A stretch of DNA of 64,000 bases from Inhella proteolytica (GTDB lineage: Bacteria > Pseudomonadota > Gammaproteobacteria > Burkholderiales > Burkholderiaceae_C). The notes beneath the pieces are model-generated. The model saw only the letters and a list, made by a program, of their open reading frames with translations, did not search any database and was not told the DNA's origin. How positions within the stretch are numbered: the first letter of the stretch is position 1; each line of letters begins with the position of its first letter. The stretch is taken from assembly GCF_016093275.1 (NCBI RefSeq), contig NZ_JAEDAK010000002.1, positions 62,001 through 126,000 on the forward strand, given 5' to 3'. Both the position numbers and the translations under genes were made by a program. Shown in pieces: positions 1 through 64,000 of this stretch.

Positions 1-527
1 ACAAGGCCGGGCCGCTGCAGACCACGGCGCGCAATCTGGACGTCGCCGTCAAGGGCAAGAGCTGGCTCAGCGTGCAGGGCCTGGACGGCACCGAGGCCTA
101 CACCCGGGCCGGCGCGCTGGACGTCAACGCCGAGGGCCTGCTGGTGACACGCGGCGGCCTGCCCGTGCTGGGCGATGGCGGCCCCATCACCATCCCGCCC
201 AATTCCGAGATCCAGATCGGCGAGGACGGCACCGTTTCCGCCAAGGGAGCCACGGGCCGGCCCGCCAACGTTGGCCGGCTCAAGCTCGTCACCCCCGAGG
301 AGCGCATGACGCGCGGCGAGGACGGCCTGTTTCGCACGGTTGATCCCCTGCCTGCGGACCCCAATGCGCGCCTCGAAGCCGGCGTGCTGGAAGGCTCCAA
401 CGTCAGCGCCGTCGAGACCATGGTCTCCATGATCTCGGCCGCGCGCCAGTTCGAGCAGCAGATGAAGCTGCTCAACATCGCGCAGACGCAGGGCCAAGTC
501 TCCGCAAAACTGCTTTCACCGACGTGA
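1..527 (+). CDS. flgF: Flagellar proximal rod protein FlgF, C-terminal part (5' end outside window)
   Basis: This is the C-terminal part of a rod protein of the flagellar basal body; the frame is open from the first complete codon at position 3, so the gene begins before the window. FlgE/F/G-family features are visible: an early segment reading NLDVAVKGKSWLSVQG, the DGTEAYTRAG stretch, and a C-terminal heptad-rich helix (EGSNVSAVETMVSMISAARQFEQQMK) of the kind that packs into the rod. FlgF forms the proximal rod inside the periplasm after export by the flagellar type III apparatus. It lies just before flgG, as expected for a flgBCDEFGHIJ operon whose first genes must be to the left. FlgG is the main alternative but is separately present next door, so FlgF is the better name. 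Confidence 0.93.
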   Translation, partial: KAGPLQTTARNLDVAVKGKSWLSVQGLDGTEAYTRAGALDVNAEGLLVTRGGLPVLGDGGPITIPPNSEIQIGEDGTVSAKGATGRPANVGRLKLVTPEERMTRGEDGLFRTVDPLPADPNARLEAGVLEGSNVSAVETMVSMISAARQFEQQMKLLNIAQTQGQVSAKLLSPT

Positions 528-531
528 AGAG

Positions 532-605
532 CCCCCAGTTTCACTTCGTTCGCCACCCCCCAAGGGGGCCGCGGCGCCCTTGGGACGGCCCGGCGGGCGC
601 CGACC
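532..605. repeat. GC-rich intergenic repeat with CCCCC/GGGGG inverted arms (flgF-flgG gap)
   Basis: The gap between flgF and flgG holds a C-tract followed by CACCCCCCAAGGGGGCC and further GC-rich inverted arms. Similar C-tract/G-tract segments lie after flgJ (about 4092-4175) and before fliE (about 35140-35262), so this looks like a dispersed intergenic element inserted inside an operon. It could act as a transcript hairpin or attenuator; that is inference. Confidence 0.5.
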
Positions 606-624
606 GCATTAAGGAGTACCGAGC

Positions 625-1407
625 ATGATGCGCGCCCTCTGGATCGCCAAGACCGGCATGGAGGCCCAGCAAACCCAGCTGGACCACATCTCCAACAACC
701 TGGCCAACGTCTCGACGAATGGCTACAAGCGCTCGCAGGCCTTGTTCGAGGACCTGATGTACCAGAACCTGCGCCAGGCCGGCGCGCCGGAAACGGAGCA
801 GACGAACCTGCCCGCCGGCCTGCAGGTGGGCCTGGGCGTGCGCACCGCCGCCACCGGCCGCCAGTTCACGCAGGGCAATCTCTCGCAGAGCGGCAACAGC
901 CTGGACATGGCCATCACCGGCAAGGGCTTCTTCCAGATCCAGCGCCCCGACGGCACCACCGCCTACACGCGCGACGGCAGCTTCAAGGTCGACGCCAATG
1001 GCCAGATCGTCACCAACAACGGCGACACCCTGCTGCCCGGCCTGACCGTGCCCGCCAATGCCCTCTCGGTCAGCATCGGCGCCGACGGCACGGTCTCCGT
1101 CACCCTACCCGGCAACCCCACGCCGCAGGGCATCGGCCAGGTGCAACTGGCCAATTTCATCAACCCCAATGGCCTGGATCCGTTGGGCGGCAATCTCTAT
1201 GCCGAGACCGCCTCCAGCGGCGCCCCGCAGGTCGGCGCGCCGGGCACGAACAACCTGGGCGGCATCAAGCAGGGCTTCATCGAAAGCTCCAACGTCAATG
1301 TGGTCGAAGAGCTGGTGCAGATGATCCAGACCCAGCGCGCCTACGAGCTGAACTCCAAGGCGGTGCAGACCAGCGACCAGATGCTGCAGCGCCTCTCTCA
1401 GATCTGA
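625..1407 (+). CDS. flgG: Flagellar distal rod protein FlgG
   Basis: FlgG builds the distal rod that links the basal body to the hook. The 260-residue length equals the usual family length. The N-terminal rod signature [13 protein letters not shown] lies at about residues 23-35, and the C-terminal helix ([26 protein letters not shown]) is the classic FlgG/FlgE-family closing segment. The start at 625 is supported by TAAGGAG at 610-616; a second ATG follows directly. It sits between flgF and flgH in the conserved order, separated from flgF by a repeat-like spacer of about 95 bases, which is long for this operon. Confidence 0.97.
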
Positions 1408-1416
1408 GGTTTCATC

Positions 1417-2082
1417 ATGAAGAAGCTCGCCCTGCTGCTGCTGCCCCTAGCCACCGGTTGCGCCGCCTGGCTGGATCCGCGCGTCGAGATGGACCCGCCG
1501 CCCGCCGTGCAGCTGCCCGACGTGCCGCCGCCGCAGGCCCGCAACGGCGCGATCTTCCATGCCGCCACCTACCGCCCGCTGTTCGAGGAACACCGGGCCC
1601 GGCTGGTGGGCGACACCCTGATGATCGCCATCACCGAGAAGATCAGCGCCTCGCAGTCCTCCAGCTCCGAGGCCGATCGCAGCGGCTCGCTCTCGGGCGA
1701 GGTCACGGCCATTCCGGGCCTGAACCCCGCCAAGGCCCTGGCGCGCGCCACCGCTGGCGCCAGCAGTGCCAACAAGACCACCGGCAAGGGCAGCAACGAG
1801 AACAGCAACGAGTTCAGCGGCAGCGTCACCGCGGTCGTCCAGGCCGTGCTGCCCAACGGGCACCTGCTGATCAGCGCCGAGAAACAGATCGGCGTGAACA
1901 ACAACGTCGACGTGCTGCGCTTCTCCGGCCAGGTCGATCCGCGCACCATCGGCGCCGGCAACGTGGTGTCCTCCACCGCGGTGGCCAATGTGCGCATCGA
2001 ACAGCGCGGCCGCGGTCCGGCCGAGGGATTGCATGGAATCGGCTGGCTTTCCCGGTTCTTCTTGAGTCTTTCGCCGACCTAA
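1417..2082 (+). CDS. flgH: Flagellar L-ring lipoprotein FlgH
   Basis: FlgH forms the L-ring, the outer-membrane bushing around the distal rod. The product of 221 residues starts with a lipoprotein signal (MKKLALLLLPLATGC), with the lipidated cysteine at residue 15. The family core is visible: VGDTLMIAITEKISASQ near residues 65-85, and NGHLLISAEKQIGVN followed by FSGQVDPRTI and the ring-forming IEQRGRG stretch. It follows flgG with a 9-base gap and precedes flgI. Export is by the Sec and Lol routes rather than the flagellar type III system. Confidence 0.96.
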   Translation: MKKLALLLLPLATGCAAWLDPRVEMDPPPAVQLPDVPPPQARNGAIFHAATYRPLFEEHRARLVGDTLMIAITEKISASQSSSSEADRSGSLSGEVTAIPGLNPAKALARATAGASSANKTTGKGSNENSNEFSGSVTAVVQAVLPNGHLLISAEKQIGVNNNVDVLRFSGQVDPRTIGAGNVVSSTAVANVRIEQRGRGPAEGLHGIGWLSRFFLSLSPT

Positions 2083-2097
2083 AGAACTTCAAGATTC

Positions 2098-2126
2098 GGT
2101 CGAGCCTCCCCTTCTTCCGCTCGACC
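2098..2126 (+). promoter_or_regulatory. Hairpin immediately upstream of flgI
   Basis: GGTCGAG at 2098-2104 pairs with CTCGACC at 2120-2126, ending two bases before the flgI ATG at 2129. No clear Shine-Dalgarno sequence lies in front of flgI, so the hairpin may influence translation. The function is inferred from position only. Confidence 0.4.
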
Positions 2127-2128
2127 CC

Positions 2129-3223
2129 ATGAAGTCCCTCCTCACCGCCCTGCTGCTGATCGTGTTGGCCCTGCCCTCGCAGGCCACGCGCATCAAGGAA
2201 GTCGCTGCCGTGGCCGGCGTGCGCTCCAACCCATTGACGGGCTATGGCTTGGTGGTGGGTCTGGACGGCACGGGCGACCAGACCACCCAGTCGCCCTTCA
2301 CCAACCAGAGCCTGACGGCGATGCTGCAGCAGTTCGGCATCACCCTGCCGCCCGGCGTCACGGCCAGCCCGCGCAACATCGCCGCGGTGGTCGTCACCAC
2401 CCAGCTGCCTGCCTTTGCGCAGCCCGGCCAGCAGCTGGACGTGACGGTGGCCTCGATCGGCAACGCCAAGTCGCTGCGCGGCGGCACGCTCATCACCACC
2501 CCGCTCAAGGGCGCGGACGGCCAGATCTACGCGCTGGCGCAGGGCAATCTGATCGTCGGCGGCGCCGGCGCCTCGGCCGGCGGCTCCAAGGTGCAGATCA
2601 ACCACCTCTCGGCCGGGCGCGTGCCGGCCGGCGCCACTGTGGAACGCGCCGTGCCCACGCCGCTGAACCAGGGTGCCTTCATCCAGCTGGACCTGAACAG
2701 CGTGGACTTCGCCACCGCCCGCGCGGTGGCCGGTGCCATCAACAAGGCCAAGGGCGAGGGCACGGCCCAGGCCATGGACGGCCGGGTGATCCGCGTCAAG
2801 GCGCCGCTGAACCCGGACGAGCGCGTCGGCTTCCTGGCCGACATCGAGAACCTGCCCTTCGATCTCGCCACCCCGGCCGCGCGCATCGTCATCAACGCCC
2901 GCACCGGCTCGGTGGTGATGAACCAGGCCGTCACGCTCGGCCCCTGCGCCGTGGCGCATGGCAACCTGAGCGTGACGATTGCCAGCACGCCCCAGGTCAG
3001 CCAGCCCGGGCCGCTCTCGGGCGGCCAGACCGTGGTCACCGAAAAAGTGGACATCACGCTCAAGCAGGAGCCCGGTCCGCTCGTCCAGATGCCCGCCAGC
3101 GCCAAGCTGGCCGACGTGGTCAAGGCCCTGTCCGCCCTGGGCGCCACGCCGGGCGATCTGCTCGCCATCCTGCAGGCCATGAAATCGGCCGGCGCCTTGC
3201 AGGCGGAGCTGGAGGTGATATGA
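2129..3223 (+). CDS. flgI: Flagellar P-ring protein FlgI
   Basis: FlgI assembles the P-ring in the peptidoglycan layer. The 364-residue product has a Sec signal peptide (MKSLLTALLLIVLALPSQA, cleavage after residue 19) followed by the hallmark TRIKEVAAVAGVRSNPLTGYG and GLVVGLDGTGDQT. The conserved VVVTTQLPAFAQPGQQLDV block and the C-terminal ADVVKALSALGATPGDLLAI segment, with an end at ELEVI, are typical of the whole family. The gene ends in an ATGA-type overlap with flgJ, indicating translational coupling. The start codon lacks an obvious Shine-Dalgarno and has a hairpin directly upstream. Confidence 0.97.
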   Translation: MKSLLTALLLIVLALPSQATRIKEVAAVAGVRSNPLTGYGLVVGLDGTGDQTTQSPFTNQSLTAMLQQFGITLPPGVTASPRNIAAVVVTTQLPAFAQPGQQLDVTVASIGNAKSLRGGTLITTPLKGADGQIYALAQGNLIVGGAGASAGGSKVQINHLSAGRVPAGATVERAVPTPLNQGAFIQLDLNSVDFATARAVAGAINKAKGEGTAQAMDGRVIRVKAPLNPDERVGFLADIENLPFDLATPAARIVINARTGSVVMNQAVTLGPCAVAHGNLSVTIASTPQVSQPGPLSGGQTVVTEKVDITLKQEPGPLVQMPASAKLADVVKALSALGATPGDLLAILQAMKSAGALQAELEVI

Positions 3224-4086
3224 CCCTCAACGCTGCGAGCTTTGCGCTCGATACGCAAAGCACCGATGCGCTGCGCGCCCAGGCGGCGCGCGACCCCAAA
3301 TCGGCCACCAAGGCGGCGGCCAAGCAGTTCGAAGCCTTGTTCATGAACGAGGTGATGAAGCGCATGCGCGCCGCCACGCTCGAATCCGGCCTGATGGAGA
3401 ACCGCCTCAGCCAGATCGGCACCGAGATGCTGGACCAGCAGTTCGCCACCCAGATGACCGGCCTGCCCGGCGGGCTGTCGGCGGCGATCGAGCGCCAGCT
3501 CAGCCGCGGCCTGCCCAGCACGCCCGGCGATGCCCTGAGCACTGGTGGCTTGGCCAAGCCGGCGGAGCCGCTGCCCGACCTGCCGAAGAAGAACGTGCCC
3601 GAGCATGTAGCCCGCTTCATCCAGCGCCATGGCGACGCCGCGCGCGCCGTGGCGCAGGAATCCGGCCTGCCGGCCGACTTCATGCTGGCGCAGGCCGCCC
3701 ACGAAACCGGCTGGGGCCGCGCCCGCATGAAGGCCAGCGACGGCAGCGACGCGCACAACCTGTTCGGCATCAAGGCCGGCCCCGGCTGGACCGGCAAGGT
3801 GGCCGAAGTGACGACGACCGAGTACGTGAACGGCCAGGCGCGCAAGGTGGTGGCCAAGTTCCGCGCCTACGACAGCCCGGAGGAGAGCTTCCGCGACTAC
3901 GCCAAGCTGCTGACCGGCAACCAGCGCTACGCCCAAGCCGTGGCCAGCGCCCAAGCCGCTCCCGACAACGCCGCAGCCTTCGCCAAACACCTGCAAAAAG
4001 CCGGCTACGCCACCGACCCGGAGTACGCCAACAAGCTGGCCCGCGTGATCAACACCACGGTTCGGGTGCAGCGCGCCCTTGCATGA
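3220..4086 (+). CDS. flgJ: Flagellar rod-cap and peptidoglycan hydrolase FlgJ
   Basis: FlgJ caps the growing rod and cuts peptidoglycan so that the rod can pass. The 288 residues show both classic domains: an N-terminal rod-binding part (KAAAKQFEALFMNEVMKRMR at about 27-48) and, after a linker, a C-terminal glucosaminidase-type domain from about residue 130. The motif AQAAHETGWG places the catalytic glutamate near residue 162, and the NLFGIKAGPGW block follows. The start overlaps the flgI stop by four bases. The dual-domain form, with hydrolase fused to cap, is the gamma/betaproteobacterial type. Confidence 0.96.
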   Translation: MTLNAASFALDTQSTDALRAQAARDPKSATKAAAKQFEALFMNEVMKRMRAATLESGLMENRLSQIGTEMLDQQFATQMTGLPGGLSAAIERQLSRGLPSTPGDALSTGGLAKPAEPLPDLPKKNVPEHVARFIQRHGDAARAVAQESGLPADFMLAQAAHETGWGRARMKASDGSDAHNLFGIKAGPGWTGKVAEVTTTEYVNGQARKVVAKFRAYDSPEESFRDYAKLLTGNQRYAQAVASAQAAPDNAAAFAKHLQKAGYATDPEYANKLARVINTTVRVQRALA

Positions 4087-4091
4087 TGGCC

Positions 4092-4175
4092 CACCCCCGA
4101 AGCGCTTCGCGCCTCCCCCTCAAGGGGGCGCCACGACTGGCCCGGCAAAGCCGGTTCCACCGTGGCCCCTTGATC
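4092..4175. repeat. GC-rich intergenic repeat (flgJ-flgK gap)
   Basis: Immediately after flgJ lies a segment with CCCACCCCCGAAGCGCTTCG, then CCCCCTCAAGGGGGCGCCA and an inverted GGCCCGGCAAAGCCGG stretch. It resembles the spacers at 532-605 and 35140-35262 and probably ends or attenuates the flgB-J transcript. Confidence 0.45.
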
Positions 4176-4206
4176 GGATTTGTGCGACCTTTTGCCGCCG
4201 TCAGCC

Positions 4207-4234
4207 ATTGATTGGCTTTTCGTCTGGCCGATAA
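4207..4234 (+). promoter_or_regulatory. Sigma-28 (FliA)-type promoter for flgKL, weak -35
   Basis: A perfect GCCGATAA -10 lies at 4227-4234, only 24 bases before the flgK ATG. The expected -35 position, 11-12 bases upstream, reads ATTGATTG and matches the consensus poorly. In enterobacteria flgKL is a FliA-dependent late operon, which agrees with the position. Confidence 0.55.
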
Positions 4235-4257
4235 CGAACTAGATCCGGAGTTTCCCC

Positions 4258-6288
4258 ATGTCCTTGCTGCTCAACCTCGGCGCCCGGGCGATGAACGCCA
4301 GTCAGACGGTGATCAGCACGATCGGGCACAACATTGCCAACGCCAACACGCCGGGCTATTCGCGCCAGACGGCGGTGCTCAAGACCGCCACGCCGCAGTT
4401 CACCGGCGCGGGCTTCCAGGGCAAGGGCGTGGCGGTGGACACCATCAACCGCGTCTACAACCGCTTCCTGACCCAGGAGGCCTATGGCTCGCGCGCCGCC
4501 GCCAGTGGCGACGAGGCCCTGCTGCTCAACCTGCAGCGCCTGGAGAAGGTGCTGCCCCCCGGCGAGGCCGGCCTGGGCAAGGCCATGAGCGACTTCCTGA
4601 ACGCCATGGTGGACGTGGCCAGTCGCCCGGCCGACCCGGCCGCCCGCCAGGTGGTGCTGGGCCGCACCAAGGAGATGGCCACGCGCTTCAGCAGCGCCGG
4701 CGCCCAGCTCAATGACCTGCAGGCCGGCGTGTCCAGCGACCTGCGCGCCAACGTGCAGGTGGTGAACGCGCTGGCCAAGCAACTGGCCAATGTGAACGGG
4801 CAGATCCAGCGCCTGAATGGCGGCGAGCACGACACCAATGACCTGCTGGACCAGCGCGACAACCTGATCTACGAGATCTCGAAGTACGTCACCGTCAGCA
4901 CCCTGGAGGCCGAGGACGGCTCGATGGGGGTGTTCATCGGCGGCGGCCAGCGCCTGGTGCTCTCCAACCAGGCGGCCGAACTGGTGGTGGAGCAGGACCC
5001 GTATGACTCCCAGCGCGTGCAGCTGGCCCTGAAGGGGCCGACCAACACCCTGCCGCTGGACGCCGCGCTGCTCACGGGCGGCTCGATGTCCGCGCTGCTG
5101 AGCTTCCAGAACCGCGACCTGCAGGACGCGCGCAACTACATCGGTCAGCTGGCCACCGCCCTCACGATGCGCGTCAACACCCAGCAGTCGCTGGGCCTGG
5201 ACCTGTCCACCCCTTCGGGCGCCGGTGTGGCCCTGCTGGCGGTGGGCGCCGAGCGCGTGCTGCCCGCCACCACCAATGCGCGCGACATCGCCGGCAATTT
5301 CCTCAGCAACGTCACCATCACCCGCGTCGACCCCGACTTCCTGCAGGCCAGCAGCTACATCCTGAAGGGGGACCCGGCCCTCGCTGGCACCTACCTGCTG
5401 GTGCGCGAGAGCGATGGCTTCACGCAGTCGGTGGTTGACGGCCAGACCATCGACGGCTTCCGCATCGACTTCGACCCCCTGCTCGCCCCGCCCGGCCCGC
5501 TCGACACCTACCGCCTGGAGCCGGTGGCCAATGCCGCGCCCGACATGCGCCGCGTGCTGGACCTGCCGGCCGGCATCGCCGCGGCCAGCCCGGTGAGCGC
5601 CGTCACCACCATCACCAACCGGGGCTCGGCCACGCTGGACAGCATCTTTGCCGTCGACCCCGCCACCTTCACCCCGGCCAACTTCCCCGCACCGCCGGCC
5701 GCACCCACCACCGTGCGCTTCACCGTGCAAAACCCGGATGGGCGCGTGAACTACGAGATCACCGGACCGTTCGGCACCCTGGCCGGCATCTGGACGCCCG
5801 GGCAACCGATCGGCAACGAGCCCGGCATCGCGCTGGGCTTCGAGATGCGCATCAACGGCGTGCCCAAGGGCGAGGACCTGGCCGCCACGCCACCCTACTT
5901 CGGCGACACCATCACCCTGGTGCCCACGCCCTACCCCGCCCAGAACAACGGCAACGTCAAGGCCTTCATCGAGCTGCAGGGCGAGAGCTTCGTCGGCAAG
6001 CGCCTGAACCCGCTGACCGGCGACATCTCCGCCGGCGCCACGCTCAACGAGGCCTACAGCGCGGCAATGGGCGAGATCGGCTCACGTGTGCAGGGCACCG
6101 AATACCTGGCCGGTGTGTCCGATCAGGTGGCACGGGACGCCGACGCCGCCAAGGCCGCCGAGGCCGGCGTGAACCTGGACGAGGAGGCTGCGCGAATGAT
6201 GCAGTACCAGCAGGCCTACCAGGCCGCCGCCAAGCTGCTGCAGGTGGCGCAGACGGTATTCGATGAACTGATCAACACCGTGAGGTAA
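4258..6288 (+). CDS. flgK: Flagellar hook-filament junction protein FlgK (HAP1)
   Basis: FlgK is the first hook-associated protein and joins hook to filament. The 676-residue product begins with the rod/hook family signature (SLLNLGARAMNASQTVISTI, GHNIANANTPGYSRQ) and ends with NLDEEAARMMQYQQAYQAAAKLLQVAQTVFDELI, given here as a description of the closing coiled-coil segment at about residues 640-674. It is longer than the enterobacterial protein (about 547) because the central surface-exposed region is enlarged, as in many betaproteobacteria. It follows a sigma-28-like -10 and a CCGGAG ribosome site and is followed by flgL after five bases. Confidence 0.95.
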   Translation: MSLLLNLGARAMNASQTVISTIGHNIANANTPGYSRQTAVLKTATPQFTGAGFQGKGVAVDTINRVYNRFLTQEAYGSRAAASGDEALLLNLQRLEKVLPPGEAGLGKAMSDFLNAMVDVASRPADPAARQVVLGRTKEMATRFSSAGAQLNDLQAGVSSDLRANVQVVNALAKQLANVNGQIQRLNGGEHDTNDLLDQRDNLIYEISKYVTVSTLEAEDGSMGVFIGGGQRLVLSNQAAELVVEQDPYDSQRVQLALKGPTNTLPLDAALLTGGSMSALLSFQNRDLQDARNYIGQLATALTMRVNTQQSLGLDLSTPSGAGVALLAVGAERVLPATTNARDIAGNFLSNVTITRVDPDFLQASSYILKGDPALAGTYLLVRESDGFTQSVVDGQTIDGFRIDFDPLLAPPGPLDTYRLEPVANAAPDMRRVLDLPAGIAAASPVSAVTTITNRGSATLDSIFAVDPATFTPANFPAPPAAPTTVRFTVQNPDGRVNYEITGPFGTLAGIWTPGQPIGNEPGIALGFEMRINGVPKGEDLAATPPYFGDTITLVPTPYPAQNNGNVKAFIELQGESFVGKRLNPLTGDISAGATLNEAYSAAMGEIGSRVQGTEYLAGVSDQVARDADAAKAAEAGVNLDEEAARMMQYQQAYQAAAKLLQVAQTVFDELINTVR

Positions 6289-6293
6289 GCACC

Positions 6294-7505
6294 ATGCGTG
6301 TTGCCACCGCCAATATGTACGACGCCACCATCAGCCAGCTGATGCGCCGGCAGATGGAAATGCAGACCACCCAGGTGCAGCTGACCTCGGGCAAGAAGGT
6401 CGCCGCCGCCAGCGACGACCCGACCGGCGCGGCGCGCGTGGAGCGCGCCCTGGCCTCGCTGGGTCGCGTGGAAGCGAACCAGCGCGCGCTGGAGGCCAGC
6501 CGCAACAGCATGCGCCTGGCCGAATCGGCGCTGGCCGACGGCAGCGAGATCCTGCAGCAGATCCGCGAAACCCTGGTGGCCGCCGGCAACGCCAGCTATG
6601 GCGATGCCGAACGCCTTGGTTTGGCCGCCAAGATCGAGGGCCTGCGCAACCAGCTGCTCTCCATCGCCAACCGGCCCGACGGCAGCGGCGGCTTCGTCTT
6701 CAGCGGTCAGGGGGCCAGCCAGCCCCCCTTCCTGGACGAAGCCGGCGGCGTGCGCTTCAATGGCCTGCCCGGCTCGGTGATCACCGGCAATCTGGACGAC
6801 TTCCCGCTCACCGTGGATGGTCGGCTGGCCTGGGAGGAGGCGCGCAGCGGCAATGGCTACTACGTCACCGCGCCGATGACGAACGCCATCACCGGCGGGC
6901 CGCCGCGCGCCTGGATCGACCCCGGCCGCGTCACCGACCCGGCGCTGCTGACCGGCAACGACTACGAGATCCAGATCAACGGCACCTCCGGCCTGGCCCA
7001 GGCCACCATCACCAACATCACCACCGGGGCCGTCACCACCGTGTTGCCCTACGAGTTGGGCAAGACCCTGACGATCGACGGCATGGCCTTCACCATCAGC
7101 GGCCTGGTGCAGGACGGCGACCGCTTCTCCATCGGCGCCTCGCAGAGCAATCTGCAGGTCTTCGACGTGCTGGACACCGCCGTGGCCGCGCTGCGCACGC
7201 CCGGCCGCAACGCCCAGCAAATCCAGCAGAGCAATGTGATCGCGCTGCGCGATCTGGACCAGAGCTTCCAGAACATGCAGAACGTGCGCAGCCTGGTGGG
7301 CGAACAGCTCAATCTGCTCGACGGCTCCGAGAACCGTCTGGCCGATCTGAAGCTTTACAACCAGAGCGAGCGCAGCGCCGCCGAAGACCTCGACATGACC
7401 GAGGCAATCTCGAAGTTCCAGGTGCAGCAGACCAGCTACGATGCAGCGCTCCGTTCCTATGCTGCCGTGCAGCGTTTGAACCTGTTTGACTACCTGAACT
7501 TCTGA
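6294..7505 (+). CDS. flgL: Flagellar hook-filament junction protein FlgL (HAP3)
   Basis: FlgL is the second junction protein between hook and filament and is flagellin-like. The 403-residue product starts with MRVATANMYDATISQLMRRQ and carries the flagellin-type N-terminal helix with LTSGKKVAAASDDPTGAARV. It closes with a C-terminal helix (TEAISKFQVQQTSYDAALRS) followed by LNLFDYLNF. It lies five bases after flgK and is certainly co-transcribed with it. The middle region is glycine/threonine rich and variable, as usual for the family. Confidence 0.96.
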   Translation: MRVATANMYDATISQLMRRQMEMQTTQVQLTSGKKVAAASDDPTGAARVERALASLGRVEANQRALEASRNSMRLAESALADGSEILQQIRETLVAAGNASYGDAERLGLAAKIEGLRNQLLSIANRPDGSGGFVFSGQGASQPPFLDEAGGVRFNGLPGSVITGNLDDFPLTVDGRLAWEEARSGNGYYVTAPMTNAITGGPPRAWIDPGRVTDPALLTGNDYEIQINGTSGLAQATITNITTGAVTTVLPYELGKTLTIDGMAFTISGLVQDGDRFSIGASQSNLQVFDVLDTAVAALRTPGRNAQQIQQSNVIALRDLDQSFQNMQNVRSLVGEQLNLLDGSENRLADLKLYNQSERSAAEDLDMTEAISKFQVQQTSYDAALRSYAAVQRLNLFDYLNF

Positions 7506-7537
7506 GGCGCCGCGGTCCTGCGCTTGATCGCAAGGGG

Positions 7538-7554
7538 CCCGGCACCGCGCCGGG
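7538..7554 (+). promoter_or_regulatory. Hairpin overlapping the ribosome site of the EAL-HDOD gene
   Basis: CCCGGC at 7538-7543 and GCCGGG at 7549-7554 form a short GC stem 12 bases before the ATG at 7567; the GGGAG that could serve as Shine-Dalgarno is part of the 3' arm. It might terminate the flgL transcript or gate translation. There is no U-run. Confidence 0.35.
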
Positions 7555-7566
7555 AGCCCGATCTCG

Positions 7567-8727
7567 ATGAGCAGCACCAAGCACCCTGTCCTGGCCCAGT
7601 TGGCGCTGGGTTTCGCCCCGCTGTACGACAAGCAGCGCCAGGTCCTGGCCACCCGGATCAGCTGTATTCCCCTCAAGCCCGACGCCGCCATCGACCCCAC
7701 GGCCCTGTTGGCCGCCATCAGCGAGGCCGCACCCGACAAGCCGGTGGTGCTGAACGTGCCCCAGGAAGCCGCGCTGCAGGGCCTGCTGGCGCAGGAGCTG
7801 CCGGCCAACATCGTGCTGGAAATCCCTGCCTTCCTGGCCGCCGGCCTGGCCGGCGGGCTCGAAGGCAAAAAGGGCCTTCTGCTCAAGGGAGCCAGCGCAC
7901 TCGGGGCCGAGCGGGCCGCCTTCAAGGCCACCGAGCTCGATCTGGACGACCTGCGCCGCGGCGTGCAGGACCCCAACAAGCTGCCGCTTTGGTGCAATGT
8001 GGTGCGCTCCGGCCCTGAGGCCGGTGAGGCCTTTGAGCGCGGCGCCGCCGCCGTGTTCGGCGTGCCCGTGGAGGGCCACTACGAAGCCCCGGCCGGCGCG
8101 CCCGCCAAGAGCGAGGTCAGCGCCGACCTGCAGGTCATCATCGTGCTGATGGGCCAGGTGGACCAGGGCGAGAGCGTCGAGAAGATGGAAGCCACGCTCA
8201 AGCGCGACCCCGGCCTGGCCTTCAAGCTGCTGCGCTACATGAACAGCGCCGCGTTCGGCCTGCCGGTGGAGGTGACCTCCTTCCGCCACGCCATGATGCT
8301 GCTGGGCCTGAACCGCCTGAAGCGCTGGCTGGCCCTGCTGCTGGCCACCGCCAGCAAGGACAGCACGATGCGCCCGGTGATGTGGGCCGCACTGCGCCGC
8401 GGCCTGCTGATGGAGGAACTCTCCAAGACCCTGCAGGACAGCGACGCCAAGGACGAGATGTTCATCTGCGGCCTGTTCTCGCTGCTCGACCACCTGCTCA
8501 AGACCCCGGTGGTCAAGCTGCTGGAATCCATCCCCTGCCCCGAGCGCGTGCGCCAGGCGCTGGTGGAGAACACCGGTCCCTACCAGCCCTTCATGCAGCT
8601 GGTGCATGCCATCGAGCTGGAGTCGGTGTTTGACTACCGCGAGGCCGCCGAGACCCTGATGATCGGCCCGGCCGAACTGAATCAGGCGGTGCTGAACTGC
8701 CTGCTCAAGGGCGCCCAGCTCGAATGA
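7567..8727 (+). CDS. Degenerate EAL-HDOD signalling protein (YuxH-like)
   Basis: The 386-residue product is a YuxH-type protein. Its N-terminal half (about 1-190) follows the fold order of an EAL domain but lacks the EAL motif and the usual metal-binding residues, so it is unlikely to hydrolyse cyclic-di-GMP. The C-terminal half (about 195-385) is an HDOD domain, recognised by KRDPGLAFKLLRYMNSAAFG, the following SFRHAMMLLGLNRLKRWLAL, and the bulky helical remainder without HD-hydrolase metal ligands. HDOD proteins act as protein-interaction hubs in signalling. The gene lies right behind flgKL and ends in an ATGA overlap with the Hpt gene, so the two are translationally coupled. The partner is probably the downstream Hpt and REC-GGDEF-EAL proteins, by inference from coupling. 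Confidence 0.82.
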   Translation: MSSTKHPVLAQLALGFAPLYDKQRQVLATRISCIPLKPDAAIDPTALLAAISEAAPDKPVVLNVPQEAALQGLLAQELPANIVLEIPAFLAAGLAGGLEGKKGLLLKGASALGAERAAFKATELDLDDLRRGVQDPNKLPLWCNVVRSGPEAGEAFERGAAAVFGVPVEGHYEAPAGAPAKSEVSADLQVIIVLMGQVDQGESVEKMEATLKRDPGLAFKLLRYMNSAAFGLPVEVTSFRHAMMLLGLNRLKRWLALLLATASKDSTMRPVMWAALRRGLLMEELSKTLQDSDAKDEMFICGLFSLLDHLLKTPVVKLLESIPCPERVRQALVENTGPYQPFMQLVHAIELESVFDYREAAETLMIGPAELNQAVLNCLLKGAQLE

Positions 8728-9083
8728 CGGCAGGCTCAGCCGAACTGCTCGACCCCCAGGCCCTGGCCGATTTGCGGGCGCTGGACCCGGACGGCAGCCA
8801 GGGCCTGCTGCGCCGACTGGGCGAGGCCTGGGCGCGCAGCCTGGAGCGTCTGCTGCCCGAACTCGACCGGGCGGCTGCCGGCCCCGACCTGGACGCGATC
8901 CGCCGTATCGCACATACGCTGAAATCAAGCACCGCCAATTTGGCGGCATTGCATTTGTCGGCGCAGTGGCAGACGATCGAACAACAATGCAAGGAGGGCC
9001 GGGCCGAAGGCCTCGCAGGCCAGCTGGCGCAAGCACGCGCCGGCACGCTGCGGGTGCGTGAGGCACTGCGCGCAGTCGAATGA
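8724..9083 (+). CDS. Histidine phosphotransfer (Hpt) domain protein
   Basis: This 119-residue protein is a stand-alone Hpt domain. The phosphorylatable histidine is H64 in RRIAHTLKSSTANLAA, which fits the Hpt consensus AHxLKGSxxxxG except for an asparagine near the usual glycine. Hpt proteins relay phosphate between a hybrid kinase receiver and a terminal response regulator. The start codon overlaps the previous stop (ATGA), and its own stop overlaps the next gene in the same way. The obvious recipient is the receiver domain of the next protein; the donor kinase is not in this cluster, although a soluble hybrid kinase is encoded at 51409-52584. Confidence 0.85.
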   Translation: MTAGSAELLDPQALADLRALDPDGSQGLLRRLGEAWARSLERLLPELDRAAAGPDLDAIRRIAHTLKSSTANLAALHLSAQWQTIEQQCKEGRAEGLAGQLAQARAGTLRVREALRAVE

Positions 9084-11293
9084 AGCCCGAGTGCCTGTCC
9101 GACCAGGGCCTGGTCTGGATCGTTGACGACGACGAGGTCGGCCTGATGGCGACCGCCGCCGCGCTGCGCGCGCGCGGCTTCGAGACCGTCGAGATGCACA
9201 CCGGGCCGGAGGCCCTGGAGGCCCTGCGCCACGCCACGCCCGATCTGCTGGTGCTGGATGCGCTGATGCCCGAGATGGACGGCTTTGAAGTCTGTCGTCA
9301 GGTGCGCGCGCGCCCGACCCTGGCGGGCCTGCCGGTGCTGATGCTCACCGGCCTGGACGACGAGGCCTCGATCGAGCGCGCCTACGAGGTCGGCGCCACC
9401 GACTTCTTCGTCAAAAGCCGGCAGTGGAGCTTGCTGGTGGGGCGCCTCCGCTACCTGCTGCGCTCGGCGCGCACGCGCCAGGAGCTGGAACGCTCCAAGG
9501 CCCGGCTGGCACGCGCCCAGGATCTGGCCCGCATGGGCAGCTTCGACTGGCATGTCGGCGCCGGCGTGCGCCTATCGGTTGAGGCCCAGCGGGTGCTGGG
9601 TGTTGCCAATCAGACACACTGGCCGCTCTCGCGCCTGCTGCGCCTGGTGCCGCGCAGCGACCGGGGGCTGCTGATCGGCCTGCTGCGCGAGCTGTTCGCG
9701 CAGGCCAGTGCCCTGGTGACCGACCTGCCCTTCTGCGCCAAGGGCGGCCGCCTGCGCATGCTGCATTTGGAGGCCGAACCCGAGTTCGACGAGAGCGGCC
9801 GCCTGACCGATTACTCCGGCGTGCTGCAGGACGTGACCGACCGCCGCCAGGCAGAGGACAAGATCCGCCAGCTGGCGCATTTCGACGCCCTGACCGGCCT
9901 GCCGAACCGGCGCCAGCTGATTTGGCGCGCCGAGCGCGCCATCGACGCCGCGCGCCGCCAGGGCCATATGGCCGCCCTGCTGCTGATCGACCTGGACCGT
10001 TTCAAGAACATCAACGACACCCTGGGCCACGCCGCCGGGGACGAGCTGCTGATCGAAGTGGCGCGCCGCCTGCGCGCCTGTGTGCGCCATTCGGAGCAGC
10101 TGGTCGAGGGCCTGCTGGATGGCGGCAACGGCCGCGGCCACCGCAACCTGGAAGCCGTGGGCCGCCTCGGGGGCGATGAATTCGTCGCCCTGCTGCCCGA
10201 GATCACCCAGGTGGCCGATGCCGAGCGCGTGGCGGCGCGCGTGCTCGAAGCGATGCGCGAGCCGGTGTTCGTGGCCGGGCAGGACTGCTTCATCAGCGCC
10301 AGCGTGGGCATCTCGCTGTTCCCGCAGGACGGCGCCAATGTCGTCGACCTGCTGCGCAATGCCGACGTGGCGATGTACGCCGTCAAGGACCAGGGCCGCA
10401 ACGGCTGCGCGCTGTTCTCGCCCCAGCTGGGCGGCAAGGGCCGCGAGCGCCTGGAGCTGGAGGCCGCGCTGCACCGCGCGCTGGAGCGCGGCGAGCTGGT
10501 GCTGCACTACCAGCCCAAGGTGGACGTGCGTGCCGGCCGCATGGTGGGCGTCGAGGCCTTGATGCGCTGGCAGCGCGGCGGCCAGCTGGTGCCGCCGGGC
10601 GACTTCATTCCGCTGGCCGAGGAAACCGGCCTGATCGTGCCGATGTCCGAGTGGGCGATGCGCGAGGCCGCGCGCCAGGCGCGGGCCTGGCAGCAGCGCA
10701 TCGGTTTCGAGGAGTCCATCGCCGTCAACCTGCCCAACCGCATGTTCGAGCGCGTGGATCTGGTTGAGCAGATCCATGAGGCCGTCAGCAGCGCCGGCGT
10801 GGCGCACCGCAGCCTGCAGCTGGAGATCACCGAGACCGGGCTGATGAGGGACCTGCACTCCGTCATCCCCACGCTGCACCGCCTCACCGCCATCGGCGTC
10901 GAGATCTCGATCGACGACTTCGGCACCGGCTACTCCTCGCTCTCCTACCTGACCAGCCTGCCCCTGTCCGAGCTCAAGATTGACCGCAGCTTCGTGCGCG
11001 ATCTGGGTGTCTCGCCCCAGAGCGCGGCGGTGGTGACGGCCATCATCGCGCTGGCCCGCTCGCTCGGCCTGAGCGTGGTGGCCGAGGGCGTGGAGACGCC
11101 ACGCCAGATGGACGTGCTGCTGCGCCAGGGCTGCCGCGTGATGCAGGGCTATCTGTTCGCCAAGCCCATGAGCGGCGACGCGGTGGTGCAATGGGTCGAA
11201 CAAACTCTGCTGCCGCGCCAGGCCGACTGGCTGCGCCACGCGCTGCCGGACGGGCTGGAGAGCCTGCCGCAGTCGTTCGGCAGCCGCGGCTGA
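9080..11293 (+). CDS. Response regulator with GGDEF and EAL domains (bifunctional cyclic-di-GMP enzyme)
   Basis: The 737-residue protein has a receiver domain (about 10-130) with phospho-acceptor D60 in LLVLDALMPEMDG and the switch lysine in FFVKS. A PAS-like segment follows at about 140-265, then GGDEF (signature at 364-368) and EAL (EAL at 492-494). The EAL domain keeps the active-site features EALMRW, LEITE and IDDFGTGYSSLSYL, so phosphodiesterase activity is likely. The GGDEF signature is intact. About 19 extra residues (glycine/asparagine rich) sit just before it, where the RxxD inhibitory site normally lies. It overlaps the Hpt gene by four bases and is therefore its likely phospho-target. 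Receiver output probably tunes the balance between synthesis and breakdown of cyclic-di-GMP. Confidence 0.93.
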   Translation: MKPECLSDQGLVWIVDDDEVGLMATAAALRARGFETVEMHTGPEALEALRHATPDLLVLDALMPEMDGFEVCRQVRARPTLAGLPVLMLTGLDDEASIERAYEVGATDFFVKSRQWSLLVGRLRYLLRSARTRQELERSKARLARAQDLARMGSFDWHVGAGVRLSVEAQRVLGVANQTHWPLSRLLRLVPRSDRGLLIGLLRELFAQASALVTDLPFCAKGGRLRMLHLEAEPEFDESGRLTDYSGVLQDVTDRRQAEDKIRQLAHFDALTGLPNRRQLIWRAERAIDAARRQGHMAALLLIDLDRFKNINDTLGHAAGDELLIEVARRLRACVRHSEQLVEGLLDGGNGRGHRNLEAVGRLGGDEFVALLPEITQVADAERVAARVLEAMREPVFVAGQDCFISASVGISLFPQDGANVVDLLRNADVAMYAVKDQGRNGCALFSPQLGGKGRERLELEAALHRALERGELVLHYQPKVDVRAGRMVGVEALMRWQRGGQLVPPGDFIPLAEETGLIVPMSEWAMREAARQARAWQQRIGFEESIAVNLPNRMFERVDLVEQIHEAVSSAGVAHRSLQLEITETGLMRDLHSVIPTLHRLTAIGVEISIDDFGTGYSSLSYLTSLPLSELKIDRSFVRDLGVSPQSAAVVTAIIALARSLGLSVVAEGVETPRQMDVLLRQGCRVMQGYLFAKPMSGDAVVQWVEQTLLPRQADWLRHALPDGLESLPQSFGSRG

Positions 11294-11347
11294 GCGAATT
11301 TCGCGGCGCAAGCCGCGCAGGCGGCGCCAGCGCTGCTACAAATCCGC

Positions 11348-13201
11348 ATGCCCGATCCAAGCCTCCCCCCGGCCCAGCTCGCCAAGCAGGCCTTGCGCCG
11401 GCTGGCCGCCGCCAAGCTGGAGCCCACGCCCGAAAACTACGCCCGCGCCTACGCGCTGGAATCCGGCCAGGAGCCGGCCGGCAGCAGTGCCGAGTCCGGC
11501 CTGTCCGAGCGCGCCCTGGCGGCCTTGCAGCGCCTGCTGCAGCTGGGCGTGAGCGATCTGGGCGAGCGCCAGGAACTGCAACGCGAACTGCGCCTGGGCG
11601 AGTTTGATGCCGTGCAGCGCCGCAGCGAACGCCTGCTGGCCACCGAGGGCCCGGCCGCACAGGGTGAGGCGCTGGCCCAGGCGGTTGACAAGCTGGCCCG
11701 CGGCCTGGAGCGCGGCGGCAGGCAATGGACGCTGGCGCGCAAGAAGGACGGCCTGCAGCGCGTACTGGCGGCCAACCGCGGCGACGGCACCCGTCTGATC
11801 AAGCGCCTGCGCCAACTGGTGCTGAGCTGGGACAGCGATGAGGCCGCCACCGCGGTCGAAACCCAGGGCGAGCCCGGCGCCGAGGAGCCGGGCGGCACGC
11901 CCAGCCAGTTCTTCAGCGAAGAGGAGCAGCAGCCCGCCGCCGCGTCGCTTTCGGCTCCCCCGCTCGAACGCATCTCGCTGGAGGCGCCACCTTCACACTG
12001 GCCCCGCATTGGCGCCGAGCTGCACCAGACCGTGCAGGTGGCGCTGCAGCCGGCGGGCGATGCGCCGGCCCTGGTGCAGCGCATCGAGCAGCTGCTGGCC
12101 GACCTGCAGCGCGAGCAGCAGGCCGCGCAGCAGGGGGACGCCAGCGCGGCACGCGCCGAAGCCATCGCCCAGCTCTGCGCCCAGGCGCGCCGCCTGCTGG
12201 AGCACCGCCTGCACCTGAGCAGCCAGCTCGGCAGCCTGTGCCGTGAACTGAGCGCCAGCCTGGTCGAGCTCAGTGAGGACGAGAGCTGGGCCCAGGGCCA
12301 GGCCGTGGCCATGAACGACACCCTGGACCAGGGCCTGTCCGCCCTGGCGGTGCGCAGCGTGGCCGAGCGCCTGGCGCACACCCGCGCGCGCCAGCACGCG
12401 CTGCGCGAGGAACGCCGCGCCGCCCGCGACGCGCTCAAGGGCCTGATGCAGACCCTGCTCAGCGACCTGGGTGCGCTGGGTGAGCACACCGACCGCTTCC
12501 ACCAGCACCTGGGCCGCTACACCGAGGTGATCGAGAAGGCCGACTCGATCGAGAGCCTGACCGGCGCCGTGCGCGAGATGCTGCAGGAAAGCCGCACCGT
12601 GCAGGGCCTGGTGCAGCAGACGCAGGCCAAATTGAGCGGCGAGCACCAGCGCGCCAGCGCCCTGGCCGAACGCGTGAACCAGTTGGAAGTGGAGCTGCTG
12701 CGCCTGTCGGAAGAGGTGCAGACCGACCAGCTCACCAAGGTCGCCAACCGGCGCGGCCTGCAGGCCGCCTTCGTCACCGAGCAGGCGCGCCAGGAGCGCG
12801 AGGGTGCCCCGCTGGCCCTGGCGCTGCTGGACATCGACAACTTCAAGAAGCTCAACGACAGCCTGGGCCACGCCGCCGGCGACGAGGCACTCAAGGGCCT
12901 GGCGGCACGCGCCCAGTCCATCCTGCGCCCGGGCGACCTGGTGGCGCGCTACGGCGGCGAGGAATTCGTGCTGCTGCTGCCCAACACGCCGCTGGACGAA
13001 GCCCGCCAGGTGCTGGGCCGGCTGCAGCGCGCGCTCTCGGCCAGCCTGTTCATGCACGAGGGCAAGGACGTGTTCGTGACCTTCTCGGCCGGCGCCACCC
13101 TGTACCGCAGCGGCGAGGCGCTGGAAGACGCCCTGCAGCGCGCCGACGAGGCGCTCTACGAGGCCAAGCGCACCGGCAAGAACCGGGCCTGCGTCAACTG
13201 A
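11348..13201 (+). CDS. Soluble diguanylate cyclase with long helical N-terminus
   Basis: The 617-residue protein ends in a GGDEF-family domain with the active variant GGEEF at 536-540. An inhibitory RxxD (RPGD) is correctly spaced five residues before it, so it should make cyclic-di-GMP and be product-inhibited. The N-terminal 440 residues are alanine/leucine/glutamine rich, mostly helical and coiled-coil-like, without a membrane segment or a domain I recognise. The opening (MPDPSLPPAQLAKQALRRLA, then PTPENYARAYAL) is typical of a widespread family of soluble proteobacterial GGDEF proteins. It starts 54 bases after the REC-GGDEF-EAL gene and may share its transcript. It converges with the next gene, the two stops overlapping by eight bases. 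Confidence 0.92.
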   Translation: MPDPSLPPAQLAKQALRRLAAAKLEPTPENYARAYALESGQEPAGSSAESGLSERALAALQRLLQLGVSDLGERQELQRELRLGEFDAVQRRSERLLATEGPAAQGEALAQAVDKLARGLERGGRQWTLARKKDGLQRVLAANRGDGTRLIKRLRQLVLSWDSDEAATAVETQGEPGAEEPGGTPSQFFSEEEQQPAAASLSAPPLERISLEAPPSHWPRIGAELHQTVQVALQPAGDAPALVQRIEQLLADLQREQQAAQQGDASAARAEAIAQLCAQARRLLEHRLHLSSQLGSLCRELSASLVELSEDESWAQGQAVAMNDTLDQGLSALAVRSVAERLAHTRARQHALREERRAARDALKGLMQTLLSDLGALGEHTDRFHQHLGRYTEVIEKADSIESLTGAVREMLQESRTVQGLVQQTQAKLSGEHQRASALAERVNQLEVELLRLSEEVQTDQLTKVANRRGLQAAFVTEQARQEREGAPLALALLDIDNFKKLNDSLGHAAGDEALKGLAARAQSILRPGDLVARYGGEEFVLLLPNTPLDEARQVLGRLQRALSASLFMHEGKDVFVTFSAGATLYRSGEALEDALQRADEALYEAKRTGKNRACVN

Positions 13202-14948
13202 GCCCCTGCGCGCGGCTGCGCCGCGCCGGCCCGCCCTTGGCGCGGTACATGGCTGCGTCCGCCCGGCGCAGCAGCTCTTCGGCCGCCAGGCCGTCGTCCG
13301 GGAACACCGCCACCCCCACGCTGACGCGGAGCAGCAGCTCGGGGCCCTGCTGGCGCACCGGCCCCTCCAGGGCCTCCGCCACGCGGCTGGCCAGGGCCAG
13401 CGGGTCGGCCTCGGCGTGCACATCGCTGAGCACCATGGCGAACTCGTCGCCCCCCAGGCGGCCGGCCAGGTCACCCGGGCGCAGCTGGGCGCGCAGGCGC
13501 TGGCCGAGTGCGTGCAGGAGGGCATCGCCCACCGCATGGCCATGGGCGTCGTTCACGCGCTTGAGCTCGTCCACATCCACGAACACCACCGCCAGGCGGC
13601 GGCGCGCAAAGCTGGCGCGCGCCAAGGCCTGCTCCAGGTCGTCCAGAAAACCCGCGCGCAGTGGCAACTCGGTCAGCGCGTCGCGCCGGGCGGCCTCCAG
13701 CTGGTAGGCCGTGCGCTGCAGGGCCTCCTGCATCTGGACCTGCTCGGACAGGTCTTCGAGCACCAGCTCGTAGCCGGGTTCGTCGGGCAGGCCCAGGCGT
13801 AACGCGCGCAAGCGCAGCGCGGCCCGCTCGGGCGGTGCGAACTCGGCGTTCAGGCGCAGCTCGGGGCTGGCGGCCCCTTCCAGTGGCAGCTCCTCCAGAT
13901 GCCGGCGCAGGCGCTTGCTTTGGGCCTCGTTAAGACCCAGCAACTCGGCCAGGGGCTGCCCCAGCACTTCGGTGCGCGGACGACTCAGCCAGCGCACCAG
14001 GGCCTCGGAGCCGGCACGCAGGCGAAGCTTCGGGTCCAGCGAGGCCAGCATCACCGGCGTGTGCTCGTAATAGGCGGTGATGCGGCGCTGCTGGGCGCGC
14101 AGCTGCTCCACCGCCACCGCCAGCAGCTGGGGCGGCAGCAGCAAGGCCACCAGCGGCAGCGCGCTGGCCCAGGCACTCCAGCTGGAAGCCCCGACGGGCG
14201 CGGCCATCAGCCCGGCGCCAAGCGCATAGGAAAGCAGTAGGGAGACGCTGAGCGTGGCCAGCGCCGTGACGCCCAGGCCCTGCCACAAGCCCACCAGCAC
14301 CAGGCCCAGGGCGACGAAGACGTAAGGCATCTGCAGCGTCGTGACCACCACCAGGGTGAGGCCCACCGCCCCCAGCAGCGCCACCCAGCACTCGGGCGTG
14401 GCCAGGCTCTGGCGCAGCTCGCGCGCCTGCGCCACCCCCAGCAGGGCCAGCGGCAGCACGGCCATGGCGCCGGCGGCGCTGGCGGTCCACCAGGTCAGGG
14501 CCTGCACCCAGGGGGCCTCGTCGGGCTGCGCCAGCGCCAGGCTCAGCGTGGCGCCCAGCAGGCCCGGCACCAGCGCGCCCAGGCTCAGCACCTTCAGCCA
14601 CTGCAGCGGCTCCAGCCGGCGCTGCAGGCGGCTCCCCCAGGGCCGCAGCAGCCAGGCGCCCAGCGCAATTTCCATCGCGTTGGCCGGCAGGAACAGCAGG
14701 GTCTGCTGCCACTCCCAGCCCACCAACCGGTTGCCCAGCGCCAGCAGGCCCAGCATCAGGCCCAAGGCCGGGGCGGCCCAGCGCAGAGGCAGCGCCAGCA
14801 GGCCGGCCACCGCCACCGCATTGGCGTACCAAAGCGGCGCCAGGGCCTGCGGCAGGCGCGCCAGGCCGAGCGAGACGGCCAGCGCCAGCGCATAGACCAG
14901 CAGCACCAGGGCCAGGCGCTCGGCGTTCGGCAGCGTGCGGGTGCTCAT
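13194..14948 (-). CDS. Membrane diguanylate cyclase with MASE1-like sensor, PAS and GGDEF
   Basis: The 584-residue product opens with about eight hydrophobic helices (roughly residues 8-290), containing LYANAVAVAGLLALPLRWAA-type MASE1 features with the LPANAMEIALGAWLLRP segment. A PAS-like domain follows (about 300-410), then a GGDEF domain with GGDEF at 499-503 and a spaced RPGD inhibitory site. It should make cyclic-di-GMP at the inner membrane in response to an input sensed by the membrane or PAS part. I choose the ATG at 14948, which overlaps the stop of the upstream solute-binding gene (ATGA); a start ten codons earlier is possible but less likely. The tight coupling suggests that the periplasmic-binding-type protein is its sensory partner. 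Confidence 0.9.
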   Translation of the reverse strand: MSTRTLPNAERLALVLLVYALALAVSLGLARLPQALAPLWYANAVAVAGLLALPLRWAAPALGLMLGLLALGNRLVGWEWQQTLLFLPANAMEIALGAWLLRPWGSRLQRRLEPLQWLKVLSLGALVPGLLGATLSLALAQPDEAPWVQALTWWTASAAGAMAVLPLALLGVAQARELRQSLATPECWVALLGAVGLTLVVVTTLQMPYVFVALGLVLVGLWQGLGVTALATLSVSLLLSYALGAGLMAAPVGASSWSAWASALPLVALLLPPQLLAVAVEQLRAQQRRITAYYEHTPVMLASLDPKLRLRAGSEALVRWLSRPRTEVLGQPLAELLGLNEAQSKRLRRHLEELPLEGAASPELRLNAEFAPPERAALRLRALRLGLPDEPGYELVLEDLSEQVQMQEALQRTAYQLEAARRDALTELPLRAGFLDDLEQALARASFARRRLAVVFVDVDELKRVNDAHGHAVGDALLHALGQRLRAQLRPGDLAGRLGGDEFAMVLSDVHAEADPLALASRVAEALEGPVRQQGPELLLRVSVGVAVFPDDGLAAEELLRRADAAMYRAKGGPARRSRAQGLS

Positions 14949-15823
14949 GCCGCGCCCCGGCGCAGGTGCCAGGTCCACAGAGCCCCGGCACCGGCGGCCG
15001 CCAGGCTGGCCAGGCCCACGCCACGCAGCTGTTCGCGCTCGGGCTGCACCGCCACCTGGTCCAGCCCGCCTTCCGGCAGCCAGCGCGCCAGGATGGCGCG
15101 CAGCTGGGTGTGCGGCAGGGCATCCAGGGCCTGCTCCAGGCGCTCACCGATATCGGCCCGGCCCTTGGCGTAGCCGAAGCTCAGCGGGTAGGAGTAGCCC
15201 AGGTCGGCCACCAGCTGCAGCGCACCGGGCTGCAGCCGCAGGCGCCGGCGCGCATGCTCCACGCTGGCCAGGTCGGCCACCAGGGCCTCGACCTGGCCGC
15301 TCATCAAGGCCTGCAAGCTGAGTCCGTCGTCGCTATAGGCCTGCCACTCGATGTGCGGGTAGTGGCGGCGCACGAAGGCCTCGATGGCATAGCCGCGCCC
15401 CACCGCCACCCGCCTTCCGGCCAGGCGCCAGAGCTGGCCATCCCCCTTGCCGCTGCGCAGGGCCACCACGGCCGGCACCACCACATAGGGCGCGGTGAAG
15501 TCCAGGTAGCTGTCGCGCTCGGGCGTGGGGCGCAGCGAACTCAGCAGCTCGATCTGCCCAGCCTCGGCCAGTTGCAGCAGCTCGGCCAGCGGACGCGGCT
15601 CGCTCCAGCGCAGGCGCAGATGGGCAGCCGGCAGCAGTGCCCGCAGGATGTCGACGGACAGGCCCTTGACCGCGCCGTCGGCATCACGGAACACGAAGGG
15701 GCCGTAATCGCGTTCGACGCCGAAGCGCAGCTCCAGCTCGCGTGGGGGCCGCGCCGGCACGCAGGCCGCCGTGCCCAGCAGCATGGCCAGGCAGGTGCGT
15801 CGTTCCCGGCGGTTGCGTTCCAT
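14945..15823 (-). CDS. Periplasmic solute-binding (SBP family 3) protein with C-terminal membrane anchor
   Basis: The 292-residue protein has an N-terminal export signal (AMLLGTAAC, possibly lipidated at the cysteine, though the lipobox is imperfect) and a family-3 bile/amino-acid-type binding fold. Typical motifs include FGVERDYGPFVFRDADGAVK and GLSVDILRALL near the start, LLSSLRPTPERDSYLDFTAPY, and a hinge region further on. Near the C-terminus a hydrophobic segment (GVGLASLAAAGAGALWTW) followed by arginines looks like a transmembrane anchor, which transporter-binding proteins lack. There is no transport permease or ATPase nearby; the next gene is a diguanylate cyclase overlapping by four bases. 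I infer a sensory rather than transport role. The ATG at 15823 is preferred over an in-frame start ten codons upstream. Confidence 0.82.
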   Translation of the reverse strand: MERNRRERRTCLAMLLGTAACVPARPPRELELRFGVERDYGPFVFRDADGAVKGLSVDILRALLPAAHLRLRWSEPRPLAELLQLAEAGQIELLSSLRPTPERDSYLDFTAPYVVVPAVVALRSGKGDGQLWRLAGRRVAVGRGYAIEAFVRRHYPHIEWQAYSDDGLSLQALMSGQVEALVADLASVEHARRRLRLQPGALQLVADLGYSYPLSFGYAKGRADIGERLEQALDALPHTQLRAILARWLPEGGLDQVAVQPEREQLRGVGLASLAAAGAGALWTWHLRRGAA

Positions 15824-15829
15824 GGGACC

Positions 15830-15844
15830 CCCTGCCGTGCAGGG
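15830..15844 (-). promoter_or_regulatory. Hairpin in front of the solute-binding gene
   Basis: On the minus strand CCCTGC-ACG-GCAGGG forms a six-pair stem whose 3' arm merges into the G-rich sequence just before the ATG at 15823. It lies in the 58-base gap after fliA and might be a weak terminator or a translational gate. No U-run follows. Confidence 0.35.
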
Positions 15845-15881
15845 TAGCCCCATTGCTCAAGTTGTTACAGGGGGCTGGCCC

Positions 15882-16595
15882 TCAATGTTCCCGCAGCTTG
15901 ACGCGCAGGCGGGCGATGGCCTGGCTGTGCAGCTGGCACACGCGGCTTTCCGTCACCTTCAGCACGGCGGCGATCTCTTTGAGATTCATGTCGTGCTCGT
16001 AGTACATGCTCATCACATAGCCCTCGCGCTCGGGCAGGGCCTTGATGGCCTCGACCAGGGCGGCGCGCATGCGGTGGTCCTGCAGCTGCAGCGAGGGGTT
16101 GTTGGCATGGTCGACGACATGGCGGTCCAGGTAGTCGTCGCCGTCCTCGCCGCCGCCGATGTCTTCCAGGTAGACAAGCTGCGTGCCGCGCACGCGCGTC
16201 AGCGCCTCCTGGTACTCGGCCAGCGAGATGCCCATCTGCGCCGCCACCTCGCTCTCGCTGGGCGCGCGGCCCAGCTTCTGCTCGGCCTTGTGCACGGCGT
16301 CCTCGATTTCGCGCTGCTGGCGGCGCGTGCCGCGGCTGAGCCAGTCGCCGCCGCGCAGCTCGTCGAGCATGGCGCCACGGATGCGCTGGGTGGCAAAGGT
16401 TTCGAACTGCACGCCCTGGCCGGCATCAAAGCGGCTCAGCGCATCGGTCAGGCCGATCATGCCGACCTGCACAAGGTCGTCCAGCTCCACATTGGCGGGC
16501 AGCTTGGCAATCATCTGATGCGCCAGACGGCGAACCAGCGGGCTGTACTGCTTGAGCAGCACATTGGTGTCGAGCTTGCCTTTGGCGGTGTACAT
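15882..16595 (-). CDS. fliA: Flagellar sigma factor FliA (sigma-28)
   Basis: FliA directs RNA polymerase to late flagellar and chemotaxis promoters. The 237-residue product has the sigma-70-family regions in order: region 2 (LLKQYSPLVRRLAHQMIAKL, then ELDDLVQVGMIGLTDALSRF), the FATQRIRGAMLDELRGGDWL segment, region 3, and a region 4 helix-turn-helix near the end (MNLKEIAAVLKVTESRVCQL). The ATG at 16595 shares one base with the preceding stop (TGATG), so a longer in-frame open frame upstream should not be used. At least seven candidate FliA promoters occur in this window. An anti-sigma FlgM is not in view. Confidence 0.97.
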   Translation of the reverse strand: MYTAKGKLDTNVLLKQYSPLVRRLAHQMIAKLPANVELDDLVQVGMIGLTDALSRFDAGQGVQFETFATQRIRGAMLDELRGGDWLSRGTRRQQREIEDAVHKAEQKLGRAPSESEVAAQMGISLAEYQEALTRVRGTQLVYLEDIGGGEDGDDYLDRHVVDHANNPSLQLQDHRMRAALVEAIKALPEREGYVMSMYYEHDMNLKEIAAVLKVTESRVCQLHSQAIARLRVKLREH

Positions 16596-17350
16596 CAGGT
16601 CATCAGCGGCGCGTATTCCAGGGCTCCATGATGCACCCTCTGGGGCTCCAACCCCAGCAGGCTGTCGCGCGCCAGGCGGCGCAATTCCGCACTCGGTGCG
16701 GCGCGCAATCCGGCCCTGGGGTCCAGCGCCGCCCAAACCGGCAAGGCGGCGCCCAAGAATCGTTCGGCACAGTCGGCCAGCTGCTCGGCGATGCGGCGCG
16801 TCAGCGCCAGGCGCGGGTGGCCCGCCACCAGCAGGCCGAACACCTGGCAGTGGGCGCGCTGCTGCAGCCATTTCATCGCGGCATAGGCCTGGGTCATGGC
16901 CTGCGGTTGCAGGTCGGTCAGCAGAATGGGTCGGCAGTCCCCTTGCCCCACCAGCACCCGCGCCAGCTCGGCCACCGGCGCATGCAGCAGGATCACGTCG
17001 GCCTGCGGGGCGGCGCTGCGCAGCGCCTCCACCAGGCTGCCGGCATTGCCGCGTGCATCCAGGTAATGGCCGGGCAGGCCGCGCGCCTCCAGGAACTGCA
17101 CATCGTCCGACAGCGTTTCCAGGCAGGCCGCCAGGTTGATGCGCGCGAGCTCCGGCGCCGGCTTGGCAGCCGGCCCGGCGTCCACCACCAGCACCTGCAG
17201 CCCACGCTCCAGGTAAGCACCCACCAGGGCGTCCAGCATCAGTTCGGCGGCTTCCAGGCCGGCTTGCGCCAGCACCGGCACCAGCACCCCGCCGCGGGGG
17301 GCGAACAGGCGGCGCAGGCCAGCGGCCTGGTCACGCGGGGTTCGCAGCAT
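16595..17350 (-). CDS. FlhG-position protein without a Walker A motif (degenerate MinD/ParA-like)
   Basis: This 251-residue protein occupies the flhG slot between flhF and fliA. FlhG is a MinD-type ATPase that limits flagellar number and works with FlhF. Here the N-terminal region where KGGVGKT should stand reads GVLVPVLAQAGLEAAELMLD, so no P-loop is present. The ParA-like strand GLQVLVVDAGPAA and later VILLHAPVAELARVLV keep the general fold. It may have lost ATPase activity and act as a binding scaffold, or be a different protein in the same slot. Gene position, size and weak fold similarity support an FlhG relative. I therefore give no symbol. It is 12 bases downstream of flhF and overlaps fliA by one base. 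Confidence 0.7.
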   Translation of the reverse strand: MLRTPRDQAAGLRRLFAPRGGVLVPVLAQAGLEAAELMLDALVGAYLERGLQVLVVDAGPAAKPAPELARINLAACLETLSDDVQFLEARGLPGHYLDARGNAGSLVEALRSAAPQADVILLHAPVAELARVLVGQGDCRPILLTDLQPQAMTQAYAAMKWLQQRAHCQVFGLLVAGHPRLALTRRIAEQLADCAERFLGAALPVWAALDPRAGLRAAPSAELRRLARDSLLGLEPQRVHHGALEYAPLMT

Positions 17351-17362
17351 GGCGCTCCTCGA

Positions 17363-19024
17363 TCAGTGGGTCGCGAAAACGAGTTGCAGGTCCTGCGGGT
17401 CCTTGCTCCAGGCACTGGTGGCGCGCGGCTTGAAGGCGTGCTGCACCAGTTCGTCCGGGCTCAGGCGCAACCAGTCCTCGGGCACCCGCTGGCCGTTCGC
17501 CACGGCCTGCAGGGTCAGGCGGTGACGGATCAGGATGTCCAGGGCCGGGCCGAGGCGCACCGCCTCGTCAATCTTGCTCAGCACCACGCCCTCGCACTGG
17601 CTGGCATGCCAGGCGCCCACCACATCGTCCAGGGTCTCGCCCTGAGCGCTGGCGTTGACCACCAGCAGGCGGCGAATCGAGGGGTGGGCCACCATCTCCA
17701 GCAGCTCCTGCGTGCGGCTGTCGCGCTGGGCCATGCCGGCGGTGTCGATCAGCACCATCTGCTTGTTGGCCAGCAAGTCGAGCAGGTCGTCCAGCGAGGC
17801 GCGGTCGTGCGCGGTGTGCACTGGTACGCCCAGGATGCGGCCATAGGCGCGCAGCTGCTCGTGGGCGCCCAGGCGGTAGGCGTCCAGGGTGATGAGGCCG
17901 AGCTGGCTGGCGCCGTGCTTGGCCGCAAAGTTGGCGGCGATCTTGGCGGTGCTGGTGGTCTTGCCCACGCCGGTGGAGCCGATCAGCGCGAACACGCCCT
18001 GGCGGTCCTCCAGCGCGGTGGGGGCGACATGCAGATTGCGCGCTAGCACGGCGGCGGCCCATTGCATTTCGTCGGCCCCGGCGGCAAAGGCGCTCGGGCA
18101 GGCATCGACCAGCTTGCGCGTCAGTGCCGGTGAAAAGCCCGCTTCCAGCAGCTGCTGGGCCAGGCGTGCCTGCACCGGCTGGCGCTGCAGCTTTTCCATG
18201 AAGGCCAGGGCACCGAAGCGCTGCTCGATCAGGCCCTTCATGTCCTGCAGCTCGCGCATCACGTCGGCACGCTCGCGCTCGTTGCGCGAGGCGCCGGCGC
18301 CGAAGTCGCTGGCCGGGGTGGGCGGCGCCACTTCATCGCGCAGCACGGGCGGGTTGCGGCGCAAAGCCGGGGCATCGATGCCACGCATGCGCGGGGCCTC
18401 GACGGCGGCGGCTCGCGGTGCATCGGCGTGCAGGCGCTCGCGCGCCTCCTGGCGCAGATTGCGCGGCGGCTCGGCCAGGCGCGAAGGCGCCGGGGCCGGG
18501 TCTTCCAGCCGGGGTTCAATGCGCTGTGTGGGCTGGCCCGCACCGGCGGCGGCCCAGCGTTGCGCGGCACTGCCCTGGCGTTGCACGGGCGCGGCGGGCG
18601 CAGCAGCGGCGAAGCTGGCCTGCTCCACCCGCTGCGCGCGCATGGCCTCGATCTGCGCCTGGGCGCGGCGGGCACGCTCGCCTTCGCTGTCGGGCTTGCG
18701 CTGCAGCTGCGGCGGGGCCACCGGGTCGGGCTGACCCTGCAGCTCGGCCTGGCGGCGGCGCAGCATGCGCTCGCGCACATAGTCCTGGAACGACAGGGTG
18801 CTCATGCCCATGGCGGAGACATCCTGTTTGACCGAGGTGCCGGGGCCGGCACCACGCGCGGCGATCTCCTGCACCTTGGCCAGGCCCTCGGGCTCCATGG
18901 CCAGCACCTCGATGCCTTCGGCACAGGGCTTGGTGGCCAGCACCACCGCGTCGTCGCCGAAGGCGGCGCGCACCAAATTCATGGCCTCGCGGGTGGTGGG
19001 GGCAGTGAAGCGCTTCATGTTCAT
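17363..19024 (-). CDS. flhF: Flagellar SRP-like GTPase FlhF
   Basis: FlhF is a signal-recognition-particle-type GTPase that sets where the first flagellar parts assemble. The 553-residue product has the N-terminal basic segment MNMKRFTAPTTREAMNLVRA, a long alanine/arginine/proline-rich B-domain (about 80-230), and the NG domain. Its P-loop FALIGSTGVGKTTSTAKIAA lies at about residue 343-362, followed by LGLITLDAYRLGAHEQL and VLIDTAGMAQRD (G3). The start overlaps the flhA stop (ATGA). FlhF usually pairs with an ATPase-active FlhG; the neighbour here lacks that motif. Confidence 0.95.
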   Translation of the reverse strand: MNMKRFTAPTTREAMNLVRAAFGDDAVVLATKPCAEGIEVLAMEPEGLAKVQEIAARGAGPGTSVKQDVSAMGMSTLSFQDYVRERMLRRRQAELQGQPDPVAPPQLQRKPDSEGERARRAQAQIEAMRAQRVEQASFAAAAPAAPVQRQGSAAQRWAAAGAGQPTQRIEPRLEDPAPAPSRLAEPPRNLRQEARERLHADAPRAAAVEAPRMRGIDAPALRRNPPVLRDEVAPPTPASDFGAGASRNERERADVMRELQDMKGLIEQRFGALAFMEKLQRQPVQARLAQQLLEAGFSPALTRKLVDACPSAFAAGADEMQWAAAVLARNLHVAPTALEDRQGVFALIGSTGVGKTTSTAKIAANFAAKHGASQLGLITLDAYRLGAHEQLRAYGRILGVPVHTAHDRASLDDLLDLLANKQMVLIDTAGMAQRDSRTQELLEMVAHPSIRRLLVVNASAQGETLDDVVGAWHASQCEGVVLSKIDEAVRLGPALDILIRHRLTLQAVANGQRVPEDWLRLSPDELVQHAFKPRATSAWSKDPQDLQLVFATH

Positions 19025-21108
19025 GCGGCACCTCCAATAACGGAACCGATGCGGATGGAGTGGGTCTCAGGCACTTCGCTGTGCGACAGCACCTTCAGGC
19101 GCGGCGCGGCGCGGCGCAGCAAGCGCGCCAGCGGGGCGCGAATGAGGTCGGGCACCAGCAGGCAGGCGGGCACGCCGCGCTCTTCCTGCTGGTTGCTGGT
19201 TTCGGCGGCGCGGCGGGCCAGCTGGTCGGCCACGCCGGGGTCCAGGGCCTGGCCGTGCGGGCTGGTGAGGGCCTGCACGATCAGGCGTTCCAGCTCGGGG
19301 TCCAGGGCGATCACGTCGAGTTCCTTCACCGGCCCGTAGATCTGCTGCACGATGGCCGGGGCCAGCTGCACGCGCACCCGGCGCGCCAGTTCGGTCGGGT
19401 CGGCGGTGCCGCCCGCGTGCTCGGCCAGCGCCTCCACGATGGAGCGCATGTCGCGGATATGCACACCCTCTTCCAGCAGGGCCTGCAGCACGCGTTGCAA
19501 CAGAGGCAGGGCGACCATCTTCGGAACCACGTCTTCCATCAGCTTGGGGGCCAGCTTGGTCAAGTGCTCGACCAGTTGCTGGGTCTCCGTGCGGCCCAGG
19601 AGCTTGGCCGCATGGATTTGCATCAAGTGTGAAAGATGGGTGGCAATGACAGTCGAACAATCAACCACGGTGTAGCCGGCCATTTGCGCGGCTTCCCTTT
19701 GCTTTTCTTCGATCCACACCGCCGGCAGGCCGAAGGCGGGGTCGGTGGTCTTGGTGCCGGGCAGCTTGGTGGTGGCGTGGCCGGGGTTGATGGCCAGCCA
19801 CAGGCCGGGGTAGGCCTCGGCCTCGGCCACCACGGCGCCGCGCAGCAGCAGCCGGTACTGGCTGGGGCGCAGCTCCAGGTTGTCGCGGATGTGCACGGCC
19901 GGCGGCAGGAAGCCGACGTCCTGCGCGAATTTCTTGCGCACGCCCTTGATGCGGCTGAGCAGATCGCCGTCGCGCGCCTTGTCCACCAGGGTGATGAGGC
20001 GGTAGCCCACTTCCAGGCCCAGGGTGTCCACCGGCTGCAAGTCGTCCCAGCTGGCTTCGCCATCGGTGGCGGCCTGGGCGGGGGGTGGCGCCGGCGGGGC
20101 CAGCTTGGCGCGGCGCTCGCGCTCGCGCAGCCACCAGGCGCCCCAGCCCAGCAGGCCGGACATCAGCAGGAACACCGCATGCGGCATGCCCGGAATCAGG
20201 CCCAGCGTGGCCACCACGCCGGCGGTGATGGCCAGCGCGCGCCAGCTGCCGAACATCTGCGTGCCGATCATGGCGCTGATGTCACGCTCCTTGCCCACGC
20301 GCGAGACCACCATGGCCGCGGCCACCGAGATCAGCAGGCCGGGGATCTGCGCCACCAGCGCGTCGCCCACCGCCAGCAGGATGTAGCTGTCGGCCGCCTG
20401 ACCGAGCGACAGGCCGTGCTGCGCCATGCCGATGGCAAAGCCGCCAATGATGTTGATGACCAGGATCAGGATGCCTGCCACGGCGTCACCACGCACGAAC
20501 TTGCTGGCACCGTCCATGGAGCCGAAGAAGTCGGCTTCGTCCCCCAGCTCGGCACGGCGGCGCTTGGCCTCCTTCTCGTCGATCAGCCCGGCGGAGAGAT
20601 CGGCGTCCACCGCCATCTGCTTGCCCGGCAAGGCGTCCAGGGTGAAACGGGCCGACACCTCGGCGATGCGCTCCGAGCCCTTGGTGACGACGATGAAGTT
20701 GATCACCACCAGGATGGCGAACACGATCAGACCGACAGCGAAATTGCCGCCGATCAGGAAGTGGCCGAAGCTCTCGATCACCTTGCCGGCCGCGCCCGGG
20801 CCGGTATGGCCCTCGAGCAGCACCACGCGGGTCGAGGCCACGTTGAGCGAGAGGCGCATCAGCGTGGTGAGCAGCAGCACGGTCGGGAAGGCGGCGAAAT
20901 CCAGCGGCCGGATCATGTGCGCAGCCACCATCATCACCATCAGCGCCAGCGCGATGTTGAGGGTGAACAGGAAGTCCAGCGCGAAAGGCGGCAGCGGCAG
21001 CACCATCATGGTCAGCACCAGCAGCACCGCCACCGGCGCGCCCAGCGCCGTCAGCATCTGGCTGTGCGGGCCGATCCAGGCCTGCAGCTTCTGCGTCAGC
21101 TCGTTCAT
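19021..21108 (-). CDS. flhA: Flagellar export gate protein FlhA
   Basis: FlhA is the large export-gate subunit of the flagellar type III apparatus. The 695-residue product has about eight membrane helices in its first half (the N-terminal part carries VLLVLTMMVLPLPPFALDFL and the FHIPEP-like region around LMRLSLNVASTR). The FHIPEP loop GLIDEKEAKRRRAELGDEAD and a cytoplasmic C-terminal domain from about residue 350 follow. The latter has the docking platform for chaperone-substrate complexes. Four-base overlaps with flhB (upstream) and flhF (downstream) indicate one transcript. Length matches the family. Confidence 0.97.
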   Translation of the reverse strand: MNELTQKLQAWIGPHSQMLTALGAPVAVLLVLTMMVLPLPPFALDFLFTLNIALALMVMMVAAHMIRPLDFAAFPTVLLLTTLMRLSLNVASTRVVLLEGHTGPGAAGKVIESFGHFLIGGNFAVGLIVFAILVVINFIVVTKGSERIAEVSARFTLDALPGKQMAVDADLSAGLIDEKEAKRRRAELGDEADFFGSMDGASKFVRGDAVAGILILVINIIGGFAIGMAQHGLSLGQAADSYILLAVGDALVAQIPGLLISVAAAMVVSRVGKERDISAMIGTQMFGSWRALAITAGVVATLGLIPGMPHAVFLLMSGLLGWGAWWLRERERRAKLAPPAPPPAQAATDGEASWDDLQPVDTLGLEVGYRLITLVDKARDGDLLSRIKGVRKKFAQDVGFLPPAVHIRDNLELRPSQYRLLLRGAVVAEAEAYPGLWLAINPGHATTKLPGTKTTDPAFGLPAVWIEEKQREAAQMAGYTVVDCSTVIATHLSHLMQIHAAKLLGRTETQQLVEHLTKLAPKLMEDVVPKMVALPLLQRVLQALLEEGVHIRDMRSIVEALAEHAGGTADPTELARRVRVQLAPAIVQQIYGPVKELDVIALDPELERLIVQALTSPHGQALDPGVADQLARRAAETSNQQEERGVPACLLVPDLIRAPLARLLRRAAPRLKVLSHSEVPETHSIRIGSVIGGAA

Positions 21109-22268
21109 ACGGCCTGCTCCTCGTCAGATGGCGCCAGGGCCTGCTCTTCATGCGGATCCATGCCCTTGGGCACGGCCGGGTCCGGCGCCTGCGGCTCGCG
21201 CCCCGGGCGCGCGGCGCGCAGCTGGTACAGCCAGGCCAGCACCTGGGCCACGGCGCCGAACAGGCTCATGGGCACCTCGCGGTCCAGCTTGGCGTGGGCG
21301 TACAGCGCCCGCGCCAGCGCCGGCGCCTGCAGCACCGGCACTTTGTGCTCTTTGGCCACGTCGCGGATGCGCAGGGCCAGCAGGTCGGCGCCCTTGGCCA
21401 CGACGCGCGGTGCGCCGTCCTTGGCCTCGTCGTACTTCAGGGCCACGGCGTAGTGGGTGGGGTTCATCACCACCAGGTCGGCCTTGGGCACCGCGGCCAT
21501 CATGCGCTGGCGCGTCAGCTCGCGCATGCGGGCGCGCTGGCGGGCCTTGATCTCGGGCGAGCCCTCGGTCTCCTTCATTTCCTGCTTGACCTCGACGCGG
21601 CTCATGCGCAGGCGGCGCAGGTAGAGTTGGCGCTGCAGGGGCACATCCAGCGCGGCGAACACGGCCAGGGCCAAGGTCAGCGCAAACAGGCCCGCCAGCA
21701 GCAAGCGGCCGGCCTGCGCGAGCGCCTGTTCCAGCGGGGTGGACATGAGGCTGACGTACTGGTCCAGGCGCTGATGCAGGGCCCAGGCCGCCACGGCGCC
21801 CAGCAGCACTGCCAGCAGCACGGCCTTCAAGGCCTGGCCGGCGTTCTGGCCCGAGAACAGGCGCCCCAGGCCGGCCACCGGGTCCAGCAGGTTCCAGCGC
21901 GGCCCCAGGGCCTTCAAGGTGAAGTTCCAGCCCCCCAGCGCGAGCTGTGAGGCCACGGCCGCACCGCCCAGCACGGCGCCGATCATCAGCAGGGCCTGCA
22001 CCAGCCGCCCGCCCAGATTCGCCAGGCTGTGCTGCATCGCCCCGGGGTGGCTCAGGCTCTGGGCATTGAAGCGCAGGCCGTCGGCCAGCAGACGCTGGCA
22101 ATCCTGCAGCGCCTGCGGCAGCCAGAACCAGGCCAGCAGGACCATGGCCGCCAGCACCAGCGCGTGCGCGAGGTCGCGCGAGCGGGGCAGCTGGCCCTCT
22201 TCGCGCGCTTTGCGGATCTTGCGCTGCGAGGCGGGTAAGTTGTGGTCTTGGGCGTCTTTGTCGGCCAT
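21105..22268 (-). CDS. flhB: Flagellar export switch protein FlhB
   Basis: FlhB switches the export apparatus from hook-type to filament-type substrates. The product (387 residues from the ATG at 22268; a GTG three codons upstream is possible) has four membrane helices in its first half and the autocleavage site NPTH in VVMNPTHYAVALKYDEAK, followed by DGAPRVVAKGADLLALRIR. Those residues are what the substrate-specificity switch uses. The stop overlaps the flhA start by four bases. No clear Shine-Dalgarno is visible; a terminator for cheZ lies about 100 bases upstream, so a promoter for the flhBAF operon should sit between 22270 and 22370. Confidence 0.96.
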   Translation of the reverse strand: MADKDAQDHNLPASQRKIRKAREEGQLPRSRDLAHALVLAAMVLLAWFWLPQALQDCQRLLADGLRFNAQSLSHPGAMQHSLANLGGRLVQALLMIGAVLGGAAVASQLALGGWNFTLKALGPRWNLLDPVAGLGRLFSGQNAGQALKAVLLAVLLGAVAAWALHQRLDQYVSLMSTPLEQALAQAGRLLLAGLFALTLALAVFAALDVPLQRQLYLRRLRMSRVEVKQEMKETEGSPEIKARQRARMRELTRQRMMAAVPKADLVVMNPTHYAVALKYDEAKDGAPRVVAKGADLLALRIRDVAKEHKVPVLQAPALARALYAHAKLDREVPMSLFGAVAQVLAWLYQLRAARPGREPQAPDPAVPKGMDPHEEQALAPSDEEQAV

Positions 22269-22371
22269 GCGGGGCACAGGCCGCGATCAAGTTCGGCCTG
22301 TGCCGGCATTGTTCTGACTCGCCCCCGCGCACTTGAGCCCGAGAAGCGGGACGATCACCCGCCTATTCGAA

Positions 22372-22415
22372 GCCGCAAAGAAAAGCGGCGGGCACCGTTT
22401 GGCGCCCGCCGCTTT
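22372..22415 (-). terminator. Rho-independent terminator after cheZ
   Basis: On the minus strand AAAGCGGCGGGC (22415-22404) pairs with GCCCGCCGCTTT (22393-22382), a 12-pair stem, followed by the T-rich TTTTCTTT. It should end the motA-motB-cheY-cheZ transcript before flhB. Confidence 0.85.
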
Positions 22416-22431
22416 CAGAAACCGGATGCGA

Positions 22432-23064
22432 TCAGAAGCCCAGCGAGGCCAGCAGATCGTCCACTTCGCCCTGATCGGCCACCACATCGGTGCGGCCTTC
22501 GGGGTTCACCACCGGGCCCTGCAGCACTTCCTGGCTGACTTTCTCGCGCTGCTCGGGTGGCACCACCTGCACCAGCAGTTTGACCAGGCTGTCCTCCAGG
22601 TCGGAGGTCAGCTGCACGACCTTCTTGACCACCTGGCCCGTCAGGTCGTGGAAATCCTGCGCCATCATGATGTCGGTCAGGTGCTGGTCGATATGGGCGG
22701 TGCGGGTCTCGATGTCGGTGACGAAGTTCATCACCGCCCCACTGGCCACGGCACGCACCGGATCGGCCGTCAGCTTGGCTGCCAGCTCCCGAGTGGCGTT
22801 GGCAATCGCCTCGTGGTCCAGCTTGGCCTGATCGACCGAATTCAGCACCTTGTTGGCGGCTGCCGCGGTCTTGTCAGCGATGTAGGTCAGGCGGCTGCGT
22901 GCGTCGGGCAGACCATCGGTCGCCACCTGGAGCTTCGGCATCACGCCCAGCTGTTCCATGGTGTCGTGCAGCAGCCGGGTGATGGTCCCGATCTGCTGAA
23001 ACACTGCCGGATCCACTGCAAGACCCTGGCCTTGGGCCAGCTTCGCGAGTTCTTCCATCTGCAT
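22432..23064 (-). CDS. cheZ: CheY-P phosphatase CheZ
   Basis: CheZ removes phosphate from CheY-P to end the tumble signal. The 210-residue product shows the catalytic segment MMAQDFHDLTGQVVKKVVQL with D140 and the catalytic glutamine Q144, and the C-terminal CheY-binding tail GEVDDLLASLGF. These match the beta/gammaproteobacterial enzyme. A good Shine-Dalgarno (GGAGGT) precedes the ATG at 23064. It follows cheY after 17 bases and ends at a strong terminator. Confidence 0.95.
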   Translation of the reverse strand: MQMEELAKLAQGQGLAVDPAVFQQIGTITRLLHDTMEQLGVMPKLQVATDGLPDARSRLTYIADKTAAAANKVLNSVDQAKLDHEAIANATRELAAKLTADPVRAVASGAVMNFVTDIETRTAHIDQHLTDIMMAQDFHDLTGQVVKKVVQLTSDLEDSLVKLLVQVVPPEQREKVSQEVLQGPVVNPEGRTDVVADQGEVDDLLASLGF

Positions 23065-23081
23065 GATGCCGACCTCCGGGG

Positions 23082-23471
23082 TTAAGCCGCAGCCATCTTC
23101 TGGATGATCTTCTGCACCTTCTCTTCGAGGGTGGCCTTCGTGAAGGGCTTGACGATGTAGCCCGCCGCACCCGTCTGGGCGGCCAGCACGATGTCTTCCT
23201 TGCGCGCCTCGGCAGTCACCATCAGCACCGGCAGGTGCTTGAGGTTGGCGTCTTCCTTGATCGCCTTCAGCAACTCGAAGCCCGTCATATTGGGCATGTT
23301 GATGTCGCTGACGACGAAATCAAACTTCGAGGCGCGCAGCATGTTCAGGGCTTCGGCGCCGTCTTCGGCCTCTTCGGCGTTGGTGTAGCCGATCTCCTTC
23401 AGCAGGCCGCGCACGATGCGCCGCATGGTGGAGAAATCGTCAACGATCAAAAACCGCATGTCGGTGCTCAT
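23082..23471 (-). CDS. cheY: Chemotaxis response regulator CheY (enterobacterial type)
   Basis: This 129-residue single receiver is close to Escherichia coli CheY in length and sequence. It has the acidic pair in [18 protein letters not shown], phospho-acceptor D56 in [13 protein letters not shown], the TAEA switch threonine and the KPFT lysine. It carries the phospho-signal from CheA to FliM on the motor. I take the ATG at 23471 (with AAGGA upstream) rather than an in-frame start eight codons earlier. A second, more divergent CheY is encoded at 53284-53646, so the motor may integrate two regulators. Confidence 0.95.
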
Positions 23472-23491
23472 GGGCCAATCCTTCTCTTCTC

Positions 23492-24415
23492 TCAAGCGGG
23501 GGGCGATGCGGCGGGAGCGGGCGGAGCCGCCTCGTCCTCATCGCCCAGGTTCTTCAGCACGGCGTCCTCGGCATCCCGGTTCATCACGATGATGCTGATG
23601 CGACGGTTGGCGGGACTTTCAGGCGCCTGGGTGTCAAGAAGCTTACTCGAAGCGAGACCTTGGACACGCAGCATGCGGGCCTCGGGCAAACCCCCGGCAA
23701 CCATCTCGCGGCGTGACGCATTGGCGCGATCGGCGCTCAATTCCCAGTTGCTGTAGCCGCGCTCGCCGGCGCTGAAGGGCTTGGCATCGGTATGCCCCTC
23801 GACGGTGAGGCGGTTGGGCACCTCGGCCAGCACGGCGCCGAGCTCCTGAAGCAGCTCGCGCATATAGGGCTTCACCACGGCCGAGCCGGAGTCGAACATC
23901 GGCCGGTTGCCCTCGTCGACGATCTGGATGCGCAGGCCTTCCTTCGTCATGTCCAGCTTGATCTGCCCACCCAGGGCGGACAGCGCCGGGCTGAGCTTGA
24001 TCTTCTCCTCGACCTTCTGCTTGAGCTCCTGTAGGCGCGAGCGCTCGGCACGGCGCTGCTCTTCCTTGAGTGCCTTGAGGTTGTAGAGCCGCTTGGCGGC
24101 CTCGATGTCGCCATCCTTGACCTGGCCATCCTGGCGCGTCAGGTCCTTGCCGCCGCCCTTGACGACGGAGGAGGCATCGCCCGCCCCCGAGCCGCCCAGC
24201 ATGGCGATCTTCAACGGCGAGGAGAAGTAGTCGGCAATGCCCTTGCGATCGCCCTCGGTGGTGCTGCCCAGCAGCCACATAAGCAGGAAGAAGGCCATCA
24301 TGGCCGTGACGAAGTCGGCGTAGGCGATCTTCCAGGCTCCACCGTGCGCTCCGTGGCCGCCCTTCTTGACCTTCTTGACGATGATGGGCTGGAGCTTCTT
24401 GGTGTCGCCTGCCAT
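23492..24415 (-). CDS. motB: Flagellar stator protein MotB
   Basis: MotB anchors the stator to peptidoglycan and carries the proton-path aspartate. The 307-residue product has one N-terminal membrane helix ([20 protein letters not shown]) with the essential aspartate at D34. A plug/linker region follows, then a C-terminal OmpA-like peptidoglycan-binding domain with the typical [13 protein letters not shown] and [11 protein letters not shown]. It is preceded by motA after 15 bases and followed by cheY. The proton-coupled type is the usual one here; I do not see sodium-stator features. Confidence 0.96.
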
Positions 24416-24430
24416 GGCTAGCGCGCCTCT

Positions 24431-25288
24431 TTACTTCTTCTTGACGTGGCTTTCGAGCTCGGCAAAGGTGGGCCGCACGTTCGAGTACAGCACCTTGCGG
24501 CCGAATTCCACCGCCACCTGGGGCGCATAGCCCTGCATGGAAGCCAGCAGCGTGGTCTTGATGCACACCAGCTCCTTGCCCGCCTCATCCAGCTTCTGCT
24601 CCAGCAGGCCCGCCAGCGGCTCGGCAAAGCCGTAGGCCAGGAAGATGCCCAGGAAGGTGCCGACGAGCGCCGAGCCGATCATGCCGCCCAGCACCGCCGG
24701 CGGCTGCCCGACCGAGCCCATGGTGTTCACCACGCCCAGCACGGCGGCCACGATGCCGAAGGCCGGCAGGCCGCCGGCCAAGCGGTTCAAAGCGGCCACG
24801 GGGGCATGGGCCTCGGCGTGGTGGGTGTCGATCTCGGCATCCATCAGCGCCTCGATCTCGTGCGCGTTCAGGTTGCCGCTGACCATCATGCGCAGGTAGT
24901 CGGTGATGAACTCGGTCACATGGTGGTCGGTGCCGACGTTCGGGTACTTCTGGAACAGCGGCGACTTCTCTGGCTCCTCGACGTCCTTCTCGATCGACAT
25001 CAGGCCCTCCTTGCGGGCCTTCTGCAGGATGTCGTAGAGCAGCGCCATCAGCTCCAGGTAGCGCGCCTTGGTGTACTTGCTGCCCTTGAAGCACATGCCC
25101 AGGCCGGACGCGGCGGCCTTGATGACGGGCATCTGGTTGTTGGCCAGGAAGGCGCCGAGCGCGGCCCCGAAGATGGTCGTCAGCTCGAAGGGCAGCGCGT
25201 GCAGGATCACCCCGATATTGCCCCCGTGCGCGATGAACACGCCGAAGATGCAGACGAGCATGATGACCCAGCCGACGATGACGAACAT
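24431..25288 (-). CDS. motA: Flagellar stator protein MotA
   Basis: MotA forms the proton-conducting stator with MotB and acts on FliG. The 285-residue product has four predicted membrane helices: two near the N-terminus (MFVIVGWVIMLVCIFGVFIA and one after) and a pair around residues 170-215 (VAAVLGVVNTMG, IGSALVGTFLGIFLAYGF). Between them lies a large cytoplasmic loop with basic and acidic residues used in torque generation. It starts 82 bases after the methyltransferase stop, in a spacer with no sigma-28 site I could recognise. A weak stem in that spacer (ACCG pairing with CGGT) may be a terminator of the flhDC operon. Confidence 0.96.
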   Translation of the reverse strand: MFVIVGWVIMLVCIFGVFIAHGGNIGVILHALPFELTTIFGAALGAFLANNQMPVIKAAASGLGMCFKGSKYTKARYLELMALLYDILQKARKEGLMSIEKDVEEPEKSPLFQKYPNVGTDHHVTEFITDYLRMMVSGNLNAHEIEALMDAEIDTHHAEAHAPVAALNRLAGGLPAFGIVAAVLGVVNTMGSVGQPPAVLGGMIGSALVGTFLGIFLAYGFAEPLAGLLEQKLDEAGKELVCIKTTLLASMQGYAPQVAVEFGRKVLYSNVRPTFAELESHVKKK

Positions 25289-25370
25289 GGGGGTGTGGGT
25301 GAGCGGAACGTCGGGCGATTGTGCAGGGATTCAAACGGGCGACCGCGGGCAAACAGGCCCAGCCCCACGG

Positions 25371-26096
25371 TCAATTCAAGTCTTCAGCACGGTAAAGAAA
25401 GAGCTGGTGACGGCCGATAGAGGGCCACTGCGCGTGGGGGCGGATGCCGGGCAGCTCGAAGTCCAGGCTGAGCAGCCAGGCGCCGGGTGGCAGCTCGGTG
25501 CGTGCCTTGGCCAGCACCCGCGTCATGGTCTCGGGGCGCTGGAACAGGTAGAGCAGATCGAGCTCGCGCCAGCTGTCGGCCCACATGTCGCCGCGCCGCA
25601 CGCGGGCCCAGGGGCAGCGCCAGCGCGCCCACAAGGCCAGCGGCCAGCTCGCCTCGGTCCCCGCCAGTTGGGCAGCCGGCAGCGCGGCGCGCAAGGCGCG
25701 CAGGCCGGCGCCGCTGCCGCAGCCGGCGTCCAGCACCCGCGGCGCGCCCGGTAGCTGCAGGTGCGTGCCCAAGTCGGTCAGGGCGCCGCGTGGAGTCAGG
25801 AACAGAGGCGCGTCGCCCCAGAGCCGGCGCGGGTAGAGCGCCAGCAGGGCGACCGCCAGCACCAGCCAGAAGCCGGCCGGCAAGGCAGCCTGCGACAGCA
25901 GCAGGCCCAGCGGCAAGCCGAGCGCCACCCAAAGGCGGCGCCAGGGCCGGCGGTGCAACAGGGCGCAGGCCAGCGACACCGCCAGCAGCGCCAGCCCGCC
26001 AGGCCAGTCGGGCCCGAACGCCTGCCAGGCCGACCAGGCCAGCGCCCAGCTCAGCAGGGCCGACAGCGGCCAGAGCCGAGCCAGGCCCTCAGCCAT
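25371..26096 (-). CDS. Membrane-associated SAM-dependent methyltransferase, coupled to flhC
   Basis: The 241-residue product has about three to four hydrophobic helices in its first 90 residues and then a class I SAM-binding domain with motif I VLDAGCGSGAGLRAL at about residues 121-135. It ends in QLFLYRAEDLN. The fold suggests methyl transfer at the inner membrane; no substrate is evident. The ATG at 26096 shares one base with the flhC stop (TGATG), so it is translationally coupled to flhDC. Homologues in this place are often simply called class I methyltransferase; their role in motility is not established. A longer in-frame reading from 26216 would overlap flhC and is rejected. Confidence 0.78.
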   Translation of the reverse strand: MAEGLARLWPLSALLSWALAWSAWQAFGPDWPGGLALLAVSLACALLHRRPWRRLWVALGLPLGLLLSQAALPAGFWLVLAVALLALYPRRLWGDAPLFLTPRGALTDLGTHLQLPGAPRVLDAGCGSGAGLRALRAALPAAQLAGTEASWPLALWARWRCPWARVRRGDMWADSWRELDLLYLFQRPETMTRVLAKARTELPPGAWLLSLDFELPGIRPHAQWPSIGRHQLFLYRAEDLN

Positions 26097-26635
26097 CAGT
26101 GCGTGCTGGCCAGATCGGGGCTGCGCCCCTTGCCGGCGCGCGCCGGCGGGTTGCACAGGCCGCAGACGTAGTGGCGCGCCATCTCGTGCGGATGGGTGAC
26201 GAACTGGCCGCGGCAACGCGTGCAGGCGGTCAGGGTCAGCATGCCGTTGTCGATGAACTTGACCAGGCGCCAGGCGCGCGTGACCGAGAGCAGCGCCTCG
26301 ATGTTCTGCGCCTGGGTGTGCTCCAGATAGAGCTGGTAGGCCTTGATCACGGTGTCGATCTCATCCAGCGCCGCCGCCTTGTTCAGGTACTCATGGATGT
26401 TCATGAACAGCGAGGCGTGAATGTTCGGCTGCCAGGTCATGAACCAGTCGGTCGAGAACGGCAGCTGGCCTTTCGAGGGCGAGCGGCCGGACACCTCTTT
26501 ATAAAGGCGCAGCAGACGCTCGTAGCTCAGCTCGGTCTCGGACTCCAGCACCTGCAGGCGCGCGCCGAGGTGGATCAGGGTCACGGCACGCTCAATCTGG
26601 CGGGCTTCGGACAGGATGCTTTTGACGCGGGCCAT
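26096..26635 (-). CDS. flhC: Flagellar transcriptional activator FlhC
   Basis: FlhC is the zinc-binding half of the FlhD4C2 master activator of class II flagellar genes. The 179-residue product has the four zinc cysteines C138, C141, C158 and C161 (ACTRCRGQFVTHPHEMAR and YVCGLCNPPA) and the family core with KGQLPFSTDWFMTW. A strong Shine-Dalgarno (GAGAGGAG) precedes the ATG. It follows flhD after 27 bases and leads into the membrane methyltransferase by a TGATG junction. Confidence 0.96.
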   Translation of the reverse strand: MARVKSILSEARQIERAVTLIHLGARLQVLESETELSYERLLRLYKEVSGRSPSKGQLPFSTDWFMTWQPNIHASLFMNIHEYLNKAAALDEIDTVIKAYQLYLEHTQAQNIEALLSVTRAWRLVKFIDNGMLTLTACTRCRGQFVTHPHEMARHYVCGLCNPPARAGKGRSPDLASTH

Positions 26636-26662
26636 GCTGGCTCCTCTCTGAGGGATTCGAGA

Positions 26663-26986
26663 TCAGGCGGTTTCGCTGTGGCGACCGGCCATCAGGATCG
26701 AGGCATGCAGGCGGGCCGACTGCTCGTTCACGCTGGGCTTGTGGCTGCTGGTCAGCAGGCTCCACACCAGATCGTCTTCCATGCGGAAGCGGCACAACAG
26801 GGTGCTGGAGCCGGCCAGCTTCATGATCTGCGCCGGCGAGAGCTGGGCCAGCAAGGTGGCCGTCTCTTCCGACAGGCCCAGGCGGTAGAGCGCCTGTTCG
26901 CGGTCGGCGCGGATCAGGCTCTGCGCCAGCATCAGGTACGAGAGGTTGGTCTCGCGGATCTCGGCCAGGATTTGGTCAGGGCTCAC
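26663..26986 (-). CDS. flhD: Flagellar transcriptional activator FlhD (GTG start)
   Basis: FlhD forms a ring with FlhC that activates class II flagellar promoters. The 107-residue product has the usual opening (ILAEIRETNLSYLMLAQSLI) and the LSPAQIMKLAGSSTLLCRFR segment. The best start is the GTG at 26986, preceded by AAGGAG at a good distance. The region upstream is short: the TPR-gene terminator lies only about 50 bases away, so any own promoter must overlap that terminator or transcription arrives from the TPR gene. Confidence 0.95.
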   Translation of the reverse strand: MSPDQILAEIRETNLSYLMLAQSLIRADREQALYRLGLSEETATLLAQLSPAQIMKLAGSSTLLCRFRMEDDLVWSLLTSSHKPSVNEQSARLHASILMAGRHSETA

Positions 26987-27042
26987 GGCTCGCTCCTTGT
27001 TTGAGCAGCGCCGCGAAGTGCGACGCCATGGAGCCAGATTCT

Positions 27043-27078
27043 GAAAAACGAAGAAAGGGCCCGAAATCAGGCCCTTTC
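27043..27078 (-). terminator. Rho-independent terminator of the TPR gene, close to flhD
   Basis: On the minus strand GAAAGGGCC (27078-27070) pairs with GGCCCTTTC (27061-27053) around an 8-base loop, followed by TTCGTTTTT. It should end the TPR transcript just upstream of flhD. Confidence 0.8.
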
Positions 27079-27134
27079 CAGCTGCGCCGTCAGCCTTTCC
27101 AGGCCCGGCTGTCAGACAAATTCCTACACGCCGG

Positions 27135-27635
27135 TCAGCGGCGCGGCTTGGAGAGCTGCTGCAGGCGCTTGAGTTCCGCCTTTACCACCGGCAGCAGCTC
27201 CGGCGCTTCGGCCAGCAGGCTGGCGCGGGGCTTGCCGCGCTGCAGCCGGCGCAGGATGCGCTGGGCTTCCTCCGCCTCGCCCAGGCCGCTGAGCGCAAAG
27301 CCGAGCGCGTACAGGCTGGGGCCGTGGGTGGGCTGCACCGCCAGCGCCCCGCGGGCGTAGGAGGCCGCGTGGGCCAGCTCACCGGCCGACAGCAGCAGCG
27401 CCGCCATGTCGGACTTGAGGTCGAAGCTGGCCGGCTGGGTGTTGAGTGCGCGCAGCAGCACCGTCACCCCATGCCCGAGCCGGCCGCGGGCCGCCTCGGC
27501 GTAGGCCGCGTTGCGCGCGGCGGCCAACAGCGCCATGGCCTCGTTCATGGATTGACCCGGCGCCGGCACCACGCCGGAGGCGGCCATGCGCTGGCCCAGG
27601 TCATTGGTGGGGGTCACGGTCGACAGTGCAGACAT
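27135..27635 (-). CDS. TPR-repeat protein of the late flagellar regulon
   Basis: The 166-residue product contains helices that look like two to three tetratricopeptide repeats (AARNAAYAEAARGRLGHGVT, PASFDLKSDMAALLLSAGEL, PTHGPSLYALGFALSGLGEA). It ends in a basic tail rich in lysine and arginine. Such proteins usually act as chaperones or scaffolds. I take the ATG at 27635; a longer frame upstream has no ribosome site. A perfect sigma-28 -35 with a fair -10 lies 63-89 bases upstream on the same strand, and a rho-independent terminator follows, so it is a monocistronic class III gene. Its job is unknown; a flagellin-export or flagellin-level role is only a guess. Confidence 0.75.
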   Translation of the reverse strand: MSALSTVTPTNDLGQRMAASGVVPAPGQSMNEAMALLAAARNAAYAEAARGRLGHGVTVLLRALNTQPASFDLKSDMAALLLSAGELAHAASYARGALAVQPTHGPSLYALGFALSGLGEAEEAQRILRRLQRGKPRASLLAEAPELLPVVKAELKRLQQLSKPRR

Positions 27636-27697
27636 GGCGGCGGCTCCGGGTTGGGCCTGCTGTGCAAGCCGCTGGATGAATACGAGGTGCGCCCGCG

Positions 27698-27724
27698 CGC
27701 TCGGCATCGGGCAAACAAACTTTA
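27698..27724 (-). promoter_or_regulatory. Sigma-28 (FliA)-type promoter of the TPR gene
   Basis: On the minus strand a perfect TAAAGTTT -35 (27724-27717), an 11-base spacer, and GCCGAGCG (5 of 8 matches to GCCGATAA) at 27705-27698. The gene starts at 27635. Confidence 0.7.
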
Positions 27725-28087
27725 GGAATTTCGCCCCCGGCTCAAGCGGCGGAATTGCGCTGCTTCAGCCACCCAGATCGCTGCCCAGGCGCCCCACCCC
27801 GCCCCACTTCCGCGCCGCCCCCGCCAAGATCACAATTAATTGGCACTTGAAGACCCTGCTTATCGAAAGATCGAGGGGATTGACAGTTGGCTCTTAAGTT
27901 CCTAAGGCGGCCTGCCGACAACCAACACAACGGATCTGGCGACGGATCACGTTGTCCGGCAGACCAGCTTCAGGCCCGAACCCCGCAAGGGGTCCAGACA
28001 GTGGAAGCGGAAGGGCCGGGCGGGGTCGCAAGACCTCTCCACGGGCCCATGCCGGGCCTTGTTCATCCGAGCTGAAAGGAACGCACC
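27725..28087. other. Divergent regulatory spacer between the TPR gene and fliC1
   Basis: This spacer of about 360 bases holds no open frame that I would call a gene. It carries the upstream part of two divergently oriented FliA-type promoters (minus-strand site at 27698-27724, plus-strand site at 27894-27921), an AT-richer stretch around 27830-27900 that contrasts with the GC-rich surroundings, and a fliC1 leader of about 150 bases after 27930. A small CCCC/GGGG hairpin (around 27979-27992) lies inside the leader. Confidence 0.6.
27894..27921 (+). promoter_or_regulatory. Sigma-28 (FliA)-type promoter of fliC1
   Basis: TTAAGTTC at 27894-27901 (6 of 8 to TAAAGTTT) and GCCGACAA at 27914-27921 (7 of 8 to GCCGATAA) with a 12-base spacer. 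The transcript would have a leader of about 150 bases before the fliC1 ATG at 28088. Confidence 0.72.
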
Positions 28088-28921
28088 ATGCCCGCCATCA
28101 TCAATACCAACATCACCTCGCTGAACGCGCAACGCAATGCCGCCGCCAGCCAGCAATCCTTGACTCTGGCCGTGCAACGGCTGTCGTCGGGCCTGCGGGT
28201 GAACTCCGCCAAGGACGACGCCGCCGGTCTGGCGATCTCGGAACGCATGAATGCCCAGGTCCGCGGCATGAATGTGGCCATCCGCAACGCCAATGACGGC
28301 ATCTCGCTGGCCCAGACGGCCGACGGCGCGCTGTCCAAGGTGGGCGACGCCCTGCAGCGCATGCGCGAACTGGCCGTGCAGGCCCGCAACGGCACCAACA
28401 CCGATGCCGACAAGACCTCGCTGGACCAGGAATACCAGCAGCTGGGCGCGGAAATCGGCCGCGTGCTGGGTGGTACCACCTTCAACGGCCAGACCATCGT
28501 CGGCGCCAATGCCGGTGACAAGGTCTTCCAGGTCGGCGCCAACACCACGGCCAACGACATCATCACGGTGACCACGACCGACATGACCGGCAATGCCGAC
28601 ATCACGGCCGTGACCGGTGGCAACCTGACCGGCGACTCCACCGCCCTGGCCACGGTGATCGACAACATCGACACCGCGCTGAACACGGTGAACAGCCAGC
28701 GCGCCACCTACGGTGCCGTGCAGAACCGCTTCGACGCCGTGATCAGCAACCTGATGGTCTCGTCCGAGAACCAGGCCGCCGCGAAGAGCCGCATCACCGA
28801 TGCCGACTTCGCCATCGAGACTGCCAACCTGAGCCGGGCCCAGATCCTGCAACAGGCAGGCACCTCGATGATTGCCCAGGCCAACGCCCTGCCGCAGCAA
28901 GTGCTGTCCTTGCTTCGATGA
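28088..28921 (+). CDS. fliC: Flagellin (first of three)
   Basis: The 277-residue protein has both conserved flagellin ends: N-terminal D0/D1 (MPAIINTNITSLNAQRNAAA, then LSSGLRVNSAKDDAAGLAIS) and C-terminal D1/D0 (FAIETANLSRAQILQQAGTS, then ALPQQVLSLLR). There is almost no variable D2/D3, so the filament subunit is short. It has its own sigma-28 promoter and AAGGA ribosome site, and a distal terminator follows. A section of 81 bases is almost identical to the next flagellin, pointing to recent duplication or gene conversion. Confidence 0.96.
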   Translation: MPAIINTNITSLNAQRNAAASQQSLTLAVQRLSSGLRVNSAKDDAAGLAISERMNAQVRGMNVAIRNANDGISLAQTADGALSKVGDALQRMRELAVQARNGTNTDADKTSLDQEYQQLGAEIGRVLGGTTFNGQTIVGANAGDKVFQVGANTTANDIITVTTTDMTGNADITAVTGGNLTGDSTALATVIDNIDTALNTVNSQRATYGAVQNRFDAVISNLMVSSENQAAAKSRITDADFAIETANLSRAQILQQAGTSMIAQANALPQQVLSLLR

Positions 28922-29032
28922 AGCCTGGCCGGCCTCGCTGACCTCTGGTGCAGCCGCCGGCCTCTCTGTCGCGCAAACGACGGAGCTCATCCAAGAAGCG
29001 GACAACCTGAGCCCACCAGCACAAGCCCCTCC

Positions 29033-29073
29033 TTGACCGCACCCCCAGCCCGCGCACGGGGGGCGGTCAATTT
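29033..29073 (+). terminator. Terminator downstream of fliC1
   Basis: TTGACCGC at 29033-29040 and the following C-tract pair with a G-tract and GCGGTCAA at 29063-29070, then TTT. The stem is 112 bases after the fliC1 stop and should separate fliC1 from fliC2. Confidence 0.7.
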
Positions 29074-29136
29074 CAGGACCCAGCGCCGGTCGGCCGTGAG
29101 AAAAGAACCCCAAACACCCCGCTATTCAGTATTCGG

Positions 29137-29164
29137 CTCAAGTCGCCCTCGCTCTCGACGAAAA
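29137..29164 (+). promoter_or_regulatory. Sigma-28 (FliA)-type promoter of fliC2
   Basis: TCAAGTCG (29138-29145) lies 11 bases from GACGAAAA (29157-29164), which matches GCCGATAA at 6 of 8. The same spacing occurs at fliD, fliS and fliE. It lies about 110 bases before the fliC2 ATG. Confidence 0.62.
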
Positions 29165-29273
29165 GGGATCCATCGGGATCGCAGCCGCTCAGCGGCCCCC
29201 AGTGCCAGCCGGCACCGGGCGCTCAAGCTGCATGCCGGTCTGTACCCCCGTTCTTCCTTGAGAGGAGTGCTTC

Positions 29274-30110
29274 ATGCCCGCCATCATCAATACCAACATC
29301 GCGTCCCTGAATGCGCAGCGCAATACGGCCATGAGCCAGGCTTCGCTGCTGATCTCGACCCAGCGCCTGTCCTCGGGCCTGCGCGTGAATTCGGCCAAGG
29401 ACGACGCGGCCGGCTTGGCGATCGCCGAGCGCATGAACGCCCAAGCCCGCGGCATGGCCGTGGCCATCCGCAATGCCAACGACGGCATCTCCTTGTCGCA
29501 GACGGCCGAAGGCGCGCTCTCCAAGGTGGGCGACGCCCTGCAGCGCATGCGCGAACTGGCCGTGCAGGCTCGCAACGGCACCAACACCGATGCCGACAAG
29601 GCATCGCTGGACAAGGAATTCCAGCAGCTCAATGCGGAAATCGGGCGCGTCCTGGCCGGCACCACTTTCAACGGCAAGGCCGTGGTGGGCGGGAATGCCG
29701 GCGATCAGGTCTTCCAGATCGGCGCCAACACCACGCCGAACGACATCATCACCGTCACCACCCAGGACTTCACGGCCGACCCGAACATCGTGGCAGTGGC
29801 CGCCGACAACCTGACCGGTGACGCCGCTGCCCTGGCCACGGTGATCGACAACATCGACTCCGCGCTGGACGCCGTGAACGGGGAGCGCGCCACCTACGGC
29901 GCGGTGCAAAACCGCTTCGAGGCCGTCATCAGCAACCTGATGGTGGCCTATGAAAATCAGGTGGCCGCGCGCAGCCGCATCATGGACGCCGACTTCGCCG
30001 TCGAGACCGCCAACCTGAGCCGCGCAAACATCCTGCAGCAGGCCGGCAATTCGATGATCGCGCAGGCCAACGCCCTGCCCCAAGGCGTGCTGACCCTGCT
30101 GCGTGGCTGA
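29274..30110 (+). CDS. fliC: Flagellin (second of three)
   Basis: The 278-residue flagellin closely resembles the first copy, with MPAIINTNIASLNAQRNTAM at the start, LSSGLRVNSAKDDAAGLAIA, and FAVETANLSRANILQQAGNS near the end (finishing GVLTLLRG). It is similarly short with no variable outer domains. GAGAGGAG is a strong ribosome site. A sigma-28 promoter lies upstream and an 80-base tandem repeat with hairpins follows the stop. Which of the three is the main filament subunit cannot be read from sequence. Confidence 0.96.
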   Translation: MPAIINTNIASLNAQRNTAMSQASLLISTQRLSSGLRVNSAKDDAAGLAIAERMNAQARGMAVAIRNANDGISLSQTAEGALSKVGDALQRMRELAVQARNGTNTDADKASLDKEFQQLNAEIGRVLAGTTFNGKAVVGGNAGDQVFQIGANTTPNDIITVTTQDFTADPNIVAVAADNLTGDAAALATVIDNIDSALDAVNGERATYGAVQNRFEAVISNLMVAYENQVAARSRIMDADFAVETANLSRANILQQAGNSMIAQANALPQGVLTLLRG

Positions 30111-30268
30111 GGCCGGAGCGAGAAGGGTCCTGAGGACCCTTCGACCCCGGCCGAAGGACGGCCACCATCTCGCGGCGGCCGGCTGGGCGAGGCCGTAGCG
30201 AGAAGGGTCCTGAGGACCTTTCGCCCCCGGCCGAGGGACGGCCGCCCTCTCGCGGCGGCCGGCTCGGA
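30109..30268 (+). repeat. Two 80-base tandem repeats with hairpins after fliC2
   Basis: Copy one spans 30109-30188 and copy two 30189-30268, with about eight or nine differences by eye; a third copy begins and decays at 30269. Each contains the hairpin GAAGGGTCC-TGA-GGACCCTTC (30122-30142 in copy one), so it likely ends or stabilises the fliC2 transcript. A further CGCCCG-CTA-CGGGCG hairpin lies at 30291-30305. The remaining spacer to fliC3 (30306-30450) shows no sigma-28 site I can defend, only an AAGGAG ribosome site before 30451. Confidence 0.8.
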
Positions 30269-30450
30269 GAGACCACAGCGAACTGAACTTCGCCCGCTAC
30301 GGGCGGGGATTGGCCGCTTTTCCAGGCTCTTATCGGCCCTTTGAGGCAGCGACCTCACTCCAAGAATCTGCGCCATAGAGACGGCCTTTGTGCCGCTCGA
30401 CGCCGCCGCCCTTTTCGTGCGCGGCGGCAAACGCAGCAAGGAGTGCCGTC

Positions 30451-31314
30451 ATGCCTCAGATCATCAATACGAACATCGCTTCGCTGAACGCGCAGCGCAA
30501 CCTGAACATGTCGCAGAACTCGCTGCTCACGGCGACGCAGCGGCTGTCATCGGGTTTGCGGGTCAATTCGGCAAAGGACGATGCGGCGGGCATGGCGATT
30601 GCCGAGCGCATGTACGCCCAGGCCCGCGGCATGGCGGTGGCCATGCGCAACGCCAACGACGGCATCTCGCTGGCCCAGGTGGCGGAAGGTGCGCTGGCCA
30701 AGGTCACCGAGAACCTGCAGCGCATGCGCGAATTGACCGTGCAGGCCCGCAATGCCACCAATTCCAGCAGCGACAAGGACTCGCTGGACAAGGAATTCGG
30801 CGAGCTGTCCAAGGAAATCCAGCGGATCATCCAGGGCACCACCTTCAACGGCAAGGCCATCCTGGCCCAGGCTGCGGGCACGCAGACCTTCCAGATCGGC
30901 CCCAACACCACGCCGAACGACATCATCGACTTCACCACCACCGACCTCTCGGTGGCGCCGGAGATCGTGACGGTGGCAGGCTCCGACAACGCCGGCTCCG
31001 GCCGCCGCGTCATCAACGGCACCACCACCATCGATGACCTGGCCGTCGTGATCCAGGAAATCGACACCGCCTTCGACCTGATCAACGGCGAACGCGCCAC
31101 CCTGGGCGCCCAGCAGAACCGCTTCGAGGCGGTGATCACCAATCTGCAGATCGCCTACGAGAACCAGATGGCCGCCCGCAGCCGCATCATGGACGCCGAC
31201 TACGCGGCCGAAACGTCCAACCTCAGCCGGGCCAACATCCTCCAGCAGGCCGGCACGGCGATGGTGGCGCAAGCCAACCAGCTGCCGCAGCAGGTGCTCC
31301 AGCTGCTGCGCTGA
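30451..31314 (+). CDS. fliC: Flagellin (third, more divergent)
   Basis: The 287-residue product keeps flagellin ends (MPQIINTNIASLNAQRNLNM and LSSGLRVNSAKDDAAGMAIA, closing with NLSRANILQQAGTAMVAQAN and QQVLQLLR). It differs more from the other two, for example by SSDKDSLDKEFGELSKEI in the D1 region. The start at 30451 has AAGGAG directly upstream; a longer in-frame start at 30388 would lack the conserved N-terminus and is rejected. No clear sigma-28 promoter was found in front of it, in contrast to the other flagellins. The next gene, fliD, has its own promoter. Confidence 0.95.
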   Translation: MPQIINTNIASLNAQRNLNMSQNSLLTATQRLSSGLRVNSAKDDAAGMAIAERMYAQARGMAVAMRNANDGISLAQVAEGALAKVTENLQRMRELTVQARNATNSSSDKDSLDKEFGELSKEIQRIIQGTTFNGKAILAQAAGTQTFQIGPNTTPNDIIDFTTTDLSVAPEIVTVAGSDNAGSGRRVINGTTTIDDLAVVIQEIDTAFDLINGERATLGAQQNRFEAVITNLQIAYENQMAARSRIMDADYAAETSNLSRANILQQAGTAMVAQANQLPQQVLQLLR

Positions 31315-31332
31315 ACGAAAAATTTTTCGTTC
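31313..31332. terminator. Perfect AT-rich palindrome at the fliC3 stop
   Basis: GAACGAAAAA and its reverse complement TTTTTCGTTC abut at 31313-31332, beginning inside the fliC3 stop codon. It can form an AT-rich stem in both directions but lacks a U-run beyond the arm, so terminator function is uncertain. Confidence 0.45.
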
Positions 31333-31338
31333 TGGGCC

Positions 31339-31365
31339 TAAAGTTGCCCGCAGCCCCGCCGATAC
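31339..31365 (+). promoter_or_regulatory. Sigma-28 (FliA)-type promoter of fliD
   Basis: TAAAGTTG at 31339-31346 (7 of 8) and GCCGATAC at 31358-31365 (7 of 8) with an 11-base spacer; the best full match in the window. fliD starts at 31434. Confidence 0.85.
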
Positions 31366-31433
31366 AGCCTGGGCGAACCTCCCATTTCGGGGCGTTCGCC
31401 CTGAGTGCATGAAGGAGAGCAAGGAGTTTCACC

Positions 31434-32867
31434 ATGGCCACCATCACTTCAGCCGGCATCGGCAGCGGCCTGGACGTCGAGACCCTGATCTCTCGGCTGG
31501 TGGCTGTCGAGCGCACGCCCATCCAGCAAATCCAGCAGCGCGCCACGGGCTTCAAGACCCAGCTGTCGGCCTACGGCAAGCTGCAGTCCAACCTCTCCAC
31601 CCTGCGTGACGCCGCGGCCCGCCTGACGCGCGCCGATACCTTCGGCGCCGTCACCGCCACCAGCAGCAACGCCACCACCGCCAGCGCCACCGCCGCCACG
31701 GGCACCACGGCCGGCAGCTACACCGTGCGGGTCGACAAGCTGGCCGCCGCCCAGTCGATCGCCACCAACGCCGTGCCCAGCGGTAGCGCCTTGGGCACCG
31801 GCACCATCACCATCGATTTCGGCTCCTACACGGACGACGGCATGGGCGGCTTCACTTTTGACGCCGACCCGACCCGCACCTCGGTGATCATCCCGGTCGC
31901 CACCGGCGAAGATGCGCTGGAGCAGATCCGCGACAAGATCAACGCGATGAAACGCGGCATCGTCGCGAGCGTGGTGTCCGATGCCAACGGCTCGCGCCTG
32001 GTGATGCGCGGCGTGGACCCCGGCGCCGCCAATGCCTTCCGCGTCAGCGTGGCCGATGACGACGGCAACAACACCGATACCAGCGGCCTCTCCGCCCTGG
32101 CCTACGACCTGGCCACCGGCGTCAACACCAGTTCCCGCAAGCAGGCGGCGCAAAACGCCGAGGCGAACATCGATGGCATCGACATCGTCTCGGCCACCAA
32201 TACCGTCACCGGCGCGGTGTCGGGCCTGACGATCACCCTGGGCAAGGTCAGTGCCGACCCGGTGACCCTGACCGTGGCACAGGACAAGTCCGCGATCAAG
32301 AAGTCCATCACCGATTTCGCCAACGCCTACAACGAGACCGTCAAGTTCCTGCGCGAGCAAAGCCGCTACGACCCCGGCAGCAAGACCGGCGGCCCGCTGC
32401 TGGGTGACAGCACAGCCACCAGCGTGCTCAACCAGTTGCGCGGCCTGGGCGGCGGCAACACCAGCCTGGGCGGCACCCTGACCCGCTTCGCCGAGATCGG
32501 CCTCGACCCGCAAAGCGACGGCACCTTCAAGGTGAACGACACCAAGCTGGATGCCGCGCTGGACAAGGGCAGCGACCTCAAGGCCTTCTTCTCGGCCGTG
32601 GATGAGCTCGAAGCCGGCAACAGCGGCCTGGCCGTGCGCCTGCGCAAGCTGACGGACGACCTGCTCTCGGTCGACGGGCGGGTGACGAACCGCCAGAAGG
32701 GCATCCAGACCCGCATCGACGAAGCCAGCAAGCAGGAAGCACAGGTGGAGCGCCGCGTAGAACTGGTGGAAAAGCGCCTGCGCGCGCAGTACACCGCGCT
32801 CGACGCCACGATGGGCAAGATGCAGGGCCTGTCGTCCTACCTCAACCAGCAGCTTCAGAAGCTCTGA
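31434..32867 (+). CDS. fliD: Flagellar filament cap protein FliD (HAP2)
   Basis: FliD caps the filament tip and folds incoming flagellin. The 477-residue product opens with the characteristic SAGIGSGLDVETLISRLVAV and contains long variable threonine/alanine-rich regions. It closes with coiled-coil-forming helices (GRVTNRQKGIQTRIDEASKQ, then RLRAQYTALDATMGKMQGLS) and SYLNQQLQKL. The ribosome site is AAGGAG. It is followed by a rho-independent terminator and then a new sigma-28 promoter for fliS, so fliD may be monocistronic. Confidence 0.96.
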   Translation: MATITSAGIGSGLDVETLISRLVAVERTPIQQIQQRATGFKTQLSAYGKLQSNLSTLRDAAARLTRADTFGAVTATSSNATTASATAATGTTAGSYTVRVDKLAAAQSIATNAVPSGSALGTGTITIDFGSYTDDGMGGFTFDADPTRTSVIIPVATGEDALEQIRDKINAMKRGIVASVVSDANGSRLVMRGVDPGAANAFRVSVADDDGNNTDTSGLSALAYDLATGVNTSSRKQAAQNAEANIDGIDIVSATNTVTGAVSGLTITLGKVSADPVTLTVAQDKSAIKKSITDFANAYNETVKFLREQSRYDPGSKTGGPLLGDSTATSVLNQLRGLGGGNTSLGGTLTRFAEIGLDPQSDGTFKVNDTKLDAALDKGSDLKAFFSAVDELEAGNSGLAVRLRKLTDDLLSVDGRVTNRQKGIQTRIDEASKQEAQVERRVELVEKRLRAQYTALDATMGKMQGLSSYLNQQLQKL

Positions 32868-32886
32868 GGCCAGCCCGTGGCAGCTG

Positions 32887-32919
32887 CGGCCACCTCCCCG
32901 ACGGGGCGGTGGCCGTTTT
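32887..32919 (+). terminator. Rho-independent terminator after fliD
   Basis: CGGCCACC at 32887-32894 pairs with GGTGGCCG at 32908-32915 (with inner CCCC/GGGG pairing), followed by TTTT. Confidence 0.8.
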
Positions 32920-33009
32920 GCTTTGGAGCCTCCACTGGGGCCTTGCCGGCGCCGTGCAATTGCCGTGAAATGCACCGATCGGAGGGCGCTTTCCCGCGCT
33001 GAAAGCGAC

Positions 33010-33036
33010 TCAAGTTGCCCCCCACCGCGCCGAAAA
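33010..33036 (+). promoter_or_regulatory. Sigma-28 (FliA)-type promoter of fliST
   Basis: TCAAGTTG at 33010-33017, an 11-base spacer and GCCGAAAA at 33029-33036 (7 of 8). fliS starts at 33061, giving a very short leader. Confidence 0.78.
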
Positions 33037-33060
33037 CCTGTCACACACAGGAATCCCACC

Positions 33061-33498
33061 ATGTACGGCCAAGCCTCCCCCTTTGCGCCCCGCCACTACC
33101 GGCCCAGCAATATGTACACGCGGGTGGGCCTCGAAACCGAGGTGCACGACGCCAGCCCGCACCGCCTGATCGCCATGCTGTTCGACGGCCTGTTCTCGGC
33201 CCTCGCGCAGGCGCAGGGCGCGCTGGAAGCGGGCGAGCGTGAGGTGAAGGCGCGGGCGCTGTCGCGCGCCGTCCGCATCCTCGATGAAGGCCTGAAGGCC
33301 GGTCTCAATCTGGAGGCCGGCGGACCACTGGCCCGCCAACTCAGCGAGCTCTACGCCTACGCCAGCCTGCGCCTGACCCAGGCCAATCTGCGCGACGACC
33401 TGGAGGCGATTCTTGAAGTGCGCAAGCTGCTGCAGCCGGTGCAGGAAGCCTGGGGAGCGATCGCTCCGCGGGTGGAGAGCAGCCCGGTCGCCGCTTGA
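33061..33498 (+). CDS. fliS: Flagellin-specific chaperone FliS
   Basis: FliS binds flagellin in the cytoplasm before export. The 145-residue product contains the family core (NMYTRVGLETEVHDASPHRL, then IAMLFDGLFSALAQAQGALE) and two further helices with RAVRILDEGLKAGLNLEAGG. The start at 33061 is chosen because it begins MYGQASPF and follows CAGGAAT. A longer frame from 32923 would run through the promoter. fliT follows after 33 bases. Confidence 0.95.
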   Translation: MYGQASPFAPRHYRPSNMYTRVGLETEVHDASPHRLIAMLFDGLFSALAQAQGALEAGEREVKARALSRAVRILDEGLKAGLNLEAGGPLARQLSELYAYASLRLTQANLRDDLEAILEVRKLLQPVQEAWGAIAPRVESSPVAA

Positions 33499-33531
33499 TC
33501 CTTTCCCCTCTGCCTTTGAACGCTGCCGCCC

Positions 33532-33831
33532 ATGAACGCCCAACTCCTTAGCTATTACGAAGCCATCGAACAGGCCAGCGCCCAAATGCTTTCCGCCGCC
33601 CGTCAGGGCGATTGGGATGAAGTGGTCCGGATGGAAGGGGCCTGCGCCCTGCTGATCTCGCAGCTCAAGACGGCTGCCGACACGCAGACCCTGGCCAGTG
33701 ACGAGGCGCCGCTGAAGGCGCGCATCATGCAGCGCATCCTGCTGAACGACGCCGAGATCCGCCAGTTGGCCGAACCCTGGATGGACGAGCTGGGCCTGCG
33801 CGCCCAGACCAAGGGGCAGACCGTACACTGA
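33532..33831 (+). CDS. fliT: FliT-like flagellar export chaperone
   Basis: The 99-residue helical product (MNAQLLSYYEAIEQASAQML, DWDEVVRMEGACALLISQLK, and a closing ARIMQRILLNDAEIRQLAEP) fits FliT in size, helix pattern and place directly after fliS. FliT is the export chaperone of FliD and in enterobacteria also inhibits FlhDC. Sequence identity in FliT is low between groups, so the call rests on context as well. No clear ribosome site is seen before the ATG. Confidence 0.85.
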   Translation: MNAQLLSYYEAIEQASAQMLSAARQGDWDEVVRMEGACALLISQLKTAADTQTLASDEAPLKARIMQRILLNDAEIRQLAEPWMDELGLRAQTKGQTVH

Positions 33832-33873
33832 TTCGGCCCTGCCGCCCCCTCACCCCTCGGGGCCTACCGCCCC

Positions 33874-34587
33874 ATGAATCGTCCCGAAGCCCTCGCCGAT
33901 CTCGACATCGCGAACCCCGCCGAAATCGGCGCCTGGTTCCAGGATTTGGCGGACGAGCAGGCCAGCGTCCATCTGGAAGGCCCGGCCGGCCAGACCTGGA
34001 CCTTGCAAGCCCAGCGGGTGCAGCCCGGCAGCCATGCCCTGGAGCTGCGCCTGCCCAGCCTCAAGCCCGAAGCGCCCGCCTGGGTGCTGCAGGGCCCGGT
34101 GCAGGCCCACGCCACGCTGAACCGCATCCGCCTGGACTTCGAGCTGCCCGCCGCACGCGAGCTGCGTGTCAACGGCGGCTTGCCCCTGCTCTGCCTGCCG
34201 CTGCCGGCGCTGCTGCGCCGGCACCAGCGCCGCCAGGCGTTCCGCGTACAGCCCACCAGCCTGCACCACCCCCGCGCCTGGCTGCCCCGCCCAGGCGCGC
34301 TGCCCCTGTGCCTGCGCACCGCCGATCTGAGCGCCGGCGGCCTGTCTCTGCTCTGGCCGGCGAGCCAGCCGCTGCCGCACCCCGGCGACCTGCTGCCCGG
34401 CGTGGAGCTGGAGCTCGGGCGTGACCAGCGGGTGGCGCTGCAGCTGCAGGTCCAGCACCTGGACGAAACCCGCGCCGAGCCCGATCCGCGGGTGGGCTGC
34501 GCGTTCGTTGGCCTCAGCCCGCAGACCGAGCGGCAGCTAGCGCTGTACCTGGACAATCTGCAGCGCCGCCAGCGGGGATTGCGATGA
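33874..34587 (+). CDS. YcgR-like flagellar brake protein with PilZ domain
   Basis: The 237-residue protein has the two-part YcgR layout: an N-terminal YcgR_2-type domain (about 15-110) and a C-terminal PilZ domain. The PilZ domain holds the cyclic-di-GMP-binding pattern with R120xxxR124 (RRQAFR) and DLSAGG at 151-156. In enterobacteria YcgR binds cyclic-di-GMP and slows the motor through FliG/MotA. Its presence beside fliST and the many cyclic-di-GMP enzymes in this window make motor control the natural reading. It overlaps the following pseudopilin gene by four bases. Confidence 0.88.
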   Translation: MNRPEALADLDIANPAEIGAWFQDLADEQASVHLEGPAGQTWTLQAQRVQPGSHALELRLPSLKPEAPAWVLQGPVQAHATLNRIRLDFELPAARELRVNGGLPLLCLPLPALLRRHQRRQAFRVQPTSLHHPRAWLPRPGALPLCLRTADLSAGGLSLLWPASQPLPHPGDLLPGVELELGRDQRVALQLQVQHLDETRAEPDPRVGCAFVGLSPQTERQLALYLDNLQRRQRGLR

Positions 34588-35081
34588 CGCCGCGAAGCCT
34601 GCGCGGGTTCAACCTGCTGGAAATGGGCGTCACCCTGGCCGTGCTGGCCGTGCTGATCACCCTGGCGGCGCCCACCTACAACCGCTACCAGCAGCGCCAG
34701 CAGCTGCGCCTGGCGGGCGACGCCCTGGCTCGCGATGCGCTGGCCGCCCGCGAAGCCGCCATCGCCCAGGGCCGACCGGCCTTTCTGGTGCTCAAGGGCG
34801 GGGAGACGAACTGGTGCTGGGGCGTCAGCGTGGCGGCCCCCTGTGACTGCCGCCAAGCAGTACGCGCTTGCCGGATCGCAACGCACCATGCGCAGGAGCA
34901 TCGCAATGTCCAGGTGCGGCGGGACCAGCAGTTGGAATGGAACCCCAGCCTGGGCCATTCCGGCTCGCTGGGCCAGATCACCCTCACGAGCACCAGCGGC
35001 GAATCCCTGACCCTGAAGCTCGACGCCCAAGGCCGCCCCAACGCCTGCGGCAGCGCCAGCCGCACCGCAACCCCCTGCTGA
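34584..35081 (+). CDS. GspH/FimT-type pseudopilin, coupled to the PilZ gene
   Basis: The 165-residue product has a clear type III signal of prepilins: a short basic leader MTPRSLRG, a cleavage point before FNLLEMGVTLAVLAVLITLA with glutamate at mature position 5, and a single hydrophobic helix. The remainder looks like a GspH/FimT globular part and is cysteine-rich (six cysteines, mainly at residues 78-95 and the C-terminus). No other pilus genes are nearby. The ATG overlaps the stop of the PilZ gene, so the pair is co-translated. The role is unknown; pilin processing needs a prepilin peptidase elsewhere. Confidence 0.8.
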   Translation: MTPRSLRGFNLLEMGVTLAVLAVLITLAAPTYNRYQQRQQLRLAGDALARDALAAREAAIAQGRPAFLVLKGGETNWCWGVSVAAPCDCRQAVRACRIATHHAQEHRNVQVRRDQQLEWNPSLGHSGSLGQITLTSTSGESLTLKLDAQGRPNACGSASRTATPC

Positions 35082-35139
35082 CCGCTGAACAGCTCTGCGA
35101 TCAAGTGCCACCGCAGATCCGGCTCCGCCGGTCTGCCAG

Positions 35140-35262
35140 TGGCGCCCCCTTGGGGGGCTGAGCTCGGACCGAGTCAGCCCTGAGGGCTGACGACGCCGAG
35201 CGAAGGGCCCGAGCTCTGCGAGGGCGCGGCCTGCAAGGCGGGCCCTTGGCGCCCTCGGGGGG
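35140..35262. repeat. GC-rich intergenic repeat region between the pseudopilin and fliE
   Basis: The 184-base spacer between two convergent genes contains CGCCCCCTTGGGGGGC, GTCAGCCCTGAGGGCTGAC and another GGCGCCCTCGGGGGGG tract. These inverted arms resemble the spacers at 532-605 and 4092-4175. It likely acts as a bidirectional terminator. Confidence 0.55.
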
Positions 35263-35265
35263 GTC

Positions 35266-35586
35266 TTAGATCTGCATGTTCATGATGTCGGAGTACGCCG
35301 ACACCAGCCGATTGCGCACCTGCATCACGGCCTGGAAGCCCACCTGCGCCTTCTGCATCGAGACCATGGTCTCTTCCAGGCTGACGGTCGGGTTGTCCAG
35401 CTGAAGCTCGCGCTGCAGGCCCTGGGCCTGCAGCTGCTGCTGGCTGACGGCCTTGAGGGCCTGGCTCATTGCGTCGGCAAAGTTGCCAGCCTCGACCGCC
35501 TTGCCGGTCTGCGCGGCCGGCAGGTTCATGCCCGCACGCGCCACGGCACTGGCGAAGTCGAAGGGCTTGAGCTGCACCGGATTCAT
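35266..35586 (-). CDS. fliE: Flagellar MS-ring/rod adaptor FliE
   Basis: FliE connects the MS-ring to the rod and is needed before rod export. The 106-residue product has the family C-terminus (TVSLEETMVSMQKAQVGFQA, then QVRNRLVSAYSDIMNMQI). It lies on the strand opposite fliF, with a divergent control region between the two, unlike the usual fliE-F co-directional order. A sigma-28-like site faces fliE. Confidence 0.95.
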   Translation of the reverse strand: MNPVQLKPFDFASAVARAGMNLPAAQTGKAVEAGNFADAMSQALKAVSQQQLQAQGLQRELQLDNPTVSLEETMVSMQKAQVGFQAVMQVRNRLVSAYSDIMNMQI

Positions 35587-35643
35587 GATGGGCGGCAGCT
35601 TAGGCGCGCGCCAGCCGCCGCCAAGCCGGCATAAGGGCTGGCT

Positions 35644-35671
35644 TTATCGGCCTGATCGGCGCCTACTTGAG
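35644..35671 (-). promoter_or_regulatory. Sigma-28 (FliA)-type promoter facing fliE
   Basis: On the minus strand TCAAGTAG (35670-35663), an 11-base spacer, and a perfect GCCGATAA (35651-35644). The fliE ATG is at 35586, 58 bases on. A FliA site in front of an early basal-body gene is unexpected. Confidence 0.6.
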
Positions 35672-35697
35672 GGAGCGCGTCCAAATAATCGGCCGCC

Positions 35698-37395
35698 ATG
35701 GAGTCCGCCCTCGCTGCCCCCCCACCTGCCGACGTCGTGCCCGCTGGCCCGCCCAGCTTCACGCAACGCCTGCAGCAGCTGCCCCGCCGCAACCAGATCG
35801 GCCTGGGGCTCGGTCTGCTGCTGCTCGTGGTCGTGTTGCTGCTGCTGAGTTCGCGCACCGGCAGTTCCGACTACCGCCCGCTCTTCACCGGCTTGGCCGA
35901 CAAGGACGGCGGCGCCGTCATCGCCCAGCTGGCGCAGATGCAGGTGCCCTACAAGAGCGAGCCCGGCGGCACGATCCTGGTGCCAGCCAGCCAGGTGTAC
36001 GACGTGCGCATGAAGCTGGCCAGCCAGGGCCTGCCCAAGGGCAGCCTGGTCGGTTTCGAACTGCTGGACAAGCCCTCGATCGGTCAGACCCAGTTCAACG
36101 AGCGCCTGAACTTCCAGCGCGCGCTGGAAGGCGAGCTGACACGCACCATCACCGCCCTGGCCGATGTGTCCGACGCGCGCGTGCACCTGGCCATTCCGCA
36201 GCAGACCGGCTTCTTCCGCGAGCAGCAGAAGCCCTCGGCCTCGGTGATGCTGCAGCTGCGCGGCGGCCGCATGCTGGACCGCGCGCAGATCGCCGGCATC
36301 GTGCACCTGGTCTCAGCCTCGGTGCCCGAGCTGAACCCGCGCGCCGTGAGCGTGCTGGACCAGACCGGCAAGCTGCTCTCCAACAACGAGGACGAAGCCA
36401 GCGGCCTGGGCCTCGATGCCCAGCAGCAGCTCTACAAGCAGAACCTCGAAGCCACGCTGACGCGCCGCATCGAAGCCCTGCTCGAACCCATGGTGGGGCG
36501 CGAGAACCTGCGCACCACGGTGACGGCCGACCTCGATTTCTCGCAGAGCGAGCAGACCAGCGAGGCCTTCGCCCCCAACCAGGGCAACAACGCCCAGCAA
36601 ACCCTGCGCAGCCACACGCTGAACGAGAGCAGCAACACGGCCACCGCGCCGCCCACCGGCATCCCCGGCGCGGTGAGCAATCAGCCGCCGGTACCGGCCA
36701 CGGCCCCGGTGAACGGCGCCTCAGCACCGCTGCAGGCCGCCGGTGGCACCGGCACGGGCAGCACCCGCCGCGATGAAGTGCGCCAGTACGAGGTGGACAA
36801 GACCGTGCGCGTGGTGCGCAATGCCACCGGCACCGTCAAGCGCCTGGCCGCGGCCGTGGTGCTGAACCACCGCAGCAAGACCGACGCCAAAGGCAAGACC
36901 ACCACCGAGGCACTGCCGCAGGCCGAGATCGATCGCATCAATGCGGTGGTGCGCGAAGCGATCGGCTTCGTCGAGCAGCGGGGCGACACCCTGCAGGTCG
37001 TCAGCACCCCCTTCGTGCAGCCCAAGGTTGAGACCGTTGACGTGCCAATCTGGGAAAAGCCCGTGGTGCGCGAACTGTTCAGCTTTGGCGCCGTGCCGAT
37101 GGCCCTGGTACTGGTGGCCCTGATCGTGGTCTTCGGCATGGTGCGCCCGGCCCTGCGTGCCGCCTACCCGGCCGCGGAAGACACCAAGGGCCCGACCGGC
37201 AAGCCCGGGGCCACGCTCTCCGAGGTGGTGGGGGATCAGGCGGCCCTGCCGGCGCCGGAGGAGGTTCTGCCACGCCTGGAAGCGCCGCTGGACCAGACCA
37301 AGCTGCAGCGTGCCCGCGAACTGGCCAAGGACAACCCGCTGGCGGTGGCGAACATCGTGCGCGCCTGGATCAACGGCGAAGAACCCACGATTTAA
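35698..37395 (+). CDS. fliF: Flagellar MS-ring protein FliF
   Basis: FliF forms the membrane MS-ring that founds the basal body. The 565-residue product has a first membrane helix (LGLGLLLLVVVLLLLS at about 40-58). It then has the ring-building domains (YRPLFTGLADKDGGAVIAQL) and a second membrane helix near residue 465 (FGAVPMALVLVALIVVFGMV). The C-terminal FliG-binding tail (AKDNPLAVANIVRAWINGEE) closes the protein. It starts the operon fliFGHIJK; the spacer to the divergent fliE holds the promoter region. Confidence 0.97.
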   Translation: MESALAAPPPADVVPAGPPSFTQRLQQLPRRNQIGLGLGLLLLVVVLLLLSSRTGSSDYRPLFTGLADKDGGAVIAQLAQMQVPYKSEPGGTILVPASQVYDVRMKLASQGLPKGSLVGFELLDKPSIGQTQFNERLNFQRALEGELTRTITALADVSDARVHLAIPQQTGFFREQQKPSASVMLQLRGGRMLDRAQIAGIVHLVSASVPELNPRAVSVLDQTGKLLSNNEDEASGLGLDAQQQLYKQNLEATLTRRIEALLEPMVGRENLRTTVTADLDFSQSEQTSEAFAPNQGNNAQQTLRSHTLNESSNTATAPPTGIPGAVSNQPPVPATAPVNGASAPLQAAGGTGTGSTRRDEVRQYEVDKTVRVVRNATGTVKRLAAAVVLNHRSKTDAKGKTTTEALPQAEIDRINAVVREAIGFVEQRGDTLQVVSTPFVQPKVETVDVPIWEKPVVRELFSFGAVPMALVLVALIVVFGMVRPALRAAYPAAEDTKGPTGKPGATLSEVVGDQAALPAPEEVLPRLEAPLDQTKLQRARELAKDNPLAVANIVRAWINGEEPTI

Positions 37396-37404
37396 GGACC
37401 CGCC

Positions 37405-38400
37405 ATGGACGACAAAGGCGTAGAGGACGCAGCCATCTTGCTGATGACCCTGGGCGAGGAAGAAGCCTCCGAGGTCTTCAAGCACCTGCAGCCCAAGGAA
37501 GTGCAAAAGCTCGGCGAGACCATCGCCAAGCTCAAGGTGGTGCCGCGCACGCGTGTCGAGGACGTGCTGGAAAAGTTCGACAAGATCGCCGGCACGCAGA
37601 GCATGCTGGTGTCGGACACCGACGAGTACGTGCGCCAGGTGCTGCGCAAGGCACTCGGCGAGGACAAGGCCAACCTGCTGCTCGACCGCATCTTGCAGGG
37701 CAGCGACGTCTCCTCGATCGAGAGCCTGAAGTGGATGGACCCGGCCTCGGTGGCCGAGCTGCTGCGCAACGAACACCCGCAGATCGTCGCCGCCATCCTG
37801 GCGCATCTGGATTTCGACCAGGTCAGCTCGGTGCTCAAGCTCTGGACAGAGCGCCAACGCAACGAGGTGCTGATCCGCATCGCCACGCTGGACGGCGTGC
37901 AGCCCACCGCGCTGAAAGACCTGAACGAGGTGATGAGCCAGATCCTGGCTGGCGGCGACCGCATGAAGAAGTCGAGCCTGGGCGGCGTGAAGGCCGCGGC
38001 CGAGATCATCAACATGATGGGCAGCGCCACCGAAGCCTCGGCGCTGGACTACATCCGCGAGCTGGATTCCGAGCTGGCGCAGAAGGTGATGGACAACATG
38101 TTCACCTTCGACGACCTGGAGAAGATCGACGACAAGGGCATCCAGTCCCTGCTCAAGGAAGTGCAGAGCGAGTCGCTGGTGCTGGCCCTCAAGGGCGCCA
38201 ACCCCGAGCTGCGCGAAAAGATCTTCCGCAACATGTCCACGCGCGCCGCCGAGACCCTGCGCGAGGACCTGGAGTCGCGCGGACCGGTGCGCCTGTCGGA
38301 AGTGGAAGCCGAGCAGAAGGAAATGCTCAAGATCGTCCGCCGCCTGGTGGACGAGGGCCAGATCGTGCTCGCCACCGGCGGGGACGACCAATTCCTGTAA
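37405..38400 (+). CDS. fliG: Flagellar motor switch protein FliG
   Basis: FliG is the rotor subunit that receives torque from MotA. The 331-residue product has the N-terminal FliF-binding part (GVEDAAILLMTLGEEEASEV), the middle EHPQIVAAILAHLDFDQ (the EHPQ motif), and a C-terminal torque helix with alternating charges (KIDDKGIQSLLKEVQSESLV and LREKIFRNMSTRAAETLRED). It follows fliF after nine bases. Confidence 0.97.
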   Translation: MDDKGVEDAAILLMTLGEEEASEVFKHLQPKEVQKLGETIAKLKVVPRTRVEDVLEKFDKIAGTQSMLVSDTDEYVRQVLRKALGEDKANLLLDRILQGSDVSSIESLKWMDPASVAELLRNEHPQIVAAILAHLDFDQVSSVLKLWTERQRNEVLIRIATLDGVQPTALKDLNEVMSQILAGGDRMKKSSLGGVKAAAEIINMMGSATEASALDYIRELDSELAQKVMDNMFTFDDLEKIDDKGIQSLLKEVQSESLVLALKGANPELREKIFRNMSTRAAETLREDLESRGPVRLSEVEAEQKEMLKIVRRLVDEGQIVLATGGDDQFL

Positions 38401-38418
38401 ACCACGCGCGGCCGCCCC

Positions 38419-39195
38419 ATGTCATCCTTCGGCTCTATGAACGCCAAGACGGTCCGCAACGTTCCGCCGCCGCAGGGCACGGCGGCCAAGCCCAGCTATG
38501 GGCGCTTCATCCCGCGCGAGGAGCTGGAAGGCGCCCAGGTCTGGAAGCCCGACTCGCTGGGTGGCGCGCCCACGGCCCGGCCGCCGGTCAGCGCCCCACC
38601 GCCCAAGGCGGAGCCGATGCCGCCGCCCCCGCCGCCACCGGACCCGCGCGAGCTGCTCGCCATGGCCCGCCAGGCCGGCTACCAGGACGGCCTGCGCGAC
38701 GGCCAGGCCAGCGCCGATGCCTTCAAGCAGAACCATGCCCGCCAGGTGGCCCGCCAGCTCGGTGCCCTGGTGGAAAGCTTTGACGCCGCCTTCCAGGAGC
38801 TGGAGCAGCGCATGGCCGAGGCCCTGACGCACACCGCCGTGGAGTTGGCCAAGCAGGTGGTGCGCGAGGAACTGCGCCAGCACCCCGAGCACATCGCCAA
38901 GGTGGCGCACGACGCCATCGAGGCCCTGATGCTGAGCGCCCGCCATGTGCGTGTGTTCGTCCACCCCGAGGACCTGCCCCTGGTGCAGGCCGGCGCGGCC
39001 GACACCCTGAAGGCGCGCGGCGCCCAGCTGATGCCCGACGCCAGCCTGGAGCGCGGCGGCTGCCGGGTTGAATCCGACATCGCCAGCGTGGACGCCCTGG
39101 TGGCCCAGCGCTGGCGTCAGGCCGCGGCACAACTGGGTTCGCGCAGCGAGTGGCAAGCGCCCGAGGCGGGCGACGATCTGGTTGAGGAAACATGA
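38419..39195 (+). CDS. fliH: Flagellar export ATPase regulator FliH
   Basis: FliH holds the FliI ATPase and controls its activity. The 258-residue product has a proline-rich N-terminus ([20 protein letters not shown], about 60-80) and a coiled middle with spaced glycines. The FliH domain at the end contains [20 protein letters not shown] and [15 protein letters not shown]. Its stop overlaps the fliI start by four bases. Confidence 0.93.
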
Positions 39196-40604
39196 ACACC
39201 CCGCGCACCGAACGCTGGGGCCAGTTCCTTGGCGAACTGCAGCGCCACGCGGCCGAGCCCCTGGCCTTTGAGCCCGCGGGCAAGCTCACGCGCGTGGCCG
39301 GCCTGGTGCTGGAAGCCAGCGGGGTGCAGGTGCCGGTCGGTTCGCTGTGCGAGATCCAGATGCCCGATTCCCGCCCCGGCGACCGCCCCGCACGCGCCGA
39401 GGTGGTGGGCTTCAGCGGCGACCGCGCCTTCCTGATGCCCACCGACGAGCTGCACGGCCTGGCCAGCGGGGCCCGCGTGCGCCCGCGCAACACCCCGCCA
39501 CGCCCGCCGCGCCTGGGCGAAGCCCGCCACCCCTGGCGGCGCGACGCCGACCGCGGCCTGCACCTGCCCATGGGCCCCGGCCTGCTGGGCCGCGTGGTGG
39601 ACGCCCACGGCCACCCGCTCGACCGCCTGGGCCCGCTGCACGAGGTGAGCCGCGAACCGATGGTGCGCCGACCGATCAATGCGATGGACCGCGACCCGGT
39701 GCGCACCCCGCTGGACACCGGCGTGCGCGCCATCAACGCCCTGCTGACGGTGGGCCGCGGCCAGCGCATCGGCCTGTTCGCCGGCACCGGCGTGGGCAAG
39801 TCGGTGCTGCTGGGCATGATGGCGCGCTACACCGCGGCCGACGTCATCGTCGTCGGCCTGATCGGCGAACGTGGCCGCGAGGTCAAGGAGTTCATCGAGG
39901 ACATCCTGGAGCAGGAGGGCCTGGCGCGCTCGGTGGTGGTAGCCGCCCCCGCCGATGCCCCGCCGCTGGTGCGCATGCAGGGTGCGGCCTACGCCACCGC
40001 AATTGCCGAGCATTTCCGCGACCGCGGCCAGCATGTGCTGCTGCTGATGGACAGCCTGACCCGCTACGCCCAGGCGCAGCGCGAAATCGCCCTGGCCATC
40101 GGCGAGCCGCCTGCCACCAAGGGCTACCCGCCCTCCTGCTTTGCCAAGCTGCCCCAGCTGGTGGAGCGCAGCGGCAACGGCATGCCCGGCGGCGGCAGCA
40201 TCACCGCCTTCTACACGGTGCTGAGCGAGGGCGACGACCAGCAAGATCCGATCGCCGACGCCGCACGCGGCATCCTGGACGGCCACATCGTGCTCAGCCG
40301 CGAGCTGGCCGAGGCCGGCCATTACCCCGCCATCGATGTCGAGCGCTCGATCAGCCGCGTCATGCCGGCGGTGGCGCCGCAGCAGCACATCGAGCAGGCG
40401 CGCCGCTTCCGCCAGCTGCTCGCCAAATTCAACAAGGCGCGCGACCTAATCCAGCTCGGCGCCTACGCCCCCGGCCACGACCCCGACCTGGACGCCGCCG
40501 TGCGCCTGCATGGCGAGATGAGCCGCCTGTTGCAGCAGGACATGCATGCGCCCGCCACGCTTGGCCAGGCCTTGGCCCAGCTGGGCCAGGTGTTGAGCAA
40601 CTGA
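39192..40604 (+). CDS. fliI: Flagellum-specific export ATPase FliI
   Basis: FliI is the soluble ATPase that helps unfold and deliver export substrates. The 470-residue product has the F1-beta-like ATPase core with Walker A GTGVGKS at about residues 198-204, [20 protein letters not shown], and [20 protein letters not shown] (Walker B region). Length and motifs match the family. It overlaps fliH by four bases and precedes fliJ by seven. Confidence 0.97.
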
Positions 40605-40611
40605 GACCGTT

Positions 40612-41055
40612 ATGGCCGGCCTGGACACTCTCACCCTGCTGCTCGAACAGGCCGAGCGCGCGCGCGACGAGGCCCTGGCCGCCGCCAGCGAGGCGCAGAC
40701 CCGCCTGGCCCGCGCCCAGGCCCAGGCCGACGATCTGCAGAACTACCAGGGCGAGTACCACCAGCGCTGGCAGGGCCAGGCCCGCAGCGGCCTGGGCATC
40801 GAGACCCTGCAGTGCTACCAGAACTACGGCGGCCGCCTGCGCGAAGCCATCGGCCAGCAAGGCCAGTTGATCCAGGTGCTGGAGGCGCGCTGGCAGGCCC
40901 AGCGCACCGAGCTGCAGGAGCGCGAGCTGCGCGTGGCCGCGCTGCGCAAGCTCATTGAGCGCCGCCAGGCCGAGGCCTTGCAGAAGGCGCACCGCCAGGA
41001 ACAGAAGCTGAACGACGAATGGGCCGCGCGCAGCGCGCGCCTGCCCAAGGCCTGA
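40612..41055 (+). CDS. fliJ: Flagellar export chaperone FliJ
   Basis: FliJ is a small coiled-coil protein of the export apparatus that resembles the gamma stalk of ATP synthase and links FliI to FlhA. The 147-residue product is almost entirely charged helix with many alanine, glutamine and arginine residues (LDTLTLLLEQAERARDEALA at the start; LNDEWAARSARLPKA at the end). Sequence conservation is low, so position between fliI and fliK matters. Confidence 0.92.
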   Translation: MAGLDTLTLLLEQAERARDEALAAASEAQTRLARAQAQADDLQNYQGEYHQRWQGQARSGLGIETLQCYQNYGGRLREAIGQQGQLIQVLEARWQAQRTELQERELRVAALRKLIERRQAEALQKAHRQEQKLNDEWAARSARLPKA

Positions 41056-41071
41056 AACCGAGAGACCGCCC

Positions 41072-42718
41072 ATGCCCACGCCCGCCCTGAGCCTGCACAC
41101 GCAGGACCTGCGCCCCCAGCCCGCCCCGGCCGCCGAGCCCGGCCGCGCCGGCGCGGGCTTTGCCAATCTGCTGGCGCTGCAACTGCAAGCCCCGAACGAA
41201 GCCCCGCCCGGGCTGGAGCGCCGCGCAGAGCCGCCCCGGCCAGCAGCCGAACGCGAAACCGGATGCAGGGCGCAAGCCGCCGGCACACCGAACGCCCCCA
41301 GCACCCCGGTGGCCCGCGCCCCCGAACCCGCCCGCGCGCAGGAACGCGACACGCCGCGCGCCGAGCGCGAACCCGCTGCCGAGCGCAGCCCCGAACCCCA
41401 GCGCGCCGCCGAGCCGGCCGCTGCGCTGCGCAAGCCAAAAGCGGCCACCAAACCGGGCGGCGGCGCCGCGGAAGCCAAGGCCGGCACGCCGGCCGCTTCG
41501 ACCGCCACCGCCGCACCCGCCAGCGACACCACGGCCAGCATCGCCGAGGGCACGGCCACGCCTGCGGCCCCGGAGGAAGACCCGGCCAGTGCCGAAGCGG
41601 CCAGCGTGCAGGAGGCCATCGCCGCCCTGCTGGCGCCCCCCCAGCAGGAGCCTGCACCGGAAGCGGCAGAGAGCGCAGCAGCCACCCCGCCCGAGCAGGC
41701 CTCGAACCCCGGCCAGACCCAGGTGGCGCACAGCCTGGCCGAATCCGTGGCGCCGCAGATCCGACCCGCCGGGGAACAGACCACCGATGGCCCCGAGGCC
41801 GTTCGGCCCGCCGCCACCGCCGCCACCGGCGTACGCGCCGCCCTGCACGCGGCCACCAACCCCCAGGTGACGGCCGCCCCTGCTGCAGCCGAGGAGGGCC
41901 CACCCGGCGCCAAGCCGGCGGCAGGGGCCAAGTCCGCCCCGGGCGCTGAGCTGCCCATCAAGACCGAGCGGGAAAGCGAGCACGAAGCCGCCCCGCTGGA
42001 GCTGAGCAACGCCACGCCGCCGCAGACAGCAGCCGCCCCCGACACGCCGCCCACGCCGCCGGAGCCCCCCGCCCTGGCCCCTAGCGCCGCCGCGGCCGTG
42101 CCGCCCGAGGCCAGCGCCACGGTGGCGGCCGCCGGCCTGCAGCACCCTGCCGCGGCCGAAGGCCAGGCGCCGCGCGCCGAGCCGGGCATCAACACCCTGC
42201 CGCCGCAGGCCGGCGGCGCACCAGCCGGCAGCCCCGCCTTGCCGCTCAGCGGTGGCAGTCCGGTCGGCTCGGCCTATCTGCGCCACGCGCCCGGCCAAGC
42301 CGGCTTTGCGCAGGAGCTGGGGGCCCAGGTGGCCGTGTGGGTGCGCGAGGGCGTGCAGCAGGCGCAGCTGAACCTCAACCCGGCCGAACTGGGGCCGGTG
42401 CAGGTGCGCATCCTGCTGGAAGGTCAGCAGGCGCAGGTGCAGTTCGTGGTGGAGCACAGCCAAACCCGCGAGGCCCTGCAGGCCGGCGTGGCCGAGCTGA
42501 ACCAGGCGCTCAAGGGCGAAGGCCTGAGCCTGGGCCGCGCCGATGTGCACACCGGCAGCGGCCGTGATTCCGCCCAGGGCGCCGCGGCCCAGGGCCAGGA
42601 CGGCCGCGGCGAAGGTCGCCCGCGCGCCGCCAGCCCCTGGGCCGGCGAGCCCTCCAGCCCCAACACCCCGCAGCCCCGCAAACCCGCCTCGCGCGGACTT
42701 TTGGACCTTTACGCCTGA
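41072..42718 (+). CDS. fliK: Flagellar hook-length control protein FliK
   Basis: FliK measures the hook and triggers the FlhB switch. The 548-residue product has a long disordered N-terminal ruler of alanine, proline and glutamate (residues 1-400, unusually rich in alanine/proline). It ends in the conserved FliK switch domain (QLNLNPAELGPVQVRILLEG and QVQFVVEHSQTREALQAGVA). Its 3' neighbour is a new group starting with fliL. Confidence 0.93.
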   Translation: MPTPALSLHTQDLRPQPAPAAEPGRAGAGFANLLALQLQAPNEAPPGLERRAEPPRPAAERETGCRAQAAGTPNAPSTPVARAPEPARAQERDTPRAEREPAAERSPEPQRAAEPAAALRKPKAATKPGGGAAEAKAGTPAASTATAAPASDTTASIAEGTATPAAPEEDPASAEAASVQEAIAALLAPPQQEPAPEAAESAAATPPEQASNPGQTQVAHSLAESVAPQIRPAGEQTTDGPEAVRPAATAATGVRAALHAATNPQVTAAPAAAEEGPPGAKPAAGAKSAPGAELPIKTERESEHEAAPLELSNATPPQTAAAPDTPPTPPEPPALAPSAAAAVPPEASATVAAAGLQHPAAAEGQAPRAEPGINTLPPQAGGAPAGSPALPLSGGSPVGSAYLRHAPGQAGFAQELGAQVAVWVREGVQQAQLNLNPAELGPVQVRILLEGQQAQVQFVVEHSQTREALQAGVAELNQALKGEGLSLGRADVHTGSGRDSAQGAAAQGQDGRGEGRPRAASPWAGEPSSPNTPQPRKPASRGLLDLYA

Positions 42719-42810
42719 AACCCACGCCTGATTGGAGCTTTCGCCCCCAGCTGCACTGCCAATAATGGAATGGTGGGTCACCCTGCCCGCCGAAGTCACC
42801 AGGAGATTGC

Positions 42811-43419
42811 ATGGCCACCGCCGCGCCCGAAGCTGCCGCCCCTGCCGCCGGCAGCAAGAAGAAGCTGATCATGATCATCGTGATCGGGCTGGTGGTCGTG
42901 CTCGTCGGTGCGGCCGCGGCCCTGCTGCTGCTCAAGAAGAAGCACACCGCCGCGGAAGAGGATGGTGCCGAGGAAGACATCACCGCCCAGGTGGAAAAGG
43001 CCAAGCCCAAGGCCAAGTCGGGCACGCCGCCGGTCTACCTGCCGGTCGAACCCTTCACCGTCAACCTGACGGACAAGGAAGTGGACCGCTACGCCCAGGT
43101 CGCCGTCAGCCTGGAGGTGGTGGATCAGAAGACCGCCGACGAGCTCAAGAACTACATGCCCAGCATCCGCTCGGGCGTGCTGATGGTGCTGGCGCACAAG
43201 AGCGCGGCCGACTTGCTGACCAAGGAAGGCAAGGAGCGGCTGCAGAAGGAAATCCAGCGCGAAGCGCTGCGCCCCCTGGGCATCGAGGTGGAGCTCGAAG
43301 AGGAAGCCCCGCCCGACGAAGAGACCGACACGCCGAAGAAAAAGAAGAAGAAAAAGAAGAAGGCCGAACCCAATCTGCCGGTGACGAACGTGCTGTTCTC
43401 GCAGTTCATCGTGCAGTGA
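42811..43419 (+). CDS. fliL: Flagellar basal body-associated protein FliL
   Basis: FliL is a single-span membrane protein that surrounds the stator. The 202-residue product has one helix (KKKLIMIIVIGLVVVLVGAA) after a short alanine-rich start, and a periplasmic domain with the conserved VYLPVEPFTVNLTDKEVDRY. An unusual run of eleven lysines/acidic-flanked residues (TPKKKKKKKKKAEP at about 171-184) interrupts the C-terminal part before TNVLFSQFIVQ. It precedes fliM by 12 bases. Confidence 0.93.
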   Translation: MATAAPEAAAPAAGSKKKLIMIIVIGLVVVLVGAAAALLLLKKKHTAAEEDGAEEDITAQVEKAKPKAKSGTPPVYLPVEPFTVNLTDKEVDRYAQVAVSLEVVDQKTADELKNYMPSIRSGVLMVLAHKSAADLLTKEGKERLQKEIQREALRPLGIEVELEEEAPPDEETDTPKKKKKKKKKAEPNLPVTNVLFSQFIVQ

Positions 43420-43431
43420 ACAGGAGCTGAT

Positions 43432-44436
43432 ATGAACCAGCAGATCCTGTCGCAAGACGAAGTCGACGCACTCCTCCAGGGCATCACCGGCGAAAGCCAG
43501 AAGCTCGAGGAAGAGGAAGTCGCGGAAGGTGGCATACGTGAGTACAACCTCGCGAGCCAGGAACGCATCGTGCGTGGGCGCATGCCCACGATGGAAATCA
43601 TCAACGAGCGCTTCGCCCGCAACATCCGCGTCGGCCTGTTCAACTTCATCCGCAAGAGCCCGGAAGTCGCCATCGGCGGTATCAAGGTGCAGAAGTACAG
43701 CCACTTTCTGCGCGAGATCGTCGTCCCGACGAACTTCAACATCATGTCGGTCAAGCCGCTGCGCGGCAACGGCCTGATCGTTTGCGACCCGACCCTGGTG
43801 TTCGCCGTCATCGACTCCCTGTTCGGCGGCGTCGGCAAGTTCCACGCACGCATCGAGGGCCGTGATTTTTCCCCAACCGAGCAGCGCGTCATCACGCGCC
43901 TGGTGGAAGTGATCTGCGCCGAGTACCACAAGGCCTGGCGCGGCATCTACCCGCTGGAGCTGGAATACCAACGCAGCGAGATGCAGCCGCAGTTCGCCAC
44001 CATCGCCACGCCGAGCGAGATCGTCGTGTCCAGCAGCTTCACGCTGGAAGTGGGCGAGACCACCGGCACGATCTACTTCTGCATCCCCTACTCCACGCTG
44101 GAGCCGATCCGCGACGTGCTCTACAGCACCACGCAGGGCGACTCCTCCGAACCCGACCGGCGCTGGATCAACCTGCTGAAGACGCAGATCCAGGCCGCCG
44201 AGGTGGAACTGGTGGCGGAGCTGGGCACCGCCCCGGCCACCATCGAGCAGCTGCTCGCGCTGAAACCCGGCGATTTCATCGAACTGGACCTGGAGCCCAT
44301 GATCAAGGCCAAGGTCGATGGGGTACCGGTGTTCGACTGCCAGTACGGCACCAGCAACAACCGCTACGCGATCAAGATCCACGAAATGCTGACCGGGTCC
44401 ACCCAATCCTGGTTGGGAGCACGCCATGACACCTGA
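43432..44436 (+). CDS. fliM: Flagellar motor switch protein FliM
   Basis: FliM is the C-ring subunit that binds CheY-P. The 334-residue product has the N-terminal CheY-binding peptide (ILSQDEVDALLQGITG at residues 5-20), the CheC-like middle domain and a FliN-like C-terminal domain (DFIELDLEPMIKAKVDG). The peptide is a direct CheY-P contact. fliM overlaps fliN by 11 bases. Confidence 0.97.
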   Translation: MNQQILSQDEVDALLQGITGESQKLEEEEVAEGGIREYNLASQERIVRGRMPTMEIINERFARNIRVGLFNFIRKSPEVAIGGIKVQKYSHFLREIVVPTNFNIMSVKPLRGNGLIVCDPTLVFAVIDSLFGGVGKFHARIEGRDFSPTEQRVITRLVEVICAEYHKAWRGIYPLELEYQRSEMQPQFATIATPSEIVVSSSFTLEVGETTGTIYFCIPYSTLEPIRDVLYSTTQGDSSEPDRRWINLLKTQIQAAEVELVAELGTAPATIEQLLALKPGDFIELDLEPMIKAKVDGVPVFDCQYGTSNNRYAIKIHEMLTGSTQSWLGARHDT

Positions 44437-44875
44437 CGATCCTTCAACTGGCGGCGACGACCAGGACGCCCTGGCGGCCGAATGGGCTGCGGCCCTGGCG
44501 GAGGCAGGGGGCGGCGGCGCGGCCGTGGCCGAAGAGGTGCAGACGCCGGCCGAGCAGGTGGCGCCAGCGGCCTTCAACAACTTTGCGCCCACCTCGCTGC
44601 CCAGCACCGGCAACGACATCAACATGATCCTGGACATCCCGGTCCAGCTGACGGTTGAACTGGGCCGCACGCGCATCCCGATCAAGAACATCCTGCAGCT
44701 GGCTCAAGGATCCGTGGTGGAGCTGGACGCACTGGCCGGCGAGCCGATGGACGTGCTGGTGAACGGCTATCTGATCGCCCAGGGCGAGGTGGTGGTGGTG
44801 AACGACAAGTTCGGCATCCGCCTGACCGACATCGTCACCCCCAGCGAACGCATGCGCCGGCTGTCCAAGGCCTGA
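44426..44875 (+). CDS. fliN: Flagellar motor switch protein FliN
   Basis: FliN forms the base of the C-ring. The 149-residue product has an acidic alanine/glutamine-rich N-terminal half and the conserved C-terminal SpoA domain (DIPVQLTVELGRTRIPIKNI and LNGYLIAQGEVVVVN-type sequence, here VNGYLIAQGEVVVVND). It overlaps fliM, so co-translation is likely. Confidence 0.96.
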   Translation: MTPDDPSTGGDDQDALAAEWAAALAEAGGGGAAVAEEVQTPAEQVAPAAFNNFAPTSLPSTGNDINMILDIPVQLTVELGRTRIPIKNILQLAQGSVVELDALAGEPMDVLVNGYLIAQGEVVVVNDKFGIRLTDIVTPSERMRRLSKA

Positions 44876-44887
44876 GTTCCGCGCAAA

Positions 44888-44957
44888 CGCCCGATCAACG
44901 GGCGCTTCCCTCCCCATTCCCGGCGATTGCGGGCCTCCAGGCCCGCGAAGAATCGCC
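44888..44957 (+). promoter_or_regulatory. Two hairpins in the fliN-fliO gap, the second at the fliO start
   Basis: A first hairpin CGCCCG-ATCAA-CGGGCG lies at 44888-44904. A second, 14-pair stem joins GGCGATT+GCGGGCC (44922-44935) to GGCCCGC (44940-44946) and, after a GAAG bulge, AATCGCC (44951-44957), ending three bases before the fliO ATG. The GAAG bulge is the only Shine-Dalgarno-like sequence, so the structure may gate fliO translation. Inferred from sequence only. Confidence 0.55.
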
Positions 44958-44960
44958 GAC

Positions 44961-45296
44961 ATGGGTTCTTCCTCTTTCGTTCCGGCGCTGTGGTTCCTGG
45001 CCGTCCTGGCCCTGATCCCGCTCGCGCTCTGGCTGCTCAAGCGCTCGCCGCTGCAGGGCCTGAACGCCCAGGGCGGCGTGCGCGTGGTGGGCAGCACCTT
45101 TCTGGGCCCGAACCAGCGCCTGATCACCGTGGCGCTGGGCGAGGGCGAGGCACGCCGCCACCTGCTGCTGGGCGTGACGGCCCAGAACATCCAGTTCCTG
45201 CAGGAGCTGCAGCCGGGTGAGTGCCCGGCCGCGGTGGCCGCCCCGGCCCCCAGCTTTGCTGCCCTGCTGGCGCGCGCACGCCTGCCCAAGTCATGA
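44961..45296 (+). CDS. fliO: Flagellar export-gate assembly protein FliO
   Basis: FliO helps assemble the FliPQR export gate. The 111-residue product has one N-terminal membrane helix ([20 protein letters not shown]) and a SpoA-related soluble part ([20 protein letters not shown] and [20 protein letters not shown]). FliO is poorly conserved; context between fliN and fliP supports it. It overlaps fliP by four bases. Confidence 0.9.
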
Positions 45297-46039
45297 AGCG
45301 CGGCCTGTTCGTGCTGGGCGCCCTGCTGGCCAGCGGCCTGGCGCTGGCCCAGACCGCCACGCCGGGCGGCAATCTGCCGCTGCTCGTCGGCCAGGGGGCC
45401 GGCAGCACCAGCTACTCGGTCCCCATCCAGACCCTGCTGTTCTTCACCGCCCTGGGCTTCCTGCCCGCGGTGATCCTGATGATGACGGGCTTCACCCGCA
45501 TCGCCATCGTGCTATCGCTGATGCGTCAGGCCCTGGGCACGCAGAGTGCGCCGCCCAATCAGGTCATCATCGGTCTGTCGCTGTTCCTGACCTTCTTCGT
45601 CATGAGCCCGACGCTGGACCGCGTCTACAACGAGGCCTGGCTGCCCTACTCCACCGGCCAGATCGCCTTCCCGGAGGCGCTCGACAAGGCACAAGCGCCG
45701 ATGCGCGGCTTCATGCTCAAGCAGACCCGCCAGAGCGACCTGGCGCTGTTCTCGCGCCTGGGCAAGGTGGATCCGTCCATCAAGCCCGAGCAGGTGCCGT
45801 TCTCGGTGCTGGTGCCGGCCTTCGTGACGAGCGAGCTCAAGACCGCCTTTCAGATTGGCTTCCTGATCTTCATCCCCTTCCTGGTGATCGACATGATCGT
45901 CGCCAGCGTGCTGATGAGCCTGGGGATGATGATGCTGTCGCCGGTGCTGGTGGCCCTGCCCTTCAAGCTGATGCTCTTCGTGCTGGCCGATGGCTGGAAC
46001 CTGCTGATCGGCTCGCTGGCCGCCTCCTTCAACACCTAG
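45293..46039 (+). CDS. fliP: Flagellar export gate protein FliP
   Basis: FliP forms the ring of the type III export gate. The 248-residue product has a cleavable signal ([20 protein letters not shown]), then the core helices ([40 protein letters not shown] and [20 protein letters not shown]). The start at 45293 overlaps the fliO stop in ATGA; a longer frame from 45221 runs inside fliO and is rejected. Confidence 0.96.
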
Positions 46040-46049
46040 CGGAGCCGCC

Positions 46050-46319
46050 ATGGATGCCCAACAAGTCTTCACCGTCGGCCAGCAGGCGCTGTGGATGCTG
46101 ATGATCGTGGCCGCGCCGATCCTGATCGTGGTGCTGGTGGTCGGCGTCGTCATCTCGGTGCTGCAGGCGGCCACGCAGATCAACGAGGCCACGCTCTCTT
46201 TCGTGCCCAAGATGCTGGCCGCCATTGCCACGCTGGCCATCGCCGGGCCCTGGATGCTGAGCACGCTGGTGGAGTACATCCAGCGCGTGCTGCAGTCCAT
46301 TCCAACGGCCATCGGGTAG
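46050..46319 (+). CDS. fliQ: Flagellar export gate protein FliQ
   Basis: FliQ is a two-helix component of the export gate. The 89-residue product has two membrane spans (LWMLMIVAAPILIVVLVVGV and FVPKMLAAIATLAIAGPWML) and the characteristic LQAATQINEATLSF between them. It follows fliP by ten bases and precedes fliR. Confidence 0.96.
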   Translation: MDAQQVFTVGQQALWMLMIVAAPILIVVLVVGVVISVLQAATQINEATLSFVPKMLAAIATLAIAGPWMLSTLVEYIQRVLQSIPTAIG

Positions 46320-46323
46320 TCAG

Positions 46324-47088
46324 GTGATCAGCTTCAGCGAAGCCCAGATCCTGGCCTGGCTGAATCCGCTGCTCTGGCCCTTCCTGCGTTGTCTGGCGCT
46401 GTTCGCCGGCATGCCGCTGTTCAGCCAGCGCAATGTGCCCATGCCGGTGCGCGTGGGTCTGGCGCTGTTCTTCGCCGTGGCCTCGCAAGCCGCCCTGCCG
46501 CCCATGCCGGTGCTGCCTCTGGACAGCCCGCCGCTGCTGGTGCTGCTGATCGCGCAGCAGCTGCTGATCGGCCTGGCCATGGGCTTTGCCGTGCGCCTGG
46601 TGTTCGCGGCGCTGGAGTTCGCCGGGGAAATCGTCGGCCTGCAGATGGGCCTGAACTTCGCCGGCTTCTTCGACCCCGCCACCGGCATGCAGGGCACGGC
46701 CACGGCGCGCTTCTTCGGCACCCTGGTGGCCTTCCTGTTCATCGCCACCAATGGCCATCTGCTGCTGATCCAGGCACTGGCGCAGAGCTTTCACGCCTTT
46801 CCGGTCGGTACCGAACCCTTCGCCTTCTTGCGCGCCACCGCGCCGCAGGCCTGGGGGGCGGAAATCTTCCGCGCCGGGCTGTGGATCGCGCTGCCGGTGG
46901 TGGCCCTGCTGCTGTTCGTCAATCTGGCGCTGGGCGTGGTGTCGCGCGTGGCGCCGCAGATCCATGTGTTCGCGGTGGGTTTTCCGCTCACGGTCAGCAT
47001 CGGTCTGCTGGGTCTTGTGGCCACGCTGCCGCTGATGCAGGTGCCGCTGGAGACCACGCTGGCGCGCCTGCTGGCGGGCTTTACCTGA
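46324..47088 (+). CDS. fliR: Flagellar export gate protein FliR (GTG start)
   Basis: FliR completes the FliPQR gate. The 254-residue product has six hydrophobic helices, including FLRCLALFAGMPLFSQRNVP and AVRLVFAALEFAGEIVGLQM with MGLNFAGFFDPATGMQ. The start codon is GTG at 46324, four bases after the fliQ stop. Its stop overlaps the oppositely directed yfiR-like gene by eight bases. Confidence 0.95.
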   Translation: MISFSEAQILAWLNPLLWPFLRCLALFAGMPLFSQRNVPMPVRVGLALFFAVASQAALPPMPVLPLDSPPLLVLLIAQQLLIGLAMGFAVRLVFAALEFAGEIVGLQMGLNFAGFFDPATGMQGTATARFFGTLVAFLFIATNGHLLLIQALAQSFHAFPVGTEPFAFLRATAPQAWGAEIFRAGLWIALPVVALLLFVNLALGVVSRVAPQIHVFAVGFPLTVSIGLLGLVATLPLMQVPLETTLARLLAGFT

Positions 47089-47590
47089 CCTCGCGCGCGA
47101 GCTTGAGCATCTGGCTGGACAGCGCCAGGCCGCGGCGGCGTGCCTCGGTCTGGTTGATGCTGAAGGCCAGGCCCTGCGGCTCGGTCAGCAGGGCGATGCT
47201 GGCGCCGGCGCGCAGCGACTCGGGCGCCAGGCCCACCACCAGCACCGGGGCCTCCCCCAGGCCCTCCACCCAACGGCGCAGGCTGGCCGGCTCGCTCTGG
47301 CCCAGCACCAGCACCTGGCAGTGCTGGGCGGCATCGCGCGGGCTCTCCACCTCGCGGTAGCGCAGCGGCGCCGTGCCACGGCTGCGCACGCTGAGCTGGC
47401 GCAGCGCCTGCTCGGCCGCCCCCAGTTGCACGCCGCACAGCGTCAGCCCGCCCTGGGGTGGGTTCGGCCATTCGGTGAACTGGGAAAAGCGGTAGACGAA
47501 GGCGGCGCGCAGGCGCGCTTCCTCGGGCAGCTCGATCTGCGCCACGGCCGGCAGGGCCAGGGCCAGGCAGAGCAGCAGGGCCGGTTTCAT
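47081..47590 (-). CDS. YfiR-like periplasmic protein (DUF4154)
   Basis: The 169-residue product has a signal peptide (MKPALLLCLALALPAVAQ) and a DUF4154/YfiR core (LRAAFVYRFSQFTEWPN, LTLCGVQLGAAEQALRQL, CQVLVLGQS). In the Pseudomonas YfiBNR system YfiR sits in the periplasm and represses the cyclase YfiN. Here the same operon encodes a YfiN-like cyclase, so the pairing is natural, but YfiB is missing and a TonB-dependent receptor sits between them. The ATG at 47590 overlaps the receptor stop (ATGA). A longer in-frame start in the neighbouring gene is rejected. Confidence 0.85.
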   Translation of the reverse strand: MKPALLLCLALALPAVAQIELPEEARLRAAFVYRFSQFTEWPNPPQGGLTLCGVQLGAAEQALRQLSVRSRGTAPLRYREVESPRDAAQHCQVLVLGQSEPASLRRWVEGLGEAPVLVVGLAPESLRAGASIALLTEPQGLAFSINQTEARRRGLALSSQMLKLAREVR

Positions 47591-49533
47591 GGCCCGAAGC
47601 GCCAGTCGAAGCCGAGCCAGACCACCCGGCCCTCGTGCTCGGAAGGCGGCCCGCCGGACACACCCGGTGCATCCCAGTAGCGCCGCCCGGCCAGGTTGCG
47701 CAGGCCCAGGAAGACCTCGCCGCCCTGCGGGTGCTCCCACTGCAGATGGGCGTGCAGCAGCGCGTGGCCGGGCAGGCTGTAGGCCTCGGCCTGGCGGCGC
47801 TGCACCGCGCTGCCGTGCAGGGCCAGGCGCCAGCCCGCACCCAGCGGGTGCCAGGCGCGCCAGCCCGCCAGGCCGTGCGGGCTGTTGCTCAGTTCGCTCC
47901 CACTGGCATAGCGGCTGCGCTGCAGCGCCAGCCACAGTTGGGCGCTGCCGCCCTGGCCCCAGCGGCCGTCCAGCTGGGCCTCCAGCCCCTTGCTGCGCAC
48001 GGGTTCGCTGGCGCTGTAGAAGCTGGCCTCGGGGCCGGCGTCGATGAGGTTGCGGATGCGCCCCACATAGGCCACCAGGCGGTAGCGCCAACGCGGGCTC
48101 AGCGGCGCGTCCCAGGCCGCCTCCAGGCTGCGGATGCGCTCGGGTGGCGGCACCGGGATGTCCTGGAACTCGTTGGTCAGGATTTCGCTGCGGTTCGGCG
48201 CCCGGAAGGCATTGCCCAGGCTGAGCTTGAACTGCCGGCCCTGTTCGTCCGCCGCGCTGTAGGCCAGGCGCGGGCTGAGGCGGCTGCCCTGGCCGCGCAC
48301 GGCGTCGTGCCGCAGGCCCAGCAGCAGGTGCTGGCGCGGCGCCAGCGTCCAGCTGTCCTGCACGAACAGGCCGATGCGGCGGCTGCGCCGGTCTACCCCC
48401 TCGTCCTCCTGGCCGGCGATGAAGTAGCGGATGCGCTGCTGGCGGTCGCGCTGCACCTCGGCGCCCAGCATCAGCTCGTGGCGCTCACCCAGCGGGCCGG
48501 CGGCACGGGCCTCCAGCAGGTCCCAACGGCCGCGCGTCTCGTACAGGAACACGCCGCGGCGCCCGCTGGCGCTGACGAAGGGCTCGTCGTTGCGGTAGAC
48601 CAGCAGCTGCTTGGCGCCGGCCAGCTGCAGCTGCCAGCCCGCGCCCAGATCGCCCTCCCAGCTGGCATGGCCGTAGTGGATGCGGGTGCGGTCCAGGCCC
48701 TGGCCCAGCTCGCCGTCATCGTCGGACGGGTTCAGTGGGGTGGGCAGGCCGTGCACGCGGTCCACCGTGCCGACGCGCAGCATCAGGCCGCGGTACAGGC
48801 CATAGAGGTTGAAGCGCTCGGCACGGTCCCAGTTGAGCTCGCGCGCGGCGCTGCTGCGCTTGAGCGGATCGGGGTCGGGCACGGTCAAGGGCAGGCGCTG
48901 GCCCCACCAGCGGCTGAAAGCCAGGCCCCATTCATTGCCACTTTCCAGCCGCTGCGCCCAGCTGGCGCTGGCGGTGCGGTTGAGCTGCTCGCCCAGCGTG
49001 GCGCGCACGCGCAGGCCGCGCGCCTGGTTGGCGCGCTGGGTGATGACGTTGAGCACGCCCAGAAAGGCGTTATTGCCATAGAGCGCCGAGCCCGAGCCGG
49101 GCGTGAACTCGACGCGCTCGATCTGGCTGACCTCGACGAGGAAGTCCTGGTCGATCTGGCCGGCGTCGTAGATGTTCTCGTTCAGGCGCAGGCCGTCGAG
49201 CAGGAAGAGCACGCGCGAGTTCAGGTCGCCCGGCCGGCCCAGGCCGCGCACGCCCACCTGGGTGAACAGCCCGTCTTCGCTGAGGTAGACGCCGGGGAAG
49301 AGCTGCAGGATGTCGGCCAGGCTGCGCAGGCCCAGGCGCTGGATGTCCTGGCGCGTCACCACATGGGTGACGCCGGGCGCGGCGGAGCCGCTCTGGGCCA
49401 GGCGCGCGGCGGTGCTGACGCCGAGCTCGGCGCTGGGCCGGTCCAGCTCCTGGCGCAGCAGCTCCTCCAGCGTGGGTTCGGCCGCCGCGGCGCCGGCCGC
49501 CAGCATCAGCAGGGCGGGCAGCAGCGTTTTCAT
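47587..49533 (-). CDS. TonB-dependent outer-membrane receptor in a YfiR/YfiN operon
   Basis: The 648-residue product has a signal peptide (MKTLLPALLMLAAGAAAA), a plug domain (VTRQDIQRLGLRSLADILQL, then GVYLSEDGLFTQVGVRGLGR and IERVEFTPGSGSALYGNNAF) and a long region of alternating strands for a 22-strand barrel ending near FDWRFGP. The substrate is unknown; no siderophore or sugar gene is near. Plug and barrel are complete. The neighbours are a YfiN-like cyclase (upstream) and a YfiR-like protein (downstream), so a signalling function, reporting a ligand or the state of the outer membrane to cyclic-di-GMP synthesis, is plausible. Both ends overlap by four bases. Confidence 0.9.
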   Translation of the reverse strand: MKTLLPALLMLAAGAAAAEPTLEELLRQELDRPSAELGVSTAARLAQSGSAAPGVTHVVTRQDIQRLGLRSLADILQLFPGVYLSEDGLFTQVGVRGLGRPGDLNSRVLFLLDGLRLNENIYDAGQIDQDFLVEVSQIERVEFTPGSGSALYGNNAFLGVLNVITQRANQARGLRVRATLGEQLNRTASASWAQRLESGNEWGLAFSRWWGQRLPLTVPDPDPLKRSSAARELNWDRAERFNLYGLYRGLMLRVGTVDRVHGLPTPLNPSDDDGELGQGLDRTRIHYGHASWEGDLGAGWQLQLAGAKQLLVYRNDEPFVSASGRRGVFLYETRGRWDLLEARAAGPLGERHELMLGAEVQRDRQQRIRYFIAGQEDEGVDRRSRRIGLFVQDSWTLAPRQHLLLGLRHDAVRGQGSRLSPRLAYSAADEQGRQFKLSLGNAFRAPNRSEILTNEFQDIPVPPPERIRSLEAAWDAPLSPRWRYRLVAYVGRIRNLIDAGPEASFYSASEPVRSKGLEAQLDGRWGQGGSAQLWLALQRSRYASGSELSNSPHGLAGWRAWHPLGAGWRLALHGSAVQRRQAEAYSLPGHALLHAHLQWEHPQGGEVFLGLRNLAGRRYWDAPGVSGGPPSEHEGRVVWLGFDWRFGP

Positions 49534-50777
49534 GGCGTGGCGATGCGGTAGCAGTTCTTGCCAGCCGCCTTGGCGGCGTACATGGCGGCGTCGGCCTGGC
49601 GCAGCAGGGCCGCGGCCTCCTGGCCATGCTGGGGTGCGATGGCACCGCCGATGCTCGCACCCAGTGGCATGGCTTGGCCGCGCACCTGCAGCGGCGCGCT
49701 CACGGCCGCAATCAGCCGCCCGGCCAGCTGCTCCAGCGTGGCCGCGCTGTGCAGCGGCGCCACCAGCAGCGCGAACTCGTCGCCGCCCAGGCGGAACAGG
49801 GTGTCCTGATCCCGCAGCACGCTGGAGAGGCGCTGCGTGGCCTCGATCAGCACCTCGTCGCCCGCCGCATGACCCAGCTGGTCGTTGATGGCCTTGAAAT
49901 GGTCCAGGTCAATGAACAGCAGGCCCAGGGCCTGCAGGCCGTGCTGCACCTCGATCACCTGGCGCTCCAGCTCAATGTCGAAGGAGAGCCGGTTGGGCAG
50001 GCCAGTCAGGTGGTCGCGGTGCGCCAGTTGGCGCAGCGCCAGACCGTCCTGCCGCTGCTGCTGCAGCTGCTGGTGCAGGTCCTGGTGCCAGACCTGAATG
50101 CGGCGCAGCATCTCGTTCACCTGGCCGGCCAGCCGCCCTACCTCGTCACCATGCACCACGGCGGCACGCAGGCCGTAGTCCTGCGTCGTGGCCACGCGCT
50201 CGGTCAGCTCGGCCAGCGCCACCAGCGGCGCCAGCGCACGCCGCTGCACCCAGCGCAGGGCCAGCGCCGCCAGCAGCAGGGCCAGCAACAGCAAGGCCAG
50301 GCCGCCGAGCCAGATGCGCGCCATCATGGCCTCCAGCCCGGCCTGGGCCTCGCGCCAATGCAGGGCGCCGATCGGCTCGTTCTGCAGCACGATGGGTACG
50401 CGCAACTCGAAGGCCTGGCCGAAGCCGGGCAGCCGCGCCAGCGTCGCCACCTGGGCGCGCGAGCGCCAGTGCGCGAAGCTGCGGCCCTGGACGTCAAGCA
50501 GCTGCAGCTCGCGCAGGTCGGCACGCCGCCCAGCCACCTCGTCAAGCTGGATCTGCGCCGCGCGCGGGTCCTGGAAGGCGAGCATGGGCGCGAGGTTCTG
50601 CGCCAGCAGGGTGGCGGCCGCACCGGCCGCCTCGCGCTGCTGGGCCCGCGCCGTGTAGTAGGCCATGCCTTGCACGAGCACGAAGCTCAGGAACAGGGTC
50701 AGGGCCAGCACCCCGACATTCAGACGCGTCAGCCGCTGAACCAGCGAGCCGCGCCCGAGCCGGGGGTTGGCAGTCAT
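49530..50777 (-). CDS. YfiN-like membrane diguanylate cyclase
   Basis: The 415-residue product has two membrane helices (about 18-40 and 153-173) that flank a periplasmic CHASE8-like domain with AAATLLAQNLAPMLAFQDPR. A HAMP region (about 173-225) leads to a GGDEF domain with signature at 331-335 and a spaced RDQD inhibitory site. This is the YfiN/TpbB/DgcN layout. In Pseudomonas YfiN is held inactive by periplasmic YfiR and released through YfiB. Here yfiR-like and yfiN-like genes are in one operon with a TonB-dependent receptor, so control from the outer membrane is likely. It overlaps the response regulator by four bases. Confidence 0.9.
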   Translation of the reverse strand: MTANPRLGRGSLVQRLTRLNVGVLALTLFLSFVLVQGMAYYTARAQQREAAGAAATLLAQNLAPMLAFQDPRAAQIQLDEVAGRRADLRELQLLDVQGRSFAHWRSRAQVATLARLPGFGQAFELRVPIVLQNEPIGALHWREAQAGLEAMMARIWLGGLALLLLALLLAALALRWVQRRALAPLVALAELTERVATTQDYGLRAAVVHGDEVGRLAGQVNEMLRRIQVWHQDLHQQLQQQRQDGLALRQLAHRDHLTGLPNRLSFDIELERQVIEVQHGLQALGLLFIDLDHFKAINDQLGHAAGDEVLIEATQRLSSVLRDQDTLFRLGGDEFALLVAPLHSAATLEQLAGRLIAAVSAPLQVRGQAMPLGASIGGAIAPQHGQEAAALLRQADAAMYAAKAAGKNCYRIATP

Positions 50778-51412
50778 CCCTGCACGAGGCCTTGCCGGAT
50801 CGCGTACACCGTCAGCTCGGAGTTGTTGGTGAGGCCGAGCTTTTCCAGCACGCGGGCACGGTAGACGCTGACGGTCTTGGGGCTGAGCAGCAGCTCCTCG
50901 GCGATGTCCGACAGGCGCCGGCCGGAGGCGATCATGACCAGCGTCTGCAGCTCGCGATCGGAGAGCTTGTGGTGAGCCTGCTCGGGCTGCGGCGCGGTCA
51001 GGTTCTCCACCAGCATCTGGGCGATCTCGGGCGTCACGTACTTGCGCCCCTGCGCCACCATGCGCACGGCCTGCACCAGCTCGGCCGGGTCGCCGCCCTT
51101 GTTCACGTAGCCGAAGGCGCCGGCGCGCAGGCTGCGAATGGCGTACTGCTCCTCGGGGTACATCGAGACCACCAGGGTGCGCGGCGCATCGGCGTCGTCC
51201 TTCAGCACATGCAACACGTCCAGGCCGCTGCGCCCGGGCAGGTTGATGTCGAGCAGCAGCACATCCGGCCGCGGGCCGGTGCGCAGGGCCTCGCGCAGGC
51301 TGCCGTAATCGCCCACCTCGCCCACCACCTCGATGTCGCCGGCGTCGATCAGGGTGTCGCGCATGCCGCGCCGGATCAGCGCGTGGTCGTCGCAGAGCAG
51401 CACGCGGATCAT
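50774..51412 (-). CDS. NarL/FixJ-family response regulator
   Basis: The 212-residue protein has a receiver domain with D55 in DVLLLDINLPGRSG and a LuxR-type helix-turn-helix (SDRELQTLVMIASGRRLSDI, then AEELLLSPKTVSVYRARVLE and KLGLTNNSEL). It should bind DNA when phosphorylated by the kinase next to it. The ATG at 51412 overlaps the kinase stop (ATGA); a longer in-frame start 39 codons upstream lies in the kinase gene. Targets are unknown; the operon itself is a likely one. Confidence 0.9.
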   Translation of the reverse strand: MIRVLLCDDHALIRRGMRDTLIDAGDIEVVGEVGDYGSLREALRTGPRPDVLLLDINLPGRSGLDVLHVLKDDADAPRTLVVSMYPEEQYAIRSLRAGAFGYVNKGGDPAELVQAVRMVAQGRKYVTPEIAQMLVENLTAPQPEQAHHKLSDRELQTLVMIASGRRLSDIAEELLLSPKTVSVYRARVLEKLGLTNNSELTVYAIRQGLVQG

Positions 51413-52584
51413 GCGCCCTCCCCCAGCCAGGCGGCGTCGCTCGGGTGGCCGGGCTCCCAGCGCCCGTCCAGCGGGATCGACAGCACCAGGTGCACGCCGC
51501 GCCCGGGCCGGGTGCTCAGATCCACCCAACCGCCCACGCTGGCGGCGCGCTCCTGCAGGCCGCGCAGGCCGAAGCGGCCGGGCTTGTCCACCTCGTTCGC
51601 CTCCATGCCGCGGCCGTCATCGTGCACCTCCACACCGAGCACGCCGGACGCGCACTGCAGCTCCAGCTGCACCTGGCTGGCCTGTGCATGCTTGGCCACG
51701 TTGTGCAGGGCCTCCTGCACGAAGCGGTAGGCCACCAGGGCCAGCGCCTCGGGCAGTTCAAGTTCCTGATCCAGGCCTGCGCACAACACCGTCAGCCCAT
51801 GGCGACGCTCGAAATCCTGCACCAGCCATTGCAGCGCCGCCGCCAGCCCCTCCTGCAGGATGGGCGGGCGCAGGTTCTCCATCAGGCGACGGCTGGCCTC
51901 GATCGCCGCGTTCAAGGTCTCGATGGCGCGCTCGGTCCGTTCGCGCAAGGGGGCATCCTCGAGATGACGCTGCAGCCAGCCGAGCTCGTACTTCAGCGCC
52001 GTCAGTCCGCTGCCCACATCGTCATGCAGCTCGCGCGCCAGCGCCGCGCGCTCGGCCTCGATGTGCTGCTGCAGATGCGCGGTCAGCTCCTGCAGGCGGC
52101 GCGTCGATTCGCGCAGCGCCGCGTCGGCGGCCCGGCGCGAGCGCTCGGCCTCGGCCGCCTTGACGGCCTGTTGCAAGGCCGGGCCCAGGCGCGCCAGGCG
52201 GCTCTTGAGCAAGTAGTCCGATGCCCCTTCGCGCATGGCCGCCACGGCCACGTCTTCGCCGATCTCGCCCGACACCAGCACGAAGGGCAAGACGCGCCCG
52301 CTGGCGCGCAGATGGCGCAGCATGTCCAGGCCGCTGTGCTCGGGCAGCTGGTAGTCGCACACCACCGCGTCCCAGTCCTGGTCGAGCGCGGCGGCGAAGT
52401 CCGCCAGGGTCTCGACCCGCGTCCACTCGGCCGGCAGCCCTGCCTGCCGCACCAGGGCCTGCATGCGCAGGTGATCGACCTCGGAATCTTCGACATGCAG
52501 GACCCGCAACACCGGCGTCGAGGCCGGGGGCGAAGGCGGCGCCAAGGGGCTTGCGGCAGGGGCGTTTGCCAGGGTTTCCAACAT
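51409..52584 (-). CDS. Soluble hybrid histidine kinase with N-terminal receiver domain
   Basis: The 391-residue protein has no membrane helix. An N-terminal receiver (phospho-acceptor D77 in DAVVCDYQLPEHSG) is followed by a HisKA_3-type dimerisation helix with phospho-histidine H187 in ARELHDDVGSGLTALK. A HATPase domain then follows (FVQEALHNVAKHAQASQVQL and DDGRGMEANE). This is a NarX/DegS-family layout with a receiver as input, so it receives rather than senses a signal. Partner: the NarL-type regulator next to it. A sigma-70-like promoter overlaps its start and predicts an almost leaderless message. Confidence 0.9.
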   Translation of the reverse strand: MLETLANAPAASPLAPPSPPASTPVLRVLHVEDSEVDHLRMQALVRQAGLPAEWTRVETLADFAAALDQDWDAVVCDYQLPEHSGLDMLRHLRASGRVLPFVLVSGEIGEDVAVAAMREGASDYLLKSRLARLGPALQQAVKAAEAERSRRAADAALRESTRRLQELTAHLQQHIEAERAALARELHDDVGSGLTALKYELGWLQRHLEDAPLRERTERAIETLNAAIEASRRLMENLRPPILQEGLAAALQWLVQDFERRHGLTVLCAGLDQELELPEALALVAYRFVQEALHNVAKHAQASQVQLELQCASGVLGVEVHDDGRGMEANEVDKPGRFGLRGLQERAASVGGWVDLSTRPGRGVHLVLSIPLDGRWEPGHPSDAAWLGEGA

Positions 52585-52591
52585 GCGACCG

Positions 52592-52619
52592 AGTATGCCG
52601 CGGCCCTCAGGCGTGCCAA
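52592..52619 (-). promoter_or_regulatory. Sigma-70-like promoter at the kinase start
   Basis: On the minus strand TTGGCA (52619-52614, 5 of 6 to TTGACA) lies 16 bases from CATACT (52597-52592, 4 of 6). Transcription would begin almost at the ATG at 52584, giving a leaderless or nearly leaderless message. A CCCCTGTGGGG palindrome lies further upstream. Confidence 0.42.
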
Positions 52620-52696
52620 GCGCACACTCCCCTGTGGGGGAAGCACCATCAAAAGGGATTACCCTAGGCGCACTGGACGCAGCGAGCGAACGCCTT

Positions 52697-52711
52697 CGAT
52701 TAGGCTAATCG
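52697..52711. promoter_or_regulatory. Perfect 15-base palindrome before the CheZ-like gene
   Basis: CGATTAG-G-CTAATCG lies 46 bases before the ATG at 52758. It is a candidate operator in the spacer between two divergent operons; no binding protein is known. Confidence 0.35.
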
Positions 52712-52757
52712 CCATCAGCAGCTCGGCTGCGCCACCCAACGCGCCACTGGAGGCCTC

Positions 52758-53252
52758 ATGCAGGGAAACGAACCGACTGACGCACCGCTGGACGCGGAAG
52801 TGGTTGGATCGCCCGCCGAGGAAGCCCGCTTCACCCTGCTCGCCGCCGCCGAGATCCAGGATCACCTGATGTCGGTCACCAACGATCTGGAGCGTCTGCA
52901 ACGCCTGCTCGACGACGCCGGTGAGGCCCTGTCGGTGAACTTCTTCGGCGCTTCGGCCGAAGTGCAATCGCTGGCCCAACGCGTGAACGGCGGTGGCGCG
53001 CTGACGCCCGGCGAGTTTGCCGAGGCCCTGCAGTTCATCGCCGGGGCCATCACGGCGCTGCAGTTCCAGGACATGTCCACCCAGCTGATCGCCCACACCA
53101 GCCAACGCCTGCGCGCCTGCGCCGACAAGCTGGCGCGCGAGGCCTTCGGCAGCGACGACGAGGACGGCGATGCCTTGGTGATCGAGGCCCCCAACCGGCC
53201 CAACCCCGTGACGCAGGACGAAGTCGATGCCGGCTCCGTCGAGTTGTTTTAA
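52758..53252 (+). CDS. CheZ-like phosphatase candidate at the head of the cheYAW operon
   Basis: The 164-residue helical protein carries LQFQDMSTQLIAHT at residues 101-114, which aligns with the CheZ active site FQDLTGQ and retains the aspartate (D105) and the catalytic glutamine (Q109). Its C-terminus (VTQDEVDAGSVELF) looks like the CheY-binding tail of CheZ. It is shorter than CheZ (210) and otherwise different. Position immediately before a CheY gene fits a CheY-P phosphatase. A bona fide CheZ is encoded at 22432-23064, so the window has two candidates. Related genes are often left as hypothetical protein. Confidence 0.68.
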   Translation: MQGNEPTDAPLDAEVVGSPAEEARFTLLAAAEIQDHLMSVTNDLERLQRLLDDAGEALSVNFFGASAEVQSLAQRVNGGGALTPGEFAEALQFIAGAITALQFQDMSTQLIAHTSQRLRACADKLAREAFGSDDEDGDALVIEAPNRPNPVTQDEVDAGSVELF

Positions 53253-53283
53253 CCCTGATTTGTAGAAAACCGGAGAGCAGACG

Positions 53284-53646
53284 ATGCACTCGATCCTTGC
53301 GGTGGACGATTCCGCCTCGATGCGCCAGATGGTGGCGTTCACCCTGAAGAACGCGGGCTTCAACGTCGTCGAAGCCGTGGACGGCCAGGATGCATGGGAG
53401 AAGGCGACCCAACGCGATTTCGACCTGGTGCTCACCGACCAGAACATGCCCCGCATGGATGGCATCTCGCTGACCAAAAAGCTGCGCGAGAACCCCAAGT
53501 TCAAGAGCACGCCGATCCTGATCCTGACCACCGAGTCCAGCGACGCGATGAAGCAGGCCGGCCGCGCCGCCGGCGCCACCGGCTGGCTGGTCAAGCCCTT
53601 CGATCCGGCCAAGCTGATCGAAGTGATCGGCAAGGTCATCCGCTAA
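53284..53646 (+). CDS. cheY: Chemotaxis response regulator CheY (second)
   Basis: The 120-residue receiver has the acidic pair in ILAVDDSASMRQMV, phospho-acceptor D52 in LVLTDQNMPRMDG, and the switch TTES and KPFD. It belongs to the CheA-operon type of CheY found in many beta- and alphaproteobacteria, different from the E. coli-like CheY at 23082-23471. It precedes cheA by 14 bases. It may drive the motor or act as a phosphate sink. Confidence 0.92.
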   Translation: MHSILAVDDSASMRQMVAFTLKNAGFNVVEAVDGQDAWEKATQRDFDLVLTDQNMPRMDGISLTKKLRENPKFKSTPILILTTESSDAMKQAGRAAGATGWLVKPFDPAKLIEVIGKVIR

Positions 53647-53660
53647 ACCGAGGAGCTCCC

Positions 53661-55793
53661 ATGGGCGAGATGACGAACGAAGGCGCCAACCTCGGCGCTG
53701 GCATCGACCTCAGCCAGTTCTACCAAGTCTTCTTCGAGGAGGCTGGTGAGAACCTCGACAACATGGAGCAGCTGCTGCTCAATGTGAACGTCGAGGCCGC
53801 CGATGACGAGGAGCTGAATGCGATCTTTCGCTGCGCGCACTCGATCAAGGGCGGGGCTGCGACTTTCGGCTTCGGCGACGTCGCCGAACTCACGCACATC
53901 ATGGAGACCCTGCTGGACAAGCTGCGTCGCCATGAATTGAAGCCGACCACACAGATGGTCGACATCCTGCTGCAGTCGGGCGATGCATTGCGCGGCCTGC
54001 TGGCGCGCCATGCCGGTACCAGCACGGAACAGGTCGAGAGCGAAGGCCTGGTGGCCAGCATCCGCACCCTGGTGGACGGCGGCAGCCTGGCGGACGCACC
54101 GGCCGCGGCGGCCGCGCCCAAGGCAGCCCCCGCCCCTGCGCCGAGCGCGGCACCGGCGCCCTCCTCGGCCGGCGGTCTGCGCCAGCTGGAATTGCTGGTG
54201 GGCCCGTTGGACAACCCCAATCAGGCCAACAACCTGGTCGAGCTGTTCCAGGAGATCACCGACCTGGGCACGATCGAGATGCTGGACGGCGGCCAATCCG
54301 CCGACGGCATGCGCCGCTTCAAGGTCACCACCGCCAGCAGTGACAACGACCTGCTGGATCTGTTCACTTTCCATGTGGCGCGCGAGCAGGTCAAGCTGAT
54401 CCCCATGGGACCGGGCTACGGCTTCTACGAGGGCGCCCCCGGCGCCCCCAAGGAAGAGAAGAAGGAAGACCTGGGCTACGGCTTCTTCGACGACGCCCCC
54501 GGCTCACCCCAGGCCGCTGCGCCGGCCCCCGCGGCCGCGCCGGCCGAGGCCGCCAAGCCCAGTGCTGCCGTGGTGCCCACCACCAAGCCCTCGGCCGCCA
54601 CGCCCCCGAAGCCCGCCGCCGCCGCGGGCGACCAGAGCACGCTGCGCGTCTCGATCGAGAAGGTCGACCAGCTGATCAACCTGGTGGGCGAGCTCGTCAT
54701 CACCCAGGCCATGCTGGCGCAGAACAGCCGCAATGTGGACCCGGCGCTGTACCAGCAGCTCACCTCGGGCTTGGCCGACCTCGAGCGCAACACTCGCGAC
54801 CTGCAGGAAGCGGTGATGTCGATCCGCATGATTCCGATGTCGGTGGTGTTCAACCGCTTCCCGCGCATGCTGCGCGACCTCGCCGCCAAGCTGGGCAAGA
54901 AGGTCGAGCTGGTGACACAGGGTGAAGCCACCGAGCTGGACAAGAGCTTGGTCGAGAAGATCACTGACCCGCTCACCCACCTGGTGCGCAACAGCTGCGA
55001 CCACGGCATTGAGCCGCCGGCCGACCGCGTCGCCAAGGGCAAGCCCGAGCACGGCACCATCACCCTGGTGGCCAGCCATCAGGGCGGCAGCATCGTCATC
55101 GAGGTGCGCGACGACGGCCGCGGCCTGAACCGCGAGAAGCTGATCCGCAAGGCGCAGGAAAAGGGCATCGAGGCGCACGAGGGCATGAGCGACTCGGAGG
55201 TCTGGAACCTGATCTTCGCGCCCGGTTTCTCCACCGCCGACCAGGTCACCGACGTCTCCGGCCGCGGCGTCGGCATGGACGTGGTGAAGAAGAACATCAC
55301 CAGCCTGGGCGGCACGGTCGAGATCGACTCCGCCGAGGGCTATGGCATGAAGGTCTCGGTGCGTCTGCCGCTGACCCTGGCCATCATGGACGGCATGAGC
55401 GTGGGCGTCGGTGACGAGGTCTACATTCTGCCGCTGTCTTCGGTGGTCGAGAGCTTCCAAGTCAAGTCCGACACCATCAAGACGGTGGCCGGCTCGGGCC
55501 GCGTGGTCGAGGTGCGCGACGAGTTCATGCCGGTGATCGAACTCGAGAAGGTGTTCGACGTGCCGCGCTTCGACTTCGAGCATGTCTCCACCATCATGGT
55601 GGTGGTCGAGGCCGAGGGCGGCCGCGTGGCCCTGCTGGTGGATGAATTGCTGGGCCAGCAGCAGGTCGTGGTGAAGAACCTCGAAGCCAACTACCGCAAG
55701 GTCAACGACGTCTCGGGCGCCACCATCATGGGCGACGGCCGGGTGGCGCTGATCCTGGACATCGGCAGCCTGGTCCGCAAATCACGTCATTGA
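53661..55793 (+). CDS. cheA: Chemotaxis histidine kinase CheA
   Basis: CheA is the core kinase of the chemotaxis array. The 710-residue product has the P1 Hpt domain with phospho-histidine H60 in FRCAHSIKGGAATFGF, a P2-like docking region, a proline/alanine-rich linker, P3 dimerisation helix (LRVSIEKVDQLINLVGELVI), the P4 ATPase (HLVRNSCDHGIEPPADRVAK, DDGRGLNREKL, GRGVGMDVVKKNI) and P5 CheW-like domain to the end. In the linker, GYGF-APG units at about residues 252 and 272 repeat with a 20-residue (60-base) period. The start at 53661 has GAGGAG-type ribosome site. It is followed by cheW. Confidence 0.97.
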   Translation: MGEMTNEGANLGAGIDLSQFYQVFFEEAGENLDNMEQLLLNVNVEAADDEELNAIFRCAHSIKGGAATFGFGDVAELTHIMETLLDKLRRHELKPTTQMVDILLQSGDALRGLLARHAGTSTEQVESEGLVASIRTLVDGGSLADAPAAAAAPKAAPAPAPSAAPAPSSAGGLRQLELLVGPLDNPNQANNLVELFQEITDLGTIEMLDGGQSADGMRRFKVTTASSDNDLLDLFTFHVAREQVKLIPMGPGYGFYEGAPGAPKEEKKEDLGYGFFDDAPGSPQAAAPAPAAAPAEAAKPSAAVVPTTKPSAATPPKPAAAAGDQSTLRVSIEKVDQLINLVGELVITQAMLAQNSRNVDPALYQQLTSGLADLERNTRDLQEAVMSIRMIPMSVVFNRFPRMLRDLAAKLGKKVELVTQGEATELDKSLVEKITDPLTHLVRNSCDHGIEPPADRVAKGKPEHGTITLVASHQGGSIVIEVRDDGRGLNREKLIRKAQEKGIEAHEGMSDSEVWNLIFAPGFSTADQVTDVSGRGVGMDVVKKNITSLGGTVEIDSAEGYGMKVSVRLPLTLAIMDGMSVGVGDEVYILPLSSVVESFQVKSDTIKTVAGSGRVVEVRDEFMPVIELEKVFDVPRFDFEHVSTIMVVVEAEGGRVALLVDELLGQQQVVVKNLEANYRKVNDVSGATIMGDGRVALILDIGSLVRKSRH

Positions 55794-55814
55794 CAACTCC
55801 CCCAGAGAGAAGCC

Positions 55815-56330
55815 ATGGAACTCGTTCAAGCGTCCAGCAATGCCATCGTCCCCAGCGCATCGGCGCGTATGGCGGCCACGGGTGAATACCTGACCTTCCG
55901 TCTCGGCACCGAGGAGTACGGCATCGACATCCTCAAGGTGCAGGAAATCCGCTCCTACGAGCAGCCGACCCGCATCGCCAATGCGCCCGACTTCATCAAG
56001 GGCGTGGTGAACCTGCGCGGCGTCATCGTGCCCATCGTCGACCTGCGCGTGAAGCTCGGTTGCGCCAGTGCCGAGGTCAATGCCTTCACGGTGGTCATCG
56101 TGCTGAATGTGCGCAACCGCGTGGTCGGCGCGGTGGTCGACTCGGTGTCGGACGTGCTGGAACTCAGCCGCGACCAGATCCGCCAGGCGCCCGAAATGAC
56201 GGCCGCCGCCGTGAACACCAGCTACATCACCGGCATTGCCACGGTGGCTGAGCGCATGCTGATCCTGATGGACATCGAGGGCCTGATGAGCAGCGCTGAC
56301 ATGGGCCTGATGGAGTCGATCACCCAATAA
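55815..56330 (+). CDS. cheW: Chemotaxis adaptor CheW
   Basis: CheW links receptors to CheA. The 171-residue product has the typical [20 protein letters not shown] and [14 protein letters not shown]-like sequence (here [19 protein letters not shown]) and ends in the [10 protein letters not shown] stretch. It follows cheA after 21 bases. A hairpin (GGGGTGC pairing with GCACCCC at 56340-56384) lies between it and the first receptor. Confidence 0.96.
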
Positions 56331-56397
56331 CAACAACCTGGGGTGCGTGGCCCGTGGCTGTGGTGGGCACCCCTCCACATAACTACAAAGGCAACGC

Positions 56398-58533
56398 ATG
56401 TTTTCTGGACAGGCTTCACTCGCCCGGCGCGTCACCCTGATCGGCGCCGTCGCCCTGGCGGCCGTGCTCTTCGCCACCAGCCTGCTGCTGAGCTTTCTGC
56501 TTTGGCGCAATGCCAGTCAATCGGTAGAGAGCTGGGCAGGAGACAAAGCGCAGTCCATTTCCGACTCCATCAGCGCCATGGACGCCACCGCCAAGGTGCT
56601 GGTGCAGCGCAGCTTCGGCGCCTTCCGCCAGGACTTTGGCCCCTCGTTCACCTTGGATGAAGCCACCGGCGAACTGCGCGACTGGGGCCCCAAGCTCAAC
56701 GAGAACTTCACCGCCGTCGACAAGTTCGCCAACACCACCGGCGGTGTGGCCACGGTGTTCGCGCGCCAGGGCGACGATTTCCTGCGCATCACCACCTCGG
56801 TGAAGAAGCCCGACGGCAGCCGTGCCATGGGCACGCTGCTGGGCAAGCAGCATCCCGCCCATGCGCTGATGATGGCCGGCAAATCCTGGGCCGGCCGTGC
56901 CGTGCTGTTCGGCCGCCCGTACATGACGTACTACGAGCCGGTCAAGTCCGACGACGGCAAGATCATCGGCATCCTCTTCGTCGGCTTCGATCTGGACGTG
57001 TTCCAGGCGGCGCTGGACAAGATGATCAAGGAGACTCGCTTCTTCGAGTCTGGTGGCGCCTTCACGGTGGACATGGCTACGGGCCCCAGCGAGGCCGTGT
57101 TTGCCGCACACCCCAGCGCCAAGGGTAAGAAGGTGGTGGACGTGGCGCCCGGTCTGGAGAAACAGCTTTCGGAGATGCTCACGGCCAAGCAGAACAGCGC
57201 CCTGCTGTCCGACATCCCGGACGCGCTCAGCAGTGGCGGTTCGGGCTACTTCGGCGCCGCCTACCGGGACGAAAAGACCGGCCTGATCACCATCGCCCAA
57301 GTGAAGCGCAGCGAGGCCATGGCCGGGCATTGGCGCACCCTTGCTGCGTTCTGGGCCCTGCTGGTCGTGGCTACGCTGGCGTTGATGTTTGGGCTGTTCT
57401 GGCTGATGAACAAGTGGGTGGCACAGCCAATGGCCAAGCTTTCGGGTGCCATGAAAGCGATCGCCGCAGGTGACTTGTCGCAGTCCGTGGACAGCAGCCG
57501 CCAGGACGAGATCGGCCAACTGATCCGCGACGCCGAATCGATGCGCGCCAAGCTGGCCGAGATGATTTCCACCGTGCGCAGCTCGGTCGACTCGATCGGC
57601 ACGGCCAGCAGCGAGATTGCCAGCGGCAACCAGGACCTGAGCCACCGCACCGAGCAGACGGCCTCGAACCTGCAGATCGCCGCCTCGTCGATGGAGGAAT
57701 TCACCGGCACGGTGCGCCAGACGGCCGACTCGGCCCGCACCGCCAACCAGTTGGTGGCCTCGACCTCGGCGGCGGCGGCCAAGGGAGGTCAGGTGGTCTC
57801 GCAGGTCGTGAGCACGATGGACGAGATCCACACCAGCTCACGCAAGATCAACGACATCATCGGCGTCATCGACGGCATCGCCTTCCAGACCAACATCCTG
57901 GCCCTGAACGCGGCCGTGGAAGCGGCCCGTGCCGGCGAGCAGGGCCGCGGCTTTGCCGTGGTGGCGGGCGAGGTGCGCTCCCTGGCCGGCCGCAGTGCCG
58001 AAGCGGCCAAGGAGATCAAGAGCCTGATCGGCGCCAGCGTCGAACGCGTCGAGGCCGGTTCGCGCCTGGTGCAGGACGCCGGCACGGCCATGAACGAGAT
58101 CGTGTCCGGCGTGCAGCGCGTCTCCGACATCATTGGCGAGATTGCCGCCGCTGCCGGCGAGCAGAGCGATGGCATCGGCCAGGTCAATGATTCCGTGGTG
58201 CAGCTCGATCAGGCCACGCAGCAGAACGCCGCGCTGGTCGAGCAATCGGCGGCCGCCGCTGAAAGCCTGCGCGATCAGGCCCAGCGCCTGGTCGAGGCCG
58301 TGGCGGTGTTCCGCACGGCGCAAGACTCCGGTCGCGGCTACAGCGCGGCCGCGGCACCCAAGGCCGTGAGCAGCCCACCGCCCAAGCCCGCGGCGCGCAG
58401 CGCCACTCCGGTCAGCCGCACTCCGGCGCCCCTCAAAACCAAGCCTCCGGCACCCCGGCCCGCGCCCACCCCGCCGCCCGCCAGCCGCCCGGCCCCTGCG
58501 CCGGCCAATGACGGCGATTGGGAAACCTTCTGA
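56398..58533 (+). CDS. Methyl-accepting chemotaxis protein, Cache type
   Basis: The 711-residue receptor has a first membrane helix (about 12-38). A periplasmic single-Cache-like sensor (Cache_3/Cache_2 type; [19 protein letters not shown] and [18 protein letters not shown]) follows, then a second helix at about 310-332, HAMP, and a signalling domain with the conserved hairpin ([20 protein letters not shown] and [20 protein letters not shown]). It ends in a proline/alanine-rich linker and the CheR/CheB-binding-like pentapeptide DWETF at 707-711. Its ligand is unknown. It overlaps the next receptor's upstream start in the gap but the real next start is at 58557. Confidence 0.95.
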
Positions 58534-58556
58534 ACGGCACACCGGAGCGCTCGCCC

Positions 58557-60578
58557 ATGTTGAAGACGATCAAGCAAAGACTGATTGCGCTGTGCAGCGG
58601 CGTGGTGCTGCTGGCCCTGCTGGTGGCCACCGCCGCCAGCTACTTCGACACGCGCGCCCATGTACGCGCCCAAGCCAACGCGCAGCTGGCCGAGGTGGCA
58701 CGGGGCCAGGCACAGTCCATCGCCGGCTGGATGGGCTTTCAAGGCGCCATCCTGCAGTCGCTGCGTCCGGCGGTGGCCCTGGAAAACCCGCGCGTGCCGC
58801 TGGCCCAGGCGGCCCTCTCAGGCGGGCTGGACATGGCGTACATCGGCCACGCCGACAAGCGCATGCTGCAAAGCAAGGACCAGCAACTGCCGGACGGCTA
58901 TGACCCCACCGGGCGGCCTTGGTACAAGCTGGCCTCAGGCAGCGATGCCGTGGTGCTGACCGAGCCTTATCTGGACGCCAGCACCCAGCTGTCGGTCGTC
59001 ACCTTCGCCCTGGCGGTGAAGGAAGCCGGCAGCGTCAAGGCCGTGGTGGCCAGCGACGTCTACCTCACCGGTGTCGTCAACATCCTGAAGGCCATCAAGC
59101 CCACCCCCTCGGGCTTTGCCTTCCTGGTGGCGGCAGATGGTCGGGTGATGGCCCATGCCAATGCCAAGTACGTGCTCAAGCCCGCCACCGAGCTCTCGCC
59201 CGCGCTGACCCCCGCCGCCATCAAGGCCCTGGGGAGCGACAAGTCGGACTGGCTGGAGACCCGCATCGGCGAGCAATCGGTGCTGCTGCGTGCCGCGCCC
59301 GTGGCAGGCTCGGACTGGTCGCTGATCGTCGTCAGCGATGCCGGCGAGGCGCTGGCTGCGCTGAGCTCGCTGCTGAGCAAGGCGGTGATGGTCACCGTGC
59401 TGATGGTCGGCCTGGCCGCCGCGCTGATCACGGGCGTGGTGTCGGCGCTGACCGCCGGCCTCAAGCGCGTGCAGGATGCCATGAACGAGATCAGCGCTGG
59501 CGGTGGCGACTTGACGCGCCGGCTGCCGGCGCTGGGCGAGGATGAAGTGGCCGGCATCGCCCGCGCCTTCAACGACTTCGCCGAGAAGCTGCAAGGCATC
59601 CTGCGCGATGTGCACCAGGCCACCGGCTCGATCAGCGTGGCCTCCAGCGAGATCGCCTCGGGCGCGCAGGACCTCTCGCAGCGCACCGAGCAGACGGCCT
59701 CGAACCTGCAGCAGGCCACCTCCTCGATGGACGCGCTCACTGCCGCGGTGCGCCATACCGCGGATGCCGCCACCACCGCCAACCAGCTCGCCAGCTCGGC
59801 CTCCGGGGCCGCTACCAAGGGCGGTGAGGTGGTGGGTCAGGTCGTCAACACCATGGACGAGATCAGCGCCAGCTCGCGCAAGATCAGCGACATCATCGGC
59901 GTCATCGACGGCATCGCCTTCCAGACCAACATCTTGGCCCTGAACGCCGCCGTGGAAGCGGCGCGGGCCGGCGAGCAGGGCCGCGGCTTTGCCGTGGTGG
60001 CCGGCGAAGTGCGCACCCTGGCCGGGCGCAGCGCCGAGGCGGCCAAGGAGATCAAGAGCCTAATCAGCGCCAGTGTGGAACGCGTTGAGGCCGGTTCGCG
60101 CCTGGTGCAGGAGGCCGGCGAGTCGATGGGCGAGATCGTGGCGGGCGTGCAGCGCGTTTCCGACATCATTGGCGAGATCTCCGCAGCCGCGGGCGAACAG
60201 AGCCAGGGCATCGGCGGCGTCAACGTCACCATGGGTCAGCTCGATCAGGCCACGCAGCAGAACGCCGCCCTGGTCGAGGAATCGGCCGCGGCGGCCGAGA
60301 GCCTGCGCGACCAGGCGCATCGCCTCTCCGAGATCATCTCGGTCTTCAAGGTCGGCGAAATCGACGCCCCGGCGCGCTCGGGTGGCATGGGCCATCGGCC
60401 CGCCAGCGCGGTGCGTCCGGCCGCTGCGCCCAGCCTGGCCGGTGCAAGCAGCAAGCCCGCACCGGCAGCCAAGGCCAGCAGCGCCGCCAAGCCAGCCGCG
60501 CGGCCGGTCCCGCCCAAGCCGGCCCCCACCCCGGCCCCAGCCCCTGCGGCGGGCGACGGCGAGTGGGAATCGTTCTAA
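58557..60578 (+). CDS. Methyl-accepting chemotaxis protein, dCache_1 type, predicted amino-acid receptor
   Basis: The 673-residue receptor has helices near 10-30 and 275-300, a dCache_1 periplasmic domain, HAMP, and the signalling hairpin ([20 protein letters not shown]). In the sensor, Y115, R120, W122, Y123, Y138 and D167 reproduce the residues and exact spacing of the amino-acid-binding motif of dCache_1 receptors such as PctA (Y121, R126, W128, Y129, Y144, D173). Amino-acid binding is therefore likely, but the side-chain preference is not readable. It ends in the pentapeptide EWESF at 669-673, after a proline/alanine linker. I take the ATG at 58557; an in-frame TTG upstream is less likely. 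Confidence 0.94.
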
Positions 60579-60598
60579 GCACCGTCACGAACCCACAC

Positions 60599-60624
60599 AA
60601 GGCCGCCCCTGGGGCGGCCTTTTT
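60599..60624 (+). terminator. Strong rho-independent terminator after the second receptor
   Basis: An 11-pair GC stem (AAGGCCGCCCC/GGGGCGGCCTT, 60599-60621) is followed by TTTTT. It ends the cheZ-like-cheY-cheA-cheW-receptor operon and faces the next gene's stop. Confidence 0.9.
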
Positions 60625-60638
60625 GCTGCCCGGGCGCC

Positions 60639-63164
60639 CTACTCCTGCGTGGCGGAGCGCAGCGTCTGCACCACCGGGCGGCGCAGCACGCCGCGCAGGC
60701 CCCAGTAGCCGGCGGCACCGGCCAGCAGGGCGCCGGCCAGGGCCGTGCCCAGCGGCACCCAGGGCTGCGGGCGCCAGCTGAACTCGAACACCTGCACCGC
60801 GAGCAGCGCCCCGATCCCCAGCGCCAGGCCGCCGGCCAGCACACCGGAGAGCAGCCCGAGGCCCAGCAGCTCGGCGCGCTGCACGCGCGCCAGCAGCGCG
60901 CCACTGGCTCCCAGGGCGCGCATCAGCGCCACATCGCGCAGCCGTGCCTCGCGGGTAGCCGTCAGTGCGCCCACCAGCACCACCAGGCCGGCCGCCAGCG
61001 TGAACAGGAACAGCAGCTGCACCGCATTGGCCACCTGCTCCAGCACCCCTTGCACCTGGCTGATCTGCGCCGAGACATCGATCAGCGTGGCGTTCGGAAA
61101 GCGCGCGGCGAGCTGGCGGTCCAGGGTCTTGTCGGCAGGGGCGCGGTAGGTGGCGATCCAGGTGCTCGGGAGCTCGGGCTGCTGCGAGGCCTGTGGGTCC
61201 TGGCTGCGCTGGAAGATGACGAAGAAGTTGACGCGCATCGACGACCAGTCCACCTGGCGGCGCTGCGTCACCGCCAGTTCGTGGCGCTGCCCGGCCACCT
61301 CGAAGGTCAGGCGGTCTCCGAGCTTCAGGCCGAGCTCTTTCATCAGGCCGTCTTCCACGCTCAGGCCCTCGCCCCAGCGGCCCTCCAGCACCTGGTTGTG
61401 CGCCGGCATGGCGCTCATGTGGCTGAGGTTGAACTCGCGCTCCACCAAACGGCGCGCCCGGTCGCTGCCGAGCTTGAGCTCGTGCACGGCCTGGCCGTTG
61501 ATGGCGATTAGGCGGCCGCGGAACATCGGGTACCAATCCAGCGGATGCACGCCGGCCGCCGCCAGTTGGGCCTTGAAGGGCTCGGCCTGGTCGGGTTGCA
61601 GGTTGACGACGAAGCGGTCCGGCCCCTTGGCCGGGGTGGCCAGGCGCCAGCTCTCCAGCAGATCGGTGCGCAGCAGCACCAGCAGGGCCAGGGCCAGCAG
61701 GCCCAGGCCCAGGGCCGCCACCTGCGCCACCGCCAGGGCAGGGCGCGCCGCCACCTGGCGCGTGGCCAGGCGCAGCCAGGGCGGCGCGGCCGGGCCGACG
61801 GCCACGCGGCGCAGCAGCAGCAGGGCCAGGCCGGCCAGCAGCGCCAGCAGGGCAGCAGCCAGCACGAAGCCGCCGATGGTCAGTGCACCCAGCGTGGCGT
61901 CTCCGGCTGCCAGGGCCAGCACCGCCATCCAGGCGGCCAGGCCCGCCACGCCCACCAGGGCGGCCAGCGGGTTCAGCTTGGCCCCCAGCTCCCGGCGCAA
62001 CACGCGCAGCGGGCTGATCTGGGCCAGGCGCAGCACCGGCGGCAGGCCGAAGGCCAGCAGCAGGCTCAGGCCCAGGCCGGCGGCCAGGGCAAAGGGCTGC
62101 AAGCCGGGCCCGGGCAGTTCCACCGGCACCAGGCCCTGCAGCAAAACCAGCAGCAGCGCCTGCACGCCCAGGCCCAGCAGGCCGCCGAGCAGGGTGGCGG
62201 CCACGCCCACCACCAGCAGCTCGATCGCATAGCTGCCGGCGATGCGCGCGCTGCTCAGGCCCAGCACGCGCAGCAGCGCGCATTCGTCGACATGGCGGTT
62301 GGCGAAGTCGCGCGCCGCCAGGGCCACGCCCACCGCGGCCAGCAGCGAGGCCAGCAGCGCCACCAGACTGAGGAAACGCGTGCCACGCTCCAGGGTCTGG
62401 CGAAGCTCGGGCCGGCCGCCCTCCAGGGTCTCGATGCGCGCGCCTCGCCACTCCCCTTTGTTGATGCGGGTGTTCAGCTGCTCACGCCATTGGGCCAATG
62501 ACTTGCTTTGCTGCGGCGTGGCCACCAGGGCCAGGCGGTAGCCCACGCGGCTGGCGGGCTGCACCAGCTCGGTGGCGGCCAGATCGGCCTGGGCCAGCAG
62601 CACGCGCGGCGCAAAGGCCAGGAAGCCGGCGCCGCGGTCGGGTTCGGTTTCGATCACGGCGCCGAGCTTGAGCCGGGCCTCGCCCAGCCAGAGCGAGTCG
62701 CCCAGGCGCAGCTGCAGCGCGTCCAGCACCGCGCGGTCCACCCAGACCTCGCCGGCCGGCGGCGCCCCGGCCAGACGTCCGCCCTCCAGGCGCACGCGGC
62801 CGCGCAGCGGGTAGTTCGGTGCCACGGCCTTGACGGCCACGAGGCGGCTGGCGCCGCCCTGGGCGTCGTCGGCGCGCGCCATGCTTGGAAAGCTCGCGGA
62901 TTCGGACGCCTCGAAACCCTGCGCCCGTGCCTGCTCGCGCACCCAGGCCGGGGCGGGCTGGTCGCTCGTGAGCACCAGATCGCCACCGATCAGCTGCGCG
63001 GCATCGCGCAGCAGGCCTTGTTCCAGCCGGTTGACGAGCAGGCTCACGGCCGTCACCGCGGCCACGGCCAGGCAGACGCCGATCAGCAGCAGGCGCAGTT
63101 CACCGGCACGGGCATCGCGCCAAAGGCGCTTGAAGGCCAGGCGCAGAAGGGATGGGGATTGCAT
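60639..63164 (-). CDS. FtsX-family ABC transporter permease (YbbP-like)
   Basis: The 841-residue product is a large inner-membrane permease with two FtsX/MacB_PCD modules and about ten membrane helices (LRLLLIGVCLAVAAVTAVSL near the start; LLASLLAAVGVALAARDFAN; LALLVLLRTDLL). The size fits YbbP, the permease of a lipoprotein-release-like exporter that normally works with the ATPase YbbA. I see no YbbA gene next to it; the next gene on this strand is glpD. It lies after the motility operons and is probably unrelated to them. Confidence 0.88.
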   Translation of the reverse strand: MQSPSLLRLAFKRLWRDARAGELRLLLIGVCLAVAAVTAVSLLVNRLEQGLLRDAAQLIGGDLVLTSDQPAPAWVREQARAQGFEASESASFPSMARADDAQGGASRLVAVKAVAPNYPLRGRVRLEGGRLAGAPPAGEVWVDRAVLDALQLRLGDSLWLGEARLKLGAVIETEPDRGAGFLAFAPRVLLAQADLAATELVQPASRVGYRLALVATPQQSKSLAQWREQLNTRINKGEWRGARIETLEGGRPELRQTLERGTRFLSLVALLASLLAAVGVALAARDFANRHVDECALLRVLGLSSARIAGSYAIELLVVGVAATLLGGLLGLGVQALLLVLLQGLVPVELPGPGLQPFALAAGLGLSLLLAFGLPPVLRLAQISPLRVLRRELGAKLNPLAALVGVAGLAAWMAVLALAAGDATLGALTIGGFVLAAALLALLAGLALLLLRRVAVGPAAPPWLRLATRQVAARPALAVAQVAALGLGLLALALLVLLRTDLLESWRLATPAKGPDRFVVNLQPDQAEPFKAQLAAAGVHPLDWYPMFRGRLIAINGQAVHELKLGSDRARRLVEREFNLSHMSAMPAHNQVLEGRWGEGLSVEDGLMKELGLKLGDRLTFEVAGQRHELAVTQRRQVDWSSMRVNFFVIFQRSQDPQASQQPELPSTWIATYRAPADKTLDRQLAARFPNATLIDVSAQISQVQGVLEQVANAVQLLFLFTLAAGLVVLVGALTATREARLRDVALMRALGASGALLARVQRAELLGLGLLSGVLAGGLALGIGALLAVQVFEFSWRPQPWVPLGTALAGALLAGAAGYWGLRGVLRRPVVQTLRSATQE

Positions 63165-63197
63165 GGGCGGATTGTGGGAGTTCCGCCCCCGCCCTTC

Positions 63198-64000
63198 CTA
63201 AGGTGACAGGCAATAGCCCGCCGCCAGCGTCCGGAAGGCTTCCAGCTGCGGGTCCACCCCGGTTTCTTCACGCAGGATGGCCGCCACCGCTTCGGCCACC
63301 TGCAGGGCCGCGCGCGCGTCCAGGAAGAGCAGCCGCACGCGCCGCGCCAGCAGGTCCTCGACCGTACGGGCGTATTCCTGGCGGGCGGCAAAGCGCACCA
63401 TGGCCTCGCTCAGGTCCGGCGCCAGCCAGCGGTCCGCGCCGGGCAGGGCCTGCACTTGCGCTGCCTCGCTGCCGTAGCGCGCCAGGCCCTGCGGCTGGCG
63501 CAGGCTGGCGCCGGCCTGGGCCCCGACGAGCGGCCAGTCGCGCGTGCGCCCGCCCGGCCGCGCGGGCAGCAGGCCGCTGTCCATGCAGACCTCCAGCACC
63601 TCTTCGGCCATGGCGCGGTAGGTTGTCCACTTGCCGCCGGTGACGGACACCAGCCCGCTCTCGCGCCGCTCGATGTGGTGCTCGCGGCTGATGCCCCCGG
63701 TGCCGCCACTGCCCTCCCCACTGGGCCGGGCCAGCGGGCGCAGACCGACCCAGCAACTGCGCACATCGGCACGGCGCGGCGCCCGCGCCAGGTAGCGGCC
63801 GGCCTCGCCGAGGATGAAGTCCAGCTCGGATTCGAAGGGCTGGGGCTCCAGCGGGCGGTCCGGCCGCGGCGTGTCGGTCGTGCCGAGGATGGTCTTGCCC
63901 AGCCAGGGCACGGCGAACAGCACCCGGCCATCGGCGGTGCGCGGCACCAGCAACGCGCAGTCGGCGGGCAGGAACTCACGGTCCACCACCAGGTGCACGC
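63198..64000 (-). CDS. glpD: Glycerol-3-phosphate dehydrogenase GlpD, C-terminal part (5' end outside window)
   Basis: GlpD oxidises glycerol-3-phosphate to dihydroxyacetone phosphate at the membrane with FAD. The visible 266 residues carry FAVPWLGKTILGTTDTP, WVGLRPLARPSG, VSVTGGKWTTYRAMAEEVLE and the C-terminal cap (VEDLLARRVRLLFLDA). These are standard for the family. The N-terminal FAD-binding part lies beyond the right edge; the stop is TAG at 63200-63198. It is a housekeeping gene, and it marks the end of the motility locus. Confidence 0.93.
   Translation of the reverse strand, partial: VHLVVDREFLPADCALLVPRTADGRVLFAVPWLGKTILGTTDTPRPDRPLEPQPFESELDFILGEAGRYLARAPRRADVRSCWVGLRPLARPSGEGSGGTGGISREHHIERRESGLVSVTGGKWTTYRAMAEEVLEVCMDSGLLPARPGGRTRDWPLVGAQAGASLRQPQGLARYGSEAAQVQALPGADRWLAPDLSEAMVRFAARQEYARTVEDLLARRVRLLFLDARAALQVAEAVAAILREETGVDPQLEAFRTLAAGYCLSP

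Follow-up and report, generated by a model that had tools for sequence, protein, structure and literature searches.

As shown in Table 1, five genes lie on the minus strand of the window (the whole 64,000-nucleotide stretch of Inhella proteolytica DNA analysed here). All five ORFs were found where the initial annotation had placed them, and the protein identities proposed there were matched by the Pfam domains of all five, which exceed the gathering scores. Each junction was read directly from the sequence; four ATGA overlaps join the five genes, as had been noted. The placement of the module between fliR and the che genes was also borne out by Pfam, with fliR on one side and a cheY-type receiver gene on the other. 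For the NarL and YfiR genes, longer starts are also offered in the ORF list. By eye, no membrane segment was found in the hybrid kinase, and the cyclase has a GGDEF motif and an RxxD I-site.

Table 1. Features of the five-gene locus and its flanks (positions in the window)
Feature	Position	Strand	Basis and size
fliR (flank)	46324-47088		Pfam Bac_export_1
YfiR-like periplasmic protein	47081..47590	minus	Pfam DUF4154 (YfiR/HmsC-like); 169 aa
TonB-dependent receptor (TBDT)	47587..49533	minus	Pfam Plug+TonB barrel; 648 aa
YfiN-like diguanylate cyclase	49530..50777	minus	Pfam CHASE8+HAMP+GGDEF; 415 aa
NarL/GerE-type response regulator	50774..51412	minus	Pfam Response_reg+GerE; 212 aa
Hybrid histidine kinase	51409..52584	minus	Pfam Response_reg+HisKA_3+HATPase_c; 391 aa
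Sigma-70-like promoter TTGGCA-16-CATACT	52592..52619	minus	consensus match only
Palindrome TAGGGTAATCCCTTT	52652..52666	minus	sole window match allowing up to 2 mismatches
cheY-type receiver gene (flank)	53284-53646		Pfam scan

Is this arrangement found in other genomes? Its recurrence, which had been set as a check, was confirmed: in 7 other fetched genomes, fliR and cheY-cheA are likewise separated by these five genes. The full set at this site was read completely in 8 genomes (window included) and inferred in 3 more. Since the order is the same in 7 other genomes, and since a TBDT accompanies YfiR at most census loci (see below) despite only 33 plug-domain matches in the 4.98 Mb host genome, the arrangement is not due to chance. 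A reading close to that of the initial annotation, which had the kinase-regulator pair controlling expression or giving a second input, takes the five genes as one purpose-built circuit with the pair as a second input specific to the YfiR module. The order kept at one chromosomal site in the 8 fully read genomes and the four ATGA overlaps speak for such a circuit. However, among the 130 family genomes, I found that 87 have an ortholog of the regulator. The kinase ortholog is at most 250 nt away in 85 of these and fliR within 300 nt in 38, but only 8 have YfiR within 8 kb; for the other 79, no YfiR match falls within that distance on the same contig. The cyclase-TBDT-YfiR trio occurs elsewhere without the pair, in the same order, at 14 named loci. 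Conservation is also unequal: the NarL regulator, the most conserved of the five, shows 81-93% identity across the 7 other five-part loci, versus 37-57% for the TBDT. With 79 of 87 regulators lacking a nearby YfiR, the five-part set points to insertion of the trio, and a purpose-built circuit is very improbable. A single-unit origin of the five genes was rejected, since the pair mostly occurs without YfiR across the family genomes.

Thus, the pair formed by the REC-HisKA_3 kinase and the NarL regulator has long belonged to the flagellar locus, at the fliR-che junction, and the five-gene unit is a mosaic in which the trio was inserted between the pair and fliR. The novelty that had been seen in the complete five-part arrangement is not supported, since the pair is older at this junction. 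The junction illustrates how a regulatory operon grows by acquiring a signalling cassette that already existed. This type of cassette is common in related bacteria, and the window copy sits within the Inhella flagellar gene cluster. In a tree of the trios, those of the five-part loci do not form one clade, and the Oxalobacteraceae trios fall together with L173, L174, L183, and L190. The five-part loci may have arisen by one insertion followed by spread, or by several insertions. One further genome (G360) has a YfiR gene at this site, but the space there is too small for a TBDT.

The promoter match in Table 1 was found once, versus a mean of 0.0 in shuffles. It ends 7 nt ahead of the kinase ATG, so the transcript would be nearly leaderless. 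The core of the palindrome, AGGGTWAWCCCT, is shared by every other five-part locus but L183 (6 of 7), and is absent from all remaining fetched loci except L196, a second copy of L120. Judging from this distribution, the palindrome is a possible operator of the kinase-regulator operon. The trio is probably transcribed as the tail of that operon, and the pair probably times the expression of the whole operon via the conserved upstream palindrome.

Matches to fliM/N/P/R were absent from the fetched stretches of every census locus outside the five-part type. The flagellar setting goes with the kinase-regulator pair, and, on these stretches, a general flagellar link of the cassette was rejected. 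As for the window module itself, one can only guess at a flagellar output. When a chemotaxis cluster was sought beside the Oxalobacteraceae trio, a CheW-like gene was found some kilobases off in 10 of the 14 named loci. At L198, CheW was the sole chemotaxis match among the 12 ORFs scanned, six of which were in the wrong frame or matchless. A strong CheA-like match was seen at 6 census loci (L060, L126, L130, L178, L182, and L187).

In the YfiBNR system (TpbB/DgcN) of Pseudomonas aeruginosa, the periplasmic YfiR represses the cyclase YfiN, and the outer-membrane lipoprotein YfiB releases it. The window locus resembles it in having a DUF4154 YfiR fold, a CHASE8-HAMP-GGDEF cyclase with a conserved Phe, and an expected outer-membrane partner of YfiR. 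It differs in that the partner there is an OmpA-like lipoprotein; none of the five window genes is OmpA-like by Pfam, and a TBDT is present instead. HmsCDE of Yersinia is a close known system alongside YfiBNR.

I performed a census of 178 YfiR loci (2 duplicates removed; 11 listed places, by my approximate count, are not in it). The 14 named loci, which had been found through the TBDT, were excluded from the 164 YfiR-fetched loci. In 135 of these 164 (82%), a TBDT lies on the same strand within 600 nt of YfiR, so the suggestion that YfiR genes occur beside TonB receptors elsewhere proved right. This percentage may be too high, since the family set, 73 regions and another 7 from the genus, consists mostly of top entries from a list ranked by score. 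A less selected figure is 47 of 70 YfiR matches in the 130 genomes with a subfamily TBDT within 5 kb, leaving 23 of 70 without one. An OmpA-like (YfiB-type) gene is near 8 of the 25 YfiR loci without a TBDT versus 0 of the 153 with one (Fisher p 5e-8; 0/139, p 1e-7, when the TBDT-found loci are left out). The remaining 17 of the 25 have neither. Thus, TBDT and YfiB-type genes are mutually exclusive in the census, which upholds the earlier proposal that a TBDT stands where YfiBNR has YfiB; from the gene neighbourhoods, the best reading is that the TBDT would replace YfiB as the outer-membrane input of YfiR. The host genome itself has both kinds, L035 with an OmpA-like gene and L034 with a TBDT. 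Automatic output labels were sometimes wrong; L035 was called kinase-type from a neighbouring ORF, while its true partner is a GGDEF protein.

The same three-part logic is seen in the NCBIfam models for the TOL_0244 TBDT, the TOL_0243 YfiR-like protein, and the YfiR-like-associated sensor histidine kinase (NF053590, NF053591, and NF053592). Census locus L066, which has the same order, passes all three cut-offs. Since NCBIfam has already modelled such a trio, the general kind is known. The window genes differ in score (TBDT 82 versus a cut-off of 645; YfiR 81.5 versus 125) and in output, which is a GGDEF protein here and a kinase there. No published study of this cassette was found among titles and abstracts of the open-licence PMC literature.

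The window TBDT has a plug and a beta-barrel (Pfam and structure model) and profile matches to the colicin I receptor and BtuB. A search with the subfamily listed 150 matches, 49 above 135 bits and 101 others. Of the former, 47 lie within 5 kb of YfiR and 2 are not near it, versus 0 of the 101 others listed; by my count, the training alignment included 9 of these 49. The TBDT subfamily is dedicated to YfiR loci. One training row, L181, lies beside YfiR and is missing among the matches listed. At roughly residues 19-43, the window TBDT has an N-terminal tail with the family motif SLEEL, here TLEEL. E23 and L25 of the tail are at least 90% conserved across 56 TBDTs, yet pLDDT is below 50 at residues 13-20 and 22-43 of an otherwise confident model, as expected of a partner-binding segment. 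In 47 of the 49 subfamily TBDTs, the alignment begins at model position 10 or before, showing that the tail is present; the same is seen for 14 of the 101 other listed matches, which have no YfiR neighbour. Most PDB relatives matching the N-terminal half align from about position 29-38, and some FhuA chains from 16-22. It may be that the tail serves only to bind TonB. By eye, no canonical TonB box was recognised in the TBDT, ELGVSTA bearing only a partial resemblance to the consensus.

Could the TBDT be an ordinary nutrient transporter, with YfiR answering another cue, e.g. redox via C52-C91, and the gene order serving co-expression only? The window YfiR keeps this Cys pair, and the redox pair is kept in 81% of 149 TBDT-linked YfiRs. 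An excerpt of PMC4655355 describes the corresponding Cys71-Cys110 pair of P. aeruginosa YfiR as redox-responsive. However, one TBDT subfamily recurs beside YfiR family-wide, nearly always with the tail, and mere hitch-hiking of a transporter gives no reason to expect that YfiB-type genes would be missing beside it. I therefore consider mere co-regulation improbable.

The window YfiR scores 109.8 bits for DUF4154 (Pfam cut-off 24.9) and 38.8 for the NCBIfam YfiR equivalog, under the cut-off of 85; the best Foldseek match of its model is YfiR 4yn7 (E 1.1e-8). The second Cys pair (Cys145-Cys152, a C-terminal C-x6-C) is absent, another difference from YfiBNR; C-x(5-7)-C occurs in 8/8 OmpA-linked, 1/153 TBDT-linked, and 2/17 other YfiRs. 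Contact positions were taken from excerpts of PMC4887326, the P. aeruginosa numbering being my own reading of the alignment. The proposed YfiN-facing surface is kept, with F at the F162 equivalent in 131 of 153 TBDT-linked YfiRs. Among the YfiB contacts in the same 153, I169 is replaced by A in 114, H177 by S in 121, and P178 by S or A in 125 (P in 8/8 OmpA-linked). Thus, by alignment, TBDT-linked YfiRs retain the YfiN-side residues while the YfiB-side residues are changed. YfiRs lacking both partners mostly match the TBDT-linked ones at these positions, so the changes may reflect descent rather than the TBDT. On the cyclase side, NCBIfam DgcN/YfiN is the best match (265, under the cut-off of 325), and one CHASE8 Phe, which the window cyclase holds, is invariant in 136/136 aligned sensor regions; by my own matching it probably corresponds to the AAVVF site of YfiN. 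In direct-coupling analysis of 136 trios, true pairings mostly exceed shuffled ones. The barrel controls do so too, the plug is not clearly separated from the barrel, and the YfiR-CHASE8 positive control is not above the barrel, so the signal is one of shared descent and speaks neither for nor against contact.

It is speculated that the trio is a trans-envelope c-di-GMP control cassette inserted beside the pair, a reading to which I give an even chance. At rest, the inner-membrane cyclase would be kept off by periplasmic YfiR bound to its CHASE8 domain. Ligand binding or TonB loading of the TBDT would free the flexible N-terminal tail, which would then tether YfiR to the outer membrane, the role of YfiB in YfiBNR, and the released cyclase would make c-di-GMP. 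Co-transcription, tail-YfiR contact, ligand gating, the palindrome as operator, and any flagellar effect are inferences here. Alternatively, the TBDT may import a small molecule that YfiR binds like a substrate-binding protein, thereby dropping the cyclase with no TBDT-YfiR contact. Next to YfiR itself, the YfiR model best resembles structures of the 3lkv, 5z6v, and 3lft kind, which are described as or known to be substrate-binding proteins (3lft with L-Trp). TBDT dedication and YfiB absence fit such import equally well. According to excerpts of PMC4887326, P. aeruginosa YfiR crystals hold L-Trp and vitamin B6 in a pocket that also takes F57 of YfiB. Import and sensing would not explain why a conserved tail precedes the point where TBDT homology usually begins. 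A further point against it is that two pocket positions are altered in TBDT-linked YfiRs (I169 and P178), although this could equally mean a new ligand. I regard this alternative as rather unlikely.

TBDTs that signal inward through anti-sigma factors are known (FecA/FecR/FecI and the FpvA type). Like them, the window protein is a TBDT of the outer membrane that would signal inward through its N-terminal periplasmic part. In contrast, it has no STN domain in the Pfam scan, no sigma or anti-sigma match was found by Pfam among the five genes, and the output would be c-di-GMP. More tentatively, at somewhat less than even chance, the tail-capture reading may represent a new form of inward TBDT signalling without sigma or anti-sigma factors: a ligand would free the disordered SLEEL tail, which would capture YfiR and turn on the cyclase (a hybrid kinase in sister loci), a common, apparently unstudied surface-to-c-di-GMP route in Burkholderiales. 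The signal sensed by YfiBNR-type systems is a long-standing gap; with a dedicated TBDT, there would be a receptor at the surface and a definite ligand to look for, so that ordinary receptor work could find the signal. Both cyclases and hybrid kinases are joined to the same input module across the order, so proof of a single case would account for many loci. At L034, the module is joined to an apparent GGDEF-EAL protein.

The five ORFs proposed in the initial annotation (kinase, NarL regulator, YfiN-like cyclase, TonB-dependent receptor or TBDT, and YfiR) were found where it had placed them when the sequence was read again, together with all four ATGA overlaps. Pfam and NCBIfam scans recovered the domains it had assigned. 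By eye, the phospho-accepting residues are present in the kinase and the regulator, and the cyclase has both a GGDEF motif and an RxxD inhibitory site. The cyclase-TBDT-YfiR cassette most likely works like the YfiBNR system of P. aeruginosa, with the TBDT as the input. It is not a YfiBNR member, because the OmpA-like YfiB component is absent. Since NCBIfam already models a kinase version of the trio, the kind of system is known to annotators; searches of open-access papers turned up none on the cassette.

Is the pairing of YfiR with a TBDT common? DUF4154 searches gave positive genomes in samples of the order (61/300), the family (139/399), the phylum (84/349), and the genus (5/6). Neighbourhoods were taken from the order, family, and genus samples, and their genes were labelled by profiles grown from the window proteins. 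The YfiR searches led to 164 distinct loci. A TBDT is encoded within 600 nt on the same strand in 135 of them; in a further 4 one lies within 6 kb, and the remaining 25 have none. Over all 178 loci, the two genes are adjacent in 149, and in 146 of these the TBDT lies upstream. As a rule, the third partner has the same N-terminal sensor region, followed by a GGDEF or kinase C-terminal part, and a REC-GGDEF gene is nearby in 30 of the 103 loci labelled kinase-type. This shared input may thus feed into c-di-GMP either directly or via a phosphorelay.

OmpA-like genes were sought by sequence motif within 3.5 kb of YfiR on the same strand. They were found at 8 of the 25 YfiR loci lacking a TBDT but at none of the 153 with a TBDT within 6 kb (p = 5e-8), although the motif is strict and may therefore have overlooked OmpA genes on both sides. 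The exclusion holds (p = 1e-7) after dropping the 14 trio loci found by TBDT search, and Pfam confirmed OmpA in all eight motif-found genes. The remaining 17 of the 25 have neither partner. The Inhella proteolytica genome has three YfiR genes: that of the window, L034 (a second trio), and L035. The L034 output protein looks like a GGDEF-EAL protein, with matches to GGDEF and phosphodiesterase models distributed over its length. L035 is a set of the classical kind and offers a within-genome control for the TBDT-containing sets.

A tail-plus-plug profile was built from 59 YfiR-linked TBDTs and searched in 130 genomes. Of 49 matches above 135 bits (nine of them, by my own count, in the training profile), 47 lie within 5 kb of a YfiR; among the best 150 listed, none of the other 101 does. 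The alignment starts at model position 10 or earlier, thus including the tail, in 47 of the 49 and in 14 of the other 101 (position 11 or later in 87). In a structure model of the TBDT (pLDDT 90.2), the plug and barrel are confident and the N-terminal stretch, including the conserved tail, is unpacked. A tail conserved yet unpacked suggests a binding segment, for which TonB and YfiR are candidates.

The YfiR structure model (pLDDT 93.6) has solved YfiR as its best match. TBDT-linked YfiRs retain the surface proposed for YfiN and are altered where P. aeruginosa YfiR contacts YfiB. A C-terminal Cys pair is present in 8/8 OmpA-linked YfiRs and absent from all but one of the 153 TBDT-linked ones; at the YfiB-contact and Cys positions, the partnerless YfiRs look like the TBDT-linked ones. 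Three changes of label are needed to place the OmpA-linked rows on the YfiR tree (0/500 shuffles as low), so these differences are partly shared descent. A CHASE8 Phe is invariant (136/136). PMC3375315 describes a role for this Phe in P. aeruginosa YfiN, terms the YfiR-YfiN core modular, and reports kinase outputs and the loss of YfiB with distance. The word 'TonB' is absent from its main text.

With a cut-off of E at most 1e-60, a NarL ortholog was found in 87 of 130 family genomes. In 85 of these the kinase lies within 250 nt, and in 74 cheY lies within 3 kb; fliR is found at up to 300 nt in 38, but YfiR at up to 8 kb in only 8. For 26 of the 87, fliR lies on a different contig or at a distance of more than 20 kb; ten genomes have a 0.3-6 kb insert without YfiR. 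These counts mark the kinase-NarL pair as a long-standing part of the fliR-che junction. Seven other five-part loci share 81-93% identity with the window in NarL and merely 37-57% in the TBDT. The trio without the pair, in the same order, occurs in Duganella, Rugamonas, Janthinobacterium, Rheinheimera, and relatives (14 loci). As a local insertion, the five-part arrangement carries less weight than the initial annotation gave it; the dedicated receptor subfamily and its exclusion of YfiB carry more.

Coordinates of the loci and elements discussed
Feature	Location	Coordinates	Strand	Remark
Palindrome TAGGGTAATCCCTTT	window	52652-52666	-	upstream of kinase; unique in window
orf52758, 164-aa protein	window	52758-53252	+	cheZ position; no Pfam or NCBIfam match
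Shared 3' ends of convergent yfiR and fliR	window	47081-47088		8 nt
Second trio	L034	7234-11593		order TBDT-YfiR-output
Classical-kind set	L035	7777-10011		YfiR, CHASE8-GGDEF cyclase, OmpA
YfiR beside NarL/fliR junction	G360, contig C3	642743-646495		~1.9 kb from NarL

The eight complete five-part loci (the window, L117, L118, L120, L173, L174, L183, and L190; four genera) are all flanked by fliR and orf52758-cheY-cheA, and the orf52758 protein is 62-88% identical in the other seven. Inhella gelatinilytica (L120 = L196 = G593) shares the locus with the window. The four-base TBDT/YfiR overlap is present in all but L120. Coordinates alone, with the cyclase fitted by gap size, point to three further loci in genomes G306, G312, and G372 (NarL, a gap of ~1.45-1.57 kb, a subfamily TBDT, and YfiR); in G312, fliR lies on a different contig. 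The spacing in G360 leaves no room for a TBDT, and its junction is a possible loss variant. The core of TAGGGTAATCCCTTT is kept in six of the seven other five-part loci (missing from L183) and in no other fetched locus save L196, the duplicate of L120; it is a candidate operator of the NarL regulator. A predicted sigma-70-like promoter ends 7 nt ahead of the kinase start codon.

In genome G214 (L043 and L045), several tandem TBDT-YfiR pairs lie within ~20 kb, beside one hybrid kinase and REC-GGDEF proteins.
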